A stretch of 64,000 nucleotides of DNA from Curtobacterium luteum. Lineage in GTDB: Bacteria; Actinomycetota; Actinomycetes; Actinomycetales; Microbacteriaceae. The notes beneath the pieces are model-generated. The model was not told where the DNA came from. It saw nothing but the letters and a program-made list of their open reading frames with translations, and searched no databases. Position numbers and translations under genes: made by a program. Numbering within the stretch: position 1 is the stretch's first letter; every line of letters begins with the position of its first letter. Location: assembly GCF_001475545.1 (NCBI RefSeq), contig NZ_LDQC01000060.1, positions 1-64,000 of the forward strand, in the 5' to 3' direction. Shown here piece after piece: positions 1-64,000 of this stretch.

Positions 1-852
1 GTCCGGCGCCGCGGCGGCGTCGCGTGGCTCGGCCTCACCCCGTTCGCCGCGTACGTCCTCCTGTTCCTCGCCGTCCCCGCCGTGATCGCGGTCGGCAGCG
101 GGTTCTTCGACGCGTCCGGCCGGTTCACACTCGCCAACCTCGCCGCGTTCGCCGACCCCACCGTCCTCCGGGCCTTCGGTGCGTCCTCCGGTCTGTCCGC
201 CGTCTCCGCCGTGATCGGTGCGGTGGTCGGAGCCGTCGTGTGCTGGGCGCTGTCGGCGCTCCGACCTGACGGACTCGTCCGCTCCGTGATCGACGCCGCG
301 GCGAGCGTCCTCGCCCAGTTCGGCGGCGTCATGCTGGCCTTCGCGTTCATCGCCACGATCGGGGTGCAGGGGCTCGTCACGACCTGGCTGGTGTCGACGT
401 TCGGTGTCGACCTCAACGCGGGCGGCGCCTTCCTGTACACGGTCCCCGGCCTCGTCCTGCCCTACGTCTACTTCCAGGTGCCGCTCATGGTCCTCACGTT
501 CATGCCAGCCCTCGAGGGCGTGAGGACGCAGTGGGGCGAGGCCGCCGCCACGCTCGGCGCCTCCCGCGCGACGTACTGGCGGCGCATCGCCCTGCCCGTC
601 CTCGCCCCGGCGTTCTGGGGGTCGCTCCTGCTCCTCTTCGCGAACGCGTTCTCCTCGTTCGCGACCGCCGCGGCGCTCATCTCGCAGGGTGGCATCGTCC
701 CGCTGACGATCCGCGCGCAGCTCACGAGCGAGACGATCATCGGCCTCCAGAACGTCGCCGGGGTGCTCGCCCTCGGCATGGTGATCGTCATGGCCGTCGT
801 GATGGGCGCCTACTCCCTCCTGCAGCGACGGGCCGCGAGGTGGCAGCGGTGA
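1..852 (+). CDS. ABC importer permease, first subunit (5' end outside window)
   Basis: Inner-membrane permease of a binding-protein-dependent importer with the MetI-like fold, of the polyamine/iron/aminoethylphosphonate type. The frame is open from base 1, so the true start is upstream; 283 residues are visible. Several hydrophobic segments are present, and the cytoplasmic loop EAAATLGASRATYWRR at about residues 180-195 is the EAA motif that contacts the ATPase. The stop TGA overlaps the next gene's GTG. Together with the next two genes it makes a permease-permease-ATPase operon. The solute-binding protein, which would tell the substrate, is not in the window, so the substrate is unknown. Confidence 0.85.
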   Translation, partial: VRRRGGVAWLGLTPFAAYVLLFLAVPAVIAVGSGFFDASGRFTLANLAAFADPTVLRAFGASSGLSAVSAVIGAVVGAVVCWALSALRPDGLVRSVIDAAASVLAQFGGVMLAFAFIATIGVQGLVTTWLVSTFGVDLNAGGAFLYTVPGLVLPYVYFQVPLMVLTFMPALEGVRTQWGEAAATLGASRATYWRRIALPVLAPAFWGSLLLLFANAFSSFATAAALISQGGIVPLTIRAQLTSETIIGLQNVAGVLALGMVIVMAVVMGAYSLLQRRAARWQR

Positions 853-1709
853 CCGCGGACACCGCTCCGCGGACCCGGCCTGGAGGCACGGCTCGCCCCC
901 GCCGCTTCGGCGCGGCCCCGTCACGGGTCACCGCCGCGATCGTGCTGACCGTGGTCGGCGTCGTCTTCGCCCTCCCCCTCGTCGCGCTCCTGCAGTTCAC
1001 GTTCCGTCAGGGCACCGACGGCGGCCTGACCCTCGACCACTACACGGCGCTCGCCGACCCGGTGAACGCCGCGACCTACCAGCCGGTGTTCGACGGCCTC
1101 GGCGCTTCGCTGCTCATCGCCGTCATCACGGTGGCGATCGTGCTCACGGTGCTCCTGCCGGCGCAGATCATCACCGCACTCCGCTACCCGAGGCTCCGCC
1201 GGGTACTCGAGTTCGTGTGCATCGTGCCGATCACCGTCCCCGTGGTGGTGCTCGTCGTCGGGTTCATCCCCGTGTACCAGGTGGTGTCGCAGGCGTTCGG
1301 GTCCGGCGCCTGGACGCTCGCGTTCGCCATCGGCATCGTGTCGTTGCCGTTCGCGTTCCGCCCCATCGCCGCCGCCCTCACGGCGATGGACGTCGCCGTC
1401 CTGTCCGAGGCCGCCCGGTCCCTCGGTGCCTCCTGGTGGACCGTGACCTGGCGCGTCCTGCTGCCGAACCTCCGCCGCGGGATCACCGCCGCGTGCTTCC
1501 TCACGATCACGGTCGTCCTCGGCGAGTACACCCTCGCCTCGTTCCTCTCCCGCACGACGTTCCAGACGGCGCTGCTGCTCGTGCAGTCGACCGACCCGTA
1601 CGTCGCCGCGATCTTCTCCCTCGCAGCACTCCTCTTCGGGTTCGTGCTGCTCGTCGTCATCGGTCGGGTCGGCGCACACCGTCGGAACGGCCCGAAGGAG
1701 TCCGCATGA
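849..1709 (+). CDS. ABC importer permease, second subunit
   Basis: Second membrane permease of the same importer, 286 residues, with about six hydrophobic segments. Its EAA-type loop SEAARSLGASWWTVTW lies near residue 187. The GTG at 849 is chosen because it forms a GTGA overlap with the preceding stop; a GTG at 840 is also in frame. The first 25 residues are polar and Arg/Pro-rich, and their DNA carries a copy of the 20-base dispersed motif (877-897), so that tail may have been lengthened by the repeat. The stop overlaps the ATG of the ATPase gene. Resembles PotC/AfuB-type permeases; substrate not assignable. Confidence 0.85.
   Translation: MTADTAPRTRPGGTARPRRFGAAPSRVTAAIVLTVVGVVFALPLVALLQFTFRQGTDGGLTLDHYTALADPVNAATYQPVFDGLGASLLIAVITVAIVLTVLLPAQIITALRYPRLRRVLEFVCIVPITVPVVVLVVGFIPVYQVVSQAFGSGAWTLAFAIGIVSLPFAFRPIAAALTAMDVAVLSEAARSLGASWWTVTWRVLLPNLRRGITAACFLTITVVLGEYTLASFLSRTTFQTALLLVQSTDPYVAAIFSLAALLFGFVLLVVIGRVGAHRRNGPKESA
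877..897 (+). repeat. dispersed 20-base motif, copy in permease coding region
   Basis: GGCCTGGAGGCACGG core followed by CTCGCC, plus orientation. It is read in frame as Pro-Gly-Gly-Thr-Ala-Arg near the N-terminus of the second permease. Confidence 0.6.
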
Positions 1710-2776
1710 CCACCACCGCCCCCGCTGCACCGGCCGCGCTCGCGAGCACCGGCGCCACGGTCGAGCTCGTCGACGTCGAGAAGCACTACGGCGCGCACCG
1801 GGCCCTCGCCGGGCTGTCGCTCCGGATCGAGCCGGGCGAGTTCGTCTCGCTCCTCGGCCCGTCGGGCTGCGGCAAGACCACGGCGCTCCGGGCACTCGCG
1901 GGCCTCGAGGCCGTCGACGCCGGCACCGTCCGCATCGACGGCTCCGACGTCAGCGCCGTGCCGGTCAACCGCCGCGACATCGGCATGGTGTTCCAGCAGT
2001 ACTCGCTCTTCCCGCACATGACGGTCCGGCAGAACGTCGCGTTCGGCCTCGAGATGCGGAAGGTCGCGGCAGCGGCGCGGCGCGAGCGGGTCGTCGAGGC
2101 GCTCGACATGGTCCACCTCGCCGAGTTCGCCGACCGGTACCCGCACCAACTCTCGGGTGGACAGCAGCAGCGGGTCGCCCTCGCCCGTGCCCTCGTCACC
2201 CGACCCCGGGTGCTGCTGCTCGACGAGCCGCTCTCCGCGCTCGACGCCAAGGTCCGGGTCTCGCTCCGCGACGAGATCCGCCGCATCCAGAGCGACCTCG
2301 GAATCACGACCGTGTTCGTCACCCACGACCAGGAGGAAGCGCTCGCCGTCTCCGACCGGATCGCGGTGATGCGGGCGGGGAACATCGAGCAGGTCGGCAC
2401 GCCGGAGGAGCTCTACCGCAGTCCGGCCTCGGCGTTCACGGCGGACTTCGTCGGGCAGTCGAACCGGATGCACGGCGACCTCCGCGGCGGCGACGTGTTC
2501 GTGTACGGCTTCACGGTGCCGGCGATCGACCGTGCGGCTGCGGACGGGCCGGTGGTCGCCTACGTCCGCCCCGAGGACGTGGCCTTCGCATCCGAGGGCA
2601 TCACCGGCACCGTCGTGTCGTCGAGCTTCCTGGGGTCGATCCGTCGCACGACCGTCCGCCTCGACGACGACACCATCGTCACCGTCCAGCACGAGGTCGG
2701 TGACCGCCGCGTGGCCGGTGAGCCGGTCGCCGTGCGCCTGACCGGCGCACCCGTCGCGGTCGCGCCGCTCGCGTAG
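1706..2776 (+). CDS. ABC importer ATPase, PotA/UgpC type with TOBE tail
   Basis: ATP-hydrolysing subunit that energises the two permeases encoded just upstream; 356 residues. Walker A GPSGCGKT is at about residue 51, the signature LSGGQQQR at about 150, Walker B LLLDEP at about 171, and the switch histidine is in VTHDQEE. The last 110 residues fit a TOBE regulatory domain. The ATG overlaps the previous stop (ATGA) and AAGGAG lies just upstream. The family also includes thiamine, iron, polyamine, sugar and phosphonate importers; nothing in the window decides between them. Confidence 0.88.
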   Translation: MTTTAPAAPAALASTGATVELVDVEKHYGAHRALAGLSLRIEPGEFVSLLGPSGCGKTTALRALAGLEAVDAGTVRIDGSDVSAVPVNRRDIGMVFQQYSLFPHMTVRQNVAFGLEMRKVAAAARRERVVEALDMVHLAEFADRYPHQLSGGQQQRVALARALVTRPRVLLLDEPLSALDAKVRVSLRDEIRRIQSDLGITTVFVTHDQEEALAVSDRIAVMRAGNIEQVGTPEELYRSPASAFTADFVGQSNRMHGDLRGGDVFVYGFTVPAIDRAAADGPVVAYVRPEDVAFASEGITGTVVSSSFLGSIRRTTVRLDDDTIVTVQHEVGDRRVAGEPVAVRLTGAPVAVAPLA

Positions 2777-2794
2777 CGCAGGCGCCGCGACCGG

Positions 2795-2875
2795 GCCGAG
2801 TCTCGGCTCGGTGGACGGTTCCGCGGCGAGGCGATCGCGGAACCGTCCGCCTGCCCGAGTCTCGGCTCCGCGCCG
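2795..2875. repeat. palindromic intergenic element, type CCGAGTCTCGG
   Basis: A 13-bp perfect inverted repeat, GGACGGTTCCGCG (2813-2825) and CGCGGAACCGTCC (2836-2848), is bracketed on both sides by the short palindrome CCGAGTCTCGG. A second element with the same plan but different arm sequence lies at 26523-26595, and a diverged tandem version at 42374-42562. It follows the importer operon and could act as a terminator, but it lacks a T tract. Nature unknown. Confidence 0.6.
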
Positions 2876-2900
2876 ACGGACGGGAGGCGCGGTGCGGGCC

Positions 2901-2919
2901 CGATCCGTGCCTCCAGGCC
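2901..2919 (-). repeat. dispersed 20-base motif, intergenic copy
   Basis: Minus-strand copy reading GGCCTGGAGGCACGGATCG, between the importer operon and the Nudix gene. Confidence 0.6.
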
Positions 2920-2960
2920 GTCAGACGGGCGCGTCGCACCGATCCGTCAGTGCCGACCCG

Positions 2961-3440
2961 TCAGCGCTGGAAGCGCGTCGCCACCTCGTCCGCCAGCGCG
3001 GCGTCGACGCGGGCGTGCATGTCGTCCGACATGGGCGGGAGGGCGTCCAGCCGTGCCCAGAACGCCTCGGTGTTCTCGCCGTCGGCGGGGAAGGGCGTGC
3101 CCGAGACCCAGCGGAACGCGAACACGAGGTCGAGGTACTGCGCGCGGTCGCCGTTCGGGTACGTCATCTCCGGGAGCACCTGCACCCATGCGAGCCGCTC
3201 GGCCTCCGCGACGACGTCGGCTTCCTCGAGGACCTCGCGTGCCGCGGCCACGGCCGGTTCCTCGCCGGGGTCGACGATGCCGGTCACCGGCGTGTACGCG
3301 CCCGTGTCGGCCCGACGGACGACCAGGAGCTCGCGGTCGTCGCCGGAGCCGCGCGTGACCACGGCGGTGACGCCGGTGAGCCAGAGCGGGTGGTTCCCGA
3401 TGCGCTCGCGGAGGGAGAGGACGAAGTCGGGGGTCGGCAC
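2961..3440 (-). CDS. Nudix hydrolase
   Basis: Pyrophosphohydrolase of the Nudix superfamily, 159 residues, presumed cytosolic. The Nudix box runs from Gly54 to about residue 76 (G-x5-E-x7-REVLEE-x-D), keeping the metal-binding REVLEE core. Substrate cannot be told from sequence; many such actinobacterial proteins act on oxidised nucleotides or NAD-like compounds. It stands alone, divergent from nagB. The GTG start at 3440 is preceded by TAGCGT with a 6-base gap, so the mRNA is probably leaderless. Confidence 0.85.
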   Translation of the reverse strand: MPTPDFVLSLRERIGNHPLWLTGVTAVVTRGSGDDRELLVVRRADTGAYTPVTGIVDPGEEPAVAAAREVLEEADVVAEAERLAWVQVLPEMTYPNGDRAQYLDLVFAFRWVSGTPFPADGENTEAFWARLDALPPMSDDMHARVDAALADEVATRFQR

Positions 3441-3446
3441 GAACCC

Positions 3447-3452
3447 ACGCTA
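3447..3452 (-). promoter_or_regulatory. leaderless -10 box of the Nudix gene
   Basis: On the minus strand TAGCGT ends 6 bases before the GTG at 3440, placing the transcription start at or next to the start codon. No clear -35 box. Confidence 0.5.
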
Positions 3453-3470
3453 CGGCACACCCTGTCGCGG

Positions 3471-3486
3471 ACTGGTCATGACCAGT
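3471..3486. promoter_or_regulatory. GntR-type (DasR/NagR-like dre) operator of nagB
   Basis: ACTGGTCATGACCAGT is a perfect 16-bp palindrome ending 11 bases before the nagB start. It matches the form of dre sites bound by the HutC-subfamily GntR regulators DasR and NagR, whose ligands are amino-sugar phosphates. Its last base is the first base of the nagB -10 box, so a bound repressor would block RNA polymerase directly. The regulator gene is not in the window. Confidence 0.75.
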
Positions 3487-3491
3487 AGGGT
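3486..3491 (+). promoter_or_regulatory. leaderless -10 box of nagB
   Basis: TAGGGT is followed by 6 bases and the GTG start codon of nagB. It abuts the palindromic operator. Confidence 0.6.
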
Positions 3492-3497
3492 GGCTCC

Positions 3498-4283
3498 GTG
3501 GAGATCATCATCCTGCCCACGCCGGCGGAGGTCGGTCGCGTCGCCGCGGCCAAGATCGCCTCCGTCGTCGCGAAGAAGCCGTCCGCCGTCATCGGTCTCG
3601 CCACCGGGTCCAGCCCGCAGGGCATCTACGCCGACCTGCAGCGTCGCGTCGACGCCGGCGAGATCTCGTTCGCCGAGGCCCGCGGGTTCGCCCTCGACGA
3701 GTACGTCGGGATCCCGCTCGAGCACCCGGAGTCGTACGCGTCGGTCATCGCCCGTGACGTCGTCGGCCCGCTCGGCTTCGATCCGTCGCGCGTCCGCGTG
3801 CCGGACGGCCGCGCCGCCGACCTCGAGTTCGCCGCGAAGGAGTACGACGCCGCGATCCGAGCCGCGGGTGGGGTCGACGTGCAGATCCTCGGCATCGGTG
3901 CGAACGGGCACATCGGCTTCAACGAGCCGACCTCGTCGTTCGCGTCCCGTACCCGTATCAAGACCCTCGCGCCGTCCACCCGCGAGGCGAACGCCCGGTT
4001 CTTCGACTCCCCGGACCAGGTGCCGACGCACTGCATGACGCAGGGCCTCGGCACCATCCTCGAGGCCGGCGAGCTCGTCCTCGTCGCGCAGGGCTCGGCC
4101 AAGGCGGACGCGGTCGCCGCCGCGGTCGAGGGGCCGCTGTCGTCGTTCGTTCCCGGCTCGGCGCTGCAGCTGCACCAGCACGCGACCGTCGTGGTCGACG
4201 AGGAGGCCGCTGCCGGACTCCGGCTCGCCGACTACTACCGCTACACGTACGACAACAAGCCGGAGTGGCAGCGGTTCGAGTGA
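3498..4283 (+). CDS. nagB: glucosamine-6-phosphate deaminase
   Basis: Converts glucosamine 6-phosphate to fructose 6-phosphate and ammonia, the last step of N-acetylglucosamine use. Length 261 residues, close to the usual 260-266. GLATGSSP at residues 33-40 binds the phosphate, FALDEYVGI holds the catalytic aspartate region, and IGANGHIGFNEP is the active-site loop. Its pathway partner nagA lies 8 kb away on the other strand (12534-13760). Start is GTG with a leaderless -10 box and a dre-like operator immediately upstream, so induction by amino sugars is likely. Confidence 0.95.
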   Translation: MEIIILPTPAEVGRVAAAKIASVVAKKPSAVIGLATGSSPQGIYADLQRRVDAGEISFAEARGFALDEYVGIPLEHPESYASVIARDVVGPLGFDPSRVRVPDGRAADLEFAAKEYDAAIRAAGGVDVQILGIGANGHIGFNEPTSSFASRTRIKTLAPSTREANARFFDSPDQVPTHCMTQGLGTILEAGELVLVAQGSAKADAVAAAVEGPLSSFVPGSALQLHQHATVVVDEEAAAGLRLADYYRYTYDNKPEWQRFE

Positions 4284-4308
4284 CGGCGGTGCTGCGCGCC
4301 GCGCCCGC

Positions 4309-5484
4309 TCAGCGCACCGCGCTGAGTCGTGTCAGCGCCTCGTCGAGCGTCTCGGCTGAGCAGCCGAAGTTCAGGCGGACGTGGCCCGCGCCCTGACGAC
4401 CGAAGTCGAGCCCGCGTGACAGGGCGACCTCCGCCCGGTCCAGCAGGACCGCGGCCGGGTCGTCGCCGAACGGCAGCGCGCCGAGGTCGATCCAGGCGAG
4501 GTAGGACGCCTGCGGCTGCCGGTACCGTGCGCCGGGCAGGACGTCGCCGAGTCGCTCGGCCAGCGTCCTCCGGTTCACGGTCAGCTCGGTGAGCAGCGAG
4601 GCGAGCCAGGGGCTGCCCGCGCGGAAGGCCGCCGCGCTCGCGGTGTAGCCGAGGATCCCGGTGCGTTCCACGACCTCGGTCGGCATGCCGTCGAACCAGG
4701 TCCGTGCTCGCTCCGACGCCCCGACCATCAGGGCGCACTTGGTCCCGGCGAGGTTCCACGCCTTGCTCGCGCTCGTCAGGGCGACACCGAGGTCGGCGGC
4801 TTCGGGGCACGAGTCGAGGAAGGGTGTGAAGACCGCGTCTCCGTGGGTCAGTGGCGCGTGGATCTCGTCGGACACCACCACGGCGTCGTGCTCCGCGGCG
4901 AGACGGGCGAGGGCGGCGAGCTCGTCACGGGGGTGCACGAGGCCGAGGGGGTTGTGCGGGTTGCAGAGCAGCACTGTCCGGACACCGTCGGTGAACGCCC
5001 GACGGACACCGTCGAGGTCCATGCGCCATCCCGCTGTCGTGGCGGCGGCGTCCTCGCCGTCCTCGTCGTCCGGCGGCAGCAGGGGGACCTCGGTCACGGT
5101 GCCGCCGGCCTCGGTCACGTAGTCCCAGAACGGTGGGTAGACGGGCGGCATGACGACGACGCGGTCACCCGGCTCGATGACCCGGCGCAGCGTCTCGACG
5201 GCCGCGACCGAGACGTCCGTCGTCGTCCGCACGAGGTCCGGGTCGACCCGCCACGACCAGCGGTCACGGGCGAAGTCGGCGAAGGCCTCGGGCAGCGCAC
5301 GGCCGTGGCCCACGTACCCGGTGTCCCCGTTCGTGACCGCGGCCAGGAGCGCCTCCCGGACCGGTTCGGCGAGCGTGCTGTCCATCTCGGCGACGAACAT
5401 CGGCAGGACCTCCGGCGGGAAGGTCGTGTACTTCTCGCTCGTGCGGGTACGGTGCGCGTCGAACGCGGAGACCATGACGCTCAT
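4309..5484 (-). CDS. MalY/PatB-family PLP aminotransferase, likely cystathionine beta-lyase
   Basis: Fold-type I PLP enzyme of 391 residues, typical for MalY/PatB (C-S lyase). CNPHNPLG (about 174-181) and SDEIHAPL (205-212) are cofactor-binding motifs, and SKAWNLAGTK places the Schiff-base lysine at about Lys241. The family cleaves cystathionine to homocysteine, pyruvate and ammonia; some members mainly act as regulators or desulfhydrases. AAGGA precedes the ATG at a good distance. It is convergent with nagB and divergent from the MFS gene. Confidence 0.87.
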   Translation of the reverse strand: MSVMVSAFDAHRTRTSEKYTTFPPEVLPMFVAEMDSTLAEPVREALLAAVTNGDTGYVGHGRALPEAFADFARDRWSWRVDPDLVRTTTDVSVAAVETLRRVIEPGDRVVVMPPVYPPFWDYVTEAGGTVTEVPLLPPDDEDGEDAAATTAGWRMDLDGVRRAFTDGVRTVLLCNPHNPLGLVHPRDELAALARLAAEHDAVVVSDEIHAPLTHGDAVFTPFLDSCPEAADLGVALTSASKAWNLAGTKCALMVGASERARTWFDGMPTEVVERTGILGYTASAAAFRAGSPWLASLLTELTVNRRTLAERLGDVLPGARYRQPQASYLAWIDLGALPFGDDPAAVLLDRAEVALSRGLDFGRQGAGHVRLNFGCSAETLDEALTRLSAVR

Positions 5485-5575
5485 GCAGTCATCCTTGCAG
5501 GCGGTGCCGTCGGGGTACGCCCAGACGCCGCACGCTGCGAGTCGCCGCGCCCGACGCGCCTACCGTGGCGGTGTC

Positions 5576-7168
5576 ATGGCTGCCGAACACCGCAAACCCG
5601 TCGAGCCCGATGCGGCTCCCACCGTCGCACACCACGCCGCGCACCACGCGGCGGCCGTCGACACGCCCGCAGCGCCGTCGACCCCTTCCTCTCCCTCGTC
5701 CGCGCCCACGTCACCTGCCCAGCGGGACGGCGGCCCCGACGACGGCCAGCCGGACCCGAACCGCTGGAAGGCCCTCGTCATCTGCCTGCTCGGCGGCGGC
5801 ATCGTGCTCCTCGACGTGTCGATCGTCAACGTCGCACTGCAGTCGATCTCGTCCGGGCTGCCCGGAGCCACCCCCGAGGCCGTGCAATGGATCCTCTCCG
5901 GGTACGCCCTGGCGTTCGGACTCCTGCTCGTGCCGGGTGGCCGACTCGGTGACGCCTCGGGTCGCCGACGCATGTTCGTCATCGGCGTCGGCCTCTTCAC
6001 GCTCGCGAGCGCGCTCTGCGGGTTCGCTCCGAACGGCCTCGTGCTCGTGATCGCGCGGCTCGTGCAGGGCTTCGCGGGCGGTCTGCTCACCCCGCAGGTC
6101 ACCGCGCTCATCCAGCAGCTCTTCCGCGGCAAGGAGCGCGGCACTGCGTTCGGCCTCTTCGGCGCCACGGTCGGCATCGCCACCGCGATCGGCCCCCTCG
6201 TCGGCGGTCTGCTCATCACGGCGTTCGGGACCGAGAACGGGTGGCGCTTCGTGTTCTTCGTGAACCTGCCCGTGGGGCTCGTCACGATGCTCCTGGCGTT
6301 CCGGTACCTGCCCGCCACCGCCAAGGCGGAGCACGGCCGGAAGCACGACTTCGACCCGGTCGGCATCGTCCTGCTCGGTGCCGCCGTCGTCGCGCTCCTG
6401 CTGCCCTTCGTGCAGTCCGAGGTGTGGAAGGGCAACACGAAGTACTGGCTCGTGGTCGTCGCGGTCGTGTTCGCCGTGCTCTTCGTGCTGTGGGAGCGCC
6501 ACTACGGCACGAGCAAGGAGCCGGTCATCGACCTCGGGCTCTTCCGCCGCCGGTCGTTCTCCCTCGGAGTCGGCCTCGCGACGCTCTACTTCGCCGGCTT
6601 CACCCCGCTGTTCTTCGTCCTCACGCTGGCGCTGCAGTCCGGGCTGAAGTACTCGGCCCTGCTCGCCGGACTGTCCTCGGTCCCGTTCGCGATCGGGTCC
6701 GGCATCGCGTCGACCATCGGCGGGCGGATCGTCCACCGCTTCGGTCGACAGCTCATCGTCGTCGGCACGATCCTCGTGCTGCTCGGCCTCGGTGGGGTCA
6801 TCTGGGTCGTCGCGAACCACTACCGCTCCGACCTTGGATGGTGGCTCGTCGTGCCGTTGCTCGTCGCGGGCATCGGCTCCGGCCTCACGATCTCCCCGAA
6901 CCAGACCCTCACGCTGTCCGAGGTGCCGGTCCAGCAGGGCGGATCCGCCGGTGGGCTCATCCAGGTCGGCGCGCGGGTCGGCTCGGCCATCGGCATCGCG
7001 GCGGTCGGCAGCGTCTTCTACTCGGCGCTCGCCGACTCGAAGGGCGACTACGGGCAGGGGCTGCCGCTCGGCCTCGGGGTCGCGCTCGTGTTCGTCGCTG
7101 CCGCGCTCGTGGCGGGCATCGTGGACGTCGTCGTCGGGAAGGTCAAGGGGACCGAAGCGTCGGTCTGA
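5576..7168 (+). CDS. MFS drug exporter, DHA2 (EmrB/QacA) type
   Basis: Proton-coupled multidrug exporter of 530 residues with about 14 hydrophobic segments. A Pro/Ala/His/Ser-rich cytoplasmic tail of about 60 residues precedes the first helix. GGRLGDASGRRRMFVIG is the loop 2-3 MFS signature and GPLVGGLL fits the antiporter motif C region. ATG at 5576 follows TACCGT (5561-5566) by 9 bases, so the leader is at most 2-3 nt. It ends 3 bp before the convergent gene's stop. Substrate unknown. Confidence 0.85.
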   Translation: MAAEHRKPVEPDAAPTVAHHAAHHAAAVDTPAAPSTPSSPSSAPTSPAQRDGGPDDGQPDPNRWKALVICLLGGGIVLLDVSIVNVALQSISSGLPGATPEAVQWILSGYALAFGLLLVPGGRLGDASGRRRMFVIGVGLFTLASALCGFAPNGLVLVIARLVQGFAGGLLTPQVTALIQQLFRGKERGTAFGLFGATVGIATAIGPLVGGLLITAFGTENGWRFVFFVNLPVGLVTMLLAFRYLPATAKAEHGRKHDFDPVGIVLLGAAVVALLLPFVQSEVWKGNTKYWLVVVAVVFAVLFVLWERHYGTSKEPVIDLGLFRRRSFSLGVGLATLYFAGFTPLFFVLTLALQSGLKYSALLAGLSSVPFAIGSGIASTIGGRIVHRFGRQLIVVGTILVLLGLGGVIWVVANHYRSDLGWWLVVPLLVAGIGSGLTISPNQTLTLSEVPVQQGGSAGGLIQVGARVGSAIGIAAVGSVFYSALADSKGDYGQGLPLGLGVALVFVAAALVAGIVDVVVGKVKGTEASV

Positions 7169-7171
7169 CCG

Positions 7172-7438
7172 TCAGGCGACGATCCCGGGTTCGTCGGGCG
7201 CCGCGAGCGCCCGACGCATCTCGGACGTCGGGGCCTCCCAGAGCGGAGCATCCGTCCGGACGACGGCGAGTACGTCGTCGATCATCCCGGTGCGTACCGA
7301 GATGCCCTCGGCACGGGCGACTCGTCGGACCGCGGCGCGGAGCTCGGCGATCGGTGTGTCCGCGTCCGCGCGGATCACGGACTGACCTGCCGCCGCCGCG
7401 CGGTCGACCATCTCGCGGGCAACCGAGGCGACGTCCAT
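7172..7438 (-). CDS. small protein of unknown function
   Basis: An 88-residue, probably cytosolic protein, Ala/Arg-rich and helical in character, with no membrane segment and no motif I recognise. The ATG at 7438 is the best start. Codon use resembles its neighbours, with G/C at third positions. It is convergent with the exporter gene. I cannot assign a function. Confidence 0.6.
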   Translation of the reverse strand: MDVASVAREMVDRAAAAGQSVIRADADTPIAELRAAVRRVARAEGISVRTGMIDDVLAVVRTDAPLWEAPTSEMRRALAAPDEPGIVA

Positions 7439-7506
7439 CCGCCGATCGTGCCCCTCACACGGTTGCTCCGTAAGCAGGATGCGACACCGACTGGCAAGCT
7501 CGGGTG

Positions 7507-7713
7507 ATGGAGTTGTGGGGAGCGTTGATCGCCGTTGCGCTCGGCGCGCTCGCGATGTTCCTCCGGTCCGCGGTCCTTGCCGTGCGCCCGGACGGGTTCG
7601 GACGCGGCCGGCTGCACCGCGGCGCAGCGGCTCCGTGGTTCTGGGGCGCGAACGCCGTCGTGGTGATCGACGGCGTCCCGCTCTTCGGCTGGGCGTACCT
7701 GCTCGACCACTGA
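7507..7713 (+). CDS. small membrane protein of unknown function
   Basis: A 68-residue frame starting ELWGALIAVALGALAMFLRS after Met1, which forms one clear membrane helix, followed by a basic Arg/Gly loop and a second moderately hydrophobic stretch near the C-terminus. It fills the gap between two minus-strand genes. A GTG three bases earlier is an alternative start. No family recognised. Support rests on the membrane helix and frame composition only. Confidence 0.45.
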   Translation: MELWGALIAVALGALAMFLRSAVLAVRPDGFGRGRLHRGAAAPWFWGANAVVVIDGVPLFGWAYLLDH

Positions 7714-7725
7714 TCCGGGGAGAGG

Positions 7726-8397
7726 TCAGGTGCGGAGCTCGGTCCGCACGGGCTTGAGCCGCTCCGGGGCGTCCGTCGCAGGGGTCCACTCGCACGTGAA
7801 CGTCCCGCGGTACCCGAAGAGGAACCCGAACACCCGGTTGTGCACCTCGAGGTCGACGTGGAACGCCTCGTCCTCGTCCGACCACCACTCGTGCAGGGTT
7901 GCCCGTCCACTGAAGAGCATCGGGAAGCGGAAGGCGATCGGCCCCTCGTAGAAGCGCTGCGCGTCGGACCGCAGCACGAGACCGCCGCGCTCATCGACCG
8001 AGAGGTCGAGGTCAACCGCCAGGTGCTGGTGCGATCCGAGGTAGTCGAGCACCCGCCCCTCGACGAGCACCATCGTCGCGTCGAACCGCGCTGTCCTGCC
8101 GGGCTTCGTCGTGTAGGTTCGCACGAAGGTCACCGTCTCGCGGCCGAAGCGGTCGCGGTACGGGTAGTTCTCGATCGTGAACGGCACGTCCGTCCCGACG
8201 TCGGGCACGAGGATGTTCCGCAGCCGACCGATCTGCAGGAACGGCACCGTCCACCACGGACCGCGACGGATCGACGCCATCACCCCACGCCCGGTGCACG
8301 CCTCGGCCGCGTCGAGTCCGACGCCGAACCGGCGCTGCATCATGGGGTGGAGCCGTTGGAAGTCGGCGCCGAGCGCCGCTTCGAAGACGGATGTCAC
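7726..8397 (-). CDS. DUF4166 family protein
   Basis: A 223-residue protein matching the DUF4166 pattern: FEAALGADFQRLHPMMQRRF at the N-terminus, ACTGRGVM at about residues 34-41, and VPFTIENYPYRD and FVRTYTTKPGR mid-protein. The family is found alone or fused to reductases; biochemical function unknown. The GTG at 8397 overlaps the preceding stop (GTGA). It is the last gene of a four-gene operon with an SRPBCC protein, a BLUF-like/TetR fusion and an RsbU-like phosphatase. Confidence 0.8.
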   Translation of the reverse strand: MTSVFEAALGADFQRLHPMMQRRFGVGLDAAEACTGRGVMASIRRGPWWTVPFLQIGRLRNILVPDVGTDVPFTIENYPYRDRFGRETVTFVRTYTTKPGRTARFDATMVLVEGRVLDYLGSHQHLAVDLDLSVDERGGLVLRSDAQRFYEGPIAFRFPMLFSGRATLHEWWSDEDEAFHVDLEVHNRVFGFLFGYRGTFTCEWTPATDAPERLKPVRTELRT

Positions 8398-9023
8398 GAG
8401 CGGCCTCCCGGATCGGGGAGCGCTGCCAGCGTGGATGGAGCGTCGTGCAGGTGGTCGGCTCGTCGGGACCCGCCAGCGGGTGCACGGAGCGCCCTGGAGG
8501 CACGGGGCCGGTTCCGGCGCCAGGGCTGCAGTACCGAGGTGAGCGGCCACGCCTCCGGCTCGCCCCCGCCTTCGAGCCAGACGCGGAGCCGGTCGAAGCT
8601 CCAGGCGGTCGCCCAGCCCAGGAGCGGCCGGACGACGAGGTCGAGCGGACCCCAACCGCTCGCGTAGTCGTACCCGGTGATGAACCGTGTGCGGCCGTCC
8701 TCGGTGGGGACGTACCGCCAGTACCCGCGACCGGTACGGATCGGTGACAGCGGGTCCGCGGTCGAGAAGCGGAGCGCAGAGGTCCGGGAGCCGTCCGGAC
8801 GTCGGCGCTCGCCGATGCTCACGCCGGTGCCGTGGACATCGTGCACCGGGGACCGTCGGACGTAGGTGAACCGCACCGCGGTGTCGACGGTGTCGCGCTC
8901 CGGCACGATCTCGGAGAACCGGACGTCCCACCGCACGTGCTGTGTCGGGTCCTGCGTCGCCGCCCAGACCCGCTCGATGTCCGCCGCGATCACGGTCTCG
9001 ACGTAGATACCCCGGTTCCTCAC
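8394..9023 (-). CDS. SRPBCC (START/polyketide-cyclase-like) protein
   Basis: A 209-residue protein. The first 150 residues fit the helix-grip SRPBCC fold (GIYVETVIAADIERVWAATQ, then RGYWRYVP and FITGYDYASGWGPLD), which builds a hydrophobic ligand cavity. The final 55 residues are Arg/Ala/Pro-rich and partly derive from the dispersed motif at 8491-8505. The GTG at 9023 is preferred over GTG 9035 because it gives a GTGA overlap with the upstream gene, matching the other junctions in this operon. Ligand unknown; lipids or pigments are typical for the superfamily. Confidence 0.75.
   Translation of the reverse strand: MRNRGIYVETVIAADIERVWAATQDPTQHVRWDVRFSEIVPERDTVDTAVRFTYVRRSPVHDVHGTGVSIGERRRPDGSRTSALRFSTADPLSPIRTGRGYWRYVPTEDGRTRFITGYDYASGWGPLDLVVRPLLGWATAWSFDRLRVWLEGGGEPEAWPLTSVLQPWRRNRPRASRALRAPAGGSRRADHLHDAPSTLAALPDPGGRS
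8491..8505 (+). repeat. dispersed 20-base motif, copy in SRPBCC gene
   Basis: GCCCTGGAGGCACGG, plus orientation, inside the disordered 3' part of the SRPBCC coding region. Confidence 0.55.
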
Positions 9024-10027
9024 GACGCTGTCCACCCTCGTCGGAGTCGGTCGGCGGCACGGGCGAACGTCTCCGCGACGTCCGGCTCCGGGTCGAAGAG
9101 GTTCTGGATGCGCAGCCCGTCGAACAGGGCCAGGAGCTGCTGCGCTCCGACGCCCGGGTCGAGGGTCGCCGGGAGACGGCCGACCGCGACGTCCTGCTCG
9201 AGTGCGAGCCGGATGCCGTCGCGGAAGGCGCGGTAGCTGACCAGGAAGTCGCCCCCGGCTGGTTCCCCGGGATCGGCGGCCGGGGCGAGCGCCGCGACGA
9301 TGAGCCGGTCGAGTGCTGGCTCAGCGGCGAACGCGACGACCAGCGCGCGCAGCCACGGCACCGTGCCCTCCGCGCGTGCGACGGGTGCCAGCGGCGCGGT
9401 CACCTGGTCGAGCCAGGTCGCGAGCGTGGCGGCGAGGAGCGCCGGCATCGTCGGGAAGTTCGCGGTCACGGTGTCGCGCGGGAGCCCCGCCCGCTCGGCG
9501 ACGGCGTCGAGGGACGAACGGGTGGGACCGACGTCGCGAAGCACGTCGATCGATGCCCGGAGCACGCGGTCGCGGACGGGCGCGGTCGACCGGCGGGTCG
9601 AGAGCTGTTCCGGCGGCGTCCGTCGGAACCACTCGAGCAATGCCCGCGACCGCGAGGTGTCGGCCGCGGGGTCGGGCGCGCGGTCCTCGGCGAAGAGGTC
9701 CTCGAAGCCGTCCATCGACCGCACGGCCGGGTCGTCCGTGCGGAACGCCATCGACCAGTCGGGGAACGTCCGCTCCTCGATCGGGTCGTCGAGGAGGACC
9801 TGGACGTCGACGTTCGCCGGATCGGACGCGACCTCGTGCACCCGTGCACGCACGACGTCGTCCGGTCCCTCGACGACGCCGAGGACGTTCGCGTCGTCGA
9901 GCGCGAGGACACCGGTGATCCCGAGCTCCGCGTTCCTGGCCCGTTCGACCGCCAGCAGGCGGACGAGGTCGTCGTGGCTGAGGCGCCCCGTCCGGGCAAC
10001 CGTGAAGACGATGGTCGAGAGGGTCAT
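9020..10027 (-). CDS. BLUF-like domain fused to a TetR-type DNA-binding domain
   Basis: A 335-residue two-domain protein. Residues 1-100 align without gaps to cyanobacterial PixD-type BLUF domains: ARNAELGITGVL, the EGPDDVV loop and WSM. Asn32, Trp91 and Met93 are kept, but Phe8 replaces Tyr8 and Gly50 replaces Gln50, the two residues needed for the flavin hydrogen-bond switch. After a linker, residues 151-200 read as a TetR helix-turn-helix (SSLDAVAERAGLPRDTVTAN) followed by an all-helical ligand/dimer domain. It may sense something other than blue light, or bind flavin without photochemistry. ATGA overlap upstream, GTGA overlap downstream. Confidence 0.8.
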   Translation of the reverse strand: MTLSTIVFTVARTGRLSHDDLVRLLAVERARNAELGITGVLALDDANVLGVVEGPDDVVRARVHEVASDPANVDVQVLLDDPIEERTFPDWSMAFRTDDPAVRSMDGFEDLFAEDRAPDPAADTSRSRALLEWFRRTPPEQLSTRRSTAPVRDRVLRASIDVLRDVGPTRSSLDAVAERAGLPRDTVTANFPTMPALLAATLATWLDQVTAPLAPVARAEGTVPWLRALVVAFAAEPALDRLIVAALAPAADPGEPAGGDFLVSYRAFRDGIRLALEQDVAVGRLPATLDPGVGAQQLLALFDGLRIQNLFDPEPDVAETFARAADRLRRGWTAS

Positions 10028-10818
10028 CGGTCGAGCGCTCCGTCGGTGGTCGAGGATCGGGTCGATGCCCGGTCACGGGCAGGGTCCCGGCGGATCGCGA
10101 CGACGGTGAGGTCGTCGGTGATGGTCTCCGGGACCGTGCGGAGGAACGTCTGGAGTCCCTCGGACAGCGACCGCTCCTGCGCGAGCCGTGCCGCGAGGTC
10201 GGTCAGTGTGCCGAAGCTCGCGTCCGGGAGTTCGAGGATGCCGTCGGACGCGACGACGAGGACGTCGCCCGGGCCGAGGTCGAGGTGCCGGGGCAGTCGC
10301 GCGAACCCCCGGGGCTGCAGGCCGACGGGGAGGTCCACCGACGGGATGCGCACGGTCTCGCCTCCCGCGTGGGCGACCGCTGCGAAGCCGTGCCCGGCAT
10401 CGATGAACTCGACCGAGCCGTCGTGCAGTCGGATCCGGGCGTGGAACAGGGTCGCGAACGCAGCCGCCCGTTCCAGGCGGGAGCGCACGGCGTTCTCGGC
10501 GCCCTCGACGGTCACGGCCGGTGCCTCGCGGGCCAGGGCGTCGATCGTGCCGAGCAGGTGCGCGGCCAGGAGCCCGGCGGGGACGCCCTTGCCCATGACG
10601 TCCCCGAGCGTGATCGTCGCGGTGCGCCCGTCCGGCCCGACCGAGACGTCCGCGAGGTCGCCGGACACGTCGGACGCGGCCCGCCAGACGTGTGCCGCCG
10701 TCCATCCGGGGATCGTCGCGGTCGTCCTGGGGAGGAGCGCGGCCTGCACGGCACGCAGCCGACCGTCACGGTCGAGACCGGCGTCCTCGTCGTCGTACAC
10801 GTCCTGCAGGGAACCCAC
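10024..10818 (-). CDS. PP2C-type phosphatase, RsbU/SpoIIE family
   Basis: A 264-residue Mn-dependent serine/threonine phosphatase domain without an attached sensor. RAVQAALLP opens the domain; GDVMGKG, DAGH, ASDGI and TDDLTVVAI are the metal-binding motifs. Family members dephosphorylate anti-anti-sigma factors and so switch on partner sigma factors. It is the first gene of an operon with the BLUF-like/TetR fusion, which suggests a sensor-output pair. No anti-sigma partner is visible here. The GTG start is 6 bases from a TAGGTT box. Confidence 0.85.
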   Translation of the reverse strand: MGSLQDVYDDEDAGLDRDGRLRAVQAALLPRTTATIPGWTAAHVWRAASDVSGDLADVSVGPDGRTATITLGDVMGKGVPAGLLAAHLLGTIDALAREAPAVTVEGAENAVRSRLERAAAFATLFHARIRLHDGSVEFIDAGHGFAAVAHAGGETVRIPSVDLPVGLQPRGFARLPRHLDLGPGDVLVVASDGILELPDASFGTLTDLAARLAQERSLSEGLQTFLRTVPETITDDLTVVAIRRDPARDRASTRSSTTDGALDR

Positions 10819-10824
10819 TCCCGC

Positions 10825-10830
10825 AACCTA
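10825..10830 (-). promoter_or_regulatory. leaderless -10 box of the phosphatase/BLUF operon
   Basis: Minus-strand TAGGTT, 6 bases before the GTG at 10818. It is the only promoter-like element seen for the four overlapping genes down to 7726. Confidence 0.5.
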
Positions 10831-10854
10831 CCGTGCGGCGTGTCCAGGATGCGC

Positions 10855-10890
10855 GGGAGCGGCGCCCGGGAGGGCCCGGACGCCGCTCCC
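10855..10890. terminator. GC-rich hairpin after the CU044_5270-type gene
   Basis: GGGAGCGGCG and CCGGG arms pair with CCCGG and CGCCGCTCCC around a short loop. It lies between the stop at 10902 and the phosphatase gene start, in the right place to end the sigma-factor operon. Confidence 0.6.
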
Positions 10891-10901
10891 GCGCTCGGCG
10901 C

Positions 10902-11900
10902 TCAGTCCGCGGGGACGCTGTCCACCACGGACGTCGTCACCGCGGACGAGTCGAGGACCGTCCCCTTCGGGAGTACCCGGCTCGCCGAGCCGGTCAACGT
11001 CCGCGACCCGAGGTACGCACCGGTGTCGGGGTCGATCACGATCTCCGAGTGCTCCCCGTCCCGGTTCGGCTCCTCCCGGCCGATCGCCGTCCCGGTGCGC
11101 CCGTCGAGCGTCACCGCGTCGTGGGTGATCGTCGTCCCGGGGATCTTCGCGAGCACCTCGTACATCGCGCTGCGGAGGTCCGCCGGCACGAGCCCGGTGG
11201 CGAGGTCGTCGGAGATCAGCGTCGTCATCGCCTCCTCGTGGCTCACGGAACCGGTGGCGTGCTCCGACACCCACGTGTACAGCTCGTCCGGGTCCCGCGG
11301 CATCTCGGTCAGGTGGGCCGGCCTCCAGTCCGAGTACCCCTCGAAGCGGCCGCCGGCTCCGTGCAGCGTCTCGGTCGGGTACGGCGACCCTTCGCGCTTC
11401 CACTCTGCGGCCGCCTCGGTCGCGGACGCGGCAGGGAAGAACCGCGTCGGTTCGCCGGACGCGCGCACGAGCGTCCACTCGGCAGACACGTCAGCAGGTC
11501 GGTAGACGGTGACCGTGTACGGCACGAGCGCGGAGTACTCGTTCGCGTCGCCGAAGAACCCCTGACTCTCCCGTTTCGTCGACACCTCGAGGTACTGGCC
11601 GGGCCCGACGGTCGGGTCGCTCGCCAGGACGGTCTCGTCGGCGGCCTTGTGCAGGACCTCGGCGGCGGTGGCGGCCTGCGGGTGCGACCCCACGACGGGT
11701 ACGCGGTCCGTGGTGCCGGTGAGGTTCCCACCGACGATCACGGTCGCGAGGGCGGTGACCGCTGCGACGGACCCGACCGCTCCGAAGGTCCAGCGGGAGC
11801 GGCGACGACGACGGTGCACGGTGCGGTCGAGCACCGCACGTCGGATCGGACGGATGGCTTCGTCGAGGGCGGCGCCCTCGGGCGGCGGTGCGGTGATCAC
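10902..11900 (-). CDS. CU044_5270-type membrane protein, sigma-factor partner
   Basis: A 332-residue protein. An N-terminal cytoplasmic part with ALDEAIRPIRRAVLDR and a run of arginines is followed by one membrane helix (about residues 42-62) and a large extracytoplasmic domain. The architecture and the four-base overlap with the upstream ECF sigma gene resemble actinobacterial CU044_5270-type proteins, which often sit beside ECF sigma factors. An anti-sigma role is inferred from context; no zinc-binding ZAS motif is seen. Confidence 0.7.
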   Translation of the reverse strand: MITAPPPEGAALDEAIRPIRRAVLDRTVHRRRRRSRWTFGAVGSVAAVTALATVIVGGNLTGTTDRVPVVGSHPQAATAAEVLHKAADETVLASDPTVGPGQYLEVSTKRESQGFFGDANEYSALVPYTVTVYRPADVSAEWTLVRASGEPTRFFPAASATEAAAEWKREGSPYPTETLHGAGGRFEGYSDWRPAHLTEMPRDPDELYTWVSEHATGSVSHEEAMTTLISDDLATGLVPADLRSAMYEVLAKIPGTTITHDAVTLDGRTGTAIGREEPNRDGEHSEIVIDPDTGAYLGSRTLTGSASRVLPKGTVLDSSAVTTSVVDSVPAD

Positions 11901-12478
11901 AGTGTCTGCTCCATCTCGTGCAGCGCGCGGCTCGACCTCAGCTTCGCGCGGGACCGTTGGATGCGCTTGCGCGCGTTCGTGGTGGTGAGGCCGAGCATCG
12001 CGGCGGCCTCGTCGTAGGACCGGCCCTGGAGCAGGCAGAGCTCGCAGAGTTCCCGGTCGGGTGAGTCGAGCGCGGCGATCTCCGCGCGGACCCACCGCAG
12101 CTGCTGGACGGCCTCGTCGTGTGCGACCTGGCGGTACCAGGCCTCGGACGCGCCGCTGTGCTCGTCGACCTCGTCGGTGCGGGTGGACCGTCGCTGCCGG
12201 TTCGCGTTCATCGCCACGAACCGCGTCGTGGTCAGCAGCCACGGCAGTGCAGACGCACCGACGACTCCGATGTCCTTCCGCCGGCGCCACGCGACGAGGA
12301 ACGTCTCCTGGACGATGTCGTCGACGTCCGACCGTTCGTCGGCGAGCCCCCACGCGTAGCGGAAGACCGCCCGCGAGTGCCGGTCGAGCAGCGCGGTGTA
12401 CGCCTCGCCGTCGCCCGTCGCGACGGCGGCGACGAGTGCTGTGTCCGGGACGGTGCCCGGCCCCCTTGGTGTGTTCAC
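11897..12478 (-). CDS. ECF RNA polymerase sigma factor
   Basis: A 193-residue group 4 sigma factor. Region 2 is seen in RYAWGLADERSDVDDIVQETF with LVAWRRRKDI, and region 4 in YDEAAAMLGLTTTNARKRIQ. The GTG at 12478 is chosen because GGAGG lies 5 bases upstream; no ATG is available nearby. It is translationally coupled (GTGA) to a membrane protein that probably holds it inactive. The target promoters cannot be told from here. Confidence 0.87.
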   Translation of the reverse strand: MNTPRGPGTVPDTALVAAVATGDGEAYTALLDRHSRAVFRYAWGLADERSDVDDIVQETFLVAWRRRKDIGVVGASALPWLLTTTRFVAMNANRQRRSTRTDEVDEHSGASEAWYRQVAHDEAVQQLRWVRAEIAALDSPDRELCELCLLQGRSYDEAAAMLGLTTTNARKRIQRSRAKLRSSRALHEMEQTL

Positions 12479-12533
12479 GATTGCCTCCGAACAGTGAGTG
12501 TCCGGGAGGGCCTCCGTGTGACAGACCGGCCGG

Positions 12534-13760
12534 TCAGCCGATCGCGCGCCCGGCACCCCACACCCGTGTCACCTCGAGCGACGGCGTCATCGCGACGAGG
12601 TCGGCGGCGTACCCGGGGGCGATCCGGCCGATGTGGTCGCCGAGCCCGAGCGCCCGTGCCGGTACCGAGGTGAGCGCGGCCACGGCGTCGGGCAGCGACC
12701 GACCCGCGAGCGTGACCGCGTTGCGGAGCGCCTGGTCCTGGGTCAGGGTCGACCCGGCGATCGTGTCGGTCCCCGCGACGAGGGCGACCCCCTCCGAGAC
12801 CGTCACGGCGAGCGAGCCGAGCGTGTACGAGCCGTCCGCGGCTCCGGCAGCGCCCATCGCGTCGGTGATGAGCGCGACGCGGTCCGGCGCCGACGACAAC
12901 AGCAGGGACGCGACCGACGGGTGCACGTGCACGCCGTCGAGGATGAGTTCGATCGTGACCCGGTCGTCGGCCACGGCGGCGGGGATCGGCCCCGGCGTGC
13001 GGTGGTGGATCCCCGGCATGGCGTTGCAGGCGTGCGTGAGCAGGGTCGCACCGGCGTCGAACGCGGCCCGCGCCTGGTCGTACGAGCAGACTGTGTGGCC
13101 GACCGCGACGACCACGCCCGCCGCGACGAAGCGCTCGATCGCGCGGACCGCACCGGGGAGCTCCGGGGCGATCGTCACCTGGCGGATCACCCCGGCACCG
13201 GCCTCGAGCAGGGCGTCGACGGCGTCCGGGGTCGGGTCGATCAGGAACTCCGGGTTGTGCGCGCCCTTGTTCTGCGGCGCCAGGAACGGCCCCTCGAGGT
13301 GCACGCCGAGCACCAGGGGATCGGTGGCCATCACCGAACGGACGTGGGCGAGCGAGGCCACGAGCGACGGCAGCGGGTTCGCGACGAGCGACAGGACCGA
13401 CCGGGTCGTGCCGTGCGCCCGGTGCACTGCGAGGGCGGCCGCGAAGGAGTCGTCCTCGTACGCGGCTCCGCCACCGCCGTGCCCGTGCAGGTCGACGAAA
13501 CCGGGCACGAGGACGGCGTCACCGAGGTCGACGACCTCGTCCGCCGCGGGGGCTTCGGGGCCGGAGCCGACCGCGCGGATCACGTCACCGTCGACGAGGA
13601 CCCAGCCGTCGGCCGTGGACCCGCCCGCGTCCACGACGCGGGCCGACCGGACCAGCGTGCGCCGTGCCTCCAGGCCGGACCCGCCGACGGCAGGACCGAC
13701 GCCGCCGGGACCGGTGGTGCCGGAAGCGCTGGAACCGGAACCGCCGGCGGTGCCGCTCAC
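12534..13760 (-). CDS. nagA: N-acetylglucosamine-6-phosphate deacetylase
   Basis: Metal-dependent amidohydrolase that turns N-acetylglucosamine 6-phosphate into glucosamine 6-phosphate and acetate, feeding NagB. FVDLHGHGG is the metal site, HLEGPFL, AVGHTVCSYDQA and THACNAMPGIHHR follow, and LITDAMGAAG carries the catalytic aspartate. Length is 408 because the GTG at 13760, which overlaps the upstream stop, adds a Gly/Ser-rich tail of about 30 residues before the fold. That tail includes GLEARR from a copy of the dispersed motif. The true start could be further in. Confidence 0.92.
   Translation of the reverse strand: MSGTAGGSGSSASGTTGPGGVGPAVGGSGLEARRTLVRSARVVDAGGSTADGWVLVDGDVIRAVGSGPEAPAADEVVDLGDAVLVPGFVDLHGHGGGGAAYEDDSFAAALAVHRAHGTTRSVLSLVANPLPSLVASLAHVRSVMATDPLVLGVHLEGPFLAPQNKGAHNPEFLIDPTPDAVDALLEAGAGVIRQVTIAPELPGAVRAIERFVAAGVVVAVGHTVCSYDQARAAFDAGATLLTHACNAMPGIHHRTPGPIPAAVADDRVTIELILDGVHVHPSVASLLLSSAPDRVALITDAMGAAGAADGSYTLGSLAVTVSEGVALVAGTDTIAGSTLTQDQALRNAVTLAGRSLPDAVAALTSVPARALGLGDHIGRIAPGYAADLVAMTPSLEVTRVWGAGRAIG
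13661..13676 (-). repeat. dispersed 20-base motif, copy in nagA 5' region
   Basis: Minus-strand GGCCTGGAGGCACGGC, read in frame as Gly-Leu-Glu-Ala-Arg in the low-complexity N-terminal tail of NagA. Confidence 0.6.
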
Positions 13761-14155
13761 CGCGCCTCCCGACGGAACTGGACGACACCCGAGACCGCCG
13801 CGACGACCACGAAGACGAGGCCCACGACCGGGTGCCCGATCGACACCCAGGCGGCGCCGGCCGCGACCACGAGCGCGACCTCGACGATGGTCTTGCCGAC
13901 GATGTCCGTCTCGATGGGGGAGCGCGGTGAGCGGAAGAAGAACCACACGACCGCGGCGAACAGCGGGGCACCGACGATGAAGAACACCGCCGGGAGCGGG
14001 TACGGCCACGCGAGGTAGCCCCAGTACCCGAGCGAGAACAGCCCGAACGCGCACACGATGCCCCGGAGCACGTCCCAGGCGCCGAACCGGCGCGGCTGGA
14101 CGGCGTGCGGGTCGGGGGTCTCGGACCAGTCGACGGGGCTCTGCGGTGCGGACAC
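13757..14155 (-). CDS. YrdB/DUF2568-like membrane protein
   Basis: A 132-residue integral membrane protein with about four helices. GLFSLGYWGYLAWP, VGAPLFAAVVWFFFRSPRSP and VEVALVVAAGAAW fit the YrdB (DUF2568) pattern. Function of the family is unknown. It starts 5 bases after the purU stop and overlaps nagA (GTGA), so it is the middle gene of purU-yrdB-nagA. The GTG at 14155 is the best start. Confidence 0.7.
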   Translation of the reverse strand: MSAPQSPVDWSETPDPHAVQPRRFGAWDVLRGIVCAFGLFSLGYWGYLAWPYPLPAVFFIVGAPLFAAVVWFFFRSPRSPIETDIVGKTIVEVALVVAAGAAWVSIGHPVVGLVFVVVAAVSGVVQFRREAR

Positions 14156-14160
14156 GGTTC

Positions 14161-15042
14161 CTACTTGAAGATGATGGTGCGGGCGCCGTCGAGGAGGACG
14201 CGGTCCTCGGCGATCCACCGGACGGCCTGGGTGAGGGTGCGGGACTCCTCGTCCTGCCCGATCGACACCAGCTCGGCAGGGTCCTTCGTGTGGTCGACCC
14301 GGACGACGTTCTGCTCGATGATCGGCCCCTCGTCGAGGTCGCTCGTGACGAAGTGCGCCGTCGCACCGATGAGCTTGACGCCGCGGGCGTGCGCCTGCCG
14401 GTAGGGGTTGGCGCCCTTGAAGCCGGGCAGGAACGAGTGGTGGATGTTCACGGCGCGGCCCTCGAGCGCCGCACAGAGACCCGGCGACAGGATCTGCATG
14501 TACCGGGCGAGGACGACGAGCTCGATGTCGTGCTCGTCCACGGCCTCGAGGATCCGCTGCTCCATGTCGTGCTTGGTCGCCGCATCGGTCACCGGTCGGT
14601 GCTCGAACGGCACCGAGTAGAACGACGCGAGCTCCTGCAGGTCGGCGTGGTTCGACAGGACGAGCGGCACCTCGATCGGGAGTTGTCCGCCGCGCTGCCG
14701 GTAGAGCAGGTCGTTCAGGCAGTGCCCCGCCTTCGACACGAGGACCAGCGTGCGCAGGGGGCGGCCGACGACGTCCAGCTGCACGCGGGCGTCGTAGCGC
14801 TGGACGACCGGCGCGAGGGCCTCCTCGAAGGCCTCGCGGTCGACCGGTGCCATGACCTGGAGGCGCATGAAGAACGTGTTCGTGTCCGCGCTCGAGAACT
14901 GCTGCGACTCGGTGATGTTGCCCTGCGCCGCGACGACGGCTCCCGACACGGCGTGCACGATCCCGGGGCGGTCGTCGCAGACGAGCGTGAGGGTCCAGTG
15001 CGTCGGTGTCGTCGCGGTGGTCGCGGGCGTCGGGTCGGTCAC
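14161..15042 (-). CDS. purU: formyltetrahydrofolate deformylase
   Basis: Hydrolyses 10-formyl-THF to THF and formate, balancing one-carbon pools. An N-terminal ACT domain (WTLTLVCDDRPGIVHAVSG, about residues 16-34) precedes a formyltransferase-like catalytic domain with NIHHSFLPGFKGANPY and GATAHFVTSDLDEGPIIEQ, which supply the Asn-His-Asp catalytic set. Length 293, normal for the family. The GTG start at 15042 is 6 bases from a TACCCT box. Confidence 0.93.
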   Translation of the reverse strand: MTDPTPATTATTPTHWTLTLVCDDRPGIVHAVSGAVVAAQGNITESQQFSSADTNTFFMRLQVMAPVDREAFEEALAPVVQRYDARVQLDVVGRPLRTLVLVSKAGHCLNDLLYRQRGGQLPIEVPLVLSNHADLQELASFYSVPFEHRPVTDAATKHDMEQRILEAVDEHDIELVVLARYMQILSPGLCAALEGRAVNIHHSFLPGFKGANPYRQAHARGVKLIGATAHFVTSDLDEGPIIEQNVVRVDHTKDPAELVSIGQDEESRTLTQAVRWIAEDRVLLDGARTIIFK

Positions 15043-15048
15043 CGGATC

Positions 15049-15054
15049 AGGGTA
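15049..15054 (-). promoter_or_regulatory. leaderless -10 box of purU
   Basis: Minus-strand TACCCT, 6 bases before the GTG at 15042. Confidence 0.5.
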
Positions 15055-15138
15055 CCGGGCGCGCTGCCGCGCGCTGGTCGGCGGCCGCTCCGGTCGGTCG
15101 CGCCGTGTCCCGGCAGTTCGCGGCTCGTCGCGGCGGTC

Positions 15139-15158
15139 GGCCTGGAGGCACGGGTCGC
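15139..15158 (+). repeat. dispersed 20-base motif, intergenic copy
   Basis: GGCCTGGAGGCACGGGTCGC, plus orientation, in the gap of about 220 bp between purU and the MFS gene. Nothing else is recognised in that gap. Confidence 0.6.
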
Positions 15159-15266
15159 ATCCGGCCGTCGGCGCGCGCTGGCGAGGCGGTTGCGTCAGCG
15201 CCGGGCGGCGCGCCCGGGGTGGTTCGTCGCGTCCATGGTCGTGCGGCGTCGGCGTGCGGTCAGCGG

Positions 15267-16676
15267 TCAGTGGGTCCGCGGCCCGGCGAGCGCACGGTCG
15301 GCGATCGTCAGGACGCTCGCCGCGACCGCGACGCCGACGATGACCCATGCGAGCACGTGCAGGTCCGGCGTGGTGGGCGCCGTGCCGAACACGCCACCGA
15401 TGAGCGAGGACGCTCCGATCGCGCCGATGTACACGCTCGTCCGGGAGAGTCCGGCCGCCGTGCCGATGTACTCCGCGGGCACGACGCGGTACAGCGCTGC
15501 CTGGTTCGACACCGAAGCCAGGGCCTGCGGGATGCCGAACAGTGCCGGTGCGAGGACGAGCAGCCCGACGGGCGAGCCGGAGTCGAGCAGGAGCAGGAGG
15601 AGGCCGCCGACGATCGGCACGACGGCCGCGGCGATGAGCGGACCACGGACGGCGGTCTTCCGCGCGACGAGGAAGGACGCGACGCCGGCGACGATCGCGG
15701 CGGGCAGCTGGATGGAGCCGGCGGCGTCGCTCGAGTACCCGGCGACGTCCTGCACCCACTGCGAGAAGCCGTAGGTCATCGTGTACGCGAGCAGGTAGAC
15801 GAGGAAGAGCCGCACGTACGTCCGCGTCAGTGCGCCGTTCCGGGCGAGCAACCGCACGTCGACGAACGGCTTCACGGCGCGCAGCTCCCACAGCACGAGC
15901 GCGACGAGCAGCACGACCGCGGTGCCGAGCAGCCACCAGAGCCCAGCGGAGAGGTCCAGCAGGAAGACCAGGAGTGCCGACACCGTCCCGGTCATGAGGA
16001 GCATGCCGACCGGGTCGAGCGCCTGCAGCACCGGCAGGTCGTCGTCGTTCCGCGGGCGGAGCCGGTCGGACGGCAGCCACAGCGCGGACACGACGATGCC
16101 GAACACCGCCAGGGGCACGTTGACGAGGAAGATGGCGTGCCAGCCGAAGGCCGCGATGAGCGCCCCGCCGAGTGGTGGCCCCGCGGCTGCGGACACGAGC
16201 GACGTGATCGAGAGGGCGCCGAGCACGAGCGGCGGCGTGGGCTCGCCGATCCGCGCCGAGTGCTGTCGGAGCGTGGTGAGCGCAGCAGGGTAGGCCGACG
16301 ACGTCCCGATGCCGATGAGCACGCGGGCCGTGACGGCGCCGCCGAAGCCGGTGAGGAGCTCGGGCACGATGCCCGCGACGCCGACGATGACGAGGCCGGT
16401 GAGGAAGACCTTCTTCGGCCCGAACCGGTCGGCGAGCTTGCCCATGGTCGGCTGGGCGACGGCGCTCGCGAGGTACAGCGCCGCGACGAGCCAGATCGCC
16501 TGTGCGGCACCGATCCCGAGGTCCCGGGAGATCGGTGCGAGGGCGACCGACACCATCGTGGTGTTGATCGGGTTGAGCAGCGGGCCGACGAGCACCGGGA
16601 CGAGGAGCTTCGGGCCGAATCCGCTGCCGCCGCCGTCGGTCGGAGCAGGCGTGGGGACGGGGGCGGTCGTGGTCAC
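15267..16676 (-). CDS. MFS transporter, DHA2-like
   Basis: A 469-residue transporter with about 12-14 hydrophobic segments. INTTMVSVALAPISRDLG marks helix 1 and GKLADRFGPKKVFLTG the MFS signature loop, while GPPLGGALIAAFGW resembles the antiporter motif. It is coupled by GTGA overlap to an upstream MarR-type regulator, the usual arrangement for an efflux pump and its repressor. Substrate unknown. Confidence 0.83.
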   Translation of the reverse strand: MTTTAPVPTPAPTDGGGSGFGPKLLVPVLVGPLLNPINTTMVSVALAPISRDLGIGAAQAIWLVAALYLASAVAQPTMGKLADRFGPKKVFLTGLVIVGVAGIVPELLTGFGGAVTARVLIGIGTSSAYPAALTTLRQHSARIGEPTPPLVLGALSITSLVSAAAGPPLGGALIAAFGWHAIFLVNVPLAVFGIVVSALWLPSDRLRPRNDDDLPVLQALDPVGMLLMTGTVSALLVFLLDLSAGLWWLLGTAVVLLVALVLWELRAVKPFVDVRLLARNGALTRTYVRLFLVYLLAYTMTYGFSQWVQDVAGYSSDAAGSIQLPAAIVAGVASFLVARKTAVRGPLIAAAVVPIVGGLLLLLLDSGSPVGLLVLAPALFGIPQALASVSNQAALYRVVPAEYIGTAAGLSRTSVYIGAIGASSLIGGVFGTAPTTPDLHVLAWVIVGVAVAASVLTIADRALAGPRTH

Positions 16677-17098
16677 GGTTCCACCAGCGGCTCGAGGATG
16701 CGGAGGGAGCGGGCGACCGTATCGCGGTCCTCGGCGGACAGGGTCGCGAGTCGCGCAGCGAGCACGCGGCTCCGCGCCGACCAGGCGTCCTCACGCGCGG
16801 CGGCACCGGCCGGGGTCGCGCGGACGAGTGTCCGACGCCCGTCCGTGGGGTCCTGGCGGCGCTCGGCGAACCCGAGGTCCACGAGCGCCTGGACGGTCGC
16901 GCCCATCGACTGCGGACGGACACCCTCGGCGCGGGCGAGGTCGGCGACCGTGCTCTCGCCGTACCGGAGGAGGCGTCCGAGTGCTGCGGTCTGGGAGGCG
17001 GTGACCTCGTCGGACTTGCCCGTGAGCAGGGTTCGGCGGATGCGGCCGTGGATCGTCAGCAGCGCGCTGGCGAGATCGGGTACTCCGTCGGAAGTCAT
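16673..17098 (-). CDS. MarR-family regulator of the adjacent exporter
   Basis: A 141-residue winged-helix repressor. TVADLARAEGVRPQSMGATV is the recognition helix region and RRQDPTDGRRTLVRATPAG the wing. Its gene precedes and overlaps the MFS gene, so it probably represses both in response to the pump's substrate. An inverted repeat at 17119-17144 just upstream of its ATG is the likely operator. Confidence 0.85.
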   Translation of the reverse strand: MTSDGVPDLASALLTIHGRIRRTLLTGKSDEVTASQTAALGRLLRYGESTVADLARAEGVRPQSMGATVQALVDLGFAERRQDPTDGRRTLVRATPAGAAAREDAWSARSRVLAARLATLSAEDRDTVARSLRILEPLVEP

Positions 17099-17118
17099 TC
17101 CATGACGGTACTACTTCG

Positions 17119-17144
17119 ACAGGGAAACTTGCAAGGCTCCCTGT
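17119..17144. promoter_or_regulatory. probable MarR operator
   Basis: ACAGGGA and TCCCTGT arms (7 bp each, 12 bp apart) enclose the palindrome CTTGCAAG (17128-17135). It lies 21-46 bases upstream of the marR-MFS start, where an autoregulatory site is expected. Confidence 0.5.
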
Positions 17145-17147
17145 TGA

Positions 17148-17600
17148 TCAGGGGACGGTGTCCGCAGGGTCGGTCGCGTCCCCGGTGAACGGCGCGAGGA
17201 TCGCCGTGAGGTGGTCCCCGTCGTCGGCGAACCACGAGTTGCTCGCGCGCACGGCCGGGAATGCTTCGGCCAGCAGTGCCCGGCCGGCGCTCGTCAGGGT
17301 GATCCTGGACGGCCGCCCGCGTCCGCGTTCGGGGCCTCGGTCGAGCAGTCCGCGGTCCGCGAGTGTCGCGACGAGGGCCGTGGCGCTCTGCGGGCGGATG
17401 CCGACCGCGCGGGCCAGTTCGGCCTGGGTGAGCTGCTCGCCGGCCGCCAGCTGCACGAGTGCCCCGAACTCGACCGGGGTGAGCTCCAGGGGTGCGAGCA
17501 CGTCGCCGAGCCGCCTGGCGAGTGTGCGTGCGGCGCGGATCACCGTCCACGCAGCGATCGCGTCGACGTCCTCACGCGTTGCTGCGAACTCCCGGGGCAC
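17148..17600 (-). CDS. MarR-family regulator
   Basis: A 150-residue winged-helix protein. LTQAELARAVGIRPQSATAL is the DNA-recognition region and RGRGRPSRITLTSAG the wing. It is divergent from the NmrA-like reductase gene, and the perfect inverted repeat at 17628-17645 between them is its probable target. The GTG at 17600 follows TACCCT by 6 bases. Confidence 0.83.
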   Translation of the reverse strand: MPREFAATREDVDAIAAWTVIRAARTLARRLGDVLAPLELTPVEFGALVQLAAGEQLTQAELARAVGIRPQSATALVATLADRGLLDRGPERGRGRPSRITLTSAGRALLAEAFPAVRASNSWFADDGDHLTAILAPFTGDATDPADTVP

Positions 17601-17606
17601 GGACCC

Positions 17607-17612
17607 AGGGTA
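17607..17612 (-). promoter_or_regulatory. leaderless -10 box of the marR gene
   Basis: Minus-strand TACCCT, 6 bases before the GTG at 17600, and 16 bp from the operator at 17628-17645. Confidence 0.5.
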
Positions 17613-17627
17613 GCGGCGTAGCCTGTG

Positions 17628-17645
17628 GTATCAGGAAACTGATAC
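17628..17645. promoter_or_regulatory. inverted-repeat operator between marR and the NmrA-like gene
   Basis: GTATCAG-GAAA-CTGATAC is a perfect 7-bp inverted repeat with a 4-base spacer, ending 11 bases before the reductase ATG. It also covers the region where the -35 of the divergent marR promoter would be, so one dimer could control both genes. Confidence 0.65.
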
Positions 17646-17656
17646 TAGGGAGGATC

Positions 17657-18556
17657 ATGGTGCAGCACAGCGACGGCGTCATCGCCGTGACCGGGGCCAC
17701 GGGAGACGTCGGCGGTCTGACCGTCGAGCGGCTCCTGGATGCCGGAGCCCGCGTCCGAGCGATCGTGCGCCGCCCCGAACAGGTGGACGCGTTCACCGCG
17801 CGGGGGGTCGACGCGCGCCTCGCCGACCTCGGCGACCGCGTGGCCCTGACCGCGGCGTTGGACGGGGTCGACCAGCTCTTCCTCGTCACGGCCGCGACGC
17901 CACGGCAGGCCGAGCACGGCCGCACTGCCGTCGACGCCGCCCGCGCTGCCGGGGTCCGCGCGGTCGTCCACCTGTCCGGCGGGGACGCGGCCGAGCACTC
18001 GCCGGTGCCGTGGGCCGCCGCCATCCGGCAGGTGGACGAGGCCGTCCGGGCGAGCGGACTCGAGCGGACGATCCTCCATCCGTCAGGGTTCATGACGAAC
18101 CTCGTGGCCTCCGGACCGGCGATCCGACGGGGGGTGTTCCCGCAGACGATGGGCCGTGGCGTCATCGGGTGGATCGACACGGCCGACATCGCCGCCGTCG
18201 CCGCCGCGGTCCTGCTCCGTGGTGAGCACACCGGCGCGGAGCCCGTGCTCACCGGCCCCGAACTCCTCGATGGCCGCGGTGTCGCAGCCGGTCTCGCCGC
18301 AGGACTCGGCCGTCCGGTCCGCTACCTCCACCTGCCGAGCCGGGTGTTCCGGACCGTACTGCGCGCCAGCGGGGTCGACGCCTGGCAGGCCGAAGGGCTC
18401 CGCCAGCAGTTCGGACGAGTCGCGCGGCGCGGTCTCGACGGCGTCGACGCCTTCACCGACGAGGTCGAGCGCATCATCGGTGTGCAGCCTCGCTCCCTGG
18501 CCGACTGGGCCGGACGGCACCGTGACGAGTTGCTCGGTCCCCAGGCCGCTGCCTGA
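17657..18556 (+). CDS. NmrA/NAD(P)H-binding family reductase
   Basis: A 299-residue Rossmann-fold protein of the atypical short-chain dehydrogenase group. VTGATGDVGGLTVERLL is the dinucleotide-binding motif; HLSGGDAAEHS and HPSGFMTNL follow as in NmrA/QOR2-like quinone reductases and redox sensors. No YxxxK catalytic pair is evident. GGGAGGAT precedes the ATG. Control by the divergent MarR protein suggests a stress- or electrophile-induced enzyme. Confidence 0.8.
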   Translation: MVQHSDGVIAVTGATGDVGGLTVERLLDAGARVRAIVRRPEQVDAFTARGVDARLADLGDRVALTAALDGVDQLFLVTAATPRQAEHGRTAVDAARAAGVRAVVHLSGGDAAEHSPVPWAAAIRQVDEAVRASGLERTILHPSGFMTNLVASGPAIRRGVFPQTMGRGVIGWIDTADIAAVAAAVLLRGEHTGAEPVLTGPELLDGRGVAAGLAAGLGRPVRYLHLPSRVFRTVLRASGVDAWQAEGLRQQFGRVARRGLDGVDAFTDEVERIIGVQPRSLADWAGRHRDELLGPQAAA

Positions 18557-18559
18557 CGT

Positions 18560-19033
18560 TCAGCGAGCGGAGATCGTCCCGACCAGGTGCTCCTGCACGT
18601 ACCCGACCCAGTCGTAGACGTCGCGGAGGCCGACCCCGGCCGCCGCGCGGTACGACGCCTCCTCGCTCGCGGCGTCCGAGATCCCGAGGCGCTCCGCGAT
18701 CGTCAACCGCAGGTCCGTCAGGCACCGCAACCACGCCTGCTCGTCCGCGGGGGAGAACCCGCCGTCGCGCACCCCGGTCAACCACTCGTGCACGACCGCC
18801 GCGTTCGACGTCTTCTGCGTCAGCAGGTCGGACTGCGTCCACCGGCGGAACTCCGCGCTCGCCGCATCGTCGTCCGGGTACGCGTCGGGGAACATCCGCG
18901 TGGCCACGGGGTCTGCCGAGAGGTCGCCCGCGAGCACCTGCTGGAGCTGCTCGGTCAGCGACGTCAGCACCTCGCGCTCGCCGGAGGACATGGCGAGGTG
19001 GACGCCGTCGGCGCGGCGCACGAACGGGATCAC
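18560..19033 (-). CDS. DUF2017 family protein
   Basis: A 157-residue, mostly helical cytosolic protein: FVRRADGVHLAMSSGEREVL at the start, RMFPDAYPDDDAASAEFR mid-protein and LRLTIAERLGI later. DUF2017 genes lie directly after clpS in many Actinobacteria, as here with a GTGA overlap, but their role is unknown. A link to ClpS-dependent proteolysis is inferred from this conserved pairing. Confidence 0.8.
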   Translation of the reverse strand: MIPFVRRADGVHLAMSSGEREVLTSLTEQLQQVLAGDLSADPVATRMFPDAYPDDDAASAEFRRWTQSDLLTQKTSNAAVVHEWLTGVRDGGFSPADEQAWLRCLTDLRLTIAERLGISDAASEEASYRAAAGVGLRDVYDWVGYVQEHLVGTISAR

Positions 19034-19317
19034 GGGGTCGGCGCCCGGTCGACCGTGGCCTGCAGGCCGTAGCCGTGCATGGCCTCGACGTGGGCCTCCA
19101 TCGCCTCACGTGCCCCGGTCGCCACGATCGCGCGCCCGTCGTCGTTCACCTGGTGCATGAGCCGCTCCGCCTTCGCCCGTCCGAACCCGAAGTAGGACTG
19201 GAAGACGTAGGTGACGTACGACATCAGGTTGACCGGGTCGTCCCAGACCACGGTCACCCAGGGAGTGTCGGAGCGGGTCGTCGTCCGCTCGTCGACGTCG
19301 GGGCTGGTCAGGGTCAT
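19030..19317 (-). CDS. clpS: ClpS adaptor of the Clp protease
   Basis: Delivers N-degron substrates to ClpA/ClpC-ClpP. The 95-residue protein has the actinobacterial form [16 protein letters not shown] and the later [20 protein letters not shown]. At residue 58 an Asn stands where ClpS proteins normally have the conserved His that contacts the substrate alpha-amino group (VH replaced by VN). This may change substrate choice. It is divergent from glyA and coupled to a DUF2017 gene. Confidence 0.9.
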
Positions 19318-19326
19318 GCGACCAGG

Positions 19327-19355
19327 GTGACACGAACCGGTGCGCTCGGTACGAT
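19327..19355 (+). promoter_or_regulatory. promoter of glyA-folD
   Basis: GTGACA (19327-19332) and TACGAT (19350-19355) are separated by 17 bp, a near-consensus sigma-70 promoter. Transcription would start at the first bases of the ZTP riboswitch. Confidence 0.7.
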
Positions 19356-19357
19356 CG

Positions 19358-19439
19358 TGGGGTCGCGACTGGCGTTGGATGGGTCACCATCGGGGAGCGA
19401 CACCTGACACGGTGCGCGGCCGTACGCCTGGGCCGCGCC
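19358..19439 (+). ncRNA. ZTP (pfl) riboswitch
   Basis: Senses the purine intermediate ZMP/ZTP, a sign of low 10-formyl-THF. The conserved segments GGTCGCGACTGGCG, CACCATCGGGGAGCGAC and GCCGTACGCCTGGGC occur in order, and GCGCGGCC pairs with GGCCGCGC around the last one. It lies between a good promoter and glyA-folD, both folate one-carbon genes and typical targets. CCTCGT (19450-19455) could pair with ACGAGG (19482-19487) over the glyA ribosome site, which points to translational control. Confidence 0.87.
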
Positions 19440-19493
19440 CACCCGTCCACCTCGTCGTGCTCCCGCGCGACGGAACAGACAACGAGGAGTCCC

Positions 19494-20783
19494 GTGTCCA
19501 TCACCGATCTGACGCCTGCAACCGCGCAGTCCACGTTCAACGCCCCCCTCGCCGAGGTCGACCCCGAGATCGCAGCGGTGCTGCAGAACGAGCTCGGCCG
19601 TCAGCGCGACACCCTCGAGATGATCGCGTCCGAGAACTTCGTCCCGCGCGCCGTCCTCGAGTCCCAGGGCTCCGTCCTGACGAACAAGTACGCCGAGGGC
19701 TACCCGGGCAAGCGCTACTACGGCGGCTGCGAGTACGTCGACGTCGCCGAGCAGCTCGCCATCGACCGGGCGAAGGCCCTCTTCGGTGCCGCGTACGCGA
19801 ACGTCCAGCCGCACTCCGGCGCCAGCGCGAACGCCGCGGTCCTGCACGCCATCGCCTCCGCCGGCGACACGATCCTCGGCCTCGAGCTCGCCCACGGTGG
19901 TCACCTGACCCACGGCATGAAGCTCAACTTCTCCGGCCGGATCTACAACGCCGTGTCCTACGGCGTCGACCCCGAGACCTTCGAGGTCGACTACGACGAC
20001 ATCCGCGCGAAGGCGATCGAGCACCAGCCGAAGGTCCTCATCGCCGGCTGGTCGGCGTACCCGCGCCAGCTCGACTTCGCGAAGTTCCGCGAGATCGCGG
20101 ACGAGGTCGGCGCGACCCTCTGGGTGGACATGGCGCACTTCGCCGGTCTCGTCGCCGCGGGCCTGCACCCGTCGCCGCTGCCCCACGCGCACGTCGTGTC
20201 CTCGACCGTGCACAAGACGCTCGCCGGTCCGCGCTCGGGCATCATCCTGTCCAACGAGGAGTCGCTCTTCAAGAAGCTGAACTCCGCGGTCTTCCCGGGC
20301 CAGCAGGGCGGTCCGCTCATGCACGTGATCGCCGCCAAGGCCACCGCGTTCCTGCTCGCCGGACAGCCGGAGTTCAAGGACCGTCAGGAGCGCACGCTCC
20401 GTGGCGCTCGTCTGCTGGCGGACCGCCTCACGCAGGCCGACGCGAAGGCCGCTGGCATCGACGTCCTCACGGGCGGCACCGACGTGCACCTGGTGCTCGT
20501 CGACCTCCGCGAGTCCGAGGTCGACGGCAAGCAGGCCGAGGACCTCCTGCACCAGGTCGGCATCACCGTGAACCGCAACTCCGTGCCGTTCGACCCGCGC
20601 CCGCCGATGGTGACCTCGGGCGTCCGCATCGGCACGCCGGCGCTGGCGACCCGCGGCTTCGGCGACGCCGAGTTCACCGAGGTCGCCGACATCATCGCGC
20701 TGACGCTCATGCCGACCCCGGACATCGAGGCGCTCTCGGCCCGGGTGAAGGCGCTGGCCGACGCGTTCCCGCTCTACGCGTGA
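19494..20783 (+). CDS. glyA: serine hydroxymethyltransferase
   Basis: PLP enzyme that interconverts serine and glycine, loading one-carbon units onto THF. Length 429. [10 protein letters not shown] and [20 protein letters not shown] open the fold, and [13 protein letters not shown] places the Schiff-base lysine at Lys241. GAGGAG stands 6 bases before the GTG at 19494. It is the first gene of glyA-folD under a ZTP riboswitch, and its stop overlaps folD. Confidence 0.97.
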
Positions 20784-21703
20784 GCGCCGCGCTCCCTCGC
20801 GAGCGTTGGGCTGGTGAGGCCAGTGCCGTCCGCATCGACGGCACCGCCCTCGCCGCGCGCACGCTCGACGACCTGACGCTCCGCATCGACCGGCTGCACG
20901 ACCACGGGTTCCGACCCGGCCTCGGCACGATCATGGTCGGGCAGAACCCTGGCTCGGTGTCCTACGTCGCCGGCAAGCACAAGGACTCGGCGCAGATCGG
21001 GCTCGACTCGGTCCGCATCGACCTGCCCGAGACGGCGAGTGCCGCCGACATCCGCGCGGCGATCCTGCAGATGAACGACGACCCCCGGGTCACCGCGTTC
21101 ATCGTGCAGCTCCCGCTGCCGCAGGGCATCGACCCGATCCCGATGCTCGAGCTGATGAACCCGGCGAAGGACGCCGACGGCCTGCACCCGACCAACCTCG
21201 GCGAGCTGGTCCTCGCCGTGCCCGGTGGTGCGGGCACGATCGACGCCCCGCTGCCGTGCACCCCGCGGGGCATCGTCGCGATGCTCGAGGCCTACGAGGT
21301 CCCGATCCGGGGCCAGCACGTCACGATCATCGGGCAGGGGCTCACCGTCGGCCGTCCGCTCGGTCTGCTGCTCACCCGCCTCGAGGCCACCGCGACCCTG
21401 ACGCACTCGCTCACCGAGGACGTCGCGGCCGAGTGCCGGCGTGCCGACATCATCGTCGCGGCCGCCGGTGTGGCCGGACTCGTCCAGCCGGACTGGGTCA
21501 AGCCCGGTGCGGCGGTCATCGACGTCGGCATCAGCCGCATCGTCGACGAGGCGACCGGCAAGGCGAAGCTCCGCGGTGACGTCGACCCTGCGGTCGCGTC
21601 GGTCGCGGGGTTCCTGTCGCCGACGCCGGGTGGCGTCGGGCCGATGACCCGCGCGATGCTCATGAAGAACGTCGTCGAGGCGGCGGAGCGCCACCTGCGC
21701 TGA
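20780..21703 (+). CDS. folD: bifunctional methylene-THF dehydrogenase/cyclohydrolase
   Basis: Interconverts 5,10-methylene-, methenyl- and 10-formyl-THF with NADP. Length 307. [17 protein letters not shown] supplies the catalytic Lys region, [12 protein letters not shown] and [13 protein letters not shown] are family signatures, and [14 protein letters not shown] binds NADP. The GTG at 20780 overlaps the glyA stop and gives a short N-terminal extension of about 15 residues. It shares the ZTP riboswitch with glyA. Confidence 0.95.
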
Positions 21704-21720
21704 CGGTCGCCCTTGCGAGA

Positions 21721-21759
21721 GCGACAGATCGCCGTGGCCCGTTCACGGCGATCTGTCGC
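21721..21759. terminator. hairpin after glyA-folD
   Basis: GCGACAGATCGCCGTG and CACGGCGATCTGTCGC form a perfect 16-bp stem with a 7-base loop, 18 bases after the folD stop. No T tract follows, as is common in high-GC bacteria. Confidence 0.6.
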
Positions 21760-21788
21760 TTCCGCGTCCCGGTCGCGTCCAGCCCCGG

Positions 21789-21805
21789 ACTGGAGGCACG
21801 GATCA
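21789..21805 (+). repeat. dispersed 20-base motif, intergenic copy
   Basis: ACTGGAGGCACGGATCA, plus orientation, between folD and the small membrane protein gene. Confidence 0.55.
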
Positions 21806-21831
21806 CCTCCGCCAGACCGCGAGCCGGGTGG

Positions 21832-21837
21832 TACGGT
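21832..21837 (+). promoter_or_regulatory. leaderless -10 box of the 169-residue membrane protein gene
   Basis: TACGGT, 6 bases before the ATG at 21844. Confidence 0.5.
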
Positions 21838-21843
21838 CGCCGC

Positions 21844-22353
21844 ATGGGGGAGACCACAACCGTCCAGACCGAGCCCGTGATGGCGCCGACCGGACGGCAG
21901 TTCCGGCTCCGAGCCTGGCCGCTCGTGCTCTTCGGTGTGGTCGCGCTGGCTGCGTCCCACGGAGCGGTGCTGTTCAGTGCATCGTCGGAGTACGGCGGGG
22001 TCGACGCGTCCGGTGGGTGGATCGACGCCGAGGGGAACCCGGTTGCGACGGCCCCGCCCACGGTGTCCGCCGTCGGCCACGTCGCTCCGGCCGCGCTGGT
22101 CGTGTTGGTGTTGGTCCTCGCCGTCGGGGTCGTCCTGCCGCCGACGCTCGCGCGGTTCGGTCACGACCGGGCCGGTGCGGTGATCCGCCGGACCGCGTAC
22201 ATCGCGGCCCCGGTAGTGGTGGTGCTCGGCGTGCTCGTCTACTGGGTGTGGCAGGGACACGTCGTGATCGACCAGGTGGAGCACCAGGTCCTGCACCCCC
22301 ACGGGTTCCCGTGGGGCGGGGTCACGGTGACGACGGGCCACATGACCCGCTGA
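21844..22353 (+). CDS. membrane protein of unknown function
   Basis: A 169-residue protein with three strong hydrophobic segments (about residues 25-45, 80-100 and 118-138). A polar loop with SASSEYGGVDASGGWIDAEG sits between the first two, and the C-terminal tail is His-rich (GHVVIDQVEHQVLHPHG). I recognise no family. It is a single gene, leaderless, convergent with galK. Confidence 0.65.
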   Translation: MGETTTVQTEPVMAPTGRQFRLRAWPLVLFGVVALAASHGAVLFSASSEYGGVDASGGWIDAEGNPVATAPPTVSAVGHVAPAALVVLVLVLAVGVVLPPTLARFGHDRAGAVIRRTAYIAAPVVVVLGVLVYWVWQGHVVIDQVEHQVLHPHGFPWGGVTVTTGHMTR

Positions 22354-22373
22354 ACCGCCGGCACACGTGGCTT

Positions 22374-22398
22374 CGCTGCGCGGCGGTGGTCCGCAGCG
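22374..22398. terminator. hairpin between convergent genes
   Basis: CGCTGCG pairs with CGCAGCG across an 11-base GC-rich loop, midway between the stops at 22353 and 22408. Weak but correctly placed as a shared terminator. Confidence 0.35.
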
Positions 22399-22407
22399 TC
22401 GCTTGCG

Positions 22408-23544
22408 TCAGTCGCGCCGGGCGCCCTGCGCTGCGTGCACCGTGAACACCGTCGGCTCGCGGTACCCGGCCGCCGCGAAGGCGGACGTGACCGCTTCCGC
22501 GATCGCGCCCCGGGCCTCCCGGTCGACCAACGCGATCGCCGCACCGCCGAAGCCGCCACCGGTCATGCGTGCACCCACGGCGCCGTGCTCCATCGCGGTC
22601 GACACCGCGAGGTCGAGCTCGGGCACCGAGATCTCGAAGTCGTCGCGCATCGACTCGTGCGACGCCACCAGCAGGTCACCGATCGCCCTCGGGCCGTCCT
22701 CGCGCAGCGTCCGCACCGTGTCGAGGACGCGCTGGTCCTCGGTGACGACGTGCCGGACGCGCCGGAAGGTCTCGTCGTCGAGCAGCTCCGCAGCGCGGGG
22801 GAGGTCCTCGACGGACAGGTCGCGGAGCGCCTCGACGCCCATCACCGCGGCACCGTGTTCGCACGAGTCGCGACGCGCCTTGTAGCCGCCCGTGGCGTGA
22901 GCGTGCTCGACGCGGGTGTCGACGACGAGCACCTCGAGCCCGTTCGCCTCCAGCGCCAGGTCGACGACCGCGGTGTCGAGCGTGCGGCAGTCGAGGAACA
23001 CGACCGCGTCCTGCTCACCGAGGAGCGACGCGGACTGGTCCATGATCCCCGTCGGCGCTCCGACGGCGTGGTTCTCCGAGTACTGGCCGACGCGGGCGAG
23101 CGTCTTGCGGTCGAGTCCGAGCTCCCAGAGGTCGTTGAAGGCGAGGGCGACGCCGCACTCGATCGCCGCGCTCGACGACAGGCCCGCCCCGACCGGGACG
23201 TCCGACTCGATGAAGACGTCGAACCCGTGCTTGTCCGAGAGGTCGGCGCCGGCGTGCTCACGGAGCGCCCAGGCGATGCCGAACACGTAGGCCGACCAGC
23301 CGTCCATGCGGTCGGGCGACAGCTCGTCGAGGGGCAGTTCGACGACCGACGACGGGTCGAACGCCGACGCGACCCGGAGCACCCGGTCGTCCCGCTGCGC
23401 GATCGAGGCCACGGTCCGGCGGTCGATCGCGAAGGGCAGCACGTACCCGTCGTTGTAGTCGGTGTGCTCGCCGATCAGGTTGACCCGGCCGGGGGCGGAG
23501 TACCGCACCGTGGGCTCGTACCCGTAGACCTGCTGGAACGTCAT
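22408..23544 (-). CDS. galK: galactokinase
   Basis: GHMP kinase that phosphorylates galactose at C1, the first committed Leloir step. Length 378. PGRVNLIGEHTDYNDGYVLP is the galactokinase signature, VPVGAGLSSSAAIE binds ATP phosphates, and MTGGGFGGAAI is the third GHMP motif. The ATG overlaps the galT stop (ATGA). With galT, galM and a divergent DeoR regulator it forms a galactose cluster; no galE is seen here. Confidence 0.95.
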   Translation of the reverse strand: MTFQQVYGYEPTVRYSAPGRVNLIGEHTDYNDGYVLPFAIDRRTVASIAQRDDRVLRVASAFDPSSVVELPLDELSPDRMDGWSAYVFGIAWALREHAGADLSDKHGFDVFIESDVPVGAGLSSSAAIECGVALAFNDLWELGLDRKTLARVGQYSENHAVGAPTGIMDQSASLLGEQDAVVFLDCRTLDTAVVDLALEANGLEVLVVDTRVEHAHATGGYKARRDSCEHGAAVMGVEALRDLSVEDLPRAAELLDDETFRRVRHVVTEDQRVLDTVRTLREDGPRAIGDLLVASHESMRDDFEISVPELDLAVSTAMEHGAVGARMTGGGFGGAAIALVDREARGAIAEAVTSAFAAAGYREPTVFTVHAAQGARRD

Positions 23545-24650
23545 GCGCGCTCGATCCCTCCTCGGATGAACTCGGCCGCCTTCTCGGGCACGAGGTCCCC
23601 GATCCAGGCGCCCATGGCGGCCTCGCTGCCGGCCAGGAACTTGAGCTTGTCCGCCGCGCGACGCGGGGACGTGATCTGCAGCATGAGCCGCACGGTGTCG
23701 CGCCCGGTGTGCACCGGGGCCTGGTGCCAGGCGGCGATGTAGGGCGTGGGGTCGTCGTAGAGCCGGTCGATGCCCCGGGTGAGCCGGAGGTGCAAGTGCG
23801 CCAGCTCGTCCTTCTCGGCGTCGGTCAGTCCGGCGAAGTCGGGGACGTGGCGGTGCGGCAGCATGTGGATCTCGATCGGCCAGCGCGCGGCGAACGGCAC
23901 GAAGGCGGTGAAGTGCTCGCCGGCGAGGACGACCCGGTCGGACGCGCGTTCGTTCGCGAGGTGCTGCTCGAAGAGGTCCGGACCGAAGCGCTCGATCGAC
24001 GCGAGGAGTCGCTGCGTGCGCGGCGTGACGTACGGGTACGCGTAGATCTGCCCGTGCGGGTGGTGCAGCGTGACGCCGATGGCCTCGCCGCGGTTCTCGA
24101 ACGGGAACACCTGCTGGATGCCCGGCAGCTCGGAGAGGGCTGCGGTGCGGTCCGCCCACGCCTCGACCACGGTGCGGGCACGCGACTCGGAGATCGACGA
24201 GAAGGAGCCCTCGGTCGCGGGGGAGAAACACACGACCTCGCACCGGCCGACGCTGCGGAACTGCCGGTTCAACCCGACCTCGGTCAGGGCGTCGAGCGAC
24301 GGCGGGGCGTCCTCGGCACCGTCCGGCCCGGCGAGCATCGGCCCGAACGACGGCGAACGGTTCTCGAACACCGCGACGTCGTACACGCTCGGGATCTCGG
24401 ACGGGTTCGCCGGGCTCTGCGGCGCCAGCGGGTCCTGGTCAGCCGGCGGCAGGAACACCCGGTTCTGTCGGCTCGCCGCGATCGACACCCACTCGCCCGT
24501 CAGGACGTCCTGCCGCATCCGGGCCGTGTCCGGCCGGGGGTCCAGGACGCGCTGGTCGATGTTCCGCTCGGCGGGCAGCGTCGAGTCGGCGTCGTCGAAG
24601 TAGAAGAGGTCGCGGCCGTCCGCGAGCTTCGTCGCGCGCTTGGTGATCAC
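23541..24650 (-). CDS. galT: galactose-1-phosphate uridylyltransferase
   Basis: Transfers UMP from UDP-glucose to galactose 1-phosphate through a His-UMP intermediate. Length 369. HHPHGQIYAYPY at about residues 196-207 contains the nucleophilic histidine; RQNRVFLPP and VFENRSPSF are further family segments. It is the first gene of galT-galK. The GTG at 24650 is 6 bases from TAGGCT, and the DeoR operator repeats begin 21 bases upstream of that codon. Confidence 0.95.
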   Translation of the reverse strand: MITKRATKLADGRDLFYFDDADSTLPAERNIDQRVLDPRPDTARMRQDVLTGEWVSIAASRQNRVFLPPADQDPLAPQSPANPSEIPSVYDVAVFENRSPSFGPMLAGPDGAEDAPPSLDALTEVGLNRQFRSVGRCEVVCFSPATEGSFSSISESRARTVVEAWADRTAALSELPGIQQVFPFENRGEAIGVTLHHPHGQIYAYPYVTPRTQRLLASIERFGPDLFEQHLANERASDRVVLAGEHFTAFVPFAARWPIEIHMLPHRHVPDFAGLTDAEKDELAHLHLRLTRGIDRLYDDPTPYIAAWHQAPVHTGRDTVRLMLQITSPRRAADKLKFLAGSEAAMGAWIGDLVPEKAAEFIRGGIERA

Positions 24651-24656
24651 CGGAGC

Positions 24657-24662
24657 AGCCTA
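24657..24662 (-). promoter_or_regulatory. leaderless -10 box of galT-galK
   Basis: Minus-strand TAGGCT, 6 bases before the GTG at 24650, next to the 10-bp-phased repeats at 24671-24705. Confidence 0.55.
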
Positions 24663-24670
24663 GCGCGATC

Positions 24671-24705
24671 CGAAGTGTTGCGAAAGCAGACGGAAGCGGA
24701 CGAAA
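24671..24705. promoter_or_regulatory. 10-bp-phased direct repeats, probable DeoR operator
   Basis: CGAAG, CGAAA, CGGAA and CGAAA begin at 24671, 24681, 24691 and 24701, exactly one helical turn apart. DeoR-family repressors often bind spaced direct repeats of this type. The array lies between the divergent galT and deoR starts, so it could control both units. Confidence 0.6.
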
Positions 24706-24713
24706 CTGGGCAC

Positions 24714-25529
24714 GTGACCGACGACGACCTCTTCCTCGACGGCGCGCTCCCGGCCCCCCTGCGCCAGGACCGCATCGTCGCCATCGTCGAGGGGGCGCCG
24801 GGGCTCGTCCGGACGGCTGCCCTGGCAGCGGCGCTCGGCACGAGCGAGGTGACGGTCCGACAGGACCTCGCCACGCTCGACCTGGAGGCTCGGATCCGGC
24901 GGGTGCACGGCGGTGCGGTCCGCCTCGTGGCCGGTTCGGGCGAGCGCCCGCTCGAGGAGACCGCGGTCGAGCACCAGGTCGCGAAGGCCGCCATCGGCCG
25001 CGCCGCGGCCGCGCTCGTGCGGTCCGGCGAGTGCGTCGTGCTCGACGTCGGCACCACACCCGCAGCGGTGGCGTCAGCCCTGGTGGCACGGACGGACCTG
25101 GTCGACGTGACCGTGGTGACGAACTCCCTCACCACGGCACTCGCCCTCGAACCCGCCGTCCCGCGCTTCACCGTCATCGTCACCGGCGGGACGCTCCGAC
25201 CCCTGCAGCACTCGCTCGTCGCGCCGTTCAACAACACCGTGGTCCCGATGATCGCCGCCGACATCGCGTTCCTCGGGGGCACGGGCGTCGATGTCGAGCA
25301 CGGCCTGACGAACGTGAACCTCCCCGAGACCGAGACGAAGCGGATGCTCGCCGCGACGGCACGGCGTACGGTCGTGGTCGCGGACGGGTCGAAGTTCGGC
25401 CGGGCCCACATCGGGGTCGTCCGCGCGCTCGAGGACGTCGACGTCGTCGTGACCGCCGAGGCCCCGGCGGACCTGGTCGACGCCGTGCGTGCGGCCGGGG
25501 TCGAGGTCGTGGTCGCCGACGAGCGCTGA
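24714..25529 (+). CDS. DeoR-family regulator of galactose genes
   Basis: A 271-residue repressor. The N-terminal winged helix contains VRTAALAAALGTSEVTVRQD and the DeoR hallmark IRRVHGGA; the sugar-phosphate-sensing domain contains LDVGTTPAAVASAL and VTNSLTTA. It is divergent from galT-galK and precedes galM, so it is inferred to control galactose use. The GTG at 24714 was chosen as the only start giving the full HTH without a long tail. Confidence 0.88.
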   Translation: MTDDDLFLDGALPAPLRQDRIVAIVEGAPGLVRTAALAAALGTSEVTVRQDLATLDLEARIRRVHGGAVRLVAGSGERPLEETAVEHQVAKAAIGRAAAALVRSGECVVLDVGTTPAAVASALVARTDLVDVTVVTNSLTTALALEPAVPRFTVIVTGGTLRPLQHSLVAPFNNTVVPMIAADIAFLGGTGVDVEHGLTNVNLPETETKRMLAATARRTVVVADGSKFGRAHIGVVRALEDVDVVVTAEAPADLVDAVRAAGVEVVVADER

Positions 25530-25562
25530 AGCACCGCGTTCCCCAGGAAGGATCAGCCCGCC

Positions 25563-26498
25563 ATGACCGCAGCAGCCCCCACCGGAGGCCAGTACCACCT
25601 CCGCCACGCCGGACCGGACGGCGTCGTCGAGGCCGTCGTGACCGAGGTCGCCGCCGGCATCCGCGAGCTCCGGGTCGCCGGCTTCGACCTCACCGAGCCG
25701 TTCGGCGTGGACCAGGCCCCGCCCGGCGCGGACGGCATCGTGCTCGTGCCGTGGCCGAACCGGGTCGCCGGCGGTCGGTGGGAGCTCGACGGTGCCGTGC
25801 AGCAGCTCGACGTGTCGGAGCCGAAGTACGGCAACGCCTCGCACGGGCTGCTCCGCTTCGCGCCCTACCGGACCGTCACGCAGACGGAGTCGTCGATCGA
25901 GCAGGAGGCCACGATCCACCCGCAGCACGGATGGCCCTTCACCCTCGAGACCCGCGTGCACCACGAACTCGTCGACGACGGCGTCCGGGTCACCCACACG
26001 ATCACGAACCGCTCCGGCGTCCGGGCGCCCTTCGCCGTCGGCGCGCACCCGTACCTCCGCGCCGGTGACACCCCCGCCGAGGACCTCGTCATCACGCTCG
26101 ACGCCGCCACGGCCTTCTCGACGAACGAGCAGAAGGTGCCCGACGGGTCGTTCGACGTCACCGGGACCGACTCCGACCTCCGCGCCGGCCGTCGTGCGGG
26201 CGACTCGGACCTCGACACCGCCTACACGGACATCGCGGACGACGAGCACGGTGTCCGGCGTACGACGCTGCACGGCCCGGAGGGCGACGGTGTCGAGCTC
26301 TGGCAGGACGAGTCGTTCCCCTACGTGCAGGTCTTCACCTCCCGGACGTTCCCCCGCGGCGACGGCACCGGGCTGGCCGTGGCGGTCGAGCCGATGACCG
26401 CGCCGGCGAACGCGCTCAACTCGGGGGAGGGGCTTCGCTGGCTCGAGCCGGACGAGACCTGGACCGGCACCTGGGGCATCCGCCGCGTCTGGTCCTGA
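25563..26498 (+). CDS. galM: aldose 1-epimerase (galactose mutarotase-like)
   Basis: Interconverts alpha and beta anomers of galactose or related aldoses, supplying GalK. Length 311. VLVPWPNRVAGGRWELDG, HGLLRF and FAVGAHPYLR (catalytic His region) fit the family; VAVEPMTAPANALNSGEG holds the glutamate region. GGAAGG precedes the ATG by 10 bases. It follows the DeoR gene by 33 bases, likely in one unit. The exact sugar is inferred from context. Confidence 0.87.
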   Translation: MTAAAPTGGQYHLRHAGPDGVVEAVVTEVAAGIRELRVAGFDLTEPFGVDQAPPGADGIVLVPWPNRVAGGRWELDGAVQQLDVSEPKYGNASHGLLRFAPYRTVTQTESSIEQEATIHPQHGWPFTLETRVHHELVDDGVRVTHTITNRSGVRAPFAVGAHPYLRAGDTPAEDLVITLDAATAFSTNEQKVPDGSFDVTGTDSDLRAGRRAGDSDLDTAYTDIADDEHGVRRTTLHGPEGDGVELWQDESFPYVQVFTSRTFPRGDGTGLAVAVEPMTAPANALNSGEGLRWLEPDETWTGTWGIRRVWS

Positions 26499-26522
26499 TC
26501 GCTCCCCCGACGCGTTGCCTGG

Positions 26523-26595
26523 CCGAGTCTCGGCCCCGCGGACAGTTTCGCGGTCTCCGCATCGCGAAACTGTCCGCCGACCCGAGTCTCGCGGC
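26523..26595. repeat. palindromic intergenic element, second copy
   Basis: Arms GGACAGTTTCGCG (26540-26552) and CGCGAAACTGTCC (26563-26575) form a perfect 13-bp stem, flanked by CCGAGTCTCGG (26523-26533) and CCGAGTCTCGCGG (from 26582). Compared with 2795-2875 both arms differ at the same two paired positions, so the stem is conserved while its sequence is not. Confidence 0.65.
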
Positions 26596-26627
26596 GAGCG
26601 ATGGAGCGTGACGGCGATCTCACGAGG

Positions 26628-26653
26628 AAGGCCGCCCCGATCGGGGCGGCCTT
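26628..26653. terminator. terminator between galM and the unknown gene
   Basis: AAGGCCGCCCCGA and TCGGGGCGGCCTT form a perfect 26-bp palindrome between two convergent genes; it probably works in both directions. Confidence 0.8.
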
Positions 26654-26683
26654 CGTCGTGCGGGAGCGTGTCCGTCGGCGTGC

Positions 26684-27082
26684 TCAGCCGCGTCGCATGC
26701 GCAGCGCCTCGACCGCGAGGGCCTCGGTGCCGTAGCGCCCGACCTCCTGCGCCCACGCCGGGTCGTCGCCGCGGAGGGCGATGTACTCGGAGCGCTGCCG
26801 GCACACGTAGCCGAGGACGGTGGTGGCGGTGGCGACCTCGACGAAGTCCTCACGGATGTGACGTGTCGACACCTTCGCGTTGCGGCGGAGTGTGTCGAGG
26901 AGCAGCTCGTCGCTCATGGTCGTGTGGGTGGCTGCTGCGAGCTCGACGATGCGGCGCGCGCCGTCGGCGCTGGTGTGCGTGGCTTCGATGGGCTCGATCA
27001 CGGTGTACCCCGTTCGTTCGATGGTGGTGCTGTCGTGCAGGACCCGGAGTTCGGATCCGGGAACGACACTATCTGCGCCCAC
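26684..27082 (-). CDS. unknown protein next to the tRNA-Lys repeat array
   Basis: A frame of 132 residues from GTG 27082; a TTG at 27121 would add 13. It contains LRVLHDSTTIERTGYTV, MSDELLLDTLRRNAKVSTRH and LGYVCRQRSEYIAL, with no membrane segment and no family I recognise. It sits alone between a strong terminator and an array of tRNA 3' halves, a place where integrated elements leave cargo. Its origin as a remnant is only a suggestion. No clear ribosome site precedes either start. Confidence 0.55.
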   Translation of the reverse strand: MGADSVVPGSELRVLHDSTTIERTGYTVIEPIEATHTSADGARRIVELAAATHTTMSDELLLDTLRRNAKVSTRHIREDFVEVATATTVLGYVCRQRSEYIALRGDDPAWAQEVGRYGTEALAVEALRMRRG

Positions 27083-27172
27083 CCAACAGCCCGCTGAACG
27101 AGGACTGGAGTGTGCCGTCAAACGGACAAGAGTCGCCTGTGGAGGGTTTGTACCCCGATGCGACGAAGGGTT

Positions 27173-27238
27173 GGCCTCGGTCTGACGTGAGATGGGCCTC
27201 GGTCTGACGTGAGGTGGGCCCCGGTCTGACGTGAGGTG
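27173..27238. repeat. three tandem 22-bp repeats
   Basis: Units GGCCTCGGTCTGACGTGAGATG (written here as GGCCTCGGTC plus TGACGTGAGATG) start at 27173, 27195 and 27217 with one or two changes. They run directly into the first tRNA-Lys 3' half at 27237. Confidence 0.8.
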
Positions 27239-27356
27239 GGCCCCGTGGGGCTCGAACCCACGACCCTCGGATGAAGAGGCGGCGTTCGGGAGACCGTGGG
27301 CCCCGTGGGGCTCGAACCCACGACCCTCGGATGAAAAGGCGGCGTTCGGGAGACGG
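27237..27356 (-). repeat. two tandem copies of the tRNA-Lys 3' half
   Basis: Two units with a period of exactly 60 bp each repeat the tRNA-Lys sequence from the anticodon loop to the 3' end (T arm, acceptor 3' strand) and then a 14-15 base filler (GGCGGCGTTCGGGAG region). They follow the intact tRNA gene on its 3' side. Lacking D arm and 5' acceptor strand, they cannot be functional tRNAs. The shared segment is the one tyrosine recombinases use as attB in tRNA genes. Confidence 0.85.
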
Positions 27357-27429
27357 TGGGCCCCGTGGGGCTCGAACCCACGACCCTCGGATTAAAAGTC
27401 CGGTGCTCTACCAACTGAGCTAGAGGCCC
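27357..27429 (-). tRNA. tRNA-Lys (anticodon UUU)
   Basis: A 73-base cloverleaf: acceptor GGGCCTC/GGGGCCC with discriminator A, D arm GCTC/GAGC, anticodon arm with loop CTTTTAA (anticodon TTT), five-base variable loop, T arm GTGGG-TTCGAGC-CCCAC. The outermost anticodon-stem pair is a C-A mismatch. The CCA end is not encoded. Confidence 0.95.
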
Positions 27430-27457
27430 TCACCCGCAAGGCTAGCGGGTGAGGGCC
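27425..27457. terminator. hairpin overlapping the 5' end of tRNA-Lys
   Basis: GGCCCTCACCCGC (27425-27437) and GCGGGTGAGGGCC (27445-27457) form a perfect 13-bp stem with a 7-base loop. It follows the 53-residue membrane protein gene, but one arm contains the first five bases of tRNA-Lys, so readthrough RNA could trap the tRNA 5' end. Confidence 0.6.
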
Positions 27458-27478
27458 TCCAGGCGACAAACGAGCGCG

Positions 27479-27640
27479 TCAGCTCCGGCGTCCGGTCAGC
27501 GTCCGCAGCAGCCAGGCGATCACGGCGATCACGAGCAGCACGACGCCGACCCACAGCAGGAACTTCAGGCTGGCGGCGAAGCCACCGACGAACAGCAGGA
27601 TGACCGCGATCACGGCCAGGATGATGAGCAGGGCGTTCAT
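27479..27640 (-). CDS. 53-residue membrane protein
   Basis: MNALLIILAVIAVILLFVGG begins the first of two membrane helices; the second is FLLWVGVVLLVIAVIAWLL, and the end is basic (RTLTGRRS). GAAGGAGAGG lies 8 bases before the ATG. Such two-helix hydrophobic proteins of about 50 residues are widespread in Actinobacteria and often stress-induced in other bacteria; function unknown. Confidence 0.8.
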   Translation of the reverse strand: MNALLIILAVIAVILLFVGGFAASLKFLLWVGVVLLVIAVIAWLLRTLTGRRS

Positions 27641-27753
27641 GAGGGTCCTCTCCTTCACGTCCGGGAGGAGTGCCTCCCTGCCCGAACACCGTACGCGCGC
27701 GCGGCCTGTTGCGTTCTCGGCGAACTGGGGCGCTCGGCGTCGGTGGCCGCGCC

Positions 27754-27759
27754 TACACT
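27754..27759 (+). promoter_or_regulatory. leaderless -10 box
   Basis: TACACT, 6 bases before the GTG at 27766. Confidence 0.5.
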
Positions 27760-27765
27760 GTCGCG

Positions 27766-28395
27766 GTGCCTCGCGATCACCACCGTCCCGTCCACTTCAC
27801 CGATGCCGAGTTCGCCGCGATCCAGGGCGGGGAGGACCCGGCCGTCGTGAACCGTGTCGCGCACGAGACCGCGAACGCCCTGCTGCACCGCGTGCGGCAG
27901 GACCCGGACCCGGCGGTCGTCGAGCGCCTCGTGACCTACACGGACGTGCACGGCATCGACGCGATCGCGGAGCTGTGGGCGCGGGTGGGGGCGCACACGC
28001 TGCCGGGGGCGCTCTGGCGCATCTACCTCGTCCGAACGGTCATCCGGCAGGCGCCGGAGGAGATCGCCTACTTCTTCCAGCGCGGCACGGAGCGGATCGG
28101 CACGATCGACCAGGCCGTTGCCGGTGCCGAGCAGCCGACGGGCCCCGCGGAGATCCTGACCCTCGCGGACCGCATCCTGCACGGCCTCTACACGGGCGAC
28201 CTCGCGGTGGCGCTCGACCGCGGCGCTGCCTTCTGCCGGCTCACGGCGGCGGGCGCGACGGCGGTGGCGGACGAGTCCGACCTCACCGCGGCGGACCGCG
28301 CGAGCGAGCTGACGACCCGGGCGCTCCGGCTCACCGAGTTCGCGGCCGACCTGACGGAGGCGGCGGCGCTCTGGCGCCGCGACAGTCTCGACTGA
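27766..28395 (+). CDS. conserved helical protein of unknown function
   Basis: A 209-residue, mostly alpha-helical cytosolic protein. HFTDAEFAAIQGGEDPAVVN at the N-terminus, GALWRIYLVRTVIRQAPEEI mid-protein and ILHGLYTGDLAVALDRGAAF later; no catalytic motif, signal or membrane segment. I do not recognise a family. Leaderless start at GTG 27766. Downstream lies about 530 bp without a gene. Confidence 0.65.
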   Translation: MPRDHHRPVHFTDAEFAAIQGGEDPAVVNRVAHETANALLHRVRQDPDPAVVERLVTYTDVHGIDAIAELWARVGAHTLPGALWRIYLVRTVIRQAPEEIAYFFQRGTERIGTIDQAVAGAEQPTGPAEILTLADRILHGLYTGDLAVALDRGAAFCRLTAAGATAVADESDLTAADRASELTTRALRLTEFAADLTEAAALWRRDSLD

Positions 28396-28925
28396 GGCGA
28401 CCGTCTGCCGGACGTGAGCCGCACGGACGTGGCGATCCGTGCCTCCAGGCCGAACCGCTGCAAGCATGCAGCGGCAAGCGCGACGAGCCAGGCAGGCAGA
28501 GCCGAGCAGGCAGCGGCAGGCAGGCAGAGCCGAGCAGGCAGAGCCGAACAAGCACGGAGAAGCCGAGCCGCAGAAGCGCCTCTCGGCGCGAGGCCGCTCG
28601 AAGCGGCGAATTTTGGAGCCCGGGGCTTGCTGCGGCCCGGCGTCGTCCACTGTACGGAACGAGCCTGGAGACGTCGAATCCGTTCGCGCAGAGAGGACTC
28701 GCCACTTCTCCAATCCGACGGGACGAGGGCACCGAATCATCACCGTGGCGAGGCCCTGACCTCGCCACGGCGAGGGGTCCCGCGCGACCCGGTCCGACAT
28801 CAGTCGGTCAATTCCCTGCGGATCACGCGGGCCCCTCGCTCAGAACGAGCGCCACCACACCCGAACAGCTGCACGTCGCCTGGGCACCTGCAGCACCCCG
28901 TGCACCGAGAGGGGGGAAACCTGCA
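28396..28925. other. 530-bp intergenic region before sigK
   Basis: Holds a minus-strand copy of the dispersed motif (28432-28451), an irregular tandem array of GAGCAGGCAGAGCC-like units (about 28480-28545), and a perfect hairpin: CCGTGGCGAGG (28743-28753) with CCTCGCCACGG (28760-28770). No convincing gene was found. The stretch is less GC-biased than its surroundings in places (GCGAATTTTGG near 28610) and looks rearranged. Confidence 0.55.
28432..28451 (-). repeat. dispersed 20-base motif, intergenic copy
   Basis: Minus-strand GGCCTGGAGGCACGGATCGC, the consensus form, 40 bases after the stop at 28395. Confidence 0.65.
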
Positions 28926-29525
28926 ATGCTTGCCATCGTGGAACGCGACACGAAGCGCTGGGGCTCTGCCGAGCCGCCGCCGCCGTCGCCCGATGAACTC
29001 CTCACCAGGGTTGCGAACGGCGACCAGGCGGCTTTCTCCGACCTGTACGACGAACTATCCGGGCGGGTGCTCGGCCTCGTGACCCGGCTGCTGAAGGACC
29101 GTGCGCAGTCCGAGGAGGTCACCCAAGAGGTCTTCCTCGAGGTCTGGCAGCAGGCCTCCCGGTTCGACCAGGTGCGTGGCTCCGCCGCGAGCTGGGTGCT
29201 CACCATGGCGCACCGCCGGGCGGTCGACCGGATCCGGGCATCGCAGGCGTCGCACGACCGCGACACGCGGATCGGCATCCGCGACTTCGAGGCCGGGTTC
29301 GACCAGGTGTCCGAGTCGGTGGAGATCCGCATCGAGCACGAACGGGTCAGCCGGGCGCTGGCGAAGCTCACCGAGTTCCAGCGCCAGGCCGTGCAGCTCG
29401 CGTACTACGGAGGCTTCTCGCACAGCGAGATGGCCGAGCAACTGGGGGTGCCGATCGGCACCGTGAAGACCCGTCTGCGTGACGGGATGATCCGACTCCG
29501 AGACGAGATGGGGGTGACCTCATGA
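28926..29525 (+). CDS. sigK: ECF sigma factor, SigK-like
   Basis: A 199-residue group 4 sigma factor. Region 2 contains DLYDELSGRVLGLVTRLLKD and QEVFLEVWQQASRFD; region 4 contains YYGGFSHSEMAEQLGVPIGT. It is coupled (ATGA) to an RskA-type anti-sigma gene, the arrangement of the mycobacterial sigK-rskA pair. GGGGGGAAA precedes the ATG at 28926. Symbol by family resemblance and synteny. Confidence 0.85.
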   Translation: MLAIVERDTKRWGSAEPPPPSPDELLTRVANGDQAAFSDLYDELSGRVLGLVTRLLKDRAQSEEVTQEVFLEVWQQASRFDQVRGSAASWVLTMAHRRAVDRIRASQASHDRDTRIGIRDFEAGFDQVSESVEIRIEHERVSRALAKLTEFQRQAVQLAYYGGFSHSEMAEQLGVPIGTVKTRLRDGMIRLRDEMGVTS

Positions 29526-30385
29526 CCGAACGACACGACGACCCGTCGACGCTGACCGGTTCGTACGCGCTCGACGCGCTCTCCGACGAGGAGCGCGCCC
29601 AGGTCGAGGCCGCACTCGCGTCCTCGCCCGAACTGCTCGCCGAGACCGACTCGCTGCGGGAGACCGCGCTCCAGCTCGCGTACTCGACCGACCCGATCGA
29701 GCCCCCCGCGTCGCTCAAGGCGTCGCTGATGGCGCAGATCCAGAACACGCCGCAGGTGGCGACGTCGGCTCCGGCTGCTCCCACCCCTGCGTCGTCCGAC
29801 GCCGGCCTGGAGGCACGACCCGCCTCCGCCCCGTCGCCCGCCGTGTCCGGTGCGCAGCCGGGTCCGGCGGAGACCGCGGCTCGCCGCCGATGGTTCCAGC
29901 GTCCGGCGGCCGCACTGTCCGCCGCTGCTGCCGTCGCGGTGGTGTTCCTCGGCGTCGGACTCGGCGTCGGCGGGGTGCTCAACCCGGACAGCGGTACGCC
30001 GCGGCCGGGCACCTCGCAGAGCACGAGTGTCCTCGACGGGATCTACGCGGCGTCCGACTTCCAGCGGAGCTCGACTCCCGTGCAGGGAGGTGGGACGGCC
30101 ACGGTCGTCTGGTCGCAGGACCTCGGGAAGTCAGCGGTCATCCTGGACGGGGTCGAGGCTGCGCCCAAGGGCAAGACCTACGAGCTCTGGTACATCGACT
30201 CGAAGGCTGCCGGCGGCGCGATCACGTCGGCCGGTCTGATGGACCAGTACGCCGACGGAGTGCACTCGGCGGTCCTCACCGGCAAGGTCCGGGACGGCGT
30301 CACGGTGGGCATCACGGTCGAGCCGGAGGGCGGCTCGAAGCAGCCGACGACGACCCCGATCGCCGCGGTCCCGCTCGACGCCTAG
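29522..30385 (+). CDS. rskA: RskA-type anti-sigma factor
   Basis: A 287-residue single-pass membrane protein. The N-terminal anti-sigma domain (LTGSYALDALSDEERAQVEA) is followed by a Pro/Ala/Ser linker, a helix at about residues 128-150 (AAALSAAAAVAVVFLGVGLG) and an extracytoplasmic anti-sigma-K domain ending GVTVGITVEPEGG. The linker contains GLEARPAS from a copy of the dispersed motif (29803-29818). It is expected to hold SigK at the membrane until cleaved. Confidence 0.88.
   Translation: MTERHDDPSTLTGSYALDALSDEERAQVEAALASSPELLAETDSLRETALQLAYSTDPIEPPASLKASLMAQIQNTPQVATSAPAAPTPASSDAGLEARPASAPSPAVSGAQPGPAETAARRRWFQRPAAALSAAAAVAVVFLGVGLGVGGVLNPDSGTPRPGTSQSTSVLDGIYAASDFQRSSTPVQGGGTATVVWSQDLGKSAVILDGVEAAPKGKTYELWYIDSKAAGGAITSAGLMDQYADGVHSAVLTGKVRDGVTVGITVEPEGGSKQPTTTPIAAVPLDA
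29803..29818 (+). repeat. dispersed 20-base motif, copy in rskA linker
   Basis: GGCCTGGAGGCACGAC, plus orientation, in frame as Gly-Leu-Glu-Ala-Arg in the cytoplasmic linker of RskA, followed by GCCTCC. Confidence 0.6.
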
Positions 30386-30445
30386 CAAGGGCGGCACCAG
30401 CCCGCCCTCGTACCGCGCAGAGCGATCGGGAGAGCCGCTGGTGCA

Positions 30446-30600
30446 CGACGGGGCCGTCGTCGTGCGACAGCGGCGCTGTCGTTCGTGCGCGCGTGCAACG
30501 AGCGGCGTGTGCAATGACGGGCGTGTGCAAGGGGCGACGGGGCCGTCGTCGTGCGACAGCGGAGCTGTCGTTCGTGCGCGCGTGCAATGACCGGCGCGCG
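30446..30600. repeat. 89-bp direct duplication with hairpins
   Basis: A unit of about 55 bases beginning CGACGGGGCCGTCGTCGTGC recurs at 30535, 89 bp later. Each copy contains a hairpin, CGACAGCG/CGCTGTCG in the first and CGACAGC/GCTGTCG in the second, then TTCGTGCGCGCGTGCAA. Shorter GTGTGCAA-like echoes lie between. The whole lies between rskA and the end of the pst operon; no gene is seen in 30386-30822. Confidence 0.65.
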
Positions 30601-30682
30601 CAAGGAACGACGGGGGTCGTTCCGGAACGGACTCCGCATCGTCGAGGCGACCACCCGCGATCCGGTGCCGATCCGACGGGCG

Positions 30683-30701
30683 CGATCCGTGCCTCCCGGC
30701 C
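30683..30701 (-). repeat. dispersed 20-base motif, variant copy
   Basis: Minus-strand GGCCGGGAGGCACGGATCG, with GG for TG at the fifth position region, between rskA and pstB. Confidence 0.5.
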
Positions 30702-30754
30702 GCCCGTCGTGACCACGGCGACGACACGACCGCAGCAGCGCCCGGGAACGACGG

Positions 30755-30786
30755 CGGCCCCGCCGGACCGGGGTCCGACGGGGCCG
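30755..30786. terminator. terminator after pstB
   Basis: CGGCCCCG and GGA pair with TCC and CGGGGCCG around CCGGGG, 37 bases after the pstB stop on the minus strand. Confidence 0.65.
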
Positions 30787-30822
30787 AGCGCGCGACGCGA
30801 ACGCTGCGTCCGCGTCAGCGGA

Positions 30823-31602
30823 TCATCCGAAGCGGCCGGAGACGTAGTCCTCGGTGGCCTGCACGGACGGGTTCGAGAAGATCGTCGCGGTGTCGTCGTA
30901 CTCGATGAGCTTGCCGGGGTGCCCGGTGCCGGCGATGTTGAAGAACGCGGTCTTGTCCGACACTCGCGAGGCCTGCTGCATGTTGTGGGTCACGATGACG
31001 ATCGTGTACTCCTTCTTCAGCTCCTCGATGAGGTCCTCGATGGCGAGGGTCGAGATCGGGTCGAGCGCGGAGCACGGCTCGTCCATGAGGAGCACGTCGG
31101 GCTGGACGGCGATCGCCCGCGCAATGCAGAGCCGCTGCTGCTGCCCGCCGGACAGTCCCATGCCGGGCTTGTCGAGGCGGTCCTTGACCTCGTTCCAGAG
31201 GTTCGCACCCTGGAGCGAGCGCTCGACGATGTCGTCGGCCTCGGACTTCGAGATGCGCTTGTTGTTGAGCTTCACCCCGGCGAGCACGTTGTCCTTGATC
31301 GACATCGTGGGGAACGGGTTGGGTCGCTGGAAGACCATGCCGACCTGACGACGGACGAGCACCGGGTCGACGCCCGCACCGTAGAGGTCGTCGCCGTCGA
31401 CCTTGACCGAGCCCTCGACCCAGGCGCCCGGGATGACCTCGTGCATGCGGTTCAGGGTGCGGAGGAAGGTGGACTTGCCGCAGCCGGACGGGCCGATGAA
31501 CGCGGTGACGGTGCGGGGCTCGATGGTGATGTCGACACCCTCGACCGCCTTGAACTTCGAGTAGTAGACGTTGAGGCCGTCGACCTCGATGCGCTTGGAC
31601 AC
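30823..31602 (-). CDS. pstB: phosphate ABC transporter ATPase
   Basis: Energises high-affinity phosphate uptake. Length 259, typical. GPSGCGKS at residues 37-44 (Walker A), [14 protein letters not shown] (signature) and [12 protein letters not shown] (Walker B) are all present. The PstB-specific [18 protein letters not shown] and [12 protein letters not shown] occur. Last gene of pstS-C-A-B, 33 bases after pstA; GTG start at 31602. Confidence 0.96.
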
Positions 31603-31635
31603 GTGGATTCCTTCGGGGTGGTGGTCGTTGCCGCG

Positions 31636-32721
31636 CTAGCGGGGGAGCTTCGGGGCGAAGAGGCGGGTGATGAAGCGCGCCAGGAGGTTCAGCGCCATCA
31701 CGATGAGGATGAGGAGCAGCGCAGCGGTCCAGGCCCGGTCGACGAACGGTACCGGGTTGGCGCCCTGCTGCGAGTACTGCGTGTAGGCGAACACCGGCAG
31801 GGTCATCATCGGGTCCTTGAACAGGTCGTAGTTCATGGACGCGGTGAACCCGGCGGTGACGAGCAGCGGTGCGGTCTCGCCGATCACGCGGGCGATCGAG
31901 AGCATGACCCCGGTCGTGATGCCGGCGAGTGACGTCGGGAGCACGACCTTCACGATCGTCAGCCACTTCGGCACACCGAGCGCGTACGAGGCCTCGCGGA
32001 GCTCCATCGGCACGATCTTCAGGACCTCCTCCGTGGACCGCACGACGATGGGGATCATCAGCACGCTCAGGGCGATCGAACCGACCAGGCCGAAGCGGGC
32101 ACCGGGGCCGAGGAAGAGCGCGAACAGGGAGTAGGCGAAGAGGCCGGCGACGATCGACGGGATGCCCGTCATGACGTCCACGAAGAACGTGATGCCCTTC
32201 GCGAGCGCGCCCTTGCCGTACTCGACGAGGTAGATCGAGGTGAGGAGCCCGATCGGCACCGAGATGAGTGCCGCGAACAGCGTGATCTCGAGCGTGCCGA
32301 CGAGGGCGTGGACCGCGCCGCCGCCCTCGGAGATGACACCGCGCATCGAGTACGAGAAGAACTGCGCGTCGAAGCGGGCGAGGCCGTCGGCGAGCACCGT
32401 CCAGAGCAGCGACACGAGCGGCAGGACGGCGATCACGAACGCCGTGACGACCAGGGAGGTCACCAGGCGGTCGACGGCCTTGCGGCCACCCTCGACGATG
32501 CGGGACACGACGACGATGAGGACGTCGAACAGGACCGTTCCGAGGAAGAGCGCCGCGACGACGTTGAAGTCCTTGACCGCGCCGCCGGCGTTGAGCAGGG
32601 CGAACACGGCGATGAGCGCGACCCAGGAGCCGATGAGGAGCAGCCACGGCACCGACTTGTGCAGCTTGCCGTTGGCGTAGACGTTGCCGGCCATGCCGGT
32701 CTGACGGAGGGCGAGGGACAT
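31636..32721 (-). CDS. pstA: phosphate ABC transporter permease PstA
   Basis: Membrane permease of the phosphate importer, 361 residues, about six to seven helices. VLMIPIVVRSTEEVLKIVP leads into the EAA-type loop LREASYALGVPKWLTIVKVV. The N-terminal 60 residues form an extra hydrophobic part before the conserved core, as in other actinobacterial PstA. GAGGTACG precedes the ATG. Only 13 bases separate it from pstC. Confidence 0.93.
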   Translation of the reverse strand: MSLALRQTGMAGNVYANGKLHKSVPWLLLIGSWVALIAVFALLNAGGAVKDFNVVAALFLGTVLFDVLIVVVSRIVEGGRKAVDRLVTSLVVTAFVIAVLPLVSLLWTVLADGLARFDAQFFSYSMRGVISEGGGAVHALVGTLEITLFAALISVPIGLLTSIYLVEYGKGALAKGITFFVDVMTGIPSIVAGLFAYSLFALFLGPGARFGLVGSIALSVLMIPIVVRSTEEVLKIVPMELREASYALGVPKWLTIVKVVLPTSLAGITTGVMLSIARVIGETAPLLVTAGFTASMNYDLFKDPMMTLPVFAYTQYSQQGANPVPFVDRAWTAALLLILIVMALNLLARFITRLFAPKLPR

Positions 32722-32734
32722 CGGGTCGTACCTC

Positions 32735-33682
32735 TCAGCTCACTCGCTTGCGGACGATGTACCGCGCGAGCATGTTGATGACCAGGGTGATGACGAAGAG
32801 GACGAGGCCGGACGCGACGAGGGCGTTCAGTGTGGTGCCGGAGGCCTCGGCGAACTGCAGGGCGATGTTCGCGGCGATCGTCGAGGGGTTGAGCGAGGTG
32901 AGTACCTGGAAGGTGACGTTCGTCGACACCGACAACACGAGCGCGACGGCCATCGTCTCGCCGAGGGCACGTCCGAGGCCGAGCATGATCGCGGACACGA
33001 TGCCCGACTTCGCGAACGGCAGCACCGACAGGCGGATCATCTCCCAGCGGGTCGCGCCGAGGGCGAGCGCTGCCTCCTCGTTGAGGGTCGGCGCCTGCAG
33101 GAAGATCTCGCGCATCACGGCGGTCATGATCGGGATCGCCATGACGGCGAGGACGATCGACGCGGTGAGGATCGTGCGGCCGGTGCCGGTGACCTGTCCG
33201 GAGAACAGGGGGAACCAGCCGAGGTAGGTGTTGAGGAACGCGTAGAAGGGCTTCACGAACGGTGCCAGCACGACGATGCCCCAGAGGCCGTAGACGACCG
33301 ACGGGACCGCGGCCAGCAGGTCGATGACGTAGCCGAGCACCGGCGCGAGGCGGCGCGGTGCGTAGTGGGAGATGAAGAGCGCGATGCCGAGCGCGAGCGG
33401 CACGGCGATCACGAGCGCGATGAGTGCGGACCAGACCGTACCGAAGACGAGCGGCCCGACGTAGTCCCAGAAGTTCGCCGAGCCGTTCGGCAGGGTGCCG
33501 GCCTTGGCGACCAGCGCCGGGATGCTCTGCCAGACGAGGAACGCCGCGACGAGCACGAGGACGAAGAGGATGAGGCCGCCGGAGATGACCGAGGCGGCGG
33601 AGAAGACGCGGTCGCCGACGCGGACGACGGCCTTCGGCTTCGGGATGACGGTGGCCCCTTCGCGGGCCGGTGCGGTCGTCAT
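32735..33682 (-). CDS. pstC: phosphate ABC transporter permease PstC
   Basis: Partner permease of PstA, 315 residues with about six helices. MAIPIMTAVMREIFLQAP and the EAA-type segment EEAALALGATRWEMIRLSVL are visible. AGGAG precedes the ATG at 33682. It is separated from pstS by a strong hairpin, which likely lowers its expression relative to the binding protein. Confidence 0.94.
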   Translation of the reverse strand: MTTAPAREGATVIPKPKAVVRVGDRVFSAASVISGGLILFVLVLVAAFLVWQSIPALVAKAGTLPNGSANFWDYVGPLVFGTVWSALIALVIAVPLALGIALFISHYAPRRLAPVLGYVIDLLAAVPSVVYGLWGIVVLAPFVKPFYAFLNTYLGWFPLFSGQVTGTGRTILTASIVLAVMAIPIMTAVMREIFLQAPTLNEEAALALGATRWEMIRLSVLPFAKSGIVSAIMLGLGRALGETMAVALVLSVSTNVTFQVLTSLNPSTIAANIALQFAEASGTTLNALVASGLVLFVITLVINMLARYIVRKRVS

Positions 33683-33752
33683 GCGACTCCTGTCGGAGGT
33701 TCACCCTTGGCGGGGAACGGGGAGGTGGGAGGTGGTGCCGTGACGGGCGAGT

Positions 33753-33793
33753 GCCCGGACGCCGGTCGTGTTGGGTGGGACCGGCGTCCGGGC
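33753..33793. terminator. intercistronic hairpin between pstS and pstC
   Basis: GCCCGGACGCCGGTC (33753-33767) and GACCGGCGTCCGGGC (33779-33793) form a perfect 15-bp stem with an 11-base loop. Placed right after pstS inside the operon, it could be an attenuating terminator or protect the pstS mRNA 3' end. Confidence 0.7.
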
Positions 33794-33805
33794 GCTCAGA
33801 GGGCG

Positions 33806-34909
33806 TTACTTGATGGAGGCGACGGCCTTCGCGGCCTTCTCCGAGAGGTCGCTCGAGAGGGCGGCCGACTTGGCCTCCTTCGCGGCGGCGTCCTGCGCGT
33901 CCTTCGACACGACGTAGTCGAGGTAGCCCTTCACGAGCTCACCCTTGGCCGAGTCCTTGTACTCCTGGCACGCGATGGCGTAGGAGACGAGGACGAGCGG
34001 CCACGCGTTGTCGGCCGTGTCGGTGCGGTTGATGTCGATCGCGAGGTCGTTGTCCGCGCGGCCCTCGACGGTCTTGGAGTCCGCGACGACGGTGGCGGCA
34101 CCATCGGCCGAGATCTCGGTGGCCTTGTCGCCCACCATGAGCTTCGCCTTGTCGAGGTCACCGGCGCCGGAGTCGTCGATGTAGGTGATGGCGTTCGAGG
34201 CGCTGGCCATCGAGGACGCGACACCCGAGGTCTTCGCGGCGGCGTCACCGACCTGGTACGGGAAGGTCTGGCTCGGCTCCTTGCCCCAGACGTCCTTCGC
34301 GTTCGCGTCGAGGTACTCGGAGAAGTTCTCGGTGGTGCCCGAGTCGTCCGAACGGTGCACGACGGTGATGTTCGCGTCGGGGAGCGAGGCGTCCTTGTTG
34401 AGGTCCTTGATCTCCGAAGCGTTCCACTTCGTGATCTTGCCCGAGAAGATGCCCGCGATGGTCTTCGCGTCGAGGGTGAGGTCCTTGACGCCGTCCACCT
34501 TGTACGCGATCGCGATCGGGGAGATGTAGACCGGGATGTCGATGGCCTTCGAGTCCGCGGCGCAGTTCGCGAACGAGCCCGAGAGCTCCTCGTCGGAGAG
34601 GGCGGCGTCGGAGCCGGCGAAGTCCGCCGCACCCGACATGAAGTTCTTGCGGCCGGCGCCCGAACCGTCGGGCGAGTAGTTGACCGTGACGCCCGAGGCG
34701 ACGTTCTGGAACCCGGCGGTCCAGGTGGCCTGTGCGGTCTGCTGCGCGGACGAGCCCGAGCCGGTCAGGGTGCCGGAGAGCTTCGAGGTGTCCGAGTTCG
34801 ACGCGGCGGAGGAGCTGCCGGCGCCGGCCTCGTTCGAGGCGCAGGAGGACAGCGCGACGGCGCCGACGATCGCGATCGCCGCGACCGTGCCGATTCGCTT
34901 GATGTTCAC
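33806..34909 (-). CDS. pstS: phosphate-binding lipoprotein
   Basis: Extracytoplasmic phosphate receptor, 367 residues. A signal peptide ends in the lipobox ALSSC (Cys at about residue 24), followed by a Ser/Ala/Gly-rich linker. LTGSGSSAQQTAQATW and SGAGRKNFMSGAADFAGSDA are the PstS phosphate-binding segments, with VHRSDDSGTTENF further on. The GTG at 34909 is preceded by GAAGGGA. PHO box and a TACAGT -10 lie upstream, so induction by phosphate starvation is expected. Confidence 0.95.
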   Translation of the reverse strand: MNIKRIGTVAAIAIVGAVALSSCASNEAGAGSSSAASNSDTSKLSGTLTGSGSSAQQTAQATWTAGFQNVASGVTVNYSPDGSGAGRKNFMSGAADFAGSDAALSDEELSGSFANCAADSKAIDIPVYISPIAIAYKVDGVKDLTLDAKTIAGIFSGKITKWNASEIKDLNKDASLPDANITVVHRSDDSGTTENFSEYLDANAKDVWGKEPSQTFPYQVGDAAAKTSGVASSMASASNAITYIDDSGAGDLDKAKLMVGDKATEISADGAATVVADSKTVEGRADNDLAIDINRTDTADNAWPLVLVSYAIACQEYKDSAKGELVKGYLDYVVSKDAQDAAAKEAKSAALSSDLSEKAAKAVASIK

Positions 34910-34982
34910 AGGGGTCCCTTCGGGAATGTCAGTGCAGGCGGGACCGCTGCTGGTCCCTCGGGCCGGTGCTGACCCGGGAGCG

Positions 34983-34988
34983 ACTGTA
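34983..34988 (-). promoter_or_regulatory. -10 box of pstS
   Basis: Minus-strand TACAGT, 27 bases downstream of the PHO box and 73 bases before the pstS start codon. Confidence 0.45.
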
Positions 34989-35015
34989 GGGACGAGAGAT
35001 GACCCGGGAGGTGCC

Positions 35016-35037
35016 CGCGGGTGAACGGCAGGTGAAC
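35016..35037 (-). promoter_or_regulatory. PHO box upstream of pstS
   Basis: On the minus strand two 11-base direct repeats, GTTCACCTGCC and GTTCACCCGCG, match the actinobacterial PhoP/RegX3 PHO-box form. The rest of the gap 34910-35253 has a dispersed-motif copy near 35168 and nothing else recognised. Confidence 0.75.
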
Positions 35038-35165
35038 GAGGCATTGCCCCGCTGGCGGCACACGGACACGCACCTGCGGTGGGGTGCAGGATCGGGTCAC
35101 CGCGCCCAGGCATGGCACATGCGTTCGCATGGTCGCCGGGCGGTGTGGGAGCGGGGTGCGGGGCC

Positions 35166-35184
35166 GTCCTGGAGGCGCGGATCA
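35166..35184 (+). repeat. dispersed 20-base motif, variant copy
   Basis: GTCCTGGAGGCGCGGATCA, plus orientation, with G for A in the core, in the gap between pstS and the MutT1-like gene. Confidence 0.5.
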
Positions 35185-35253
35185 CCACGCGCGTACCGGT
35201 GCCGGTGGCGAGGTGGCCGATCCGGACGAGGGCCGGGCGAGCTCGGCCGGCCG

Positions 35254-36201
35254 CTACGAGGCGATCGTGTTGCGGTGCGTCTCGACCGCCACGAGCTTTC
35301 CGTCGGCGATGTGCATCACCGCGAAGTCGCCGACGGACAGCATCGCGGCGCGACGGAGGTCGAAGTGTCGGCTCCCGTCCGCGGTCGCTCCGGCGATGCG
35401 GGCGATGATGTCCGGGAGCACCGGTCCGTGCGAGCAGAGGACCGTCGACTTCGCCTTGTCGATCCGTCGCAGCACGACGCCCTTCACGTTCGCGGCGCCG
35501 CGGTCGTGGGCGTCCTGGCTGATGTCCGGCGTCGACTGCACGCCGACCTTCGTCCGCGCGGACAGGGGTTCGACGGTCGCGAGGCACCGCGCCGCCGTGC
35601 TCGAGACGATCTTCTTCGGGCCGAACGCAGCGACCGGCGCCGCGACTGCCTTCGCCTGTGAGCGTCCGACGGGCAGGAGCGGCCGGGTCGCGTCGGGGCC
35701 GTCCCAGTCGGAGCCGGGGACCGTCTTCGCGTGCCGGAGTGCGATGAGGGCGAAGGTCTTGTGCTCCCCGGCGGCCGCGCGGTCGGCGAAGCGGTCGAGG
35801 ATCTCGACGTCCCGGTCGTACGTGAGCCGGCCACGGGCGTCGTCGATCGACACCCACTCGACCGCAGCGACCTCGTCGTTGGGACGGAACTTCCCAGCGC
35901 GCTCGAACTCCTTGTTCGACACCCGCGCGGACCAGTAGTGCACGACCTTGTCGCGACCGTTCGGCAGCACGTACTCGGCGGTGCCCAGGGGAGCGCCGAG
36001 GTGCACCCGGTAGCCGGTCTCCTCGTCGATCTCGCGCACGGCGGTCGTCGGGACGCTCTCGCCGGGGTCCACCTTGCCCTTCGGGAAGGAAACGTCGTTG
36101 TGGTGACCGCGGTGGATCAGCAGCACCAGCGGCCGTCCGTCCTGCTCGCGCCAGACGACGGCTCCTGCCGCGACGACGGGACCGGTGGGACCGCCGCTCA
36201 C
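35254..36201 (-). CDS. MutT1-like Nudix hydrolase with histidine-phosphatase domain
   Basis: A 315-residue two-domain protein. Residues 1-140 form a Nudix domain with the box [20 protein letters not shown]; residues 150-315 form a phosphoglycerate-mutase-like phosphatase with the RHAK motif. Mycobacterial MutT1 has the same build and hydrolyses 8-oxo-GTP/GDP and diadenosine polyphosphates. It overlaps ppk (GTGA), the order also seen in mycobacteria. The substrate is inferred from this resemblance. Confidence 0.88.
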
Positions 36202-38363
36202 CGAGTCGAGCGCTTCCGAGCCGAGATCTTGCGCATGAGGACATTCTGCACGTCCTGCAGCGGGCGCCCGTCAGCGTCGGTCGAGTGACGGGTCCACTCG
36301 CCGTCCGACTCCAGGTGCCAGGAGCTCGTGTCGTCCGCCATCGCGAGGTCGAACATGTCCTGCACCTCGGTCACGTGTGCTGGGTCGGACAGCCGCACGA
36401 GGGCCTCGACGCGGCGGTCGAGGTTGCGGTGCATCATGTCCGCCGAGCCGATGAAGACGACCGGGTCGCCGTCGTTGTGGAACGCGAACGCGCGCGAGTG
36501 CTCGAGGTAGCGGCCGACGACGCTGCGGACGCGGATCGTCTCGCTGACGCCTTCCATGCCCGGCTTGAGCGAGCAGATCCCGCGGACCCACACGTCGACC
36601 GGCACGCCGGCCTGGCTCGCGAGGTAGAGCGCGTCGATGATCTGCTCGTCGACCATGGAGTTCACCTTGATGCGGATGCCCGACGGCTTGCCGGCCTTGG
36701 CGTTGTCCGCCTCGGCCTGGATCCGCTTGATGAGCCCCTTGCGGAGGTGCAGCGGTGCGACGAGGAGGCGCTTGAACTTCTTCTCGATCGCGTAGCCGGA
36801 CAGCTCGTTGAACAGACGCGTGAGGTCCTTGCCCACGGTGTCGTCCGACGTGAACAGGCCCATGTCCTCGTAGATGCGCGAGGTCTTCGGGTTGTAGTTG
36901 CCCGTGCCGATGTGGCTGTAGTGCTTGAGCGTCCCGCCCTCTTGTCGGATGACGAGCACGAGCTTCGAGTGCGTCTTCAGTCCGACCAGGCCGTACACGA
37001 CGTGCACGCCGGCCTTCTCGAGCTTGCGGGCCCAGCCGATGTTGTTCTGCTCGTCGAAGCGCGCCTTGATCTCGACGAGCGCGAGGACCTGCTTGCCAGC
37101 CGCCGCCGCGTCGATGAGGGCCTCGACGATGGGGCTGTCACCGGAGGTGCGGTAGAGCGTCTGCTTGATCGCGAGGACGTTCGGGTCGGCCGCGGCCTGC
37201 TCGAGGAACGCCTGGACGCTCGTCGCGAAGGACTCGTACGGGTGGTGCACGAGGACGTCCTTGGCCTTGATGGCGCCGAAGAGGTCGGGCTTGGTGTTCG
37301 GCTCGCCCGGCTGGAACTGCACGGGCGTCGTCGGGACGTGCTTCGGGTAGTGGAGGTCCGGGCGCGCGATCTTCGCGATCTCGAACAGTCCGCCGAGGTC
37401 GAGCGGCGACGGCAGGCGGTAGACCTCTTGTTCGGTGATGTCGAGCTCGCGGACGAGCAGGTCGAGCGTCACCGCGTCCATGTCCTCGGTGATCTCGAGG
37501 CGGATCGGCGGACCGAACCGACGACGGAGGAGCTCGCGCTCGAGGGCTTGGATGAGGTTCTCGGCCTCGTCCTCCTCGATCTCGACGTCCTCGTTGCGGG
37601 TGACCCGGAACACGTGGTGCTCGAGCACCTCCATCCCGGGGAAGAGGTCGTCGAGGTGGTTCGCGATCAGGTCCTCGAGCGGGATGTAGCGCTGGCGCCC
37701 GGAGCCGTCGTCGGGCAGCGCGATGAACCGGGAGAAGTTCTGCGGCACCTTGAGGCGCGCGAACTCCTGCCGCTGCGACTTCGGGTTCCGCACCCGCACC
37801 GCGAGGTTCAGCGACAGCCCGGAGATGTACGGGAACGGGTGCGCCGGGTCGACCGCGAGCGGCATGAGCACCGGGAAGATCTGCTCGTTGAAGTACTCGC
37901 GCATCCGGAGCCGGTCGGCTTCGTCGAGGTCGGACCAGTGCTCGACGTGGATGCCAGCGGCGTCGAGGTCCGGCTTGAGCGAGTCCATGAACGCGTGCGC
38001 GTGGCGGTCCTGCAGCTCGTGGGCCTTGCGCGCGATGTCCCGCAGGACGTCGCTCGGGGCACGGCCGACGTTGGTCGGGACGGCGATCCCGGTGTCGATG
38101 CGCCGCTTCAGGCCGGCGACCCGGACCATGAAGAACTCGTCGAGGTTGGACGCGAAGATGGCGAGGAAGTTCGCCCGCTCGAGCAGGGGCTGCGTGCGGT
38201 CCTCGCCGAGCTCGAGCACGCGCTGGTTGAACCGGAGCCAGCTGAGCTCACGGTCGAAGTAGCGGTCCGAGGGCAGCGACTCGTGCTCCACCTCGACGAC
38301 CTCGTCGAAGTCGTCGAGGTCCGGTGCGACGGAGTCGCCGTCGAGCTGCGGTTCGGTGTCCAT
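36198..38363 (-). CDS. ppk1: polyphosphate kinase
   Basis: Makes inorganic polyphosphate reversibly from ATP. Length 721. [15 protein letters not shown] opens the N domain; [20 protein letters not shown] carries the autophosphorylated histidine, and the later [11 protein letters not shown] and [16 protein letters not shown] complete the PLD-like active site. ATG at 38363 after CAGGATG. Two PHO-box-like repeats lie at 38413-38434, so it probably belongs to the phosphate regulon with pst. Confidence 0.96.
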
Positions 38364-38412
38364 GCCCACATCCTGCCACCCGCGGCCTCCGCGACGAGGG
38401 CCGCACGTAACG

Positions 38413-38434
38413 GCTGTGGAAACGCCGCGTGAAC
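38413..38434 (-). promoter_or_regulatory. PHO-box-like repeats upstream of ppk
   Basis: On the minus strand GTTCACGCGGC is followed directly by GTTTCCACAGC, two 11-base units, 50-71 bases before the ppk start. Confidence 0.55.
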
Positions 38435-38473
38435 GGACCCGCCGTGCAGGACCGGTCGGCCCTGCAGCCCGGG

Positions 38474-39349
38474 TCAGGGAGCGGCGTACTGCACGTCGAT
38501 CGCGTACTGCGTGAACCCCGAGCGGCGGTAGAGCGCGAGCGCCCGCTCGTTGTCGCCCTCGACGTACAGTGCTGCGGCGTCGAGGCCCCGCCCGACCAGA
38601 CGCCCCCAGCCGGCACGCATGAGCACCCCACCGAGCCCGCGCCCCTGCAGGTCGGGCCGGACGGCCACGGCGTAGAACTCGCCGATGCCGTCCTCGACCT
38701 TGAGCCAGCACGACGCGGCCAGGCGCCCCCGGTCGTCCCGCAGGAGCAGCAGGTCGTCGCCGGAGAACCACGGGTCGGCCTCCCTGGCGCGGAGGTCCTC
38801 GAGCGTCATCCGGCCCTGTTCGGGATGGTGCGCGAAGGCGGAGGCGTTGAGGTCGAGCCAGGCGGTCTCGTCGTCCGGGTCGCCCGCCCGGAACGCCGCG
38901 AGCGACCAGCCCTCCGGCACCGCGGGGTCCGGTGCGGTGGTCGGGATCGGCGCGCGGAGCTGGAGCAGGGTCCGCACGGCGCGCCAGCCGAACCGTGCGG
39001 CGAGGGCCCGCGCGGCCGGGTGGTCCCCGTGCGCCCAGGCGAGCCGGGGCGCCGGACCGGGGCGAGGTGCCGACGCCCGACCCGCCGCAGACGCGGGCCG
39101 AGGTGCAGACGGCGACCCGTCGGCGGCCCCGTCGCCCAGCGCGAGCGCCTGCGTGACGAGCGCGGTCCCGAGTCCGCGGCCACGGGCCTCCCGGCGGACC
39201 GCCAGCTCGAGCTCCCCGTCGCGCACCACGGCGACCCCCTGCTCGTCACCGATGAGGGTGGCGCGCCCAGCCCGCACGTCGACCAGGGTCTGGTCGGAGA
39301 ACGGGCGCGGCTCGCCCGCGACCGTGAACCCGTCGAGGGGGACGGTCAC
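38474..39349 (-). CDS. mshD: mycothiol synthase
   Basis: Acetylates Cys-GlcN-Ins with acetyl-CoA, the last step of mycothiol synthesis. Length 291, two GNAT domains: a degenerate one at residues 1-130 (with the insert [20 protein letters not shown]) and an active one with [32 protein letters not shown] ends the protein as in MshD. GTG at 39349 overlaps the glnR stop; glnR-mshD adjacency is conserved in Actinobacteria. Confidence 0.92.
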
Positions 39350-40029
39350 TGGCCGGCCAGCCGGTCGGCCTCGTCCTCGTAGACGTTGAACCGGTAGCCG
39401 ACGTTCCGGACCGTGCCGATGAGCGACTCGAGGTCGCCGAGCTTCGCGCGGAGTCGTCGGACGTGCACGTCCACGGTGCGGGTACCGCCGAAGTAGTCGT
39501 AGCCCCAGACCTCGCTGAGCAGCTGCTCGCGGGTGAACACGCGTGAGGGGTGCGTCGCGAAGAAGCGGAGGAGCTCGAACTCCTTGAACGTGAGGTCGAG
39601 CGGCCGCCCCCGGACCTTCGCCGAGTAGCTGGCCTCGTCGATGACGACGCCGGATGCCTGGATCTTCGTGCTCGCCGGCTGCTTCGCGGCGCGACCGGCC
39701 GCGAGCCGGATGCGCGCGTCGACCTCCGCCGGGCCGGCGGTCTCGAGCACCACGTCGTCGACGTTCCACTCGCTGTTCACCGCGGTGAGCCCGCCCTCGG
39801 TGACGACGAGCACGATCGGGGTCGGCGAGCCGCTCGTCACGAGGATCTTGCAGAGGGCCTTCGCGCCGACGAGGTCGACCCGGGCGTCGACGAACACGAG
39901 GTCGCTCTGGGGTGCGTTGACGAGCTGGGCGGCCTCGGCGGGGACGTGGCGGATCCGGTGGCTCAGCAGACCGAGGCTCGGCAGGACGTCGCCGGGCGCG
40001 GCAGAGGTGAGTACCAGGAGCTGGGCCAC
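39346..40029 (-). CDS. glnR: GlnR-type OmpR-family regulator
   Basis: Orphan winged-helix regulator of nitrogen metabolism, 227 residues. The receiver-like half ([29 protein letters not shown]) keeps one Asp but lacks the acidic pair needed for normal phosphorylation, as is typical of GlnR. The C-terminal half has [20 protein letters not shown] and [22 protein letters not shown] precedes the GTG at 40029. No cognate kinase is adjacent. Confidence 0.92.
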
Positions 40030-40095
40030 AGGACCTCCAGGGCGTGGGGGACGTCGTGGACACATCCTAGTGATGCTCGGGATGTCCCCCGCCGT

Positions 40096-40175
40096 CCGGG
40101 CGGACGGTGCCCGCAGGCCGGTCCGGGCGGACGGTGCCCGCAGGCCGGTCCGGGCGGACGGTGCTCGCGGGCACG
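40096..40175. repeat. 27-bp tandem repeat, about three units
   Basis: Units starting CCGGGCGGACGGTGCCCGCA begin at 40096, 40123 and 40150; the first two are identical, the third diverges at its end. The array lies upstream of glnR (minus) and of the membrane protein gene (plus). Confidence 0.8.
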
Positions 40176-40216
40176 GCCGGGGGACGCCCGTGGCCGCGCC
40201 TGTCATGATGGAGCGC

Positions 40217-40498
40217 GTGACCGAGCCCGTGCCGCCCGCCGACCAGCGTCGCCTCAAGCTGACGTCCGTGCTCCCCGTCTGGCTGCTCGCGGTCGTCGGG
40301 GCCGTCCTCGTGATCACGCTCGCGCAGAAGGACTCCTTCGCGTGGTTGCTCCTCGTCTTCGTGCTCTGCGTCCTCGTCAGCTTCGTGCTCCAGCTCATCA
40401 CCGCGACGAAGGACGGACTGGTCGAACGGATCAGCATCGCGTCCTCGGGGGCCTTCGTCGTCGTGCTCGTCACCGCCGTGGTGCTCCTGGCGCGTTGA
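40217..40498 (+). CDS. small membrane protein of unknown function
   Basis: A 93-residue protein with three hydrophobic segments ([51 protein letters not shown]) and a short polar N-terminus. GTG 40217 is chosen; ATGs at 40205 and 40208 are in frame. No family recognised. It lies in the conserved neighbourhood of glnR and the nitrobindin-like gene. Confidence 0.65.
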
Positions 40499-40509
40499 GC
40501 CGGTCCGCG

Positions 40510-40515
40510 TAGACT
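40510..40515 (+). promoter_or_regulatory. leaderless -10 box of the 38-residue protein gene
   Basis: TAGACT, 6 bases before the ATG at 40522; it would drive this small gene and the two coupled genes behind it. Confidence 0.55.
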
Positions 40516-40521
40516 CGCAGC

Positions 40522-40638
40522 ATGGATTCGCTGCTTGCGCTCGAGCTCTTCTACGTGGGCCTCCTCGGCCTGGCGTCGCTCGCGATCGCGTTCGTCTCGG
40601 TGACCGTGGTCGTGAAGCTGTTCAAGGGTCAGCGTTGA
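40522..40638 (+). CDS. 38-residue single-pass membrane protein
   Basis: [20 protein letters not shown] continues to a basic end, KLFKGQR. One helix covers about residues 8-31. A leaderless promoter precedes it and its stop overlaps the TTG start of the nitrobindin-like gene (TTGA), which supports it being translated and coupled. Function unknown. Confidence 0.72.
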
Positions 40639-41237
40639 TCGAACTGCCCGAGGGCCTCGCGGCCGAACTCGTCCCGCTGTCCTGGCTCGTCGGTGTCTGG
40701 GAGGGCACCGGCGTCGTCGAGTACCCCGTCGGCGACGAGGACGAACCGCGGAAGTACGACTTCGGCCAGCGCGTGAGCTTCAGCCACGACGGCCTGCCCT
40801 ACCTCAACTACTCGTCCACGACGTGGCTGCTCGACGACGAGCACACCCCGCTCGCCGCCGAGATGGGCTACTGGCGGCTCGACCGGCCGCACGAGCCCGG
40901 CGACCGCGGTCCCGCGATGCTGCTCGGCGACGGGCCGACCCCGTTCGGCACGACCCAGAGCGTCGAGACCCTGCGGAACGCGACGGACGGCTTCGACGTC
41001 GAGGCCGCGATCGTGCACCCGACGGGCGTCAACGAGCTCTACGTCGGACGCGTGCGCAAGGGCCGGATCGACCTCGCGACGGACGCCGTGATGCGCTCGC
41101 CGAACGCGAAGGACTACACGGCGGCGACGCGGCTCTACGGCCTGGTCGAGGGCAAGCTGTTCTGGGCGTGGGACATCGCCGCGCTCGGGCAGGAGCTCAC
41201 CTCGCACGCCTCGGGGCAGCTCGCGAAGGTCGACTGA
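40635..41237 (+). CDS. nitrobindin-like FABP family haem protein
   Basis: A 200-residue beta-barrel protein of the THAP4/nitrobindin family (DUF1794). [17 protein letters not shown] is the family signature, and [14 protein letters not shown] and [20 protein letters not shown] follow. Relatives bind ferric haem and scavenge or isomerise peroxynitrite and bind NO. It starts with TTG at 40635, which overlaps the preceding stop; no other start fits. Its stop overlaps ygfZ by one base (TGATG). Confidence 0.87.
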
Positions 41238-42307
41238 TGACGACGCCGTTCGCGTCGCGTCCGGGGTTCGTCGCGGGCGACCGCGGGGTGGCCGCGCACT
41301 ACGGCAATCCGCTCGGCGAGCAGCGGTTGCTCGAGCGCGGTCGCGCTGTGGTCGACCTCGGTCTCGGGATCGTCACCGTGACCGGCCCGGACCGCCTGTC
41401 CTGGCTCAACTCGATCACCTCCCAGCTCCTGAGCGGCCTCCGGCCCGGCGCCTCCACCGAGACCCTCGTGCTCGACGCGTCGGGCCGAGTGGAGCACGCT
41501 GCCCGTGTCGTCGACGACGGCGAGACCACGTGGCTGCTCACCGAGGCCGACGACGCGGCACCGCTCGCCGCGTGGCTCGACTCGATGCGGTTCATGCTGC
41601 GTGTCGAGGTCACCGACCGGTCGGCGGACTTCGTCACGCTCGGCCGGTTCGCCGGGGCCGTCGGCCCCGCTGACGCCGTGGTCGAGTGGCTCGACCCGTG
41701 GTCCGAGGTCGCGACCGGTGGGTGGGGCTACGCCGCCCTGGAGGCACACCCCGCCTCCGACTGGACCCTCCGGATCGCCGTGGTCGCCCCCGGCACCGCG
41801 GCCGCGATCGCCGCGTCCGACGTCGCCGCCGCGGGACTCCTCGCGTACGAGGCCCTGCGGATCGCCGCCTGGCGTCCGTCGCTGTCGGACGTCGACGAGC
41901 GGACGATCCCGCACGAGCTCGACTGGCTCCGTTCCGCCGTGCACCTGTCGAAGGGCTGCTACCGCGGGCAGGAGACGGTCGCGAAGGTCCACAACCTCGG
42001 CCACCCGCCGCGTCGTGCGGTCCTGCTGCACCTCGACGGCTCGGACGCCGTCCTGCCGGCACCCGGGACGCCCGTGCTGCTCGACGAGCAGGAGGTCGGG
42101 CGGCTCTCGGCGTCCGCGGTGCACCACGAGCTCGGGCCGATCGGCCTCGCGGTCGTCAAGCGCTCCCTCGACCCCGCGGCGACGCTGACGTTGCACACCG
42201 ACGACGTGGTCGTGACGGCGGCGCAGCAGGTCATCGTGCCGCCGGGCGCCGGTGCGACGGCGAACGTGCCGCGCCTGCCCCGACTCGGAGCGGTCCGCCG
42301 CTCGTAG
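41237..42307 (+). CDS. ygfZ: YgfZ/GcvT-like folate-binding protein
   Basis: Folate-dependent factor for iron-sulphur cluster assembly or repair. Length 356. LSKGCYRGQETVAKVHNLG contains the YgfZ motif K-x-C-Y-x-G-Q-E. The barrel TGPDRLSWLNSITSQLLSGL resembles GcvT. A variant dispersed-motif copy (GCCCTGGAGGCACACC, 41734-41749) is read in frame as Ala-Leu-Glu-Ala-His in a loop. Coupled to the nitrobindin-like gene. Confidence 0.93.
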   Translation: MTTPFASRPGFVAGDRGVAAHYGNPLGEQRLLERGRAVVDLGLGIVTVTGPDRLSWLNSITSQLLSGLRPGASTETLVLDASGRVEHAARVVDDGETTWLLTEADDAAPLAAWLDSMRFMLRVEVTDRSADFVTLGRFAGAVGPADAVVEWLDPWSEVATGGWGYAALEAHPASDWTLRIAVVAPGTAAAIAASDVAAAGLLAYEALRIAAWRPSLSDVDERTIPHELDWLRSAVHLSKGCYRGQETVAKVHNLGHPPRRAVLLHLDGSDAVLPAPGTPVLLDEQEVGRLSASAVHHELGPIGLAVVKRSLDPAATLTLHTDDVVVTAAQQVIVPPGAGATANVPRLPRLGAVRRS

Positions 42308-42373
42308 CCGCGCGCCGCTCCGCCGGGCCGGTCCGTACGCGCACGATGCATGCCGTGCTCTCGTGCTGCGTGC

Positions 42374-42562
42374 GCCGAGTCTCGGCTCCGCGGACACGTT
42401 CGCGGGTTCGCGGCCACGGAAGTGTCCGCCAGGCCGAGTCTCGGCTCCGCGGACACGTTCGCGGGTTCGCGGCCACGGAAGTGTCCGCCAGGCCGAGTCT
42501 CGGCTCCGCGGACACGTTCGCGGGTTCGCGGCCACGAGAGTGTCCGCCAGGCCGAGTCTCGG
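42374..42562. repeat. 59-bp tandem array of the CCGAGTCTCGG element
   Basis: Three units start at 42374, 42433 and 42492, with a partial fourth at 42551. Each holds GCCGAGTCTCGGCTCCGCGG, then GGACACG...AAGTGTCC arms. The first two are identical; the third differs by one or two bases near GAGAGTG. The following bases to 42637 carry GAAGCGGGAGC-like short repeats. No gene is seen in 42308-42637. Confidence 0.85.
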
Positions 42563-42637
42563 GCACCGAAGCGGGAGCAGGAGCGGGACCAGGAGCGGGA
42601 GCCGGCACCGAAGCGGGAGCGAGCGGGCCGCCGGCCG

Positions 42638-43411
42638 TCACGCCGGGGCGACCGCGTCCCACGGGACGGTGAGCTCGCCGAGCCGCCAGCGGCGCACCCC
42701 GTGGAGCACCGGCCAACCCCGGTCACGCATGCCGCCGACGGCCGCGAGCCACCGCTGCCTCGGCCCGTACGTCCCGAGCGGCGCCGCGACCGCCCACGCC
42801 AGGTCGAGGTCGCGGAGGAAGTCGTGGACGCGCTCCCCGGGCACGTTCCGGTGGATCAGGGCCTTCGGCAGCCGTTCCGCCACGACGCTCGGGACGTCGA
42901 GTCCGGCGAGTCGCAGCGACACCGTGAAGGTCCGCGGCGCGACGTCGTCGAGCGTCACCCAGGACGCCACCCGACCGACCTCGTTGCAGGTGCCCTCGAC
43001 GAGCGCGCCACCGGGCTGCAGCCGGTCCTGCATGATCCGCCACGAGTCGACGACGGCGGACTCGTCGTACTGTCGCAGGACGTTGAACGCCCGGATCACG
43101 GCCGGTCGTCGGCCGCCGGGCGTCGGCGTCTCGAACCCGCCGAGCCGGAACGTGACCCCGTCGCGGGTACCGGCGTTCGCGAGCGCCACCCGGTCGGGCT
43201 CGATCTCGATGCCGGTCACCTCGACGTCGGGCCGGACGCGGGCCAGCCGGTCGCGCATCTCGAGCGTCGTCGTCGGTCGTGCCCCGTACCCGACGTCGGC
43301 GACGAGCGGGTCGGACGTCCGGCGGAGGACCGGGAGCGCGGCGATCCACCGGTCGACGCGACGGAGCCGGTTGTACCCGGTCGTCCCGCGCGTCACGTTC
43401 CCGATGGGCAT
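42638..43411 (-). CDS. class I SAM-dependent methyltransferase
   Basis: A 257-residue Rossmann-fold methyltransferase. [20 protein letters not shown] is motif I in a form with Gly-Tyr-Gly, [17 protein letters not shown] is motif II with the ribose-binding Glu, and [14 protein letters not shown] is the post-motif region. Substrate unknown. Leaderless ATG at 43411 after TAGCCT. It is divergent from gpmA. Confidence 0.78.
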
Positions 43412-43417
43412 GGCCCC

Positions 43418-43423
43418 AGGCTA
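43418..43423 (-). promoter_or_regulatory. leaderless -10 box of the methyltransferase gene
   Basis: Minus-strand TAGCCT, 6 bases before the ATG at 43411, only 19 bp from the opposing gpmA box. Confidence 0.5.
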
Positions 43424-43442
43424 CCGAGGCGCACCCGCTCGG

Positions 43443-43448
43443 TAGACT
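43443..43448 (+). promoter_or_regulatory. leaderless -10 box of gpmA
   Basis: TAGACT, 7 bases before the ATG at 43456. Confidence 0.55.
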
Positions 43449-43455
43449 CGGGGCC

Positions 43456-44202
43456 ATGACCTCCACGCTCGTCCTGCTCCGTCACGGCAACAGTGACTGG
43501 AACCAGAAGAACCTGTTCACCGGTTGGGTCGACGTCCGACTCAGCGAGCTGGGCGAGAAGGAGGCGAAGCGCGCCGGCGAGCTCATCGCCGAGTCGGGCA
43601 TCGTCCCCGACGTCCTGTACACCTCGCTGCTCACCCGCGCGATCCAGACCGCGGACATCGCCCTGCTCGAGGCCGACCTCGCCTGGCTCCCGGTGAAGCG
43701 CGACTGGCGCCTCAACGAGCGGCACTACGGCGACCTCCAGGGCAAGGACAAGGCCCAGACGCTCGAGCAGTACGGCGAGCAGCAGTTCATGGAGTGGCGT
43801 CGGTCGTTCGACGTCCCGCCGCCCCCCATCGCCGACGACGCCGAGTGGTCGCAGGCCGGGGACCGCCGCTACGCCGGCCTCGGCGACCAGCTGCCGAAGA
43901 CCGAGTCCCTGAAGCTCGTGATCGACCGGCTCCTGCCGTACTGGGAGTCCGACATCATGAAGGACCTCGGCGAGGGCAAGACCGTGCTCGTCACCGCACA
44001 CGGCAACTCGCTGCGTGCGCTCGTGAAGCACCTCGACGGCATCTCCGACGACGACATCGCAGGCCTCAACATCCCGACGGGCATCCCGCTCGTGTACGAG
44101 CTCGACGACGACTTCCGTCCGACGGGGCCCTCGTACTACCTCGACCCCGAGGCCGCCGCTGCCGGTGCCGCAGCCGTCGCCGCCCAGGGCGCCAAGAAGT
44201 AG
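43456..44202 (+). CDS. gpmA: 2,3-bisphosphoglycerate-dependent phosphoglycerate mutase
   Basis: Interconverts 3- and 2-phosphoglycerate. Length 248. [20 protein letters not shown] has the catalytic RHG histidine, [15 protein letters not shown] the catalytic Glu region, and [19 protein letters not shown] the second histidine. Synteny with senX3-regX3 and phoU is the mycobacterial arrangement. The last 13 residues are an Ala-rich tail. Confidence 0.96.
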
Positions 44203-44218
44203 CACCCAGCACGACGAC

Positions 44219-44249
44219 GAACGCCCTGCCGGACACCGGCGGGGCGTTC
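44219..44249. terminator. shared terminator between gpmA and the kinase gene
   Basis: GAACGCCC and GCCGG pair with CCGGC and GGGCGTTC around ACA, between convergent stops at 44202 and 44255. Confidence 0.8.
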
Positions 44250-44254
44250 GTGCG

Positions 44255-44803
44255 TCAGACGAAGTGCGACGCGATCTCCTGCACGAGGGCACCGACGTCG
44301 TAGGGCGCCGCGGTGTCGACCCGGACGACCGGGACGCCGGGCAGGCCGACCGGGCCGGCCGTCGCCGCGTGCTCGTCCCAGAACGCGAGCACCTCGGCGA
44401 GGTCCCCGTGCACGTCGTGCCGCACCGGGAGCGTGCCGGGCTCGTAGCGTTCGCGCAGCCGCTCGTCGGCGGTGGCCCGGTCGACCTCGCACCACACCTC
44501 GACGACGCGCGGCGACCCGGCGGAGGCGAGTCCGGCCTCCAGGAGGTCGCGGTCGCGCGACGGCAGCCAGACGGCGTCGAGGACGACCCCGTTCTCGACG
44601 GCCCGCGCCATCGACCACATCGTGTCCATCGCGATCGACCCGAGGTCGCGGGAGGCGATCATCGGACCGGCGATGTCGGCGAGTGGCTCCTTGATGCGGT
44701 CCTTCGACAGGAACGGACAGCCGAGCACCTCGGCGAGGGCGGCGCCCACCGTGCTCTTCCCCGAACCGGGCATCCCGTTGACGACGATCGCGACCTGAGC
44801 CAT
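44255..44803 (-). CDS. P-loop kinase-like ATPase
   Basis: A 182-residue AAA_33-type small-molecule kinase. VVNGMPGSGKSTVGAALAE is Walker A; FLSKDRIKEPL follows at the place where the family binds the phosphate acceptor, and RDLLEAGL with RATADERLRERYE forms the lid. The substrate cannot be told. GAGGATC precedes the ATG at 44803. Confidence 0.75.
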   Translation of the reverse strand: MAQVAIVVNGMPGSGKSTVGAALAEVLGCPFLSKDRIKEPLADIAGPMIASRDLGSIAMDTMWSMARAVENGVVLDAVWLPSRDRDLLEAGLASAGSPRVVEVWCEVDRATADERLRERYEPGTLPVRHDVHGDLAEVLAFWDEHAATAGPVGLPGVPVVRVDTAAPYDVGALVQEIASHFV

Positions 44804-44865
44804 GCCACGATCCTCCCGTCAGAGCGGGAAGACCGCAAAACCGCGGGTCAGGCGGCTCCTGCGAC

Positions 44866-45537
44866 TCAGGCCGGGGAGGTCGTGACCGACGACGCGCCCG
44901 CCCAGTCACCCGTCGCCAGGTACTCGACCTTCTTCGCGATCGACACCGCGTGGTCCGCGAAGCGTTCGTGGTAGCGGGATGCCAGGGTCGCGTCGACGGT
45001 GTCGATCGGAGCTCCCTTCCACGTCTCGCCGAGCACGAAGTCGAAGACGCTCGCGTGCAGCTCGTCGACGGCGTCGTCCTCGTCGCGGATCTCGGCGGAG
45101 AGTGCGATGTCCTCGGTGGCGAGCAGCCGCGTGAGCTTCTGCGCCATCGCGACGTCGAGCGCGCCCATCTTCTTGAAGGTGCCGCGGAGGCCCTTCGGCA
45201 CGACCTTCTCCGGGAACCGCTGGCGCGTGAGCTGCGCGATGTGCTCGGCCATGTCGCCCATGCGCTCGAGCGAGGAACTGACGCGGAGTGCGGTGACGAC
45301 GACGCGGAGGTCCTTCGCCACGGGCGCCTGGCGAGCCAGGATGTCGATCGCGACCTCGTCGAGTTCGTTCGCGGCCTCGTCGATCTTCACGTCGTCCGCG
45401 ATGACCTCCTCAGCGAGCGCGACGTCGGACTCGTTGAACGACTGGGTGGCTCGGGTGATGGCGGACTCGACGAGCCCGGCGATCTCGGTCAGTCGCTCCT
45501 GGACGTCCTGGAGTTCCTGCTGGAACACTTCGCGCAT
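44866..45537 (-). CDS. phoU: phosphate signalling protein PhoU
   Basis: Two-helix-bundle regulator that connects the Pst transporter to the histidine kinase and keeps the Pho response off in high phosphate. Length 223. MREVFQQELQDVQERLTEI and DLRVVVTALRVSSSLERMGD MAEHI-type segments carry the E/D-x3-D metal motifs. It is divergent from senX3 and has a PHO box upstream, which suggests feedback control. Confidence 0.95.
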   Translation of the reverse strand: MREVFQQELQDVQERLTEIAGLVESAITRATQSFNESDVALAEEVIADDVKIDEAANELDEVAIDILARQAPVAKDLRVVVTALRVSSSLERMGDMAEHIAQLTRQRFPEKVVPKGLRGTFKKMGALDVAMAQKLTRLLATEDIALSAEIRDEDDAVDELHASVFDFVLGETWKGAPIDTVDATLASRYHERFADHAVSIAKKVEYLATGDWAGASSVTTSPA

Positions 45538-45582
45538 GGGGGATGTGCCTCTCGTTGCGGTACCGGACGAGTGTCGTCAGCC

Positions 45583-45613
45583 CAGGTGAACGGACGGTGA
45601 CGTGCGGTTGAAC
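45583..45613 (-). promoter_or_regulatory. PHO box upstream of phoU
   Basis: Minus-strand 11-base units GTTCAACCGCA, CGTCACCGTCC and GTTCACCTGGG run consecutively. They lie in the divergent phoU/senX3 region, about 46 bases before the phoU start. Confidence 0.65.
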
Positions 45614-45683
45614 GTCTGACCGGACGGGGCCGGAACCGCGCCGAACCGGGGTGAACGGCGTCCGAAGCGGGCATGACCATCCC

Positions 45684-45689
45684 TACACT
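45684..45689 (+). promoter_or_regulatory. leaderless -10 box of senX3
   Basis: TACACT, 6 bases before the ATG at 45696. Confidence 0.5.
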
Positions 45690-45695
45690 GACGGC

Positions 45696-46862
45696 ATGGA
45701 CAACGCGTGGCTCGTGCCACTGTCGATGCTCCTCGGCGGGGTGTTCGGCGCGGGCGTCGTGGTGCTGATCATCACCGCCGAGCGCACGGCTCGTGCGGCC
45801 GACGTCGCGGAGCGGACGCTCCCGGACGGCGTCGCTGCGGTGATCGCCACGATGCACAACCCCGCCGTGGTCGTCGACCCCTCGAACACCGTCGTGGCCG
45901 CCTCGCCGCAGGCGCTCACCGTCGGACTGGTCGTGCGCCGACGGCTCGTGCACAAGGAACTCCGGGACCTCGTGGACCGGGTGCGCGCGAGCGGGGAGAT
46001 GAGCTCGGAGGACATGGAGCTGCCCCGTGGTCGGCACGGAGAGCTCATCGGCTACCTGAGCTTCCGGGCGGCACAACTCGGCAACCGGTACGTGCTCGTC
46101 ACCGCCGACGACCTCACCGAGAGCCGGCGCATCGACGAGGTCCGGCGGGACTTCGTCGCGAACATCTCGCACGAGCTGAAGACCCCGATCGGCGCCATCG
46201 GCCTGCTGTCCGAGACCCTCGTGGCCGCCGCGGACCAACCCGAGCACGTGCGGAAGTTCGCCGCGCAGCTCGTCACCGAGTCCGAGCGGCTCGGCGCCCT
46301 CACGAAGGACATCATCGAGCTCTCGCGGCTGCAGTCCGTCGACGCGCTCGAGTCCAGCGAGGAGACGTCGATCGACCGCATCGTGCAGGCCGCCGTCGAC
46401 GCCAACGAGGTCGTGGCCCGCGCGCGTGACATCGACATCGTGCGCGCGAAGAAGACGAAGCTCCGGGTGATGGGCGATCCCGGACTCCTGCAGGTGGCGG
46501 TGTCGAACCTCATCGCGAACGCCGTCAAGTACTCGCCGGACCACACCCGCGTCGGCGTCGGCGTCCGGAGCACGAAGGGCTTCGTCGAGATCGCCGTGAC
46601 CGACCAGGGCGTCGGCATCCCCGAGGCCGACCTCGACCGGGTGTTCGAGCGCTTCTACCGCGTCGACCCGGCTCGCTCGCGGGCCACGGGCGGTACCGGC
46701 CTCGGTCTCGCCATCGTCAAGCACGTCGTCGGCAACCACGGCGGCGACGTGCGCGTCTGGTCGCAGCCCGGCAAGGGCTCGACCTTCACCATCCGCCTGC
46801 CCGAGGCGGACACCGACCTGACCACCGCACTCGAAGAGCAACTGGAAGAGCAGCCATCGTGA
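45696..46862 (+). CDS. senX3: SenX3/PhoR-type sensor histidine kinase
   Basis: Phosphate-responsive sensor kinase, 388 residues. One N-terminal membrane helix (WLVPLSMLLGGVFGAGVVVL), a PAS-like region at about residues 55-140, then the H box FVANISHELKTPIGAIG with His159, and ATPase boxes NLIANAVKYS, VTDQGVGIPEADLDRVFERF and GGTGLGLAIVKH. Its stop overlaps the regX3 start. By mycobacterial parallel it acts with PhoU and Pst. Confidence 0.93.
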   Translation: MDNAWLVPLSMLLGGVFGAGVVVLIITAERTARAADVAERTLPDGVAAVIATMHNPAVVVDPSNTVVAASPQALTVGLVVRRRLVHKELRDLVDRVRASGEMSSEDMELPRGRHGELIGYLSFRAAQLGNRYVLVTADDLTESRRIDEVRRDFVANISHELKTPIGAIGLLSETLVAAADQPEHVRKFAAQLVTESERLGALTKDIIELSRLQSVDALESSEETSIDRIVQAAVDANEVVARARDIDIVRAKKTKLRVMGDPGLLQVAVSNLIANAVKYSPDHTRVGVGVRSTKGFVEIAVTDQGVGIPEADLDRVFERFYRVDPARSRATGGTGLGLAIVKHVVGNHGGDVRVWSQPGKGSTFTIRLPEADTDLTTALEEQLEEQPS

Positions 46863-47539
46863 CCAAGATCCTCATCGTCGACGACGAGCCGGCCCTGAGC
46901 GAGCCCCTGGAGTTCCTGCTGCAGCGCGAGGGGTACGAGACCTCCGTCGCTGCTGACGGTGTGACCGCGCTGTCGAAGTTCGACGCCGAGAACCCCGACC
47001 TCGTGCTGCTCGACCTCATGCTGCCGGGGCTCTCCGGTACCGAGGTCTGCCGGCAGATCCGCACCCGGTCGAACGCGCCCATCATCATGCTGACGGCGAA
47101 GGACTCCGAGGTGGACATCGTCGTCGGGCTCGAGCTGGGCGCCGACGACTACGTGACGAAGCCGTACTCGACCCGGGAGCTCCTCGCCCGCATCCGTGCC
47201 GTGCTCCGTCGCCGGACCGAGGACGACCCGGGGGACTCGGGCATCCTGCAGGTCGGCGGCATCCGGATGGACGTCGAGCGCCACACGGTGTCGGTCGACG
47301 GTTCGGAGACGCCGATGCCGCTCAAGGAGTTCGAGCTCCTCGAGCTGCTGCTCCGCAACGCCGGACGGGTGCTCACCCGTGGCCAGCTCATCGACCGCGT
47401 GTGGGGTTCGGACTACTTCGGCGACACGAAGACCCTCGACGTCCACATCAAGCGGCTCCGGTCGAAGATCGAGCGGGTGCCGAGCGCACCCGAGGTCCTC
47501 GTGACGGTCCGGGGCCTGGGCTACCGCATCGAGGCGTAG
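46859..47539 (+). CDS. regX3: RegX3/PhoP-type response regulator
   Basis: OmpR-family regulator, 226 residues. Receiver acidic pocket ILIVDDEPAL, phosphorylated Asp52 in LVLLDLMLPG, MLTAKD and YVTKPYS are present; the winged helix has LKEFELLELLLRNAGRVLTR and DTKTLDVHIKRLRSKIE. It probably binds the PHO boxes at pstS, phoU and ppk seen in this window. GTG start overlaps senX3. Confidence 0.94.
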   Translation: MTKILIVDDEPALSEPLEFLLQREGYETSVAADGVTALSKFDAENPDLVLLDLMLPGLSGTEVCRQIRTRSNAPIIMLTAKDSEVDIVVGLELGADDYVTKPYSTRELLARIRAVLRRRTEDDPGDSGILQVGGIRMDVERHTVSVDGSETPMPLKEFELLELLLRNAGRVLTRGQLIDRVWGSDYFGDTKTLDVHIKRLRSKIERVPSAPEVLVTVRGLGYRIEA

Positions 47540-47569
47540 CGCGGCCCCGACCCCGGCGGCAGGGAACCG

Positions 47570-47617
47570 GGTTCCGGCCACTGCACCGCGGAAGCGCGCG
47601 GTGCAGTGTCCGGAACC
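47570..47617. repeat. long imperfect hairpin after regX3
   Basis: GGTTCCGGCCACTGCACCGCG arms (split as GGTTCCGG and CCACTGCACCGCG) pair with CGCGGTGCAGTG and TCCGGAACC, 21 bp with one mismatch and a 6-base loop. It starts 30 bases after the regX3 stop. Confidence 0.65.
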
Positions 47618-47666
47618 TCATTCCGGCGTCCACTGAGGGTCCGCCCCGCGGCGGGATCGCAACGCA

Positions 47667-47711
47667 CTGGAGGCGCGGTGCCGGTCTCGGGGACCGGCAC
47701 CGCGCCTCCAG
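47667..47711. terminator. GGAGGC-type hairpin terminator, copy 1
   Basis: CTGGAGGCGCGGTGCCGGT and ACCGGCACCGCGCCTCCAG make a perfect 19-bp stem with a 7-base loop between convergent genes (stops at 47539 and 47742). Near-identical stems occur at 52754 and 54392. Confidence 0.8.
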
Positions 47712-47741
47712 GCGGTTGCGCCGTGTGACGGGCGCTGCGCG

Positions 47742-48413
47742 CTACGGGTTGATCGGGGCCTCGGTCGTCGCGTCGCCCGACGGCTCCTCGGTGCTGCCGG
47801 ACTTCGAGGAGTCACTCGTCGAGGAGTCCGACGGCGTCGCCGAGTCGGACGGCGCCGAGGTCGGGGCGAGCGTCGCGTACTCCTCCTGCGCGGTGGTCAG
47901 GACCGGCACGTTGAGGGAGACACCCTCGGCGCCCGAGTACGAAAAGTACACCTTGACGAGCGAACCCGGCTTCGCGTCGGCCTGGTCGAAGACGACGTCG
48001 GTCCCGCCGGCCGCGGACGAGCCCTGCGTGCCTTCGCCGTTCGACTCGGTGCCCGGGGTCGGTGTGGGCGTCGAGGCGGAGTCGGACGCGGCGAGGTCCA
48101 CGCGGGAGTTCTTCGGGACGTCGACCGTCTGGGTGTCGCCGCCGACCTCGATCGAGAGCGTGACGTCCTTCGAGTCGGAGTTGTTCACGAACGTGCCGAT
48201 GAAGCGGGCGCTCTCGCCGTCGTCGGAGATGAGCAGCGCATTGCGGATGTCGATCGAACCCGTCTTGGCGTTCACGCCGTCGGTGACCTGCTGGATCTCG
48301 GCGGTGGCGACCGGCGAGACGAACTCGCACCCGGTGGCGCCGAGCGCGATGGTTGCCGCAACGGCGACGGACACGAGTACCCGAGCTCGCAAGAGATTCC
48401 TCCGGAAGATCAC
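47742..48413 (-). CDS. lipoprotein of unknown function
   Basis: A 223-residue secreted protein. An Arg-rich start and hydrophobic stretch lead to the lipobox LGATGC, so it is probably anchored by Cys29. The middle part has FIGTFVNNSDSKDVTLSIEV, an immunoglobulin-like beta fold in character, with Ser/Thr/Pro-rich low-complexity inserts and tail. No DUF assigned. It is divergent from carD and uses GTG 48413. Confidence 0.72.
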   Translation of the reverse strand: MIFRRNLLRARVLVSVAVAATIALGATGCEFVSPVATAEIQQVTDGVNAKTGSIDIRNALLISDDGESARFIGTFVNNSDSKDVTLSIEVGGDTQTVDVPKNSRVDLAASDSASTPTPTPGTESNGEGTQGSSAAGGTDVVFDQADAKPGSLVKVYFSYSGAEGVSLNVPVLTTAQEEYATLAPTSAPSDSATPSDSSTSDSSKSGSTEEPSGDATTEAPINP

Positions 48414-48501
48414 GTTTGGGGACCGGACGGTCCGGCTCCATCCTACCGATCACCTGGGAGGGCGAGTGCCCAGCGCCCCTCTACCCGAAAACCCCTTGTG
48501 G

Positions 48502-48507
48502 TAAACT
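48502..48507 (+). promoter_or_regulatory. -10 box of carD
   Basis: TAAACT, 26 bases before the ATG at 48534; no good -35. CGGAGCC lies in the leader as a possible ribosome site. Confidence 0.45.
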
Positions 48508-48533
48508 GGGTGTCTCGGAACGGAGCCTGATAC

Positions 48534-49016
48534 ATGCAATTCGAGGTCGGCGAGACCGTGGTCTACCCCCATCACGGGGCGGCAACCATCTCAGAAGTCA
48601 AGACGCGCGTCATCAAGGGTGAGGAAAAGGTCTACCTGAAGCTGCGCGTGACGCAGGGTGACCTGACGATCGAGGTCCCGGCGGACAACGTCGACCTGGT
48701 CGGCGTGCGTGACGTGATCGGCAAGGAAGGGCTCGACAAGGTGTTCGAGGTCCTCCGGGCACCGTTCACCGAGGAACCCACCAACTGGTCCCGCCGGTAC
48801 AAGGCGAACCTCGAGAAGCTCGCCTCCGGCGACGTCATCAAGGTCTCCGAGGTCGTCCGCGACCTCTGGCGCCGCGACCAGGACCGCGGGCTCTCCGCCG
48901 GTGAGAAGCGCATGCTCGCGAAGGCCCGGCAGATCCTGATCTCCGAGCTCGCGCTGGCCGAGAAGACCGACGAGGACAAGGCATCGACCGTCCTCGACGA
49001 GGTCCTCGCCTCCTAG
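48534..49016 (+). CDS. carD: CarD-family transcription regulator
   Basis: Global regulator that binds RNA polymerase beta and stabilises open promoter complexes. Length 160. The N-terminal RNAP-interaction domain ([20 protein letters not shown]) and helical DNA-binding domain ([40 protein letters not shown]) with the conserved Trp are intact. It is followed by ispDF, as in many Actinobacteria. Confidence 0.96.
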
Positions 49017-49065
49017 CGCGTCCGAAGCACTGGACACCACTGCGACCGCTCTGCTCCCCTCCGGG

Positions 49066-50229
49066 GTGAGCAGGGCGGTCGTCGTCGTCGCGGCGGGGTC
49101 CGGTACGCGGCTCGGCATCGGCACCGCCAAGGCGTTCGTCCCGGTCGCCGGGCAGGTGATGCTGACGCGGGCGCTCCAGCCGCTCTTCACCCTGGCGTCG
49201 CCGACGCTCGTCGTGGTCGTCTCCCCGGCGGCGCTCCTCGACGAGTGTCGTGCGTTGGTCGCCTCGGTCGCGGGCGCGGCGGCCGTGTACACCGCGGTCG
49301 TCCCCGGAGGCACCGATCGCCACGCGTCGGTCCAGGCCGGTCTGGCAGCACTGCCCGACTCGGTCGACGTCGTGCTCGTGCACGACGCGGCGCGGTGCCT
49401 GACGCCGGCGGCGCAGTTCGAGCGGGTGTTCGGCGCGGTGACGACGACGGGCGACGGGGTCGTCCCGGCACTGCCCGTCGTCGACACCGTGAAGCGTGTG
49501 GACGGTGACCTCGTGCTCGAGACCGTCGACCGGTCGGCGCTCGTCGGGGTCCAGACGCCGCAGGGGTTCCCGCTCGCGGCGCTCCGGCGGGCCTACGCGG
49601 CGTCCGAACGGTCCGAGACCGACGACGCGGGGGTGTTCCAGGCGGCCGGTCGCACGGTGCGGTTCGTCCCGGGCCACGCGGACGCGTTCAAGATCACCAC
49701 GGCGTGGGACCTCGGTCGCGCCGAGTCGGTCGTCCGTGCACGCACAGGCGCGGAGCAGGCGGGCGTGCGGATCGGTCTCGGGGTCGACGTGCACGCGTTC
49801 GACGCGGCCTCGCCGTGCCGTGTCGGGTTGCTCGACTTCCCCGGGGAACCGGGCCTCTCCGGACACAGCGACGGCGACGCGGTCGCGCACGCGGTGTGCG
49901 ACGCGCTGCTCTCCGCCGGTGGACTCGGTGACATCGGCGGGCGGTTCGGCACGTCCGATCCGCGGTACGCCGGGGCGACGGGCGACGTCTTCGTGCGGGG
50001 CGCGGTCGAGCTCCTCGCGTCCGCCGGACTGGTGCCGTCGGCGGTCACCGTCCAGGTGATCGGCAACCGCCCGCGCATCGGTCCCCGGCGCGCGGCGATG
50101 GAGGACGCGCTGGCTGCCGTCGTCGGTGCCCCGGTCGCGGTGTCCGGCACGACCACGGACGGTCTCGGGTTCACCGGTCGGGGTGAGGGGCTCGCGGCGA
50201 TCGCGACCGCCGTCGTCCGGCAGGCCTGA
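49066..50229 (+). CDS. ispDF: bifunctional IspD/IspF of the MEP isoprenoid pathway
   Basis: Fused cytidylyltransferase and cyclodiphosphate synthase, 387 residues. Residues 1-225 are IspD (VVVAAGSGTRLGIGTAKAF, VLVHDAARC); from about residue 234 IspF follows (GLGVDVHAF with the zinc ligands, GHSDGDAVAHAVCDALL, GRFGTSDPRY). Steps 3 and 5 of the pathway are thus joined while step 4 (IspE) is elsewhere. GTG 49066 is used; the 49 bases after carD hold a small hairpin. Confidence 0.94.
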   Translation: MSRAVVVVAAGSGTRLGIGTAKAFVPVAGQVMLTRALQPLFTLASPTLVVVVSPAALLDECRALVASVAGAAAVYTAVVPGGTDRHASVQAGLAALPDSVDVVLVHDAARCLTPAAQFERVFGAVTTTGDGVVPALPVVDTVKRVDGDLVLETVDRSALVGVQTPQGFPLAALRRAYAASERSETDDAGVFQAAGRTVRFVPGHADAFKITTAWDLGRAESVVRARTGAEQAGVRIGLGVDVHAFDAASPCRVGLLDFPGEPGLSGHSDGDAVAHAVCDALLSAGGLGDIGGRFGTSDPRYAGATGDVFVRGAVELLASAGLVPSAVTVQVIGNRPRIGPRRAAMEDALAAVVGAPVAVSGTTTDGLGFTGRGEGLAAIATAVVRQA

Positions 50230-50252
50230 CGGACCCCGGCAGACCGGCGTCC

Positions 50253-50258
50253 TAGGCT
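50253..50258 (+). promoter_or_regulatory. leaderless -10 box of cysS
   Basis: TAGGCT, 7 bases before the GTG at 50266. Confidence 0.55.
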
Positions 50259-50265
50259 TGGGGAC

Positions 50266-51675
50266 GTGACCGTTCGCCTCCACGACTCCCGCGCCGCCGC
50301 CGTCGTCGACCTCGTGCCCCTGGTCGACGGACACGTGAGCGTCTACGTCTGTGGCCCGACGGTGCAGTCGTCGCCGCACATCGGGCACCTCCGCTCCGCG
50401 CTCGTCTACGACATCTGGCGCCGGTGGCTCACGTACCGCGGCTACACGGTGACCCTCGTCCGGAACGTCACCGACATCGACGACAAGGTGCTCGACCTCG
50501 CGGCCGGCACCGACGAGGAGTGGTTCGCCCGCGCCTACCGCGTCGAGCTCGAGTTCACCGCTGCCTACCGTGCGCTCGGCATCCTCCCGCCGACGTACGA
50601 GCCGCGGGCGACGGCGAGCGTGCCGCAGATGCACGAGATCATCGAGCGGCTCATCCGGCGCGGGCACGCGTACGCGGCGCAGGACGGCTCCGGGGACGTC
50701 TACTTCGACACCGGCAGCTGGGCGTCGTACGGCGCGCTGACCCGGCAGCGTCGTGAGGACATGGTCGACGCCGCCGACGCCGACCCCCGTGGCAAGCGCG
50801 ACCCCCGCGACTTCGCCCTGTGGAAGGGCCGGAAGGACGGCGAACCGGACACCGCCGTGTGGGACAGCCCCTGGGGGCCCGGCCGTCCGGGCTGGCACAT
50901 CGAGTGCTCGGCGATGAGCCGGCGGTACCTCGGCCCGGCGTTCGACATCCACGGCGGCGGGCTCGACCTCCGGTTCCCGCACCACGAGAACGAGCTCGCA
51001 CAGTCGACCGCCGCGGGCGACCCGTTCGCGACCTACTGGCTGCACAACGGTCTCGTCACCGTCGACGGCCAGAAGATGTCGAAGTCGCTCGGCAACTCGA
51101 TCTTCGCGGCCGACTTCCTGGCAGCAGCGCGTCCGGAGGTCGTCCGGTACTTCCTCGGCGCCGCGCACTACCGCTCGGCGATCGACCACCACGACGGCTC
51201 CCTCGCCGAGGCGGAAGCGGCGTACGACCGCGTCGCCGGCTTCCTGTCCCGCGCCGAGGAGCGTCTCGAGGGCGTGCAGCTCCACGACGCCCCCGGCGTC
51301 CCGGACGCCTTCGCCGAGGCCATGGACGACGACCTCTCGGTCCCGCAGGCCCTCGCCGTGCTCCACGAGACCGTCCGTGCCGGGAACGCCGCCCTCGACG
51401 CCGACGATGCGGACGCGCTCGGACTCGCGTACCATCAGGTGGCCGCGATGGTGGAGGTGCTCGGCATCGACCCGCGAGCGGCCCACTGGTCGAGCGGCGG
51501 TCAGGACACCTCGGCCGCCCCGCTCGCAGCCCTCGTCGAACGTCTCGTGCAGGAGCGTGCCGACGCCCGGGCCGCACGGGACTTCGCGACGGCCGACCGT
51601 GTGCGTGACGACCTCGCCGCCGCGGGCATCACCATCGAGGACACCGCAGCGGGTACACGCTGGAGCATCGCCTGA
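50266..51675 (+). CDS. cysS: cysteinyl-tRNA synthetase
   Basis: Class I aminoacyl-tRNA synthetase, 469 residues. [20 protein letters not shown] holds a zinc Cys and the HIGH motif (from residue 38); IECSAMS and [10 protein letters not shown] complete the zinc site; QKMSKSLGN gives KMSKS at 270-274. The C-terminal DALR-type domain is present. It stands in the conserved carD-ispDF-cysS-rlmB order. Confidence 0.97.
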
Positions 51676-51703
51676 CCACGGCCGTGCCGAACAGGAGCTG
51701 AGC

Positions 51704-52714
51704 ATGAAGAACGTTTCCGGGAGCAAGAAGGGTCGTCCGGGCGCCGTCCGGTCGGGCCGCAAGGGCAACAAGCAGGTCGGCTCCGGCGGCCAGGGCGCGC
51801 AGGCGCTCGAGGGGCGCAAGCCCACCCCGAAGGCCGAGGACCGCCCGTACCACCCGGCCGGCAAGCGCAAGGCGGCCAAGGAGCGGCTCGAGGCCGCCCG
51901 TGGTCGTCACGGTGCGTCGAGCGCCCCGCAGCAGCGGACCGGGCGTCCGCCGCAGCGCAAGAGCGACGACTCCGAGCTGGTCACCGGTCGGAACTCCGTG
52001 CTCGAGGCGCTCCGCACGAAGACCCCGTCGACGACGCTCTACATCGCGTCCCGCATCGAGGTCGACGACCGCGTCAAGGAGATCCTCGCGCTCGCCAACC
52101 ACCGCGGTGTGCCGATCATCGAGCTGATGCGCCCCGAGCTCGACCGCATCACCGGCCACGACAGCGTCCACCAGGGCGTCGCGCTCAAGGTCCCCGCGTA
52201 CGAGTACGCGGTGTCCGAGGACATCGTCGAGCGGGCGTTCGCGAAGGACGAGGTCCCGCTCATGGTCGCGCTCGACGGCATCACCGACCCGCGCAACCTC
52301 GGCGCGATCATCCGGTCGACCGCGGCGTTCGGCGGGCACGGCGTCATCGTCCCGCAGCGTCGCTCGGTGGGCGTGACCGCGTCGGCGTGGAAGACGTCCG
52401 CCGGTGCCGCCGCCCGCACCCCGGTCGCGATGGCACCGAACCTGACGCAGACCCTGAAGTCGCTCAAGTCGATGGGGCTCTTCGTCCTCGGACTGGACGG
52501 TGACGGGGACGTGGAGCTCGACGGCCTCGAGCTCGCCGACCGCCCGATCGTGATCGTCGTCGGTTCCGAGGGCAAGGGCCTGTCGCGGCTCGTCACCGAG
52601 ACCTGCGACGCCATCGTCTCCATCCCGATCTCGTCGGCGACCGAGTCGCTGAACGCGGGCATCGCGGCGAGCGTCACCCTGTGGGAGGTCGCCCGGCGCC
52701 GCCGCGCCGCGTAG
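51704..52714 (+). CDS. rlmB: 23S rRNA (guanosine-2'-O-)-methyltransferase RlmB
   Basis: SpoU-type enzyme that methylates G2251 of 23S rRNA. Length 336: a basic, disordered N-terminal tail of about 85 residues (KKGRPGAVRSGRKGNKQ and on), a substrate-binding domain (VTGRNSVLEAL), then the SPOUT knot with ALDGITDPRNLGAIIRSTAA, VVGSEGKGL and SIPISSATESLNAGIAAS. AGGAGC precedes the ATG. The tail is usual for actinobacterial RlmB. Confidence 0.94.
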   Translation: MKNVSGSKKGRPGAVRSGRKGNKQVGSGGQGAQALEGRKPTPKAEDRPYHPAGKRKAAKERLEAARGRHGASSAPQQRTGRPPQRKSDDSELVTGRNSVLEALRTKTPSTTLYIASRIEVDDRVKEILALANHRGVPIIELMRPELDRITGHDSVHQGVALKVPAYEYAVSEDIVERAFAKDEVPLMVALDGITDPRNLGAIIRSTAAFGGHGVIVPQRRSVGVTASAWKTSAGAAARTPVAMAPNLTQTLKSLKSMGLFVLGLDGDGDVELDGLELADRPIVIVVGSEGKGLSRLVTETCDAIVSIPISSATESLNAGIAASVTLWEVARRRRAA

Positions 52715-52753
52715 CGCTCCGCGCTCAGCGCTCAGCGCCCAGCGCAACCCACC

Positions 52754-52794
52754 GGAGGCCCGGTGCCGGTCCACGAGACCGGCACCGGGCCTCC
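52754..52794. terminator. GGAGGC-type hairpin terminator, copy 2
   Basis: GGAGGCCCGGTGCCGGT and ACCGGCACCGGGCCTCC form a perfect 17-bp stem with loop CCACGAG, 40 bases after the rlmB stop. It matches the hairpins at 47667 and 54392. Confidence 0.8.
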
Positions 52795-52889
52795 AGGCCG
52801 TCGCGGTGACGGCCCGCCTGCGCAACCCAGGGATCCGCCACTCGTCCGCCAGCGCGCCCCCGAGGTTCCACGACTCGCTGCCCCGGTGT

Positions 52890-53011
52890 CGCCGAGGTTC
52901 CACGGACCGGCCCGGACGGCGCGGAGATGCCGAAATTCTGGAACCTCGGCGCGCCGACCGGACGACCGGACGACCGGACGCCCGGACGCCCGGACGACCG
53001 GACGACGGGAC
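52890..53011. repeat. inverted repeat plus 8-bp microsatellite
   Basis: CGCCGAGGTTCCA (52890-52902) and TGGAACCTCGGCG (52939-52951) are a perfect 13-bp inverted repeat, with a further GAGGTTCCA at 52862. Seven 8-base units of the GACCGGAC type follow at 52956-53011. No gene was found in 52715-53038. Confidence 0.75.
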
Positions 53012-53038
53012 TTCGGTGGCCCGCGCACGGTGCGGGCG

Positions 53039-54340
53039 TCAGACGCCCGCGCGCCAGTCCTCGACGTCCTCGTCCTCGTCGACGTCCGCGTCGAGGGAGA
53101 CCGGCAGTGGCATCGAGGACGTCGGCGGGTTGATGAGCAGCCGCTCGTCACGGCGGTGGCGGAGCACGTCGTTGATGTACGCGGTCGTGGCCTCGGGCAG
53201 CGAGACCGCGCGCTCCTCGGCCTGCGACATGAACCAGCGGTGCTCGAGCAGCTCGTGGAACACCTCGGCGGGCTCCAGCCGTCCGCGGAGGTCGCGGGGG
53301 ATGGACCGCACCACGGGCTCGAAGACCCGCGACACCCACTCGTGCGCGACCATCTCCTCGTCGAGGGCCTCCCGGCCGTTGCGCGCGCGGTAGGCGTCGA
53401 GGTCGTTGAGCAGCCGTCGTGCCTGGTTCTCGCCGGCGTCGAGACCGGTCAGTCGCAGGAGCCGGCGCTGGTGGTGCCCGGCGTCCACGACCTTCGGCTG
53501 GATGCGCACCTGCGAGCCACCCTCGGTCGTGTGGATCGACAGCTCCTCGATGTCGAAGCCGAGTGCGTTGAGGCGCTCGACCCGGTCGTTGATGCGCCAA
53601 CGCTCCTTGATGTCGAACTGCTCGGTCCCGGTGAGTTCCTTCCACAGCGTGCGGTACTGCGCCACGATGCGGTTCGACACGTCCACCGGGTCGGCGTTCT
53701 CGTCGAGGCGACCACCGGCCTCGAGGTCGAGCAGCTCGCCGGCGATGTTCACCCGCGCGACCTCGAGGTCGTTCTCGCGCTGGCCGTTCGAGAGCCCGCC
53801 GGGGTAGAGCTTCCCGGTCTCGGCGTCGACGAGGTAGGCCGCGAAGGCTCCGGCGTCGCGGCGGAAGAGGGTGTTCGAGAGCGACACGTCGCCCCAGTAG
53901 AACCCGATGACGTGCAGACGGACGAGCAGCAGGGCGAGGGCGTCGACGAGACGGGTGGCGGTCTCCGGCCGGAGGGTCTGCGAGTACAGCGCGCGGTACG
54001 GCAGCGAGAAGCGCAGGTGCCGGGTGACGAGGACGGGGTGCAGCGGCTCGCCGTCGGCGTCGACGCGGTTCGTGATGACCGCGACCGGGTCGACGCACGG
54101 CACGTCCATGCGCTGCAGGGTGCGGAGCATCTCGTACTCGGCGCGCGCCACCTCTTCCCCGGTCTCCTTCACCGCGGCGACGTACCCGCTCAGGTGCACG
54201 AACCGCACGAGGTGCCGCGAGATGCCCTTCGGGAGTGCGACGATGACGTCGTCCGGCCAGTCCTCGAGCGGCTGGTCCCACGGCAGGTCGAGCAGGCCCG
54301 GGTCGACGGTGGCAGCGGTGATGGACAGGGAGTCGGGCAC
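53039..54340 (-). CDS. DUF4032 family kinase-like protein
   Basis: A 433-residue protein. The first half has a protein-kinase-like fold as in lipopolysaccharide kinases: YVAAVKETGEEVARAEYEML (Lys and Glu region), HVIGFYWGDVSLSNTLF (catalytic loop) and YLVDAETG (metal Asp). The second half is DUF4032 (VEPVVRS-type helices, ELLEHRWFMSQ). Substrate unknown. GTG 54340 follows AGGAGCC. Its acidic tail ends DADVDEDEDVEDW. Confidence 0.82.
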   Translation of the reverse strand: MPDSLSITAATVDPGLLDLPWDQPLEDWPDDVIVALPKGISRHLVRFVHLSGYVAAVKETGEEVARAEYEMLRTLQRMDVPCVDPVAVITNRVDADGEPLHPVLVTRHLRFSLPYRALYSQTLRPETATRLVDALALLLVRLHVIGFYWGDVSLSNTLFRRDAGAFAAYLVDAETGKLYPGGLSNGQRENDLEVARVNIAGELLDLEAGGRLDENADPVDVSNRIVAQYRTLWKELTGTEQFDIKERWRINDRVERLNALGFDIEELSIHTTEGGSQVRIQPKVVDAGHHQRRLLRLTGLDAGENQARRLLNDLDAYRARNGREALDEEMVAHEWVSRVFEPVVRSIPRDLRGRLEPAEVFHELLEHRWFMSQAEERAVSLPEATTAYINDVLRHRRDERLLINPPTSSMPLPVSLDADVDEDEDVEDWRAGV

Positions 54341-54391
54341 GGTTGGCTCCTGGTGGTGCGGTGGCCGGTGTCGTCCCGGCAGTCTGACAGA

Positions 54392-54427
54392 CAGGAGGCG
54401 CGGTGCCGTCCGGCACCGCGCCTCCTG
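54392..54427. terminator. GGAGGC-type hairpin terminator, copy 3
   Basis: CAGGAGGCGCGGTGCCG and CGGCACCGCGCCTCCTG pair with only two bases between them, so the top of the stem must open. It follows the ATPase gene on the minus strand (stop at 54444). Confidence 0.8.
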
Positions 54428-54443
54428 TTCGGCTGTTCCAGCG

Positions 54444-55544
<1,101 letters not shown>

Positions 55545-55716
55545 GAGCGTTCGATCCTTCCTTCACCGGCAGGTACGTGCCGGACGATCCGTAGTGAAGC
55601 GGTTGCCCGTGGGGGCCCCGGATGGTCGCCGTCGACCATCGCTGCTCATACAACACGACTTCCCCGCGGAGCGCCAGTGCTTCTCGGCTGGTTGGGTGGT
55701 TCCCAGAGCGGCCCAC

Positions 55717-55722
55717 TACAAT
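55717..55722 (+). promoter_or_regulatory. -10 box of the DsbA-like gene
   Basis: TACAAT, the best -10 match in this part, with weak TTGGGT 19 bp upstream; the leader to 55791 is about 65 nt. Confidence 0.5.
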
Positions 55723-55790
55723 CGCCGGGTCCGTCCGCGCCAGTGGGGGCACGGTGCGTGCGGACACCCGATCAGGAGGACGACACACCG

Positions 55791-56747
55791 ATGACCAACC
55801 GCCCCGAGGGTGACGCCCGTGCCGAGCGGGCAGCAGCCGGTCGCGCCGAGCGGAACGAACGTCGTGAAGCCGCCCGGCAGCGCGCGCAGAAGCACCGGAC
55901 CCAGCAGAAGCGTCGCCAGCGCGGTGCCCGGCTCGGGATCCAGATCGGCATCGGTGTCGTGCTCCTCGCCGCGGCGACGGTCGTGACCCTCGTGCTGGTC
56001 CAGTCCGCACAGCCCGCCGGCCCCGGTCCGTCGAACATGTCGCAGGGCGGCATCACGATCGGGAAGGGCCTCCAGGCGCAGACGGCCGGCTCGACCCCCT
56101 CGGCCTCGGCCTCCGACGGCGCCGGCTCCGTGCACATCACGACGTACATCGACTACCTCTGCCCGACGTGCGGCCAGTTCGAGAAGGCCAACGGCGACTA
56201 CATCGAGGGCCTCGTCGAGTCCGGCGCCGCGACGGTGGACATCCACCCGATCGCGATCCTCGCGAACCGCTCGCAGGGCACGAAGTACTCGCTCCGCGCG
56301 GCGAACGCCGCGGCGTGCGTCGCCGATAAGTCGCCGGACCGGTTCTTCGCCTTCAACAAGGCGCTGTTCGCCGAGCAGCCGCAGGAGGGCACGGCGGGGC
56401 TCAGCGACGCCGACCTCGTCAGCGTCGTCCGGAGCGTCGACGGCATGCGCAGCCAGCGTGCGATCGCGGACTGCATCCAGGACCAGACCTACGCGCGGTG
56501 GGTGACCGAGCGGACGAACGACGTCACGGACGGGAAGATCCCCGGCAGCGACCTCTCGTCCTTCCCGGGGACGCCGCTCGTCCTCGTGAACGGGCAGCAG
56601 TACGAGCTCACCGCACCGATCACCAACGACGACTTCCGCACCTTCGTGCTGAGCGCGGCGGGCTCGACCGACTCCACGCCCACGCCGACGACGACACCGT
56701 CGGCGACGCCCACCCGGACCCCGTCGGCCACGCCGTCGGCCGGCTGA
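55791..56747 (+). CDS. membrane-anchored DsbA-family thiol oxidoreductase
   Basis: A 318-residue protein: a basic cytoplasmic head of about 50 residues, one membrane helix (IQIGIGVVLLAAATVVTLVL), then an extracytoplasmic thioredoxin-like domain. YLCPTCGQFEKANGDYI has the active CPTC at residues 124-127 and FPGTPLVLVNG is the cis-proline loop. A Thr/Pro-rich tail follows. It likely forms or isomerises disulphides in exported proteins. AGGAGGA precedes the ATG. Confidence 0.87.
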   Translation: MTNRPEGDARAERAAAGRAERNERREAARQRAQKHRTQQKRRQRGARLGIQIGIGVVLLAAATVVTLVLVQSAQPAGPGPSNMSQGGITIGKGLQAQTAGSTPSASASDGAGSVHITTYIDYLCPTCGQFEKANGDYIEGLVESGAATVDIHPIAILANRSQGTKYSLRAANAAACVADKSPDRFFAFNKALFAEQPQEGTAGLSDADLVSVVRSVDGMRSQRAIADCIQDQTYARWVTERTNDVTDGKIPGSDLSSFPGTPLVLVNGQQYELTAPITNDDFRTFVLSAAGSTDSTPTPTTTPSATPTRTPSATPSAG

Positions 56748-56800
56748 CCCGTCCGCGGGCTGACCCGTCAGCGGGCTGACCCGTCCGCGGGCCGACCCTC
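56746..56800. repeat. 16-bp tandem repeat after the DsbA-like gene
   Basis: GGCTGACCCGTCCGCG-like units repeat about three times, beginning at the stop codon of the DsbA-like gene. Confidence 0.7.
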
Positions 56801-56806
56801 GGTCCG

Positions 56807-57700
56807 CTACAGGGCGTCGCCCGGCACGCTGAACGTGTCGCAGGACGTCGCACCCTGCTGGTAGCCGCGGAGGAACCAACGCTGCCGCTGCTCGCTCGAC
56901 CCGTGCGTGAACGAGTCCGGGTCGACCGACCCCGTCGACCGGCGCTGGATGCTGTCGTCGCCGACGGCGCTCGCGGCGGACAGTGCGTCGTCGATCTGCG
57001 TCCGGGTGATCGGTTCGAAGAACGTCCGTCCGTCCGCGTCCTCCGTCGTGGCGGCGTCGCCGACCCACGCGCCGGCGTAGCAGTCGGCCTGCAACTCGAC
57101 GCGGACGCTACCGGACGATGCGCCCGTGCCCGAGCGGTCCGTGTCGGCGAACGTGCCCTGCAGCTGCTGGACGTGGTGGCCCCACTCGTGGGCGACGACG
57201 TACATCTGCGCGAGCGGTCCGCCCGACGAACCGTACCGGGACTGCAGCTCGTCGTAGAAGGACGTGTCGACGTAGAGCGCCCGGTCCGGCGGGCAGTAGA
57301 ACGGCCCGGTGGCCGACGACGCCGTCCCGCAGCCGGTGTCCGTCGAGTCCTGGAAGAGGTAGAACGTCGGCGTCGTGTAGGTGATCCCGAGCCGGGGCGC
57401 CTCGGCGGACCAGTAGGCGTCGAGCGACTCGGCGGCGCCCTCCATCCGGCAGTCGACCGAGGCGTTCGCGTCGCGTCCGGTGCGGCACTCGGGCGCCGCG
57501 TCGACCGTGTCCCCGCCCTGCTGGATCGTGGTGAGACCGCCGCCACCGCCGAGGACGCCCGTCAGGTCGACGCCGGAGACCGCGGAGACGATGTAGACGA
57601 GGAGCGCGAGGCCACCCACGGCGCCGCCGCCGATCGCGGCCGTGCGCCCACGGCGCTTCACCTTCCCGCCGGAGAGCTGCGAGTCGTCGTTGAACGTCAT
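56807..57700 (-). CDS. YpfJ-type neutral zinc metallopeptidase
   Basis: A 297-residue protein of family PF04228. A cytoplasmic head with KVKRRGRTAAIGG is followed by one membrane helix and an extracytoplasmic domain in which VVAHEWGHHVQQLQG is the HExxH zinc motif and RVELQADCYAGAWV the third-ligand region. Four cysteines could pair. Physiological substrates are unknown. Leaderless ATG at 57700 after TACATT. Confidence 0.88.
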   Translation of the reverse strand: MTFNDDSQLSGGKVKRRGRTAAIGGGAVGGLALLVYIVSAVSGVDLTGVLGGGGGLTTIQQGGDTVDAAPECRTGRDANASVDCRMEGAAESLDAYWSAEAPRLGITYTTPTFYLFQDSTDTGCGTASSATGPFYCPPDRALYVDTSFYDELQSRYGSSGGPLAQMYVVAHEWGHHVQQLQGTFADTDRSGTGASSGSVRVELQADCYAGAWVGDAATTEDADGRTFFEPITRTQIDDALSAASAVGDDSIQRRSTGSVDPDSFTHGSSEQRQRWFLRGYQQGATSCDTFSVPGDAL

Positions 57701-57706
57701 GCCCCG

Positions 57707-57712
57707 AATGTA
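57707..57712 (-). promoter_or_regulatory. leaderless -10 box of the metallopeptidase gene
   Basis: Minus-strand TACATT, 6 bases before the ATG at 57700. Confidence 0.55.
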
Positions 57713-57832
57713 CGGACGGACCCCTGGCCACGTCACAAAGCGCTGAGGGAGGGTCGCGTACCGTCTGGCCCACCCCGCAGTCGACACCTGTCGTGCGCGT
57801 CGCGGGGTGCTCCACCGAGGAAGGACGCAGCC

Positions 57833-58975
57833 ATGACCACCCCCGTCAGCACCGTCATGAGCCCCGCACGCTACGTGCAGGGCAAGGACGCCATCACCCG
57901 GATCGGTGAGTTCGTGGAGCCGATCGGCAAGCGTCCGCTCATCGTCGCCGACGACGTCGTCTGGGGCATCGTCGAGGAGGCCGTGCGCACCGCCTTCGAC
58001 GCCGCCGGGATCCCGGTCGAGCGGATCGGGTTCGGGCGCTTCGCCACGCCCTCCGCGGTCGACACGCTCGTCGACGCCATCCGCGAGCACGACGTCGACG
58101 TCGTCGTCGGGGTCGGCGGCGGGAGCGCGATCGACGCCGCCAAGGCCGCCGGACACCTCACCGAGATCCGCTGGGTCAGCGTCCCGACCGCTGCGAGCAC
58201 CGACGCACCGACCTCGGCCCTCGCCGTCATCTACTCGGAGGAAGGGGAGTTCCTCGAGTACCGCTTCTTCCCGCACAACCCCGACCTCGTGCTCATCGAC
58301 ACGAACCTCGTCGCGCACGCTCCGGTGCAGTTCCTCGTCGCGGGTATCGGCGACGCGCTCGCGACCTGGGTCGAGGCCCGCGCCGCGAAGCGTGCCAACG
58401 CAGACACGATGGCCGGCGGACTCCAGACCGAGACCGGCGTCGCGCTCGCGGAGCTCTCCTGGCGGCTGCTGCACGAGAACGCCCTGCAGGCCGTCGAGGC
58501 CGTCCGCGCCCGGGTCGTCACGCCGGCGCTCGAGAAGGTCGTCGAGGCGAACACGCTCCTCTCCGGGCTCGGCTTCGAGTCCGGCGGGCTCGCAGCGGCG
58601 CACGCGATCCACAACGGGCTGACCGCGGCCCCGCAGACGCACGGGCTCGCGCACGGGCAGAAGGTCAACGTCGGCACCGTGGCGCAGCTCGTCCTCGAGG
58701 GCGCCCCCGCGCAGGAGATCGAGGACTTCGTCGTGTTCACCACGAAGGTCGGTCTGCCGAACACCCTCACCGAGATCGGCCTCACGGTCGACGACTCCGA
58801 CGAGCTCCGCGCGGTCGCCGAGGCCGCGACCGAGGCCGGCGAGACCATCCACAACATGCCGTTCCCGGTCACCGCGGAGATGGTCGTCGACGCCCTCGTC
58901 GCGATCGAGGGCATCGCGCGCCGCATCCGCGCCGACCACGGGCTGCCCGAGCCGGAGCTGTACCGGCACCACTGA
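57833..58975 (+). CDS. gldA: glycerol dehydrogenase-like iron alcohol dehydrogenase
   Basis: Oxidises glycerol to dihydroxyacetone with NAD in characterised relatives. Length 380. VVVGVGGGSAIDAAKAAGHL is the dinucleotide site, PTAASTDAPTSALAVIYSEE the GldA segment, and the metal ligands lie in GIGDALATW (Asp) and AHAIHNGL and THGLAHGQKV (His). GAGGAAGGA precedes the ATG. Close relatives with other polyol substrates exist, so substrate is moderately sure. Confidence 0.85.
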   Translation: MTTPVSTVMSPARYVQGKDAITRIGEFVEPIGKRPLIVADDVVWGIVEEAVRTAFDAAGIPVERIGFGRFATPSAVDTLVDAIREHDVDVVVGVGGGSAIDAAKAAGHLTEIRWVSVPTAASTDAPTSALAVIYSEEGEFLEYRFFPHNPDLVLIDTNLVAHAPVQFLVAGIGDALATWVEARAAKRANADTMAGGLQTETGVALAELSWRLLHENALQAVEAVRARVVTPALEKVVEANTLLSGLGFESGGLAAAHAIHNGLTAAPQTHGLAHGQKVNVGTVAQLVLEGAPAQEIEDFVVFTTKVGLPNTLTEIGLTVDDSDELRAVAEAATEAGETIHNMPFPVTAEMVVDALVAIEGIARRIRADHGLPEPELYRHH

Positions 58976-58999
58976 GATCGGCCGTACCGCCCCCGGCGA

Positions 59000-59764
59000 T
59001 CAGGTGCGGACCAGCGGCTCCACCGTCGCGAGGTCCTCGCCGATCCCGACGTCCACGAGTTCGATGCGCCCGGCGAGCGTCGCGGCCGGCCCGACCAGGA
59101 GCCCTGCCTTCACCCCGCCGAACGTCACCGTGACGTCCGCGTGCAGCACGTGGTCGTCCGCGACCCCGCCCGTGTCGACGTCGATCCCGCTCGGCACGTC
59201 GACGGCGACGACGAACGGCGCCCGTTGGTCGCGGGCGAGTTCCCGCAGCGCGTCGACGACCTCGCGCGCCGGGGAGCGCAGCGGCCCGGACGCCCCGATG
59301 CCGAGGATCCCGTCGAGCACGAGGTCGGCGTCGAGCGCGGCCGTCGCCGCGACGGTCGCGAGGCGGTCGCCCTCGTCCGGCACCACCGCCCGCAGGATGT
59401 CCGCCGCCCCCGCGTCGGTCGCGCCCGCCTCGGGGGCGGCAGGGCCGTCCAGGAGGCGCGCCCCGGCCTCCAGTGCCGCTTCCAGGCCCGCCTCGTGGAC
59501 GCGTGATCCGACGCGCAGGACCGTCACGTGCCTCCCGGCCGTCGCCAACCGCGCGCCTGCGAACAGGGCGTCGCCGCCGTTGTCACCGCTGCCCACCAGC
59601 AGCAGGACGGCCCCCGGGCCGTCGCCGGGCCGCACCGCCGGGTCGTCGAGGAGGTCCGAGACGATGCGTGCGAGCCCGTCGGCCGCCCGCTGCATCAGTT
59701 GTTCACCCGCGTCGAGGTGCGGCCGCTCCGCCGCCCGGATCTGGTCCGCTCCGTACCCGTCCAT
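59000..59764 (-). CDS. nnrE: NAD(P)HX epimerase, YjeF N-terminal domain
   Basis: Epimerises damaged, hydrated NAD(P)H so that the dehydratase can repair it. Length 254. GSGDNGGDALFAGARLA is the family signature and FVVAVDVPSGIDVDTGG the second motif; TVTFGGVKAGLL follows. The C-terminal dehydratase (NnrD) domain found in fused versions is absent here and must be encoded elsewhere. ATG 59764 is used; a GTG at 59773 is possible. Confidence 0.87.
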   Translation of the reverse strand: MDGYGADQIRAAERPHLDAGEQLMQRAADGLARIVSDLLDDPAVRPGDGPGAVLLLVGSGDNGGDALFAGARLATAGRHVTVLRVGSRVHEAGLEAALEAGARLLDGPAAPEAGATDAGAADILRAVVPDEGDRLATVAATAALDADLVLDGILGIGASGPLRSPAREVVDALRELARDQRAPFVVAVDVPSGIDVDTGGVADDHVLHADVTVTFGGVKAGLLVGPAATLAGRIELVDVGIGEDLATVEPLVRT

Positions 59765-59798
59765 GGCGACCACAGTGCCCCGCTAGCCTGGGGTCGCC

Positions 59799-60590
59799 AT
59801 GTCACTCGTCCCCGAAGCGCCCCGCCCCCGTGCCGTGATGTCCCAGGACGGCCTCCCGATCGCGACCTACGACTTCGGCGACCCGGACGCACCCGTCGTC
59901 GTCGCGGTGCACGGCTTCGCCTCCGGTGCCCTCCTCAACTGGCACGCCTCCGGGTGGACCCGCGACCTGCTCCGCGCCGGGTACCGGGTCGTCGCGATCG
60001 ACCAACGGGGGCACGGCGCCTCCGCGAAGCCGCACGAGCCGTCCGCGTACTCGATGGAGCTCCTCGTCGCGGACGTCGTCAGCGTGATCGACACGTACCT
60101 GCTCGACGACGTCGCCTACCTCGGCTACTCGCTCGGCGCGCGCGTCGGCTGGCACACCGCCGAACAGCTGCCCGACCGGGTGTCGCGGGCAGTCCTCGGC
60201 GGCATCCCTGACGCCGACCCGATGCGCCGCGTGGCCGTGGACCAGGCGAAGGCGCACCTCGCGGACGGCACGCCCATCGAGGACCGGGTGACGAACGGGT
60301 ACCTCACGATGGCGGGGAACGTCGAGGGCAACGACCTCCGGGCGCTCGTCGCGATGGTCGAGGGGATGCGGGACAGCATCGAGCCGACACCGGAGAACGC
60401 GCCGGCGCAGCCGCTGCTCATGGCGGCGGGGAGCGAGGACGGCATCCGGGACAGCGCGGTGCGGCTCGCCGCGGCGGCGCCGGACGCCGGGTTCTTCGAG
60501 ATCCCGGGGCGGAACCACTTCAATGCGCCGACGTCCCGCGCGTTCAGGGAAGCGGCGATCGCGTTCCTCGGGGGCGCAACCACGCGGTGA
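59799..60590 (+). CDS. alpha/beta-fold hydrolase
   Basis: A 263-residue serine hydrolase. AVHGFASGALLNW is the oxyanion region, GYSLGARVGW the nucleophile elbow with Ser, EDGIRDSAV the acid region, and PGRNHFNAPTSRAF the catalytic His. Substrate unknown. TAGCCT (59784-59789) stands 9 bases before the ATG. The last 50 bases are duplicated out of frame after the stop (60601-60650). Confidence 0.83.
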   Translation: MSLVPEAPRPRAVMSQDGLPIATYDFGDPDAPVVVAVHGFASGALLNWHASGWTRDLLRAGYRVVAIDQRGHGASAKPHEPSAYSMELLVADVVSVIDTYLLDDVAYLGYSLGARVGWHTAEQLPDRVSRAVLGGIPDADPMRRVAVDQAKAHLADGTPIEDRVTNGYLTMAGNVEGNDLRALVAMVEGMRDSIEPTPENAPAQPLLMAAGSEDGIRDSAVRLAAAAPDAGFFEIPGRNHFNAPTSRAFREAAIAFLGGATTR

Positions 60591-60600
60591 CACCGTTCGG

Positions 60601-60650
60601 TGCGCCGACGTCCCGCGCGTTCCGGGAAGCGGCGATCGCGTTCCTCCGGG
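60601..60650 (+). repeat. partial duplicate of the hydrolase gene 3' end
   Basis: Bases from TGCGCCGACGTCCCGCGCGT onward repeat 60524-60573 with a 77-bp period and few changes. Since 77 is not a multiple of three and a stop precedes it, the copy is not translated with the gene. Confidence 0.85.
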
Positions 60651-60751
60651 GCTGACGGCGGCCGCCGTGTCCGGTCGGGAAGGTGCCCGCTGCCTGTCCG
60701 GCGGGCGCTGACAGGTACTCGCAGGTCCTCGCTGGCGGAGGGGCCCCGGCG

Positions 60752-60757
60752 TACCGT
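60752..60757 (+). promoter_or_regulatory. leaderless -10 box of the aldo/keto reductase gene
   Basis: TACCGT, 7 bases before the ATG at 60765. Confidence 0.5.
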
Positions 60758-60764
60758 CCCGCCC

Positions 60765-61796
60765 ATGGACTACAGACTCCTCGGCAACAGCGGGACATCG
60801 GTGTCGACGCTGACCCTCGGCACCATGACCTTCGGCAGCGAAGCCGACGAACCCACCTCCCACCAGATGCTCGACACGTTCGTCGCGGCCGGCGGCACGC
60901 TCGTCGACACCGCCGACGTGTACTCCGGCAACGAGTCCGAGCGGATCATCGGCCGCTGGCTGAAGGCCCACCCGACCGAGGCGCAGCAGGTCGTCCTCGC
61001 CACCAAGGGCCGCTTCCCCCAGGGCGACGGACCGAACGACGTCGGACTCTCCCGCCGTCACCTCTCCCGCGCGCTCGACGCCTCGCTCGATCGGCTCGGC
61101 GTCGAGACCATCGACCTGTACCAGATGCACGCCTGGGACGCCCTCACCCCGATCGACGAGACCCTGCGCTTCCTCGACGACGCCGTCTCGGCCGGCAAGA
61201 TCGTCTCCTACGGCTTCTCGAACTACCTTGGGTACCAGATCACCAAGGCGGTCTACGAGGCGAAGGGCCACGGCTGGGCGCCGCCGGTCACGCTCCAGCC
61301 GCAGTACAACCTCCTCGTCCGCGACATCGAGCACGAGGTCGTGCCGGCCTGCCTCGACGCCGGTATCGGCCTGCTGCCCTGGTCGCCCCTCGCCGGCGGG
61401 TGGCTCTCCGGGAAGTACCAGCGCGACGAGGCCCCCACCGGTGCCACGCGCCTCGGCGAGAACCCGCAGCGCGGCATGGAGGCGTGGGAGGCCCGAAACG
61501 GCGACGAGCGCACCTGGGCCGTGCTCGACGCGGTGTCCGCCGTCGCCGACGCGCACGGGGCCTCGAAGTCCCAGGTCGCCCTCGCCTGGCTGCTCGCCCA
61601 GCCGGCCGTCACGAGCGTGATCCTCGGCGCCCGCACGGTGTCGCAGCTCGAGGACAACCTCGGCGCCGCCGACCTCGTGCTCGACGAGGCCGAACTGCGG
61701 TCGCTCACCGAGGCCAGCGCTCCCCGGATCGACGACTACCCGTACGGAACCGCAGGTGTGGCGCAGCGGAACCGCGACATCACGGGAGGCCGCTGA
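60765..61796 (+). CDS. aldo/keto reductase
   Basis: NADPH-dependent (beta/alpha)8 oxidoreductase, 343 residues. GGTLVDTADVYSGNESERII holds the catalytic Asp and Tyr, VLATKGRFPQG the Lys, and DLYQMHAWD the His; IVSYGFSNYLGYQ and the late SVILGARTVSQLEDNLGA bind NADPH. It fits the AKR11/YajO-like group. Substrate unknown. Confidence 0.88.
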   Translation: MDYRLLGNSGTSVSTLTLGTMTFGSEADEPTSHQMLDTFVAAGGTLVDTADVYSGNESERIIGRWLKAHPTEAQQVVLATKGRFPQGDGPNDVGLSRRHLSRALDASLDRLGVETIDLYQMHAWDALTPIDETLRFLDDAVSAGKIVSYGFSNYLGYQITKAVYEAKGHGWAPPVTLQPQYNLLVRDIEHEVVPACLDAGIGLLPWSPLAGGWLSGKYQRDEAPTGATRLGENPQRGMEAWEARNGDERTWAVLDAVSAVADAHGASKSQVALAWLLAQPAVTSVILGARTVSQLEDNLGAADLVLDEAELRSLTEASAPRIDDYPYGTAGVAQRNRDITGGR

Positions 61797-61946
61797 CCGC
61801 GCGCTGCGACGTCCATGCGGAAAGCCGCGCAATCGGCCGGGACGTGTGGACTTCGGGTCCGACGCGGTGTCATCCTCTTCCCACGACCGGCTGGTTACCG
61901 CGTCGAGCGATGAGGAACACCCCCTGATCCGTGTTCCACGTACGCC

Positions 61947-61979
61947 GGAGGCCCGGGCGACCAAGTCGCCCGGGCCTCC
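61947..61979. terminator. GGAGGC-type hairpin before tRNA-Thr
   Basis: GGAGGCCCGGGCGA and TCGCCCGGGCCTCC form a perfect 14-bp stem with a 5-base loop. It lies 20 bases beyond the 3' end of tRNA-Thr and could end either the reductase or the tRNA transcript. The rest of 61797-61999 holds nothing I recognise. Confidence 0.75.
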
Positions 61980-61999
61980 GTCTTCCCCTGGGGACGAGG

Positions 62000-62071
62000 G
62001 CCGGCAGCGGGACTCGAACCCGCAACCCCCGTATTACAAGTACGGTGCGCTACCAATTGCGCCATGCCGGC
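62000..62071 (-). tRNA. tRNA-Thr (anticodon UGU)
   Basis: A cloverleaf with acceptor GCCGGCA/TGCCGGC, D arm GCGC/GCGC, anticodon arm CCGTA-CTTGTAA-TACGG (anticodon TGT), five-base variable loop and T arm GCGGG-TTCGAGT-CCCGC. CCA is not encoded; the discriminator would be C from base 61999, which is uncommon. Confidence 0.94.
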
Positions 62072-62104
62072 TGACGCGCCCACTCTACCGGGACGCGTCC
62101 GCGC

Positions 62105-62506
62105 TCACTCCGCCGCCGAGAAGTTCAGCGAGATGGAGTTCATGCAGTACCGGTCACCCGTCGGGGTGCCGAAGCCGTCCGGGAACACGTGCCCCAGGTG
62201 GCCACCGCAGTTCGCGCAACGGACCTCGGTGCGCTGCATCCCGAGGGAGTTGTCCTCGATGAGCTGCACGGCGTCCGGACGGACCGACTCGTAGAACGAC
62301 GGCCAGCCGCAGCCGGAGTCGAACTTGGTCCCGCTCTTGAACAGCTCCGCACCGCACGCCGCACACGTGTAGACGCCGGCGCGCTCCTCGTCCAGGAGCT
62401 CACCCGTCCACGGGCGCTCGGTGCCGGCCTGACGCAGGACGGCGTACTGGTCCGGGGAGAGCTCCTCGCGCCACTGGGCGTCGGACTTGTCGACGTTGTA
62501 TGCCAT
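62105..62506 (-). CDS. msrB: methionine sulfoxide reductase B
   Basis: Reduces methionine-R-sulfoxide in proteins. Length 133. Zinc cysteines are Cys48/Cys51 (YTCAACG) and Cys97/Cys100 (VRCANCGGH); the catalytic Cys121 is in DRYCMNS, and GCGWPSFYES carries a second Cys66 region. AGGAGGAAGC precedes the ATG. Single gene, divergent from a GNAT gene. Confidence 0.96.
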   Translation of the reverse strand: MAYNVDKSDAQWREELSPDQYAVLRQAGTERPWTGELLDEERAGVYTCAACGAELFKSGTKFDSGCGWPSFYESVRPDAVQLIEDNSLGMQRTEVRCANCGGHLGHVFPDGFGTPTGDRYCMNSISLNFSAAE

Positions 62507-62550
62507 TGCTTCCTCCTGCTCCTCGGCCGCTGCTGGACGGCCACCTTCAG

Positions 62551-62556
62551 TAAACT
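62551..62556 (+). promoter_or_regulatory. leaderless -10 box of the GNAT gene
   Basis: TAAACT, 7 bases before the ATG at 62564. Confidence 0.5.
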
Positions 62557-62563
62557 CGCGCCG

Positions 62564-63031
62564 ATGTCCGAACATTCCGTGCACCGCGCCCGCTGGGACC
62601 GTCTGACGACGGACGAACTGTACGGCATCGTGGTGCTCCGGAACCGCGTCTTCGCCCTCGAGCAGCGGGTCACCGCCGAGGACTTCGACGGCCGTGACCG
62701 GCACGCCGACACCGAGCACTGGTGGTTCGGAACGGACACCGAAGCCGTCGGGTACCTGCGTCTCGTCCGGCCCGCCGCCGACGAGGCACACCCGGGCGAC
62801 GCGACCCCTCCGGAGTGGGTGATCGGCCGGGTCGCGACCGACCCCCGTCACCGCGGCCGGGGCATCGCGGGCCGCCTGGTCGCAGCGGTCCTCGCGGAGC
62901 ACGGGCACGACCCGTTCGTCCTGCACGCGCAGGAGTACGTCGCCGGGCTCTACGAGCAGCACGGCTTCGTCCGCTTCGGTGACCCGTACGTGGAGGCCGG
63001 CATCACCCACGTCGGGATGCACCGCCCGTGA
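62564..63031 (+). CDS. GNAT acetyltransferase, ElaA-like
   Basis: A 155-residue N-acetyltransferase. ELYGIVVLRNRVFALEQRV at the N-terminus is the ElaA pattern and VATDPRHRGRGIAGRLVAAV is the acetyl-CoA-binding motif A; LYEQHGFVRFGDPYVEAGI ends the fold. Substrate unknown. Its stop overlaps the next gene's GTG. Confidence 0.85.
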   Translation: MSEHSVHRARWDRLTTDELYGIVVLRNRVFALEQRVTAEDFDGRDRHADTEHWWFGTDTEAVGYLRLVRPAADEAHPGDATPPEWVIGRVATDPRHRGRGIAGRLVAAVLAEHGHDPFVLHAQEYVAGLYEQHGFVRFGDPYVEAGITHVGMHRP

Positions 63032-64000
63032 CGACGCGGGACCGCTACCGCGCCTACGCCGACCGCATCGAACCGGTCTCCCCGTCGTACGCAGCCTGGG
63101 CACGGTCGCTCGACGACGACCTCGTCGCGCTCCTCGACTCGGTCCCGGAGCAGCGCCGGCAGCCCGAGCTGGTCTTCGCGGTCGCCCGGCGACTCGGTGC
63201 GGACCCGACGGATCCCGACGCGCTCCGCGCACTCGGCCGGGAGGCACGGCTCGACCTGGCCACGCAGCTGCCGTCCGCCACGGTGCAGGCCAACGACCCG
63301 CGCCGGGCCGCGCCGGTCGTCCCGCTGTTCGCGGCGCTCACCGCGAGGTCGTCGCGGCCGATCGCCCTCGTCGATGCGGGAGCCGCGGCGGGGCTCTGCT
63401 CCATCCCGGACCGCGTGACCCTGGACTACGTCGTCACGGACCGCGGGGGCGAGCGTGTCCGGATGCACACCCCGGCAGCCGAGGGACCCCTGCTCCACCT
63501 CGTCGCCGAGGCTCGGGGCGCCGTCCCGGCCCCGGCAGCGCACCCGTGGTCGATCGGGACGCGCGTCGCCCTCGACCCGAACCCGATCGACCTCGCCGAA
63601 CCGGGCGCCTTCGACCGGCTGGTCGAGGCGGTCCCGCCCGAAGCGACGGACCGGACCACGCTGATGCGCGAGGCGGCGTCCGCGGCGCTCGCCGTGCCTC
63701 CCGTCCGACTCCGGGGGAGCCTGCCCGGTGACCTCGACCGCGCACTCGACCACCTGCCGGGCGGCTGCGAGCCGGTCGTCCTCACGACCGGCACACTCGT
63801 GTACGTGCCGGGCGTGGACCGACAGCGGGTCGTCGACCGTCTCACGGAGCGCGGCGTGCACTGGATCGCCCTCGAGCGGACCGGCATCCTCGACGGGGTC
63901 GCGGCGACCCTGCCCGCCGACGTCGACCGGGACGACCCGGACGCGTTCGCGACCGTCTCGCTCGACGGGGTCGCGGTCGCCGTGTGCGACCCGTTCGGGA
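63028..64000 (+). CDS. DUF2332 family protein (3' end outside window)
   Basis: The frame is open from GTG 63028 to the window end, 324 residues seen. RDRYRAYADRIEPVSPSYAA at the start, QRRQPELVFAVARRLG and ALVDAGAAAGLCSIPDRVTL fit DUF2332, a family with methyltransferase-like features and no known activity. A variant dispersed-motif copy (63235-63253) lies in frame. GTGA overlap with the GNAT gene indicates one transcript. Confidence 0.78.
   Translation, partial: MTTRDRYRAYADRIEPVSPSYAAWARSLDDDLVALLDSVPEQRRQPELVFAVARRLGADPTDPDALRALGREARLDLATQLPSATVQANDPRRAAPVVPLFAALTARSSRPIALVDAGAAAGLCSIPDRVTLDYVVTDRGGERVRMHTPAAEGPLLHLVAEARGAVPAPAAHPWSIGTRVALDPNPIDLAEPGAFDRLVEAVPPEATDRTTLMREAASAALAVPPVRLRGSLPGDLDRALDHLPGGCEPVVLTTGTLVYVPGVDRQRVVDRLTERGVHWIALERTGILDGVAATLPADVDRDDPDAFATVSLDGVAVAVCDPFG

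What the first reader, a model, noticed from the sequence alone, without database searches (positions are those of the whole stretch)
9020..10027. BLUF-like domain lacking Tyr8 and Gln50, fused to a TetR-type regulator
Residues 1-100 align without gaps to PixD-type BLUF domains in the same numbering: Asn32, Trp91 and Met93 are kept, but Phe8 and Gly50 replace the Tyr and Gln that drive the flavin hydrogen-bond switch. Residues 151-200 are a TetR helix-turn-helix. I know of no described BLUF-TetR fusion. If it folds, it is a BLUF scaffold turned to a different signal (flavin redox state, another ligand) or a structural relic that still controls DNA binding.
Basis: partly seen in the sequence, partly recalled or inferred. 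Interest (0 to 1): 0.8.

Follow-up and report, generated by a model that had tools for sequence, protein, structure and literature searches.

The report
Light-sensor domain stripped of light chemistry
A bacterial gene-regulator-like protein carries a blue-light-sensor domain in which the parts needed for light sensing have been swapped out, and its relatives share part of that change, yet the domain is still kept by selection, so it probably now senses or does something else.

Summary
On the minus strand (10027..9020) a 335-aa protein joins a real BLUF fold to a TetR-like fold, with Phe8 and Gly50 for Tyr8 and Gln50. It is not a lone variant but one of a BLUF-TetR family seen only in Curtobacterium and two unnamed Microbacteriaceae records. 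Gly50 is found in 62 of 62 fused sequences; Gln50 in 111 of 111 unfused BLUFs in hand. Tyr8 is kept in 52 of 62; those 52 share a new Cys48 in an otherwise intact flavin site. The window's clade also lost Cys48, Arg71 and His72, so flavin binding is doubtful, but the BLUF part evolves under purifying selection. The gene overlaps a SpoIIE-type phosphatase whose 11 closest relatives in 66 genomes of the genus, itself included, all lie beside BLUF-TetR genes. The architecture is in print ('BLUF+AcrR', C. luteum, 335 aa); I found no account of the missing residues. Most likely the domain is now a light-decoupled interaction module; a flavin redox or photoreduction sensor remains possible, above all in the Cys48 clades. 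New variant of a known kind.

The parts
9020..10027 (-). BLUF-TetR fusion gene, 335 aa
9746..10015 (-). BLUF domain (residues 5-94)
   Evidence: PF04940 66.7 bits on the genome, 63.4 bits on the protein; fold match
10004..10006 (-). codon of Phe8 (Tyr in photoactive BLUFs)
9884..9886 (-). codon of Val48 (Phe in most BLUFs, Cys in 52 of 62 BLUF-TetR sequences)
9878..9880 (-). codon of Gly50 (Gln in photoactive BLUFs)
9596..9745 (-). BLUF C-terminal cap and linker (residues 95-144), including a helix (SRSRALLEWFRR) like that ending the unfused sister BLUF
9029..9595 (-). TetR-like helical domain (residues 145-333); sub-threshold HTH match at residues 156-200
10024..10818 (-). SpoIIE-type (PP2C) phosphatase, 264 aa, no other domain found, 4-bp ATGA overlap with the BLUF-TetR start; beside it in 7 of 7 clade members
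8394..9035 (-). SRPBCC-like protein (Polyketide_cyc2 23.8 bits, under its cut-off 27.4) overlapping the 3' end of the fusion gene by 16 bp; linkage seen only in the window genome and its near twin G255

Best explanation
Supported by sequence: a short BLUF gene fused, most simply once, to a TetR-like gene in one actinobacterial genus. All fused proteins seen have Gly50; the window's clade also lacks Tyr8, Ser10, Phe/Cys48, Arg71 and His72, while its BLUF part stays under purifying selection. The gene overlaps and follows a SpoIIE-type phosphatase whose subtype, in 66 genomes of the genus, was seen only beside BLUF-TetR genes. Inferred: the domain cannot run the BLUF hydrogen-bond photocycle and, in this clade, binds flavin weakly or not at all. 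It works as a fixed protein-protein module (dimerisation, docking, perhaps a permanently 'lit-like' shape) that couples the TetR-like body to a partner, most likely the co-encoded phosphatase. The input would come from that partner or from the TetR ligand pocket; the output is either transcription or control of the phosphatase. Which output is not established.
For: Gly50 in 62 of 62 unique fused sequences against Gln50 in 111 of 111 unfused. All 10 Phe8 sequences also lack Cys48 and His72. BLUF omega 0.11-0.32 in five clade pairs, and 39 of 91 BLUF columns invariant in six clade members whose BLUF parts are 64-80% identical to the window's. Confident BLUF fold. Removal of the Gln prevents signalling-state formation (PMC3915823, one passage); Q50A/Q63E are cited as locked pseudo-lit (PMC6695109, passages). 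[quoted passage not shown] the mapping to 8, 48 and 72 is mine); all three are replaced here. The 11 best SpoIIE hits in 66 genomes (213-554 bits, the window's own included) lie next to a BLUF-TetR gene, the next scores 147. One fusion: BLUF tree SH-aLRT 95, TetR tree 89 (quick trees).
Against: Asn32, Asp69, Trp91 and, in 4 of 7 clade rows, Met93 remain, so flavin binding is not excluded. No interaction with the phosphatase was shown. Pocket columns in the clade are not significantly more conserved than the rest (random draws reach it with frequency 0.13). Between clades the BLUF part can diverge more than the TetR body (A-D identity 0.30 against 0.49 for the TetR C-terminal part). DNA binding is unproven and the HTH is divergent.
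Confidence: 0.45

Rival explanations
1. The domain still binds flavin and senses light or redox state by reduction of the flavin to the neutral semiquinone, as Tyr-less BLUFs and Cys-less LOV domains do.
For: PMC4682037 (passages) cites that removal of the conserved Tyr lets a BLUF photoreduce to the semiquinone, which then regulates a cyclase with inverted polarity, and shows that the natural Cys-less LOV domain of Bat, a protein with an HTH module, binds flavin and changes shape on reduction. Asn32, Asp69 and Trp91 are kept in 7 of 7 clade rows. A crystal structure of TePixD Y8F, the same change at residue 8, is among the fold matches.
Against: The clade also lost Ser10, Phe/Cys48, Arg71 and His72, which are nearly fixed in unfused BLUFs.
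Confidence: 0.25
2. The pocket was rebuilt for another small ligand that drives the TetR-like body.
For: Columns 8, 32, 48, 50, 66, 69 and 72 are invariant in six clade members, several as a new residue; the two beta3 residues at 48 and 50 became smaller.
Against: Excess conservation of the pocket is not significant (0.13), and clade A/B differences are not concentrated there (Fisher p 0.65); no ligand candidate; a TetR body normally has its own ligand pocket (recalled).
Confidence: 0.15
3. Structural relic: the BLUF half is decaying and only the TetR half matters.
For: Long branches of the two Phe8 clades (1.09 and 1.29); loss of flavin contacts; lower BLUF scores in the four clade A and D members scanned (50-63 bits) than in the four clade B and C members scanned (84-93 bits).
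Against: Purifying selection of similar strength in BLUF and TetR parts of the clade; high-confidence fold; full-length matches without stops in 7 of 7 clade members.
Confidence: 0.1

Closest known systems
Short BLUF photoreceptors (PixD/Slr1694, Tll0078/TePixD, AppA BLUF, BlsA), PF04940
   Same: Fold, gapless numbering, Asn32, Trp91, Met93; the unfused sister gene (L195, L196) keeps Tyr8, Phe48 and Gln50
   Different: Tyr8, Gln50, Phe48, Arg71 and His72 replaced; fused to a TetR-like domain; no BLUF photocycle expected (inferred)
'BLUF+AcrR' of Curtobacterium luteum, WP_058726129.1, 335 aa (Table 4 of PMC8508746, after Kaushik et al. 2019)
   Same: Architecture and length, and the genus of the nearest named relatives; may be this very protein or its ortholog (record not available to me)
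   Different: Listed only as an architecture with a predicted role; the missing Tyr and Gln, the Cys48 clades and the phosphatase partner are not mentioned in the passages seen
Natural Cys-less LOV domains, e.g. Bat (PMC4682037, passages)
   Same: A flavin photoreceptor fold that lost its photochemical residue and sits in a protein with an HTH module
   Different: Unrelated fold; Bat-LOV* was shown to bind flavin and respond to reduction, nothing of the kind is shown here
TetR/AcrR family regulators (FadR, QacR, TtgR, EthR2 by fold)
   Same: Helical TetR fold, Z 16-18.3
   Different: Divergent HTH, below the Pfam cut-off in this protein; extra BLUF domain in front

Membership tests
BLUF domain (PF04940) | Profile match above curated cut-off | tested here: met
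   63.4 bits against 25; 66.7 on the genome
BLUF domain (PF04940) | BLUF fold | tested here: met
   Model mean pLDDT 89.2; rmsd 1.4-2.0 A to TePixD and Slr1694 chains
BLUF domain (PF04940) | Tyr8 and Gln50 of the photoswitch | tested here: not met
   Phe8, Gly50; Gln50 absent in 62 of 62 fused sequences
BLUF domain (PF04940) | Asn32 that holds the flavin ring | tested here: met
   Asn32 invariant in 58 of 58 aligned fused proteins
BLUF domain (PF04940) | Bound FAD and light-induced red shift | not testable with these tools
   needs purified protein
TetR/AcrR regulators | TetR_N (PF00440) match above cut-off | tested here: inconclusive
   21.0 bits against 24 for this protein; 1 of 7 other members scanned passes (L183, 33.0), 2 of 7 show no match at E 0.05
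TetR/AcrR regulators | TetR C-terminal domain match (TetR_C_6, cut-off 27) | tested here: inconclusive
   23.7 bits here, under the cut-off; 7 of 7 other members scanned pass, 27.1 to 35.5
TetR/AcrR regulators | TetR helical fold | tested here: met
   Helices at 145-333; Z up to 18.3, rmsd 2.8 over 179
TetR/AcrR regulators | Sequence-specific DNA binding | not testable with these tools
   HTH divergent; no operator shown
Photoactive BLUF light sensor | Able to form the red-shifted signalling state | not testable with these tools
   Gln removal prevents it (PMC3915823 passage); inferred absent here

The most novel reading that the evidence does not exclude
The BLUF-TetR family is a new class of flavin sensor that gave up the Tyr-Gln hydrogen-bond switch. 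In its main clades Tyr8, a single invariant Cys48 near the flavin, Gly50 and His72 form a new site that works by thiol-flavin redox or photochemistry (a Cys-flavin bond, a thiol radical pair or a covalently held flavin). The window's clade is a descendant in which this site was dismantled and control passed to the co-encoded SpoIIE-type phosphatase.
Probability: 0.25. Interest if true: 0.82.

Novelty: new variant of a known kind. Interest (0 to 1): 0.6.

Why it matters
The Tyr-Gln pair is treated as the core of a BLUF sensor; one published census requires both letters in its search pattern (PMC4844311, passage), so families like this one would be skipped. Here is a natural family (62 distinct sequences over the BLUF and cap stretch), with an unfused Tyr/Gln sister in the same genus, in which the switch residues are gone while the fold is kept. 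That lets one ask what a BLUF domain does for its output domain without the photocycle, and whether Cys48 gives it a different flavin chemistry.

Tried and rejected
Rejected: sequencing variant or pseudogene (second genome and 7 of 7 clade members agree; omega under 1; one cell, TetR C-terminal part of the pair with G255, is 0.78 but rests on 3 changes). Rejected: 'never described' architecture. Not settled: whether Tyr8 was lost once or twice; the free tree puts clade D with clade C (92/80), but holding A and D together is not rejected (AU p 0.42; 0.30 with outgroups). Not settled: whether Cys48 is ancestral to the fused family; the rooted tree puts the window clade first, but long branches meet there. 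Not significant: extra conservation of pocket columns in the clade (0.13) and concentration of clade A/B differences in the pocket (Fisher p 0.65). Led nowhere: the upstream element of clade B was not found in the window (1 hit with one mismatch, 3.8 expected by chance), and its strict form gave only sites before BLUF-TetR genes (10 sites in 66 genomes), so no regulon. The inverted repeat near 10830 was not followed.

Reach of the negative survey: searches (199 family genomes, four of them of the genus; 396 phylum genomes) scored at most 10 and 5 candidates per genome, and one search listed only its best rows; outside the genus no listed row covers both halves, except that G167 (60-333) and G166 (6-215) do so partly by reading through a stop. 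The second look at fold matches listed TetR chains only; BLUF chains were seen.

Subsets used: searches used 35 of 58 BLUF-TetR rows, with 56 of the 79 unfused rows whose alignment reached Tyr8; one search used 29 of 58; one search used 48 of 58; one search left out the near-copy L114; one search looked at about 336 aligned residues, not at the last residues of longer members. In some searches unfused BLUFs were not covered at residue 8 by the local alignment and say nothing on Tyr8. Gene neighbours come from a gene finder of my own.

Full report
WHAT IS THERE. The gene lies on the minus strand, 10027 to 9020, 335 aa. Residues 5-94 match BLUF (63.4 bits, cut-off 25); the C-terminal part matches TetR_N and TetR_C_6 just under their cut-offs in this protein. 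Of 7 other members scanned, 7 pass TetR_C_6 and 1 passes TetR_N. The match to Slr1694/PixD is gapless over residues 1-97, so residue 8 is Phe where BLUFs have Tyr, and residue 50 is Gly where they have Gln; Asn32, Trp91 and Met93 are kept. AlphaFold2, with a 103-row alignment, gave a confident model (mean pLDDT 89.2; pTM 0.56, so the placing of the two halves is unsure) with a BLUF fold and TetR helices. Foldseek pairs the first half with TePixD and Slr1694 (1.4-2.0 A over 88-98 columns) and the second with TetR regulators (Z up to 18.3).

A FAMILY, NOT A VARIANT. A scan of species genomes found 35 BLUF-TetR loci (one cut by a contig end), 33 in records named Curtobacterium and two in records named Microbacteriaceae bacterium. 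In the window's genus (66 genomes) 45 have a BLUF-TetR match at E below 1e-50, one of them (G257) only over residues 4-234; seven genomes have the window's own clade. Outside the genus none was seen in the rows listed for 199 family genomes or 396 phylum genomes, within the limits told under Tried and rejected. BLUF itself is rare in the phylum sample (10 of 396, the window's genome included) but present in 64 of 66 genomes of the genus. The window's genome has five BLUF genes; the other four keep Tyr8 and Gln50.

WHICH RESIDUES CHANGED. Among 173 unique BLUF domains in hand, Gly50 is found in 62 of 62 fused to TetR and Gln50 in 111 of 111 others (first count 58 of 58 and 95 of 95). Of the 62, 52 are identical at ten positions: Tyr8, Ser10, Asn32, Cys48, Gly50, Asp69, Arg71, His72, Trp91, Met93; against the commonest unfused pattern (82 of 111) only 48 (Phe to Cys) and 50 (Gln to Gly) differ. 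Cys48 is the only cysteine of the aligned 336 or so residues in 36 of the 48 aligned proteins that have it, in a family with 0.13% cysteine elsewhere; the window protein has none. The other 10 have Phe8, and all 10 also lack Cys48 and His72: the window's clade A (7: Phe8, Val48, Gly50, Ala/Gly71, Asn72) and clade D (3: Phe8, Ala48, Gly50, Tyr72, Ala93). So Tyr8, Cys48 and His72 are kept or lost together, as one expects if they make one working site. These counts are of sequences, not of independent events; the loss may have happened once or twice.

ORIGIN. BLUF-TetR rows form one side of a branch in the BLUF tree (SH-aLRT 95) and in the TetR tree (89), so one fusion is the simplest reading. 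The nearest unfused BLUF in that tree (L170, the same gene as L195; L196 is its copy in G237) comes from genomes without the fusion (G238, G237). It is a 137-aa short BLUF with Tyr8, Phe48 and Gln50, ending in a helix (SRGRALVEWFRKRP) that resembles the linker of the fused proteins. It also carries an upstream element (CCCGAAGGCGGGGCTTG, then TTCACT) like that before many fused genes of clade B: 29 of 41 clade B rows, and 31 of 57 rows in all, have TT[CG]AC[TC] within 75 nt of the start, against 1.2 in shuffles (related rows, so not independent). The fused gene therefore probably kept the promoter and cap helix of a short BLUF of the photoactive type.

SELECTION. In five pairs of clade A the BLUF part has omega 0.11-0.32; the TetR parts of the four wider pairs have 0.18-0.35, and the pair with the near twin G255 has too few changes to weigh. 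In the large Cys48 clade B the BLUF part is the most conserved region (mean identity 0.84) and the HTH the least (0.64). This speaks against a relic. Against it stands that between clades the BLUF part diverges strongly (A-D 0.30, A-C 0.37).

PARTNER. The fusion gene overlaps by 4 bp (ATGA) the end of a SpoIIE-type phosphatase in which no other domain was found (SpoIIE 106.8 bits). The 11 best matches to it in 66 genomes (213-554 bits, itself included) are all next to a BLUF-TetR gene: seven upstream on the same strand in clade A (0-45 bp between aligned parts), four divergent in clade C (426-489 bp); the next match scores 147 bits (also 24, 37; the clade C one is SpoIIE at 82 bits). In seven genomes (G200, G204, G205, G211, G241, G250, G251) a TetR relative without BLUF lies tail to tail with a different SpoIIE-type gene (read by eye, whose lists are capped). 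The link between this TetR branch and SpoIIE-type phosphatases may thus be older than, or independent of, the BLUF. The SRPBCC-like and DUF4166 genes downstream were linked only in the window's genome and its near twin G255.

HOW IT LIKELY WORKS. From the literature, removal of the Gln prevents formation of the signalling state (PMC3915823, one passage), Gln mutants have been described as locked in pseudo-lit states (cited in PMC6695109, passages), and in AnBLUF65 the Tyr, a Phe and the His of D-x-R-H form the aromatic cluster at the flavin (PMC9020721, passages; mapping to 8, 48 and 72 is mine). In the window protein all of these are replaced. I therefore infer a BLUF fold without photocycle and with little or no flavin, kept as an interaction or dimerisation module for the TetR-like body and its phosphatase partner. 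The main rival is flavin reduction as the signal: a Tyr-less BLUF can photoreduce to the semiquinone and still control its output domain (cited in PMC4682037, passages). The rival is stronger for the Cys48 clades, whose flavin site is otherwise intact.

WHAT IS KNOWN. Table 4 of PMC8508746 lists Curtobacterium luteum WP_058726129.1 as 'BLUF+AcrR', 335 aa, taken from Kaushik et al. 2019 (passages; the source is not held). The architecture is thus in print. Ten searches for BLUF-TetR names, the missing residues or related mutants listed nothing on the loss; only titles, abstract starts and the passages named were seen, the longest lists were shown in part (25 of 224, 25 of 82), and only open-licence papers are held. 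A BLUF census used a pattern that demands both Tyr and Gln (PMC4844311, passage) and would not see this family.

LIMITS. Flavin binding, DNA binding and partner binding were not tested. That position 48 faces the flavin rests on PMC9020721 and my mapping, not on measured distances.

Noticed in passing
L061, L042, L179, L183 and other Tyr8-bearing fused proteins, residue 48: An invariant cysteine, most often the only one, replaces Phe48 in all Tyr8-bearing BLUF-TetR sequences (52 of 52); a lead of its own.
   Followed up: partly
L195:2974-3104 and upstream of clade B genes such as L059, L065, L066, L068, L069: Upstream element of the form CCCGAAnGnGGGGYTTG or GGGGTTG, then TTCACTCG; a strict form found at 10 sites in 66 genomes, each just before a BLUF-TetR gene. 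Promoter or operator unknown.
   Followed up: partly
window 10851-10894: Strong inverted repeat (20-nt arms, 95% complementary, 4-nt loop) between the 332-aa gene and the phosphatase gene; terminator or operator unknown.
   Followed up: no
window 10902-12478, minus strand: Sigma-70-type factor gene (Pfam regions 2 and 4) followed by a 332-aa gene without Pfam match at E 0.05, upstream of the phosphatase; the same pair precedes the phosphatase in L173 and L177.
   Followed up: partly
L193:2700-4661, L194:2779-4740: A TetR relative, an ECF-type sigma factor gene (opposite strand) and a short canonical BLUF lie side by side in two genomes that lack the fusion.
   Followed up: partly
L187-L189: Clade D fusion genes are followed at once by a TetR-only gene (overlap of 4 bp in L187).
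   Followed up: no
genus-wide: BLUF genes are unusually many in this genus: 64 of 66 genomes, two to seven each, against 10 of 396 in the phylum sample.
   Followed up: no
seven genomes, e.g. G211:C1:1115304-1116814: TetR relatives without BLUF lie tail to tail with another SpoIIE-type gene (by eye).
   Followed up: partly
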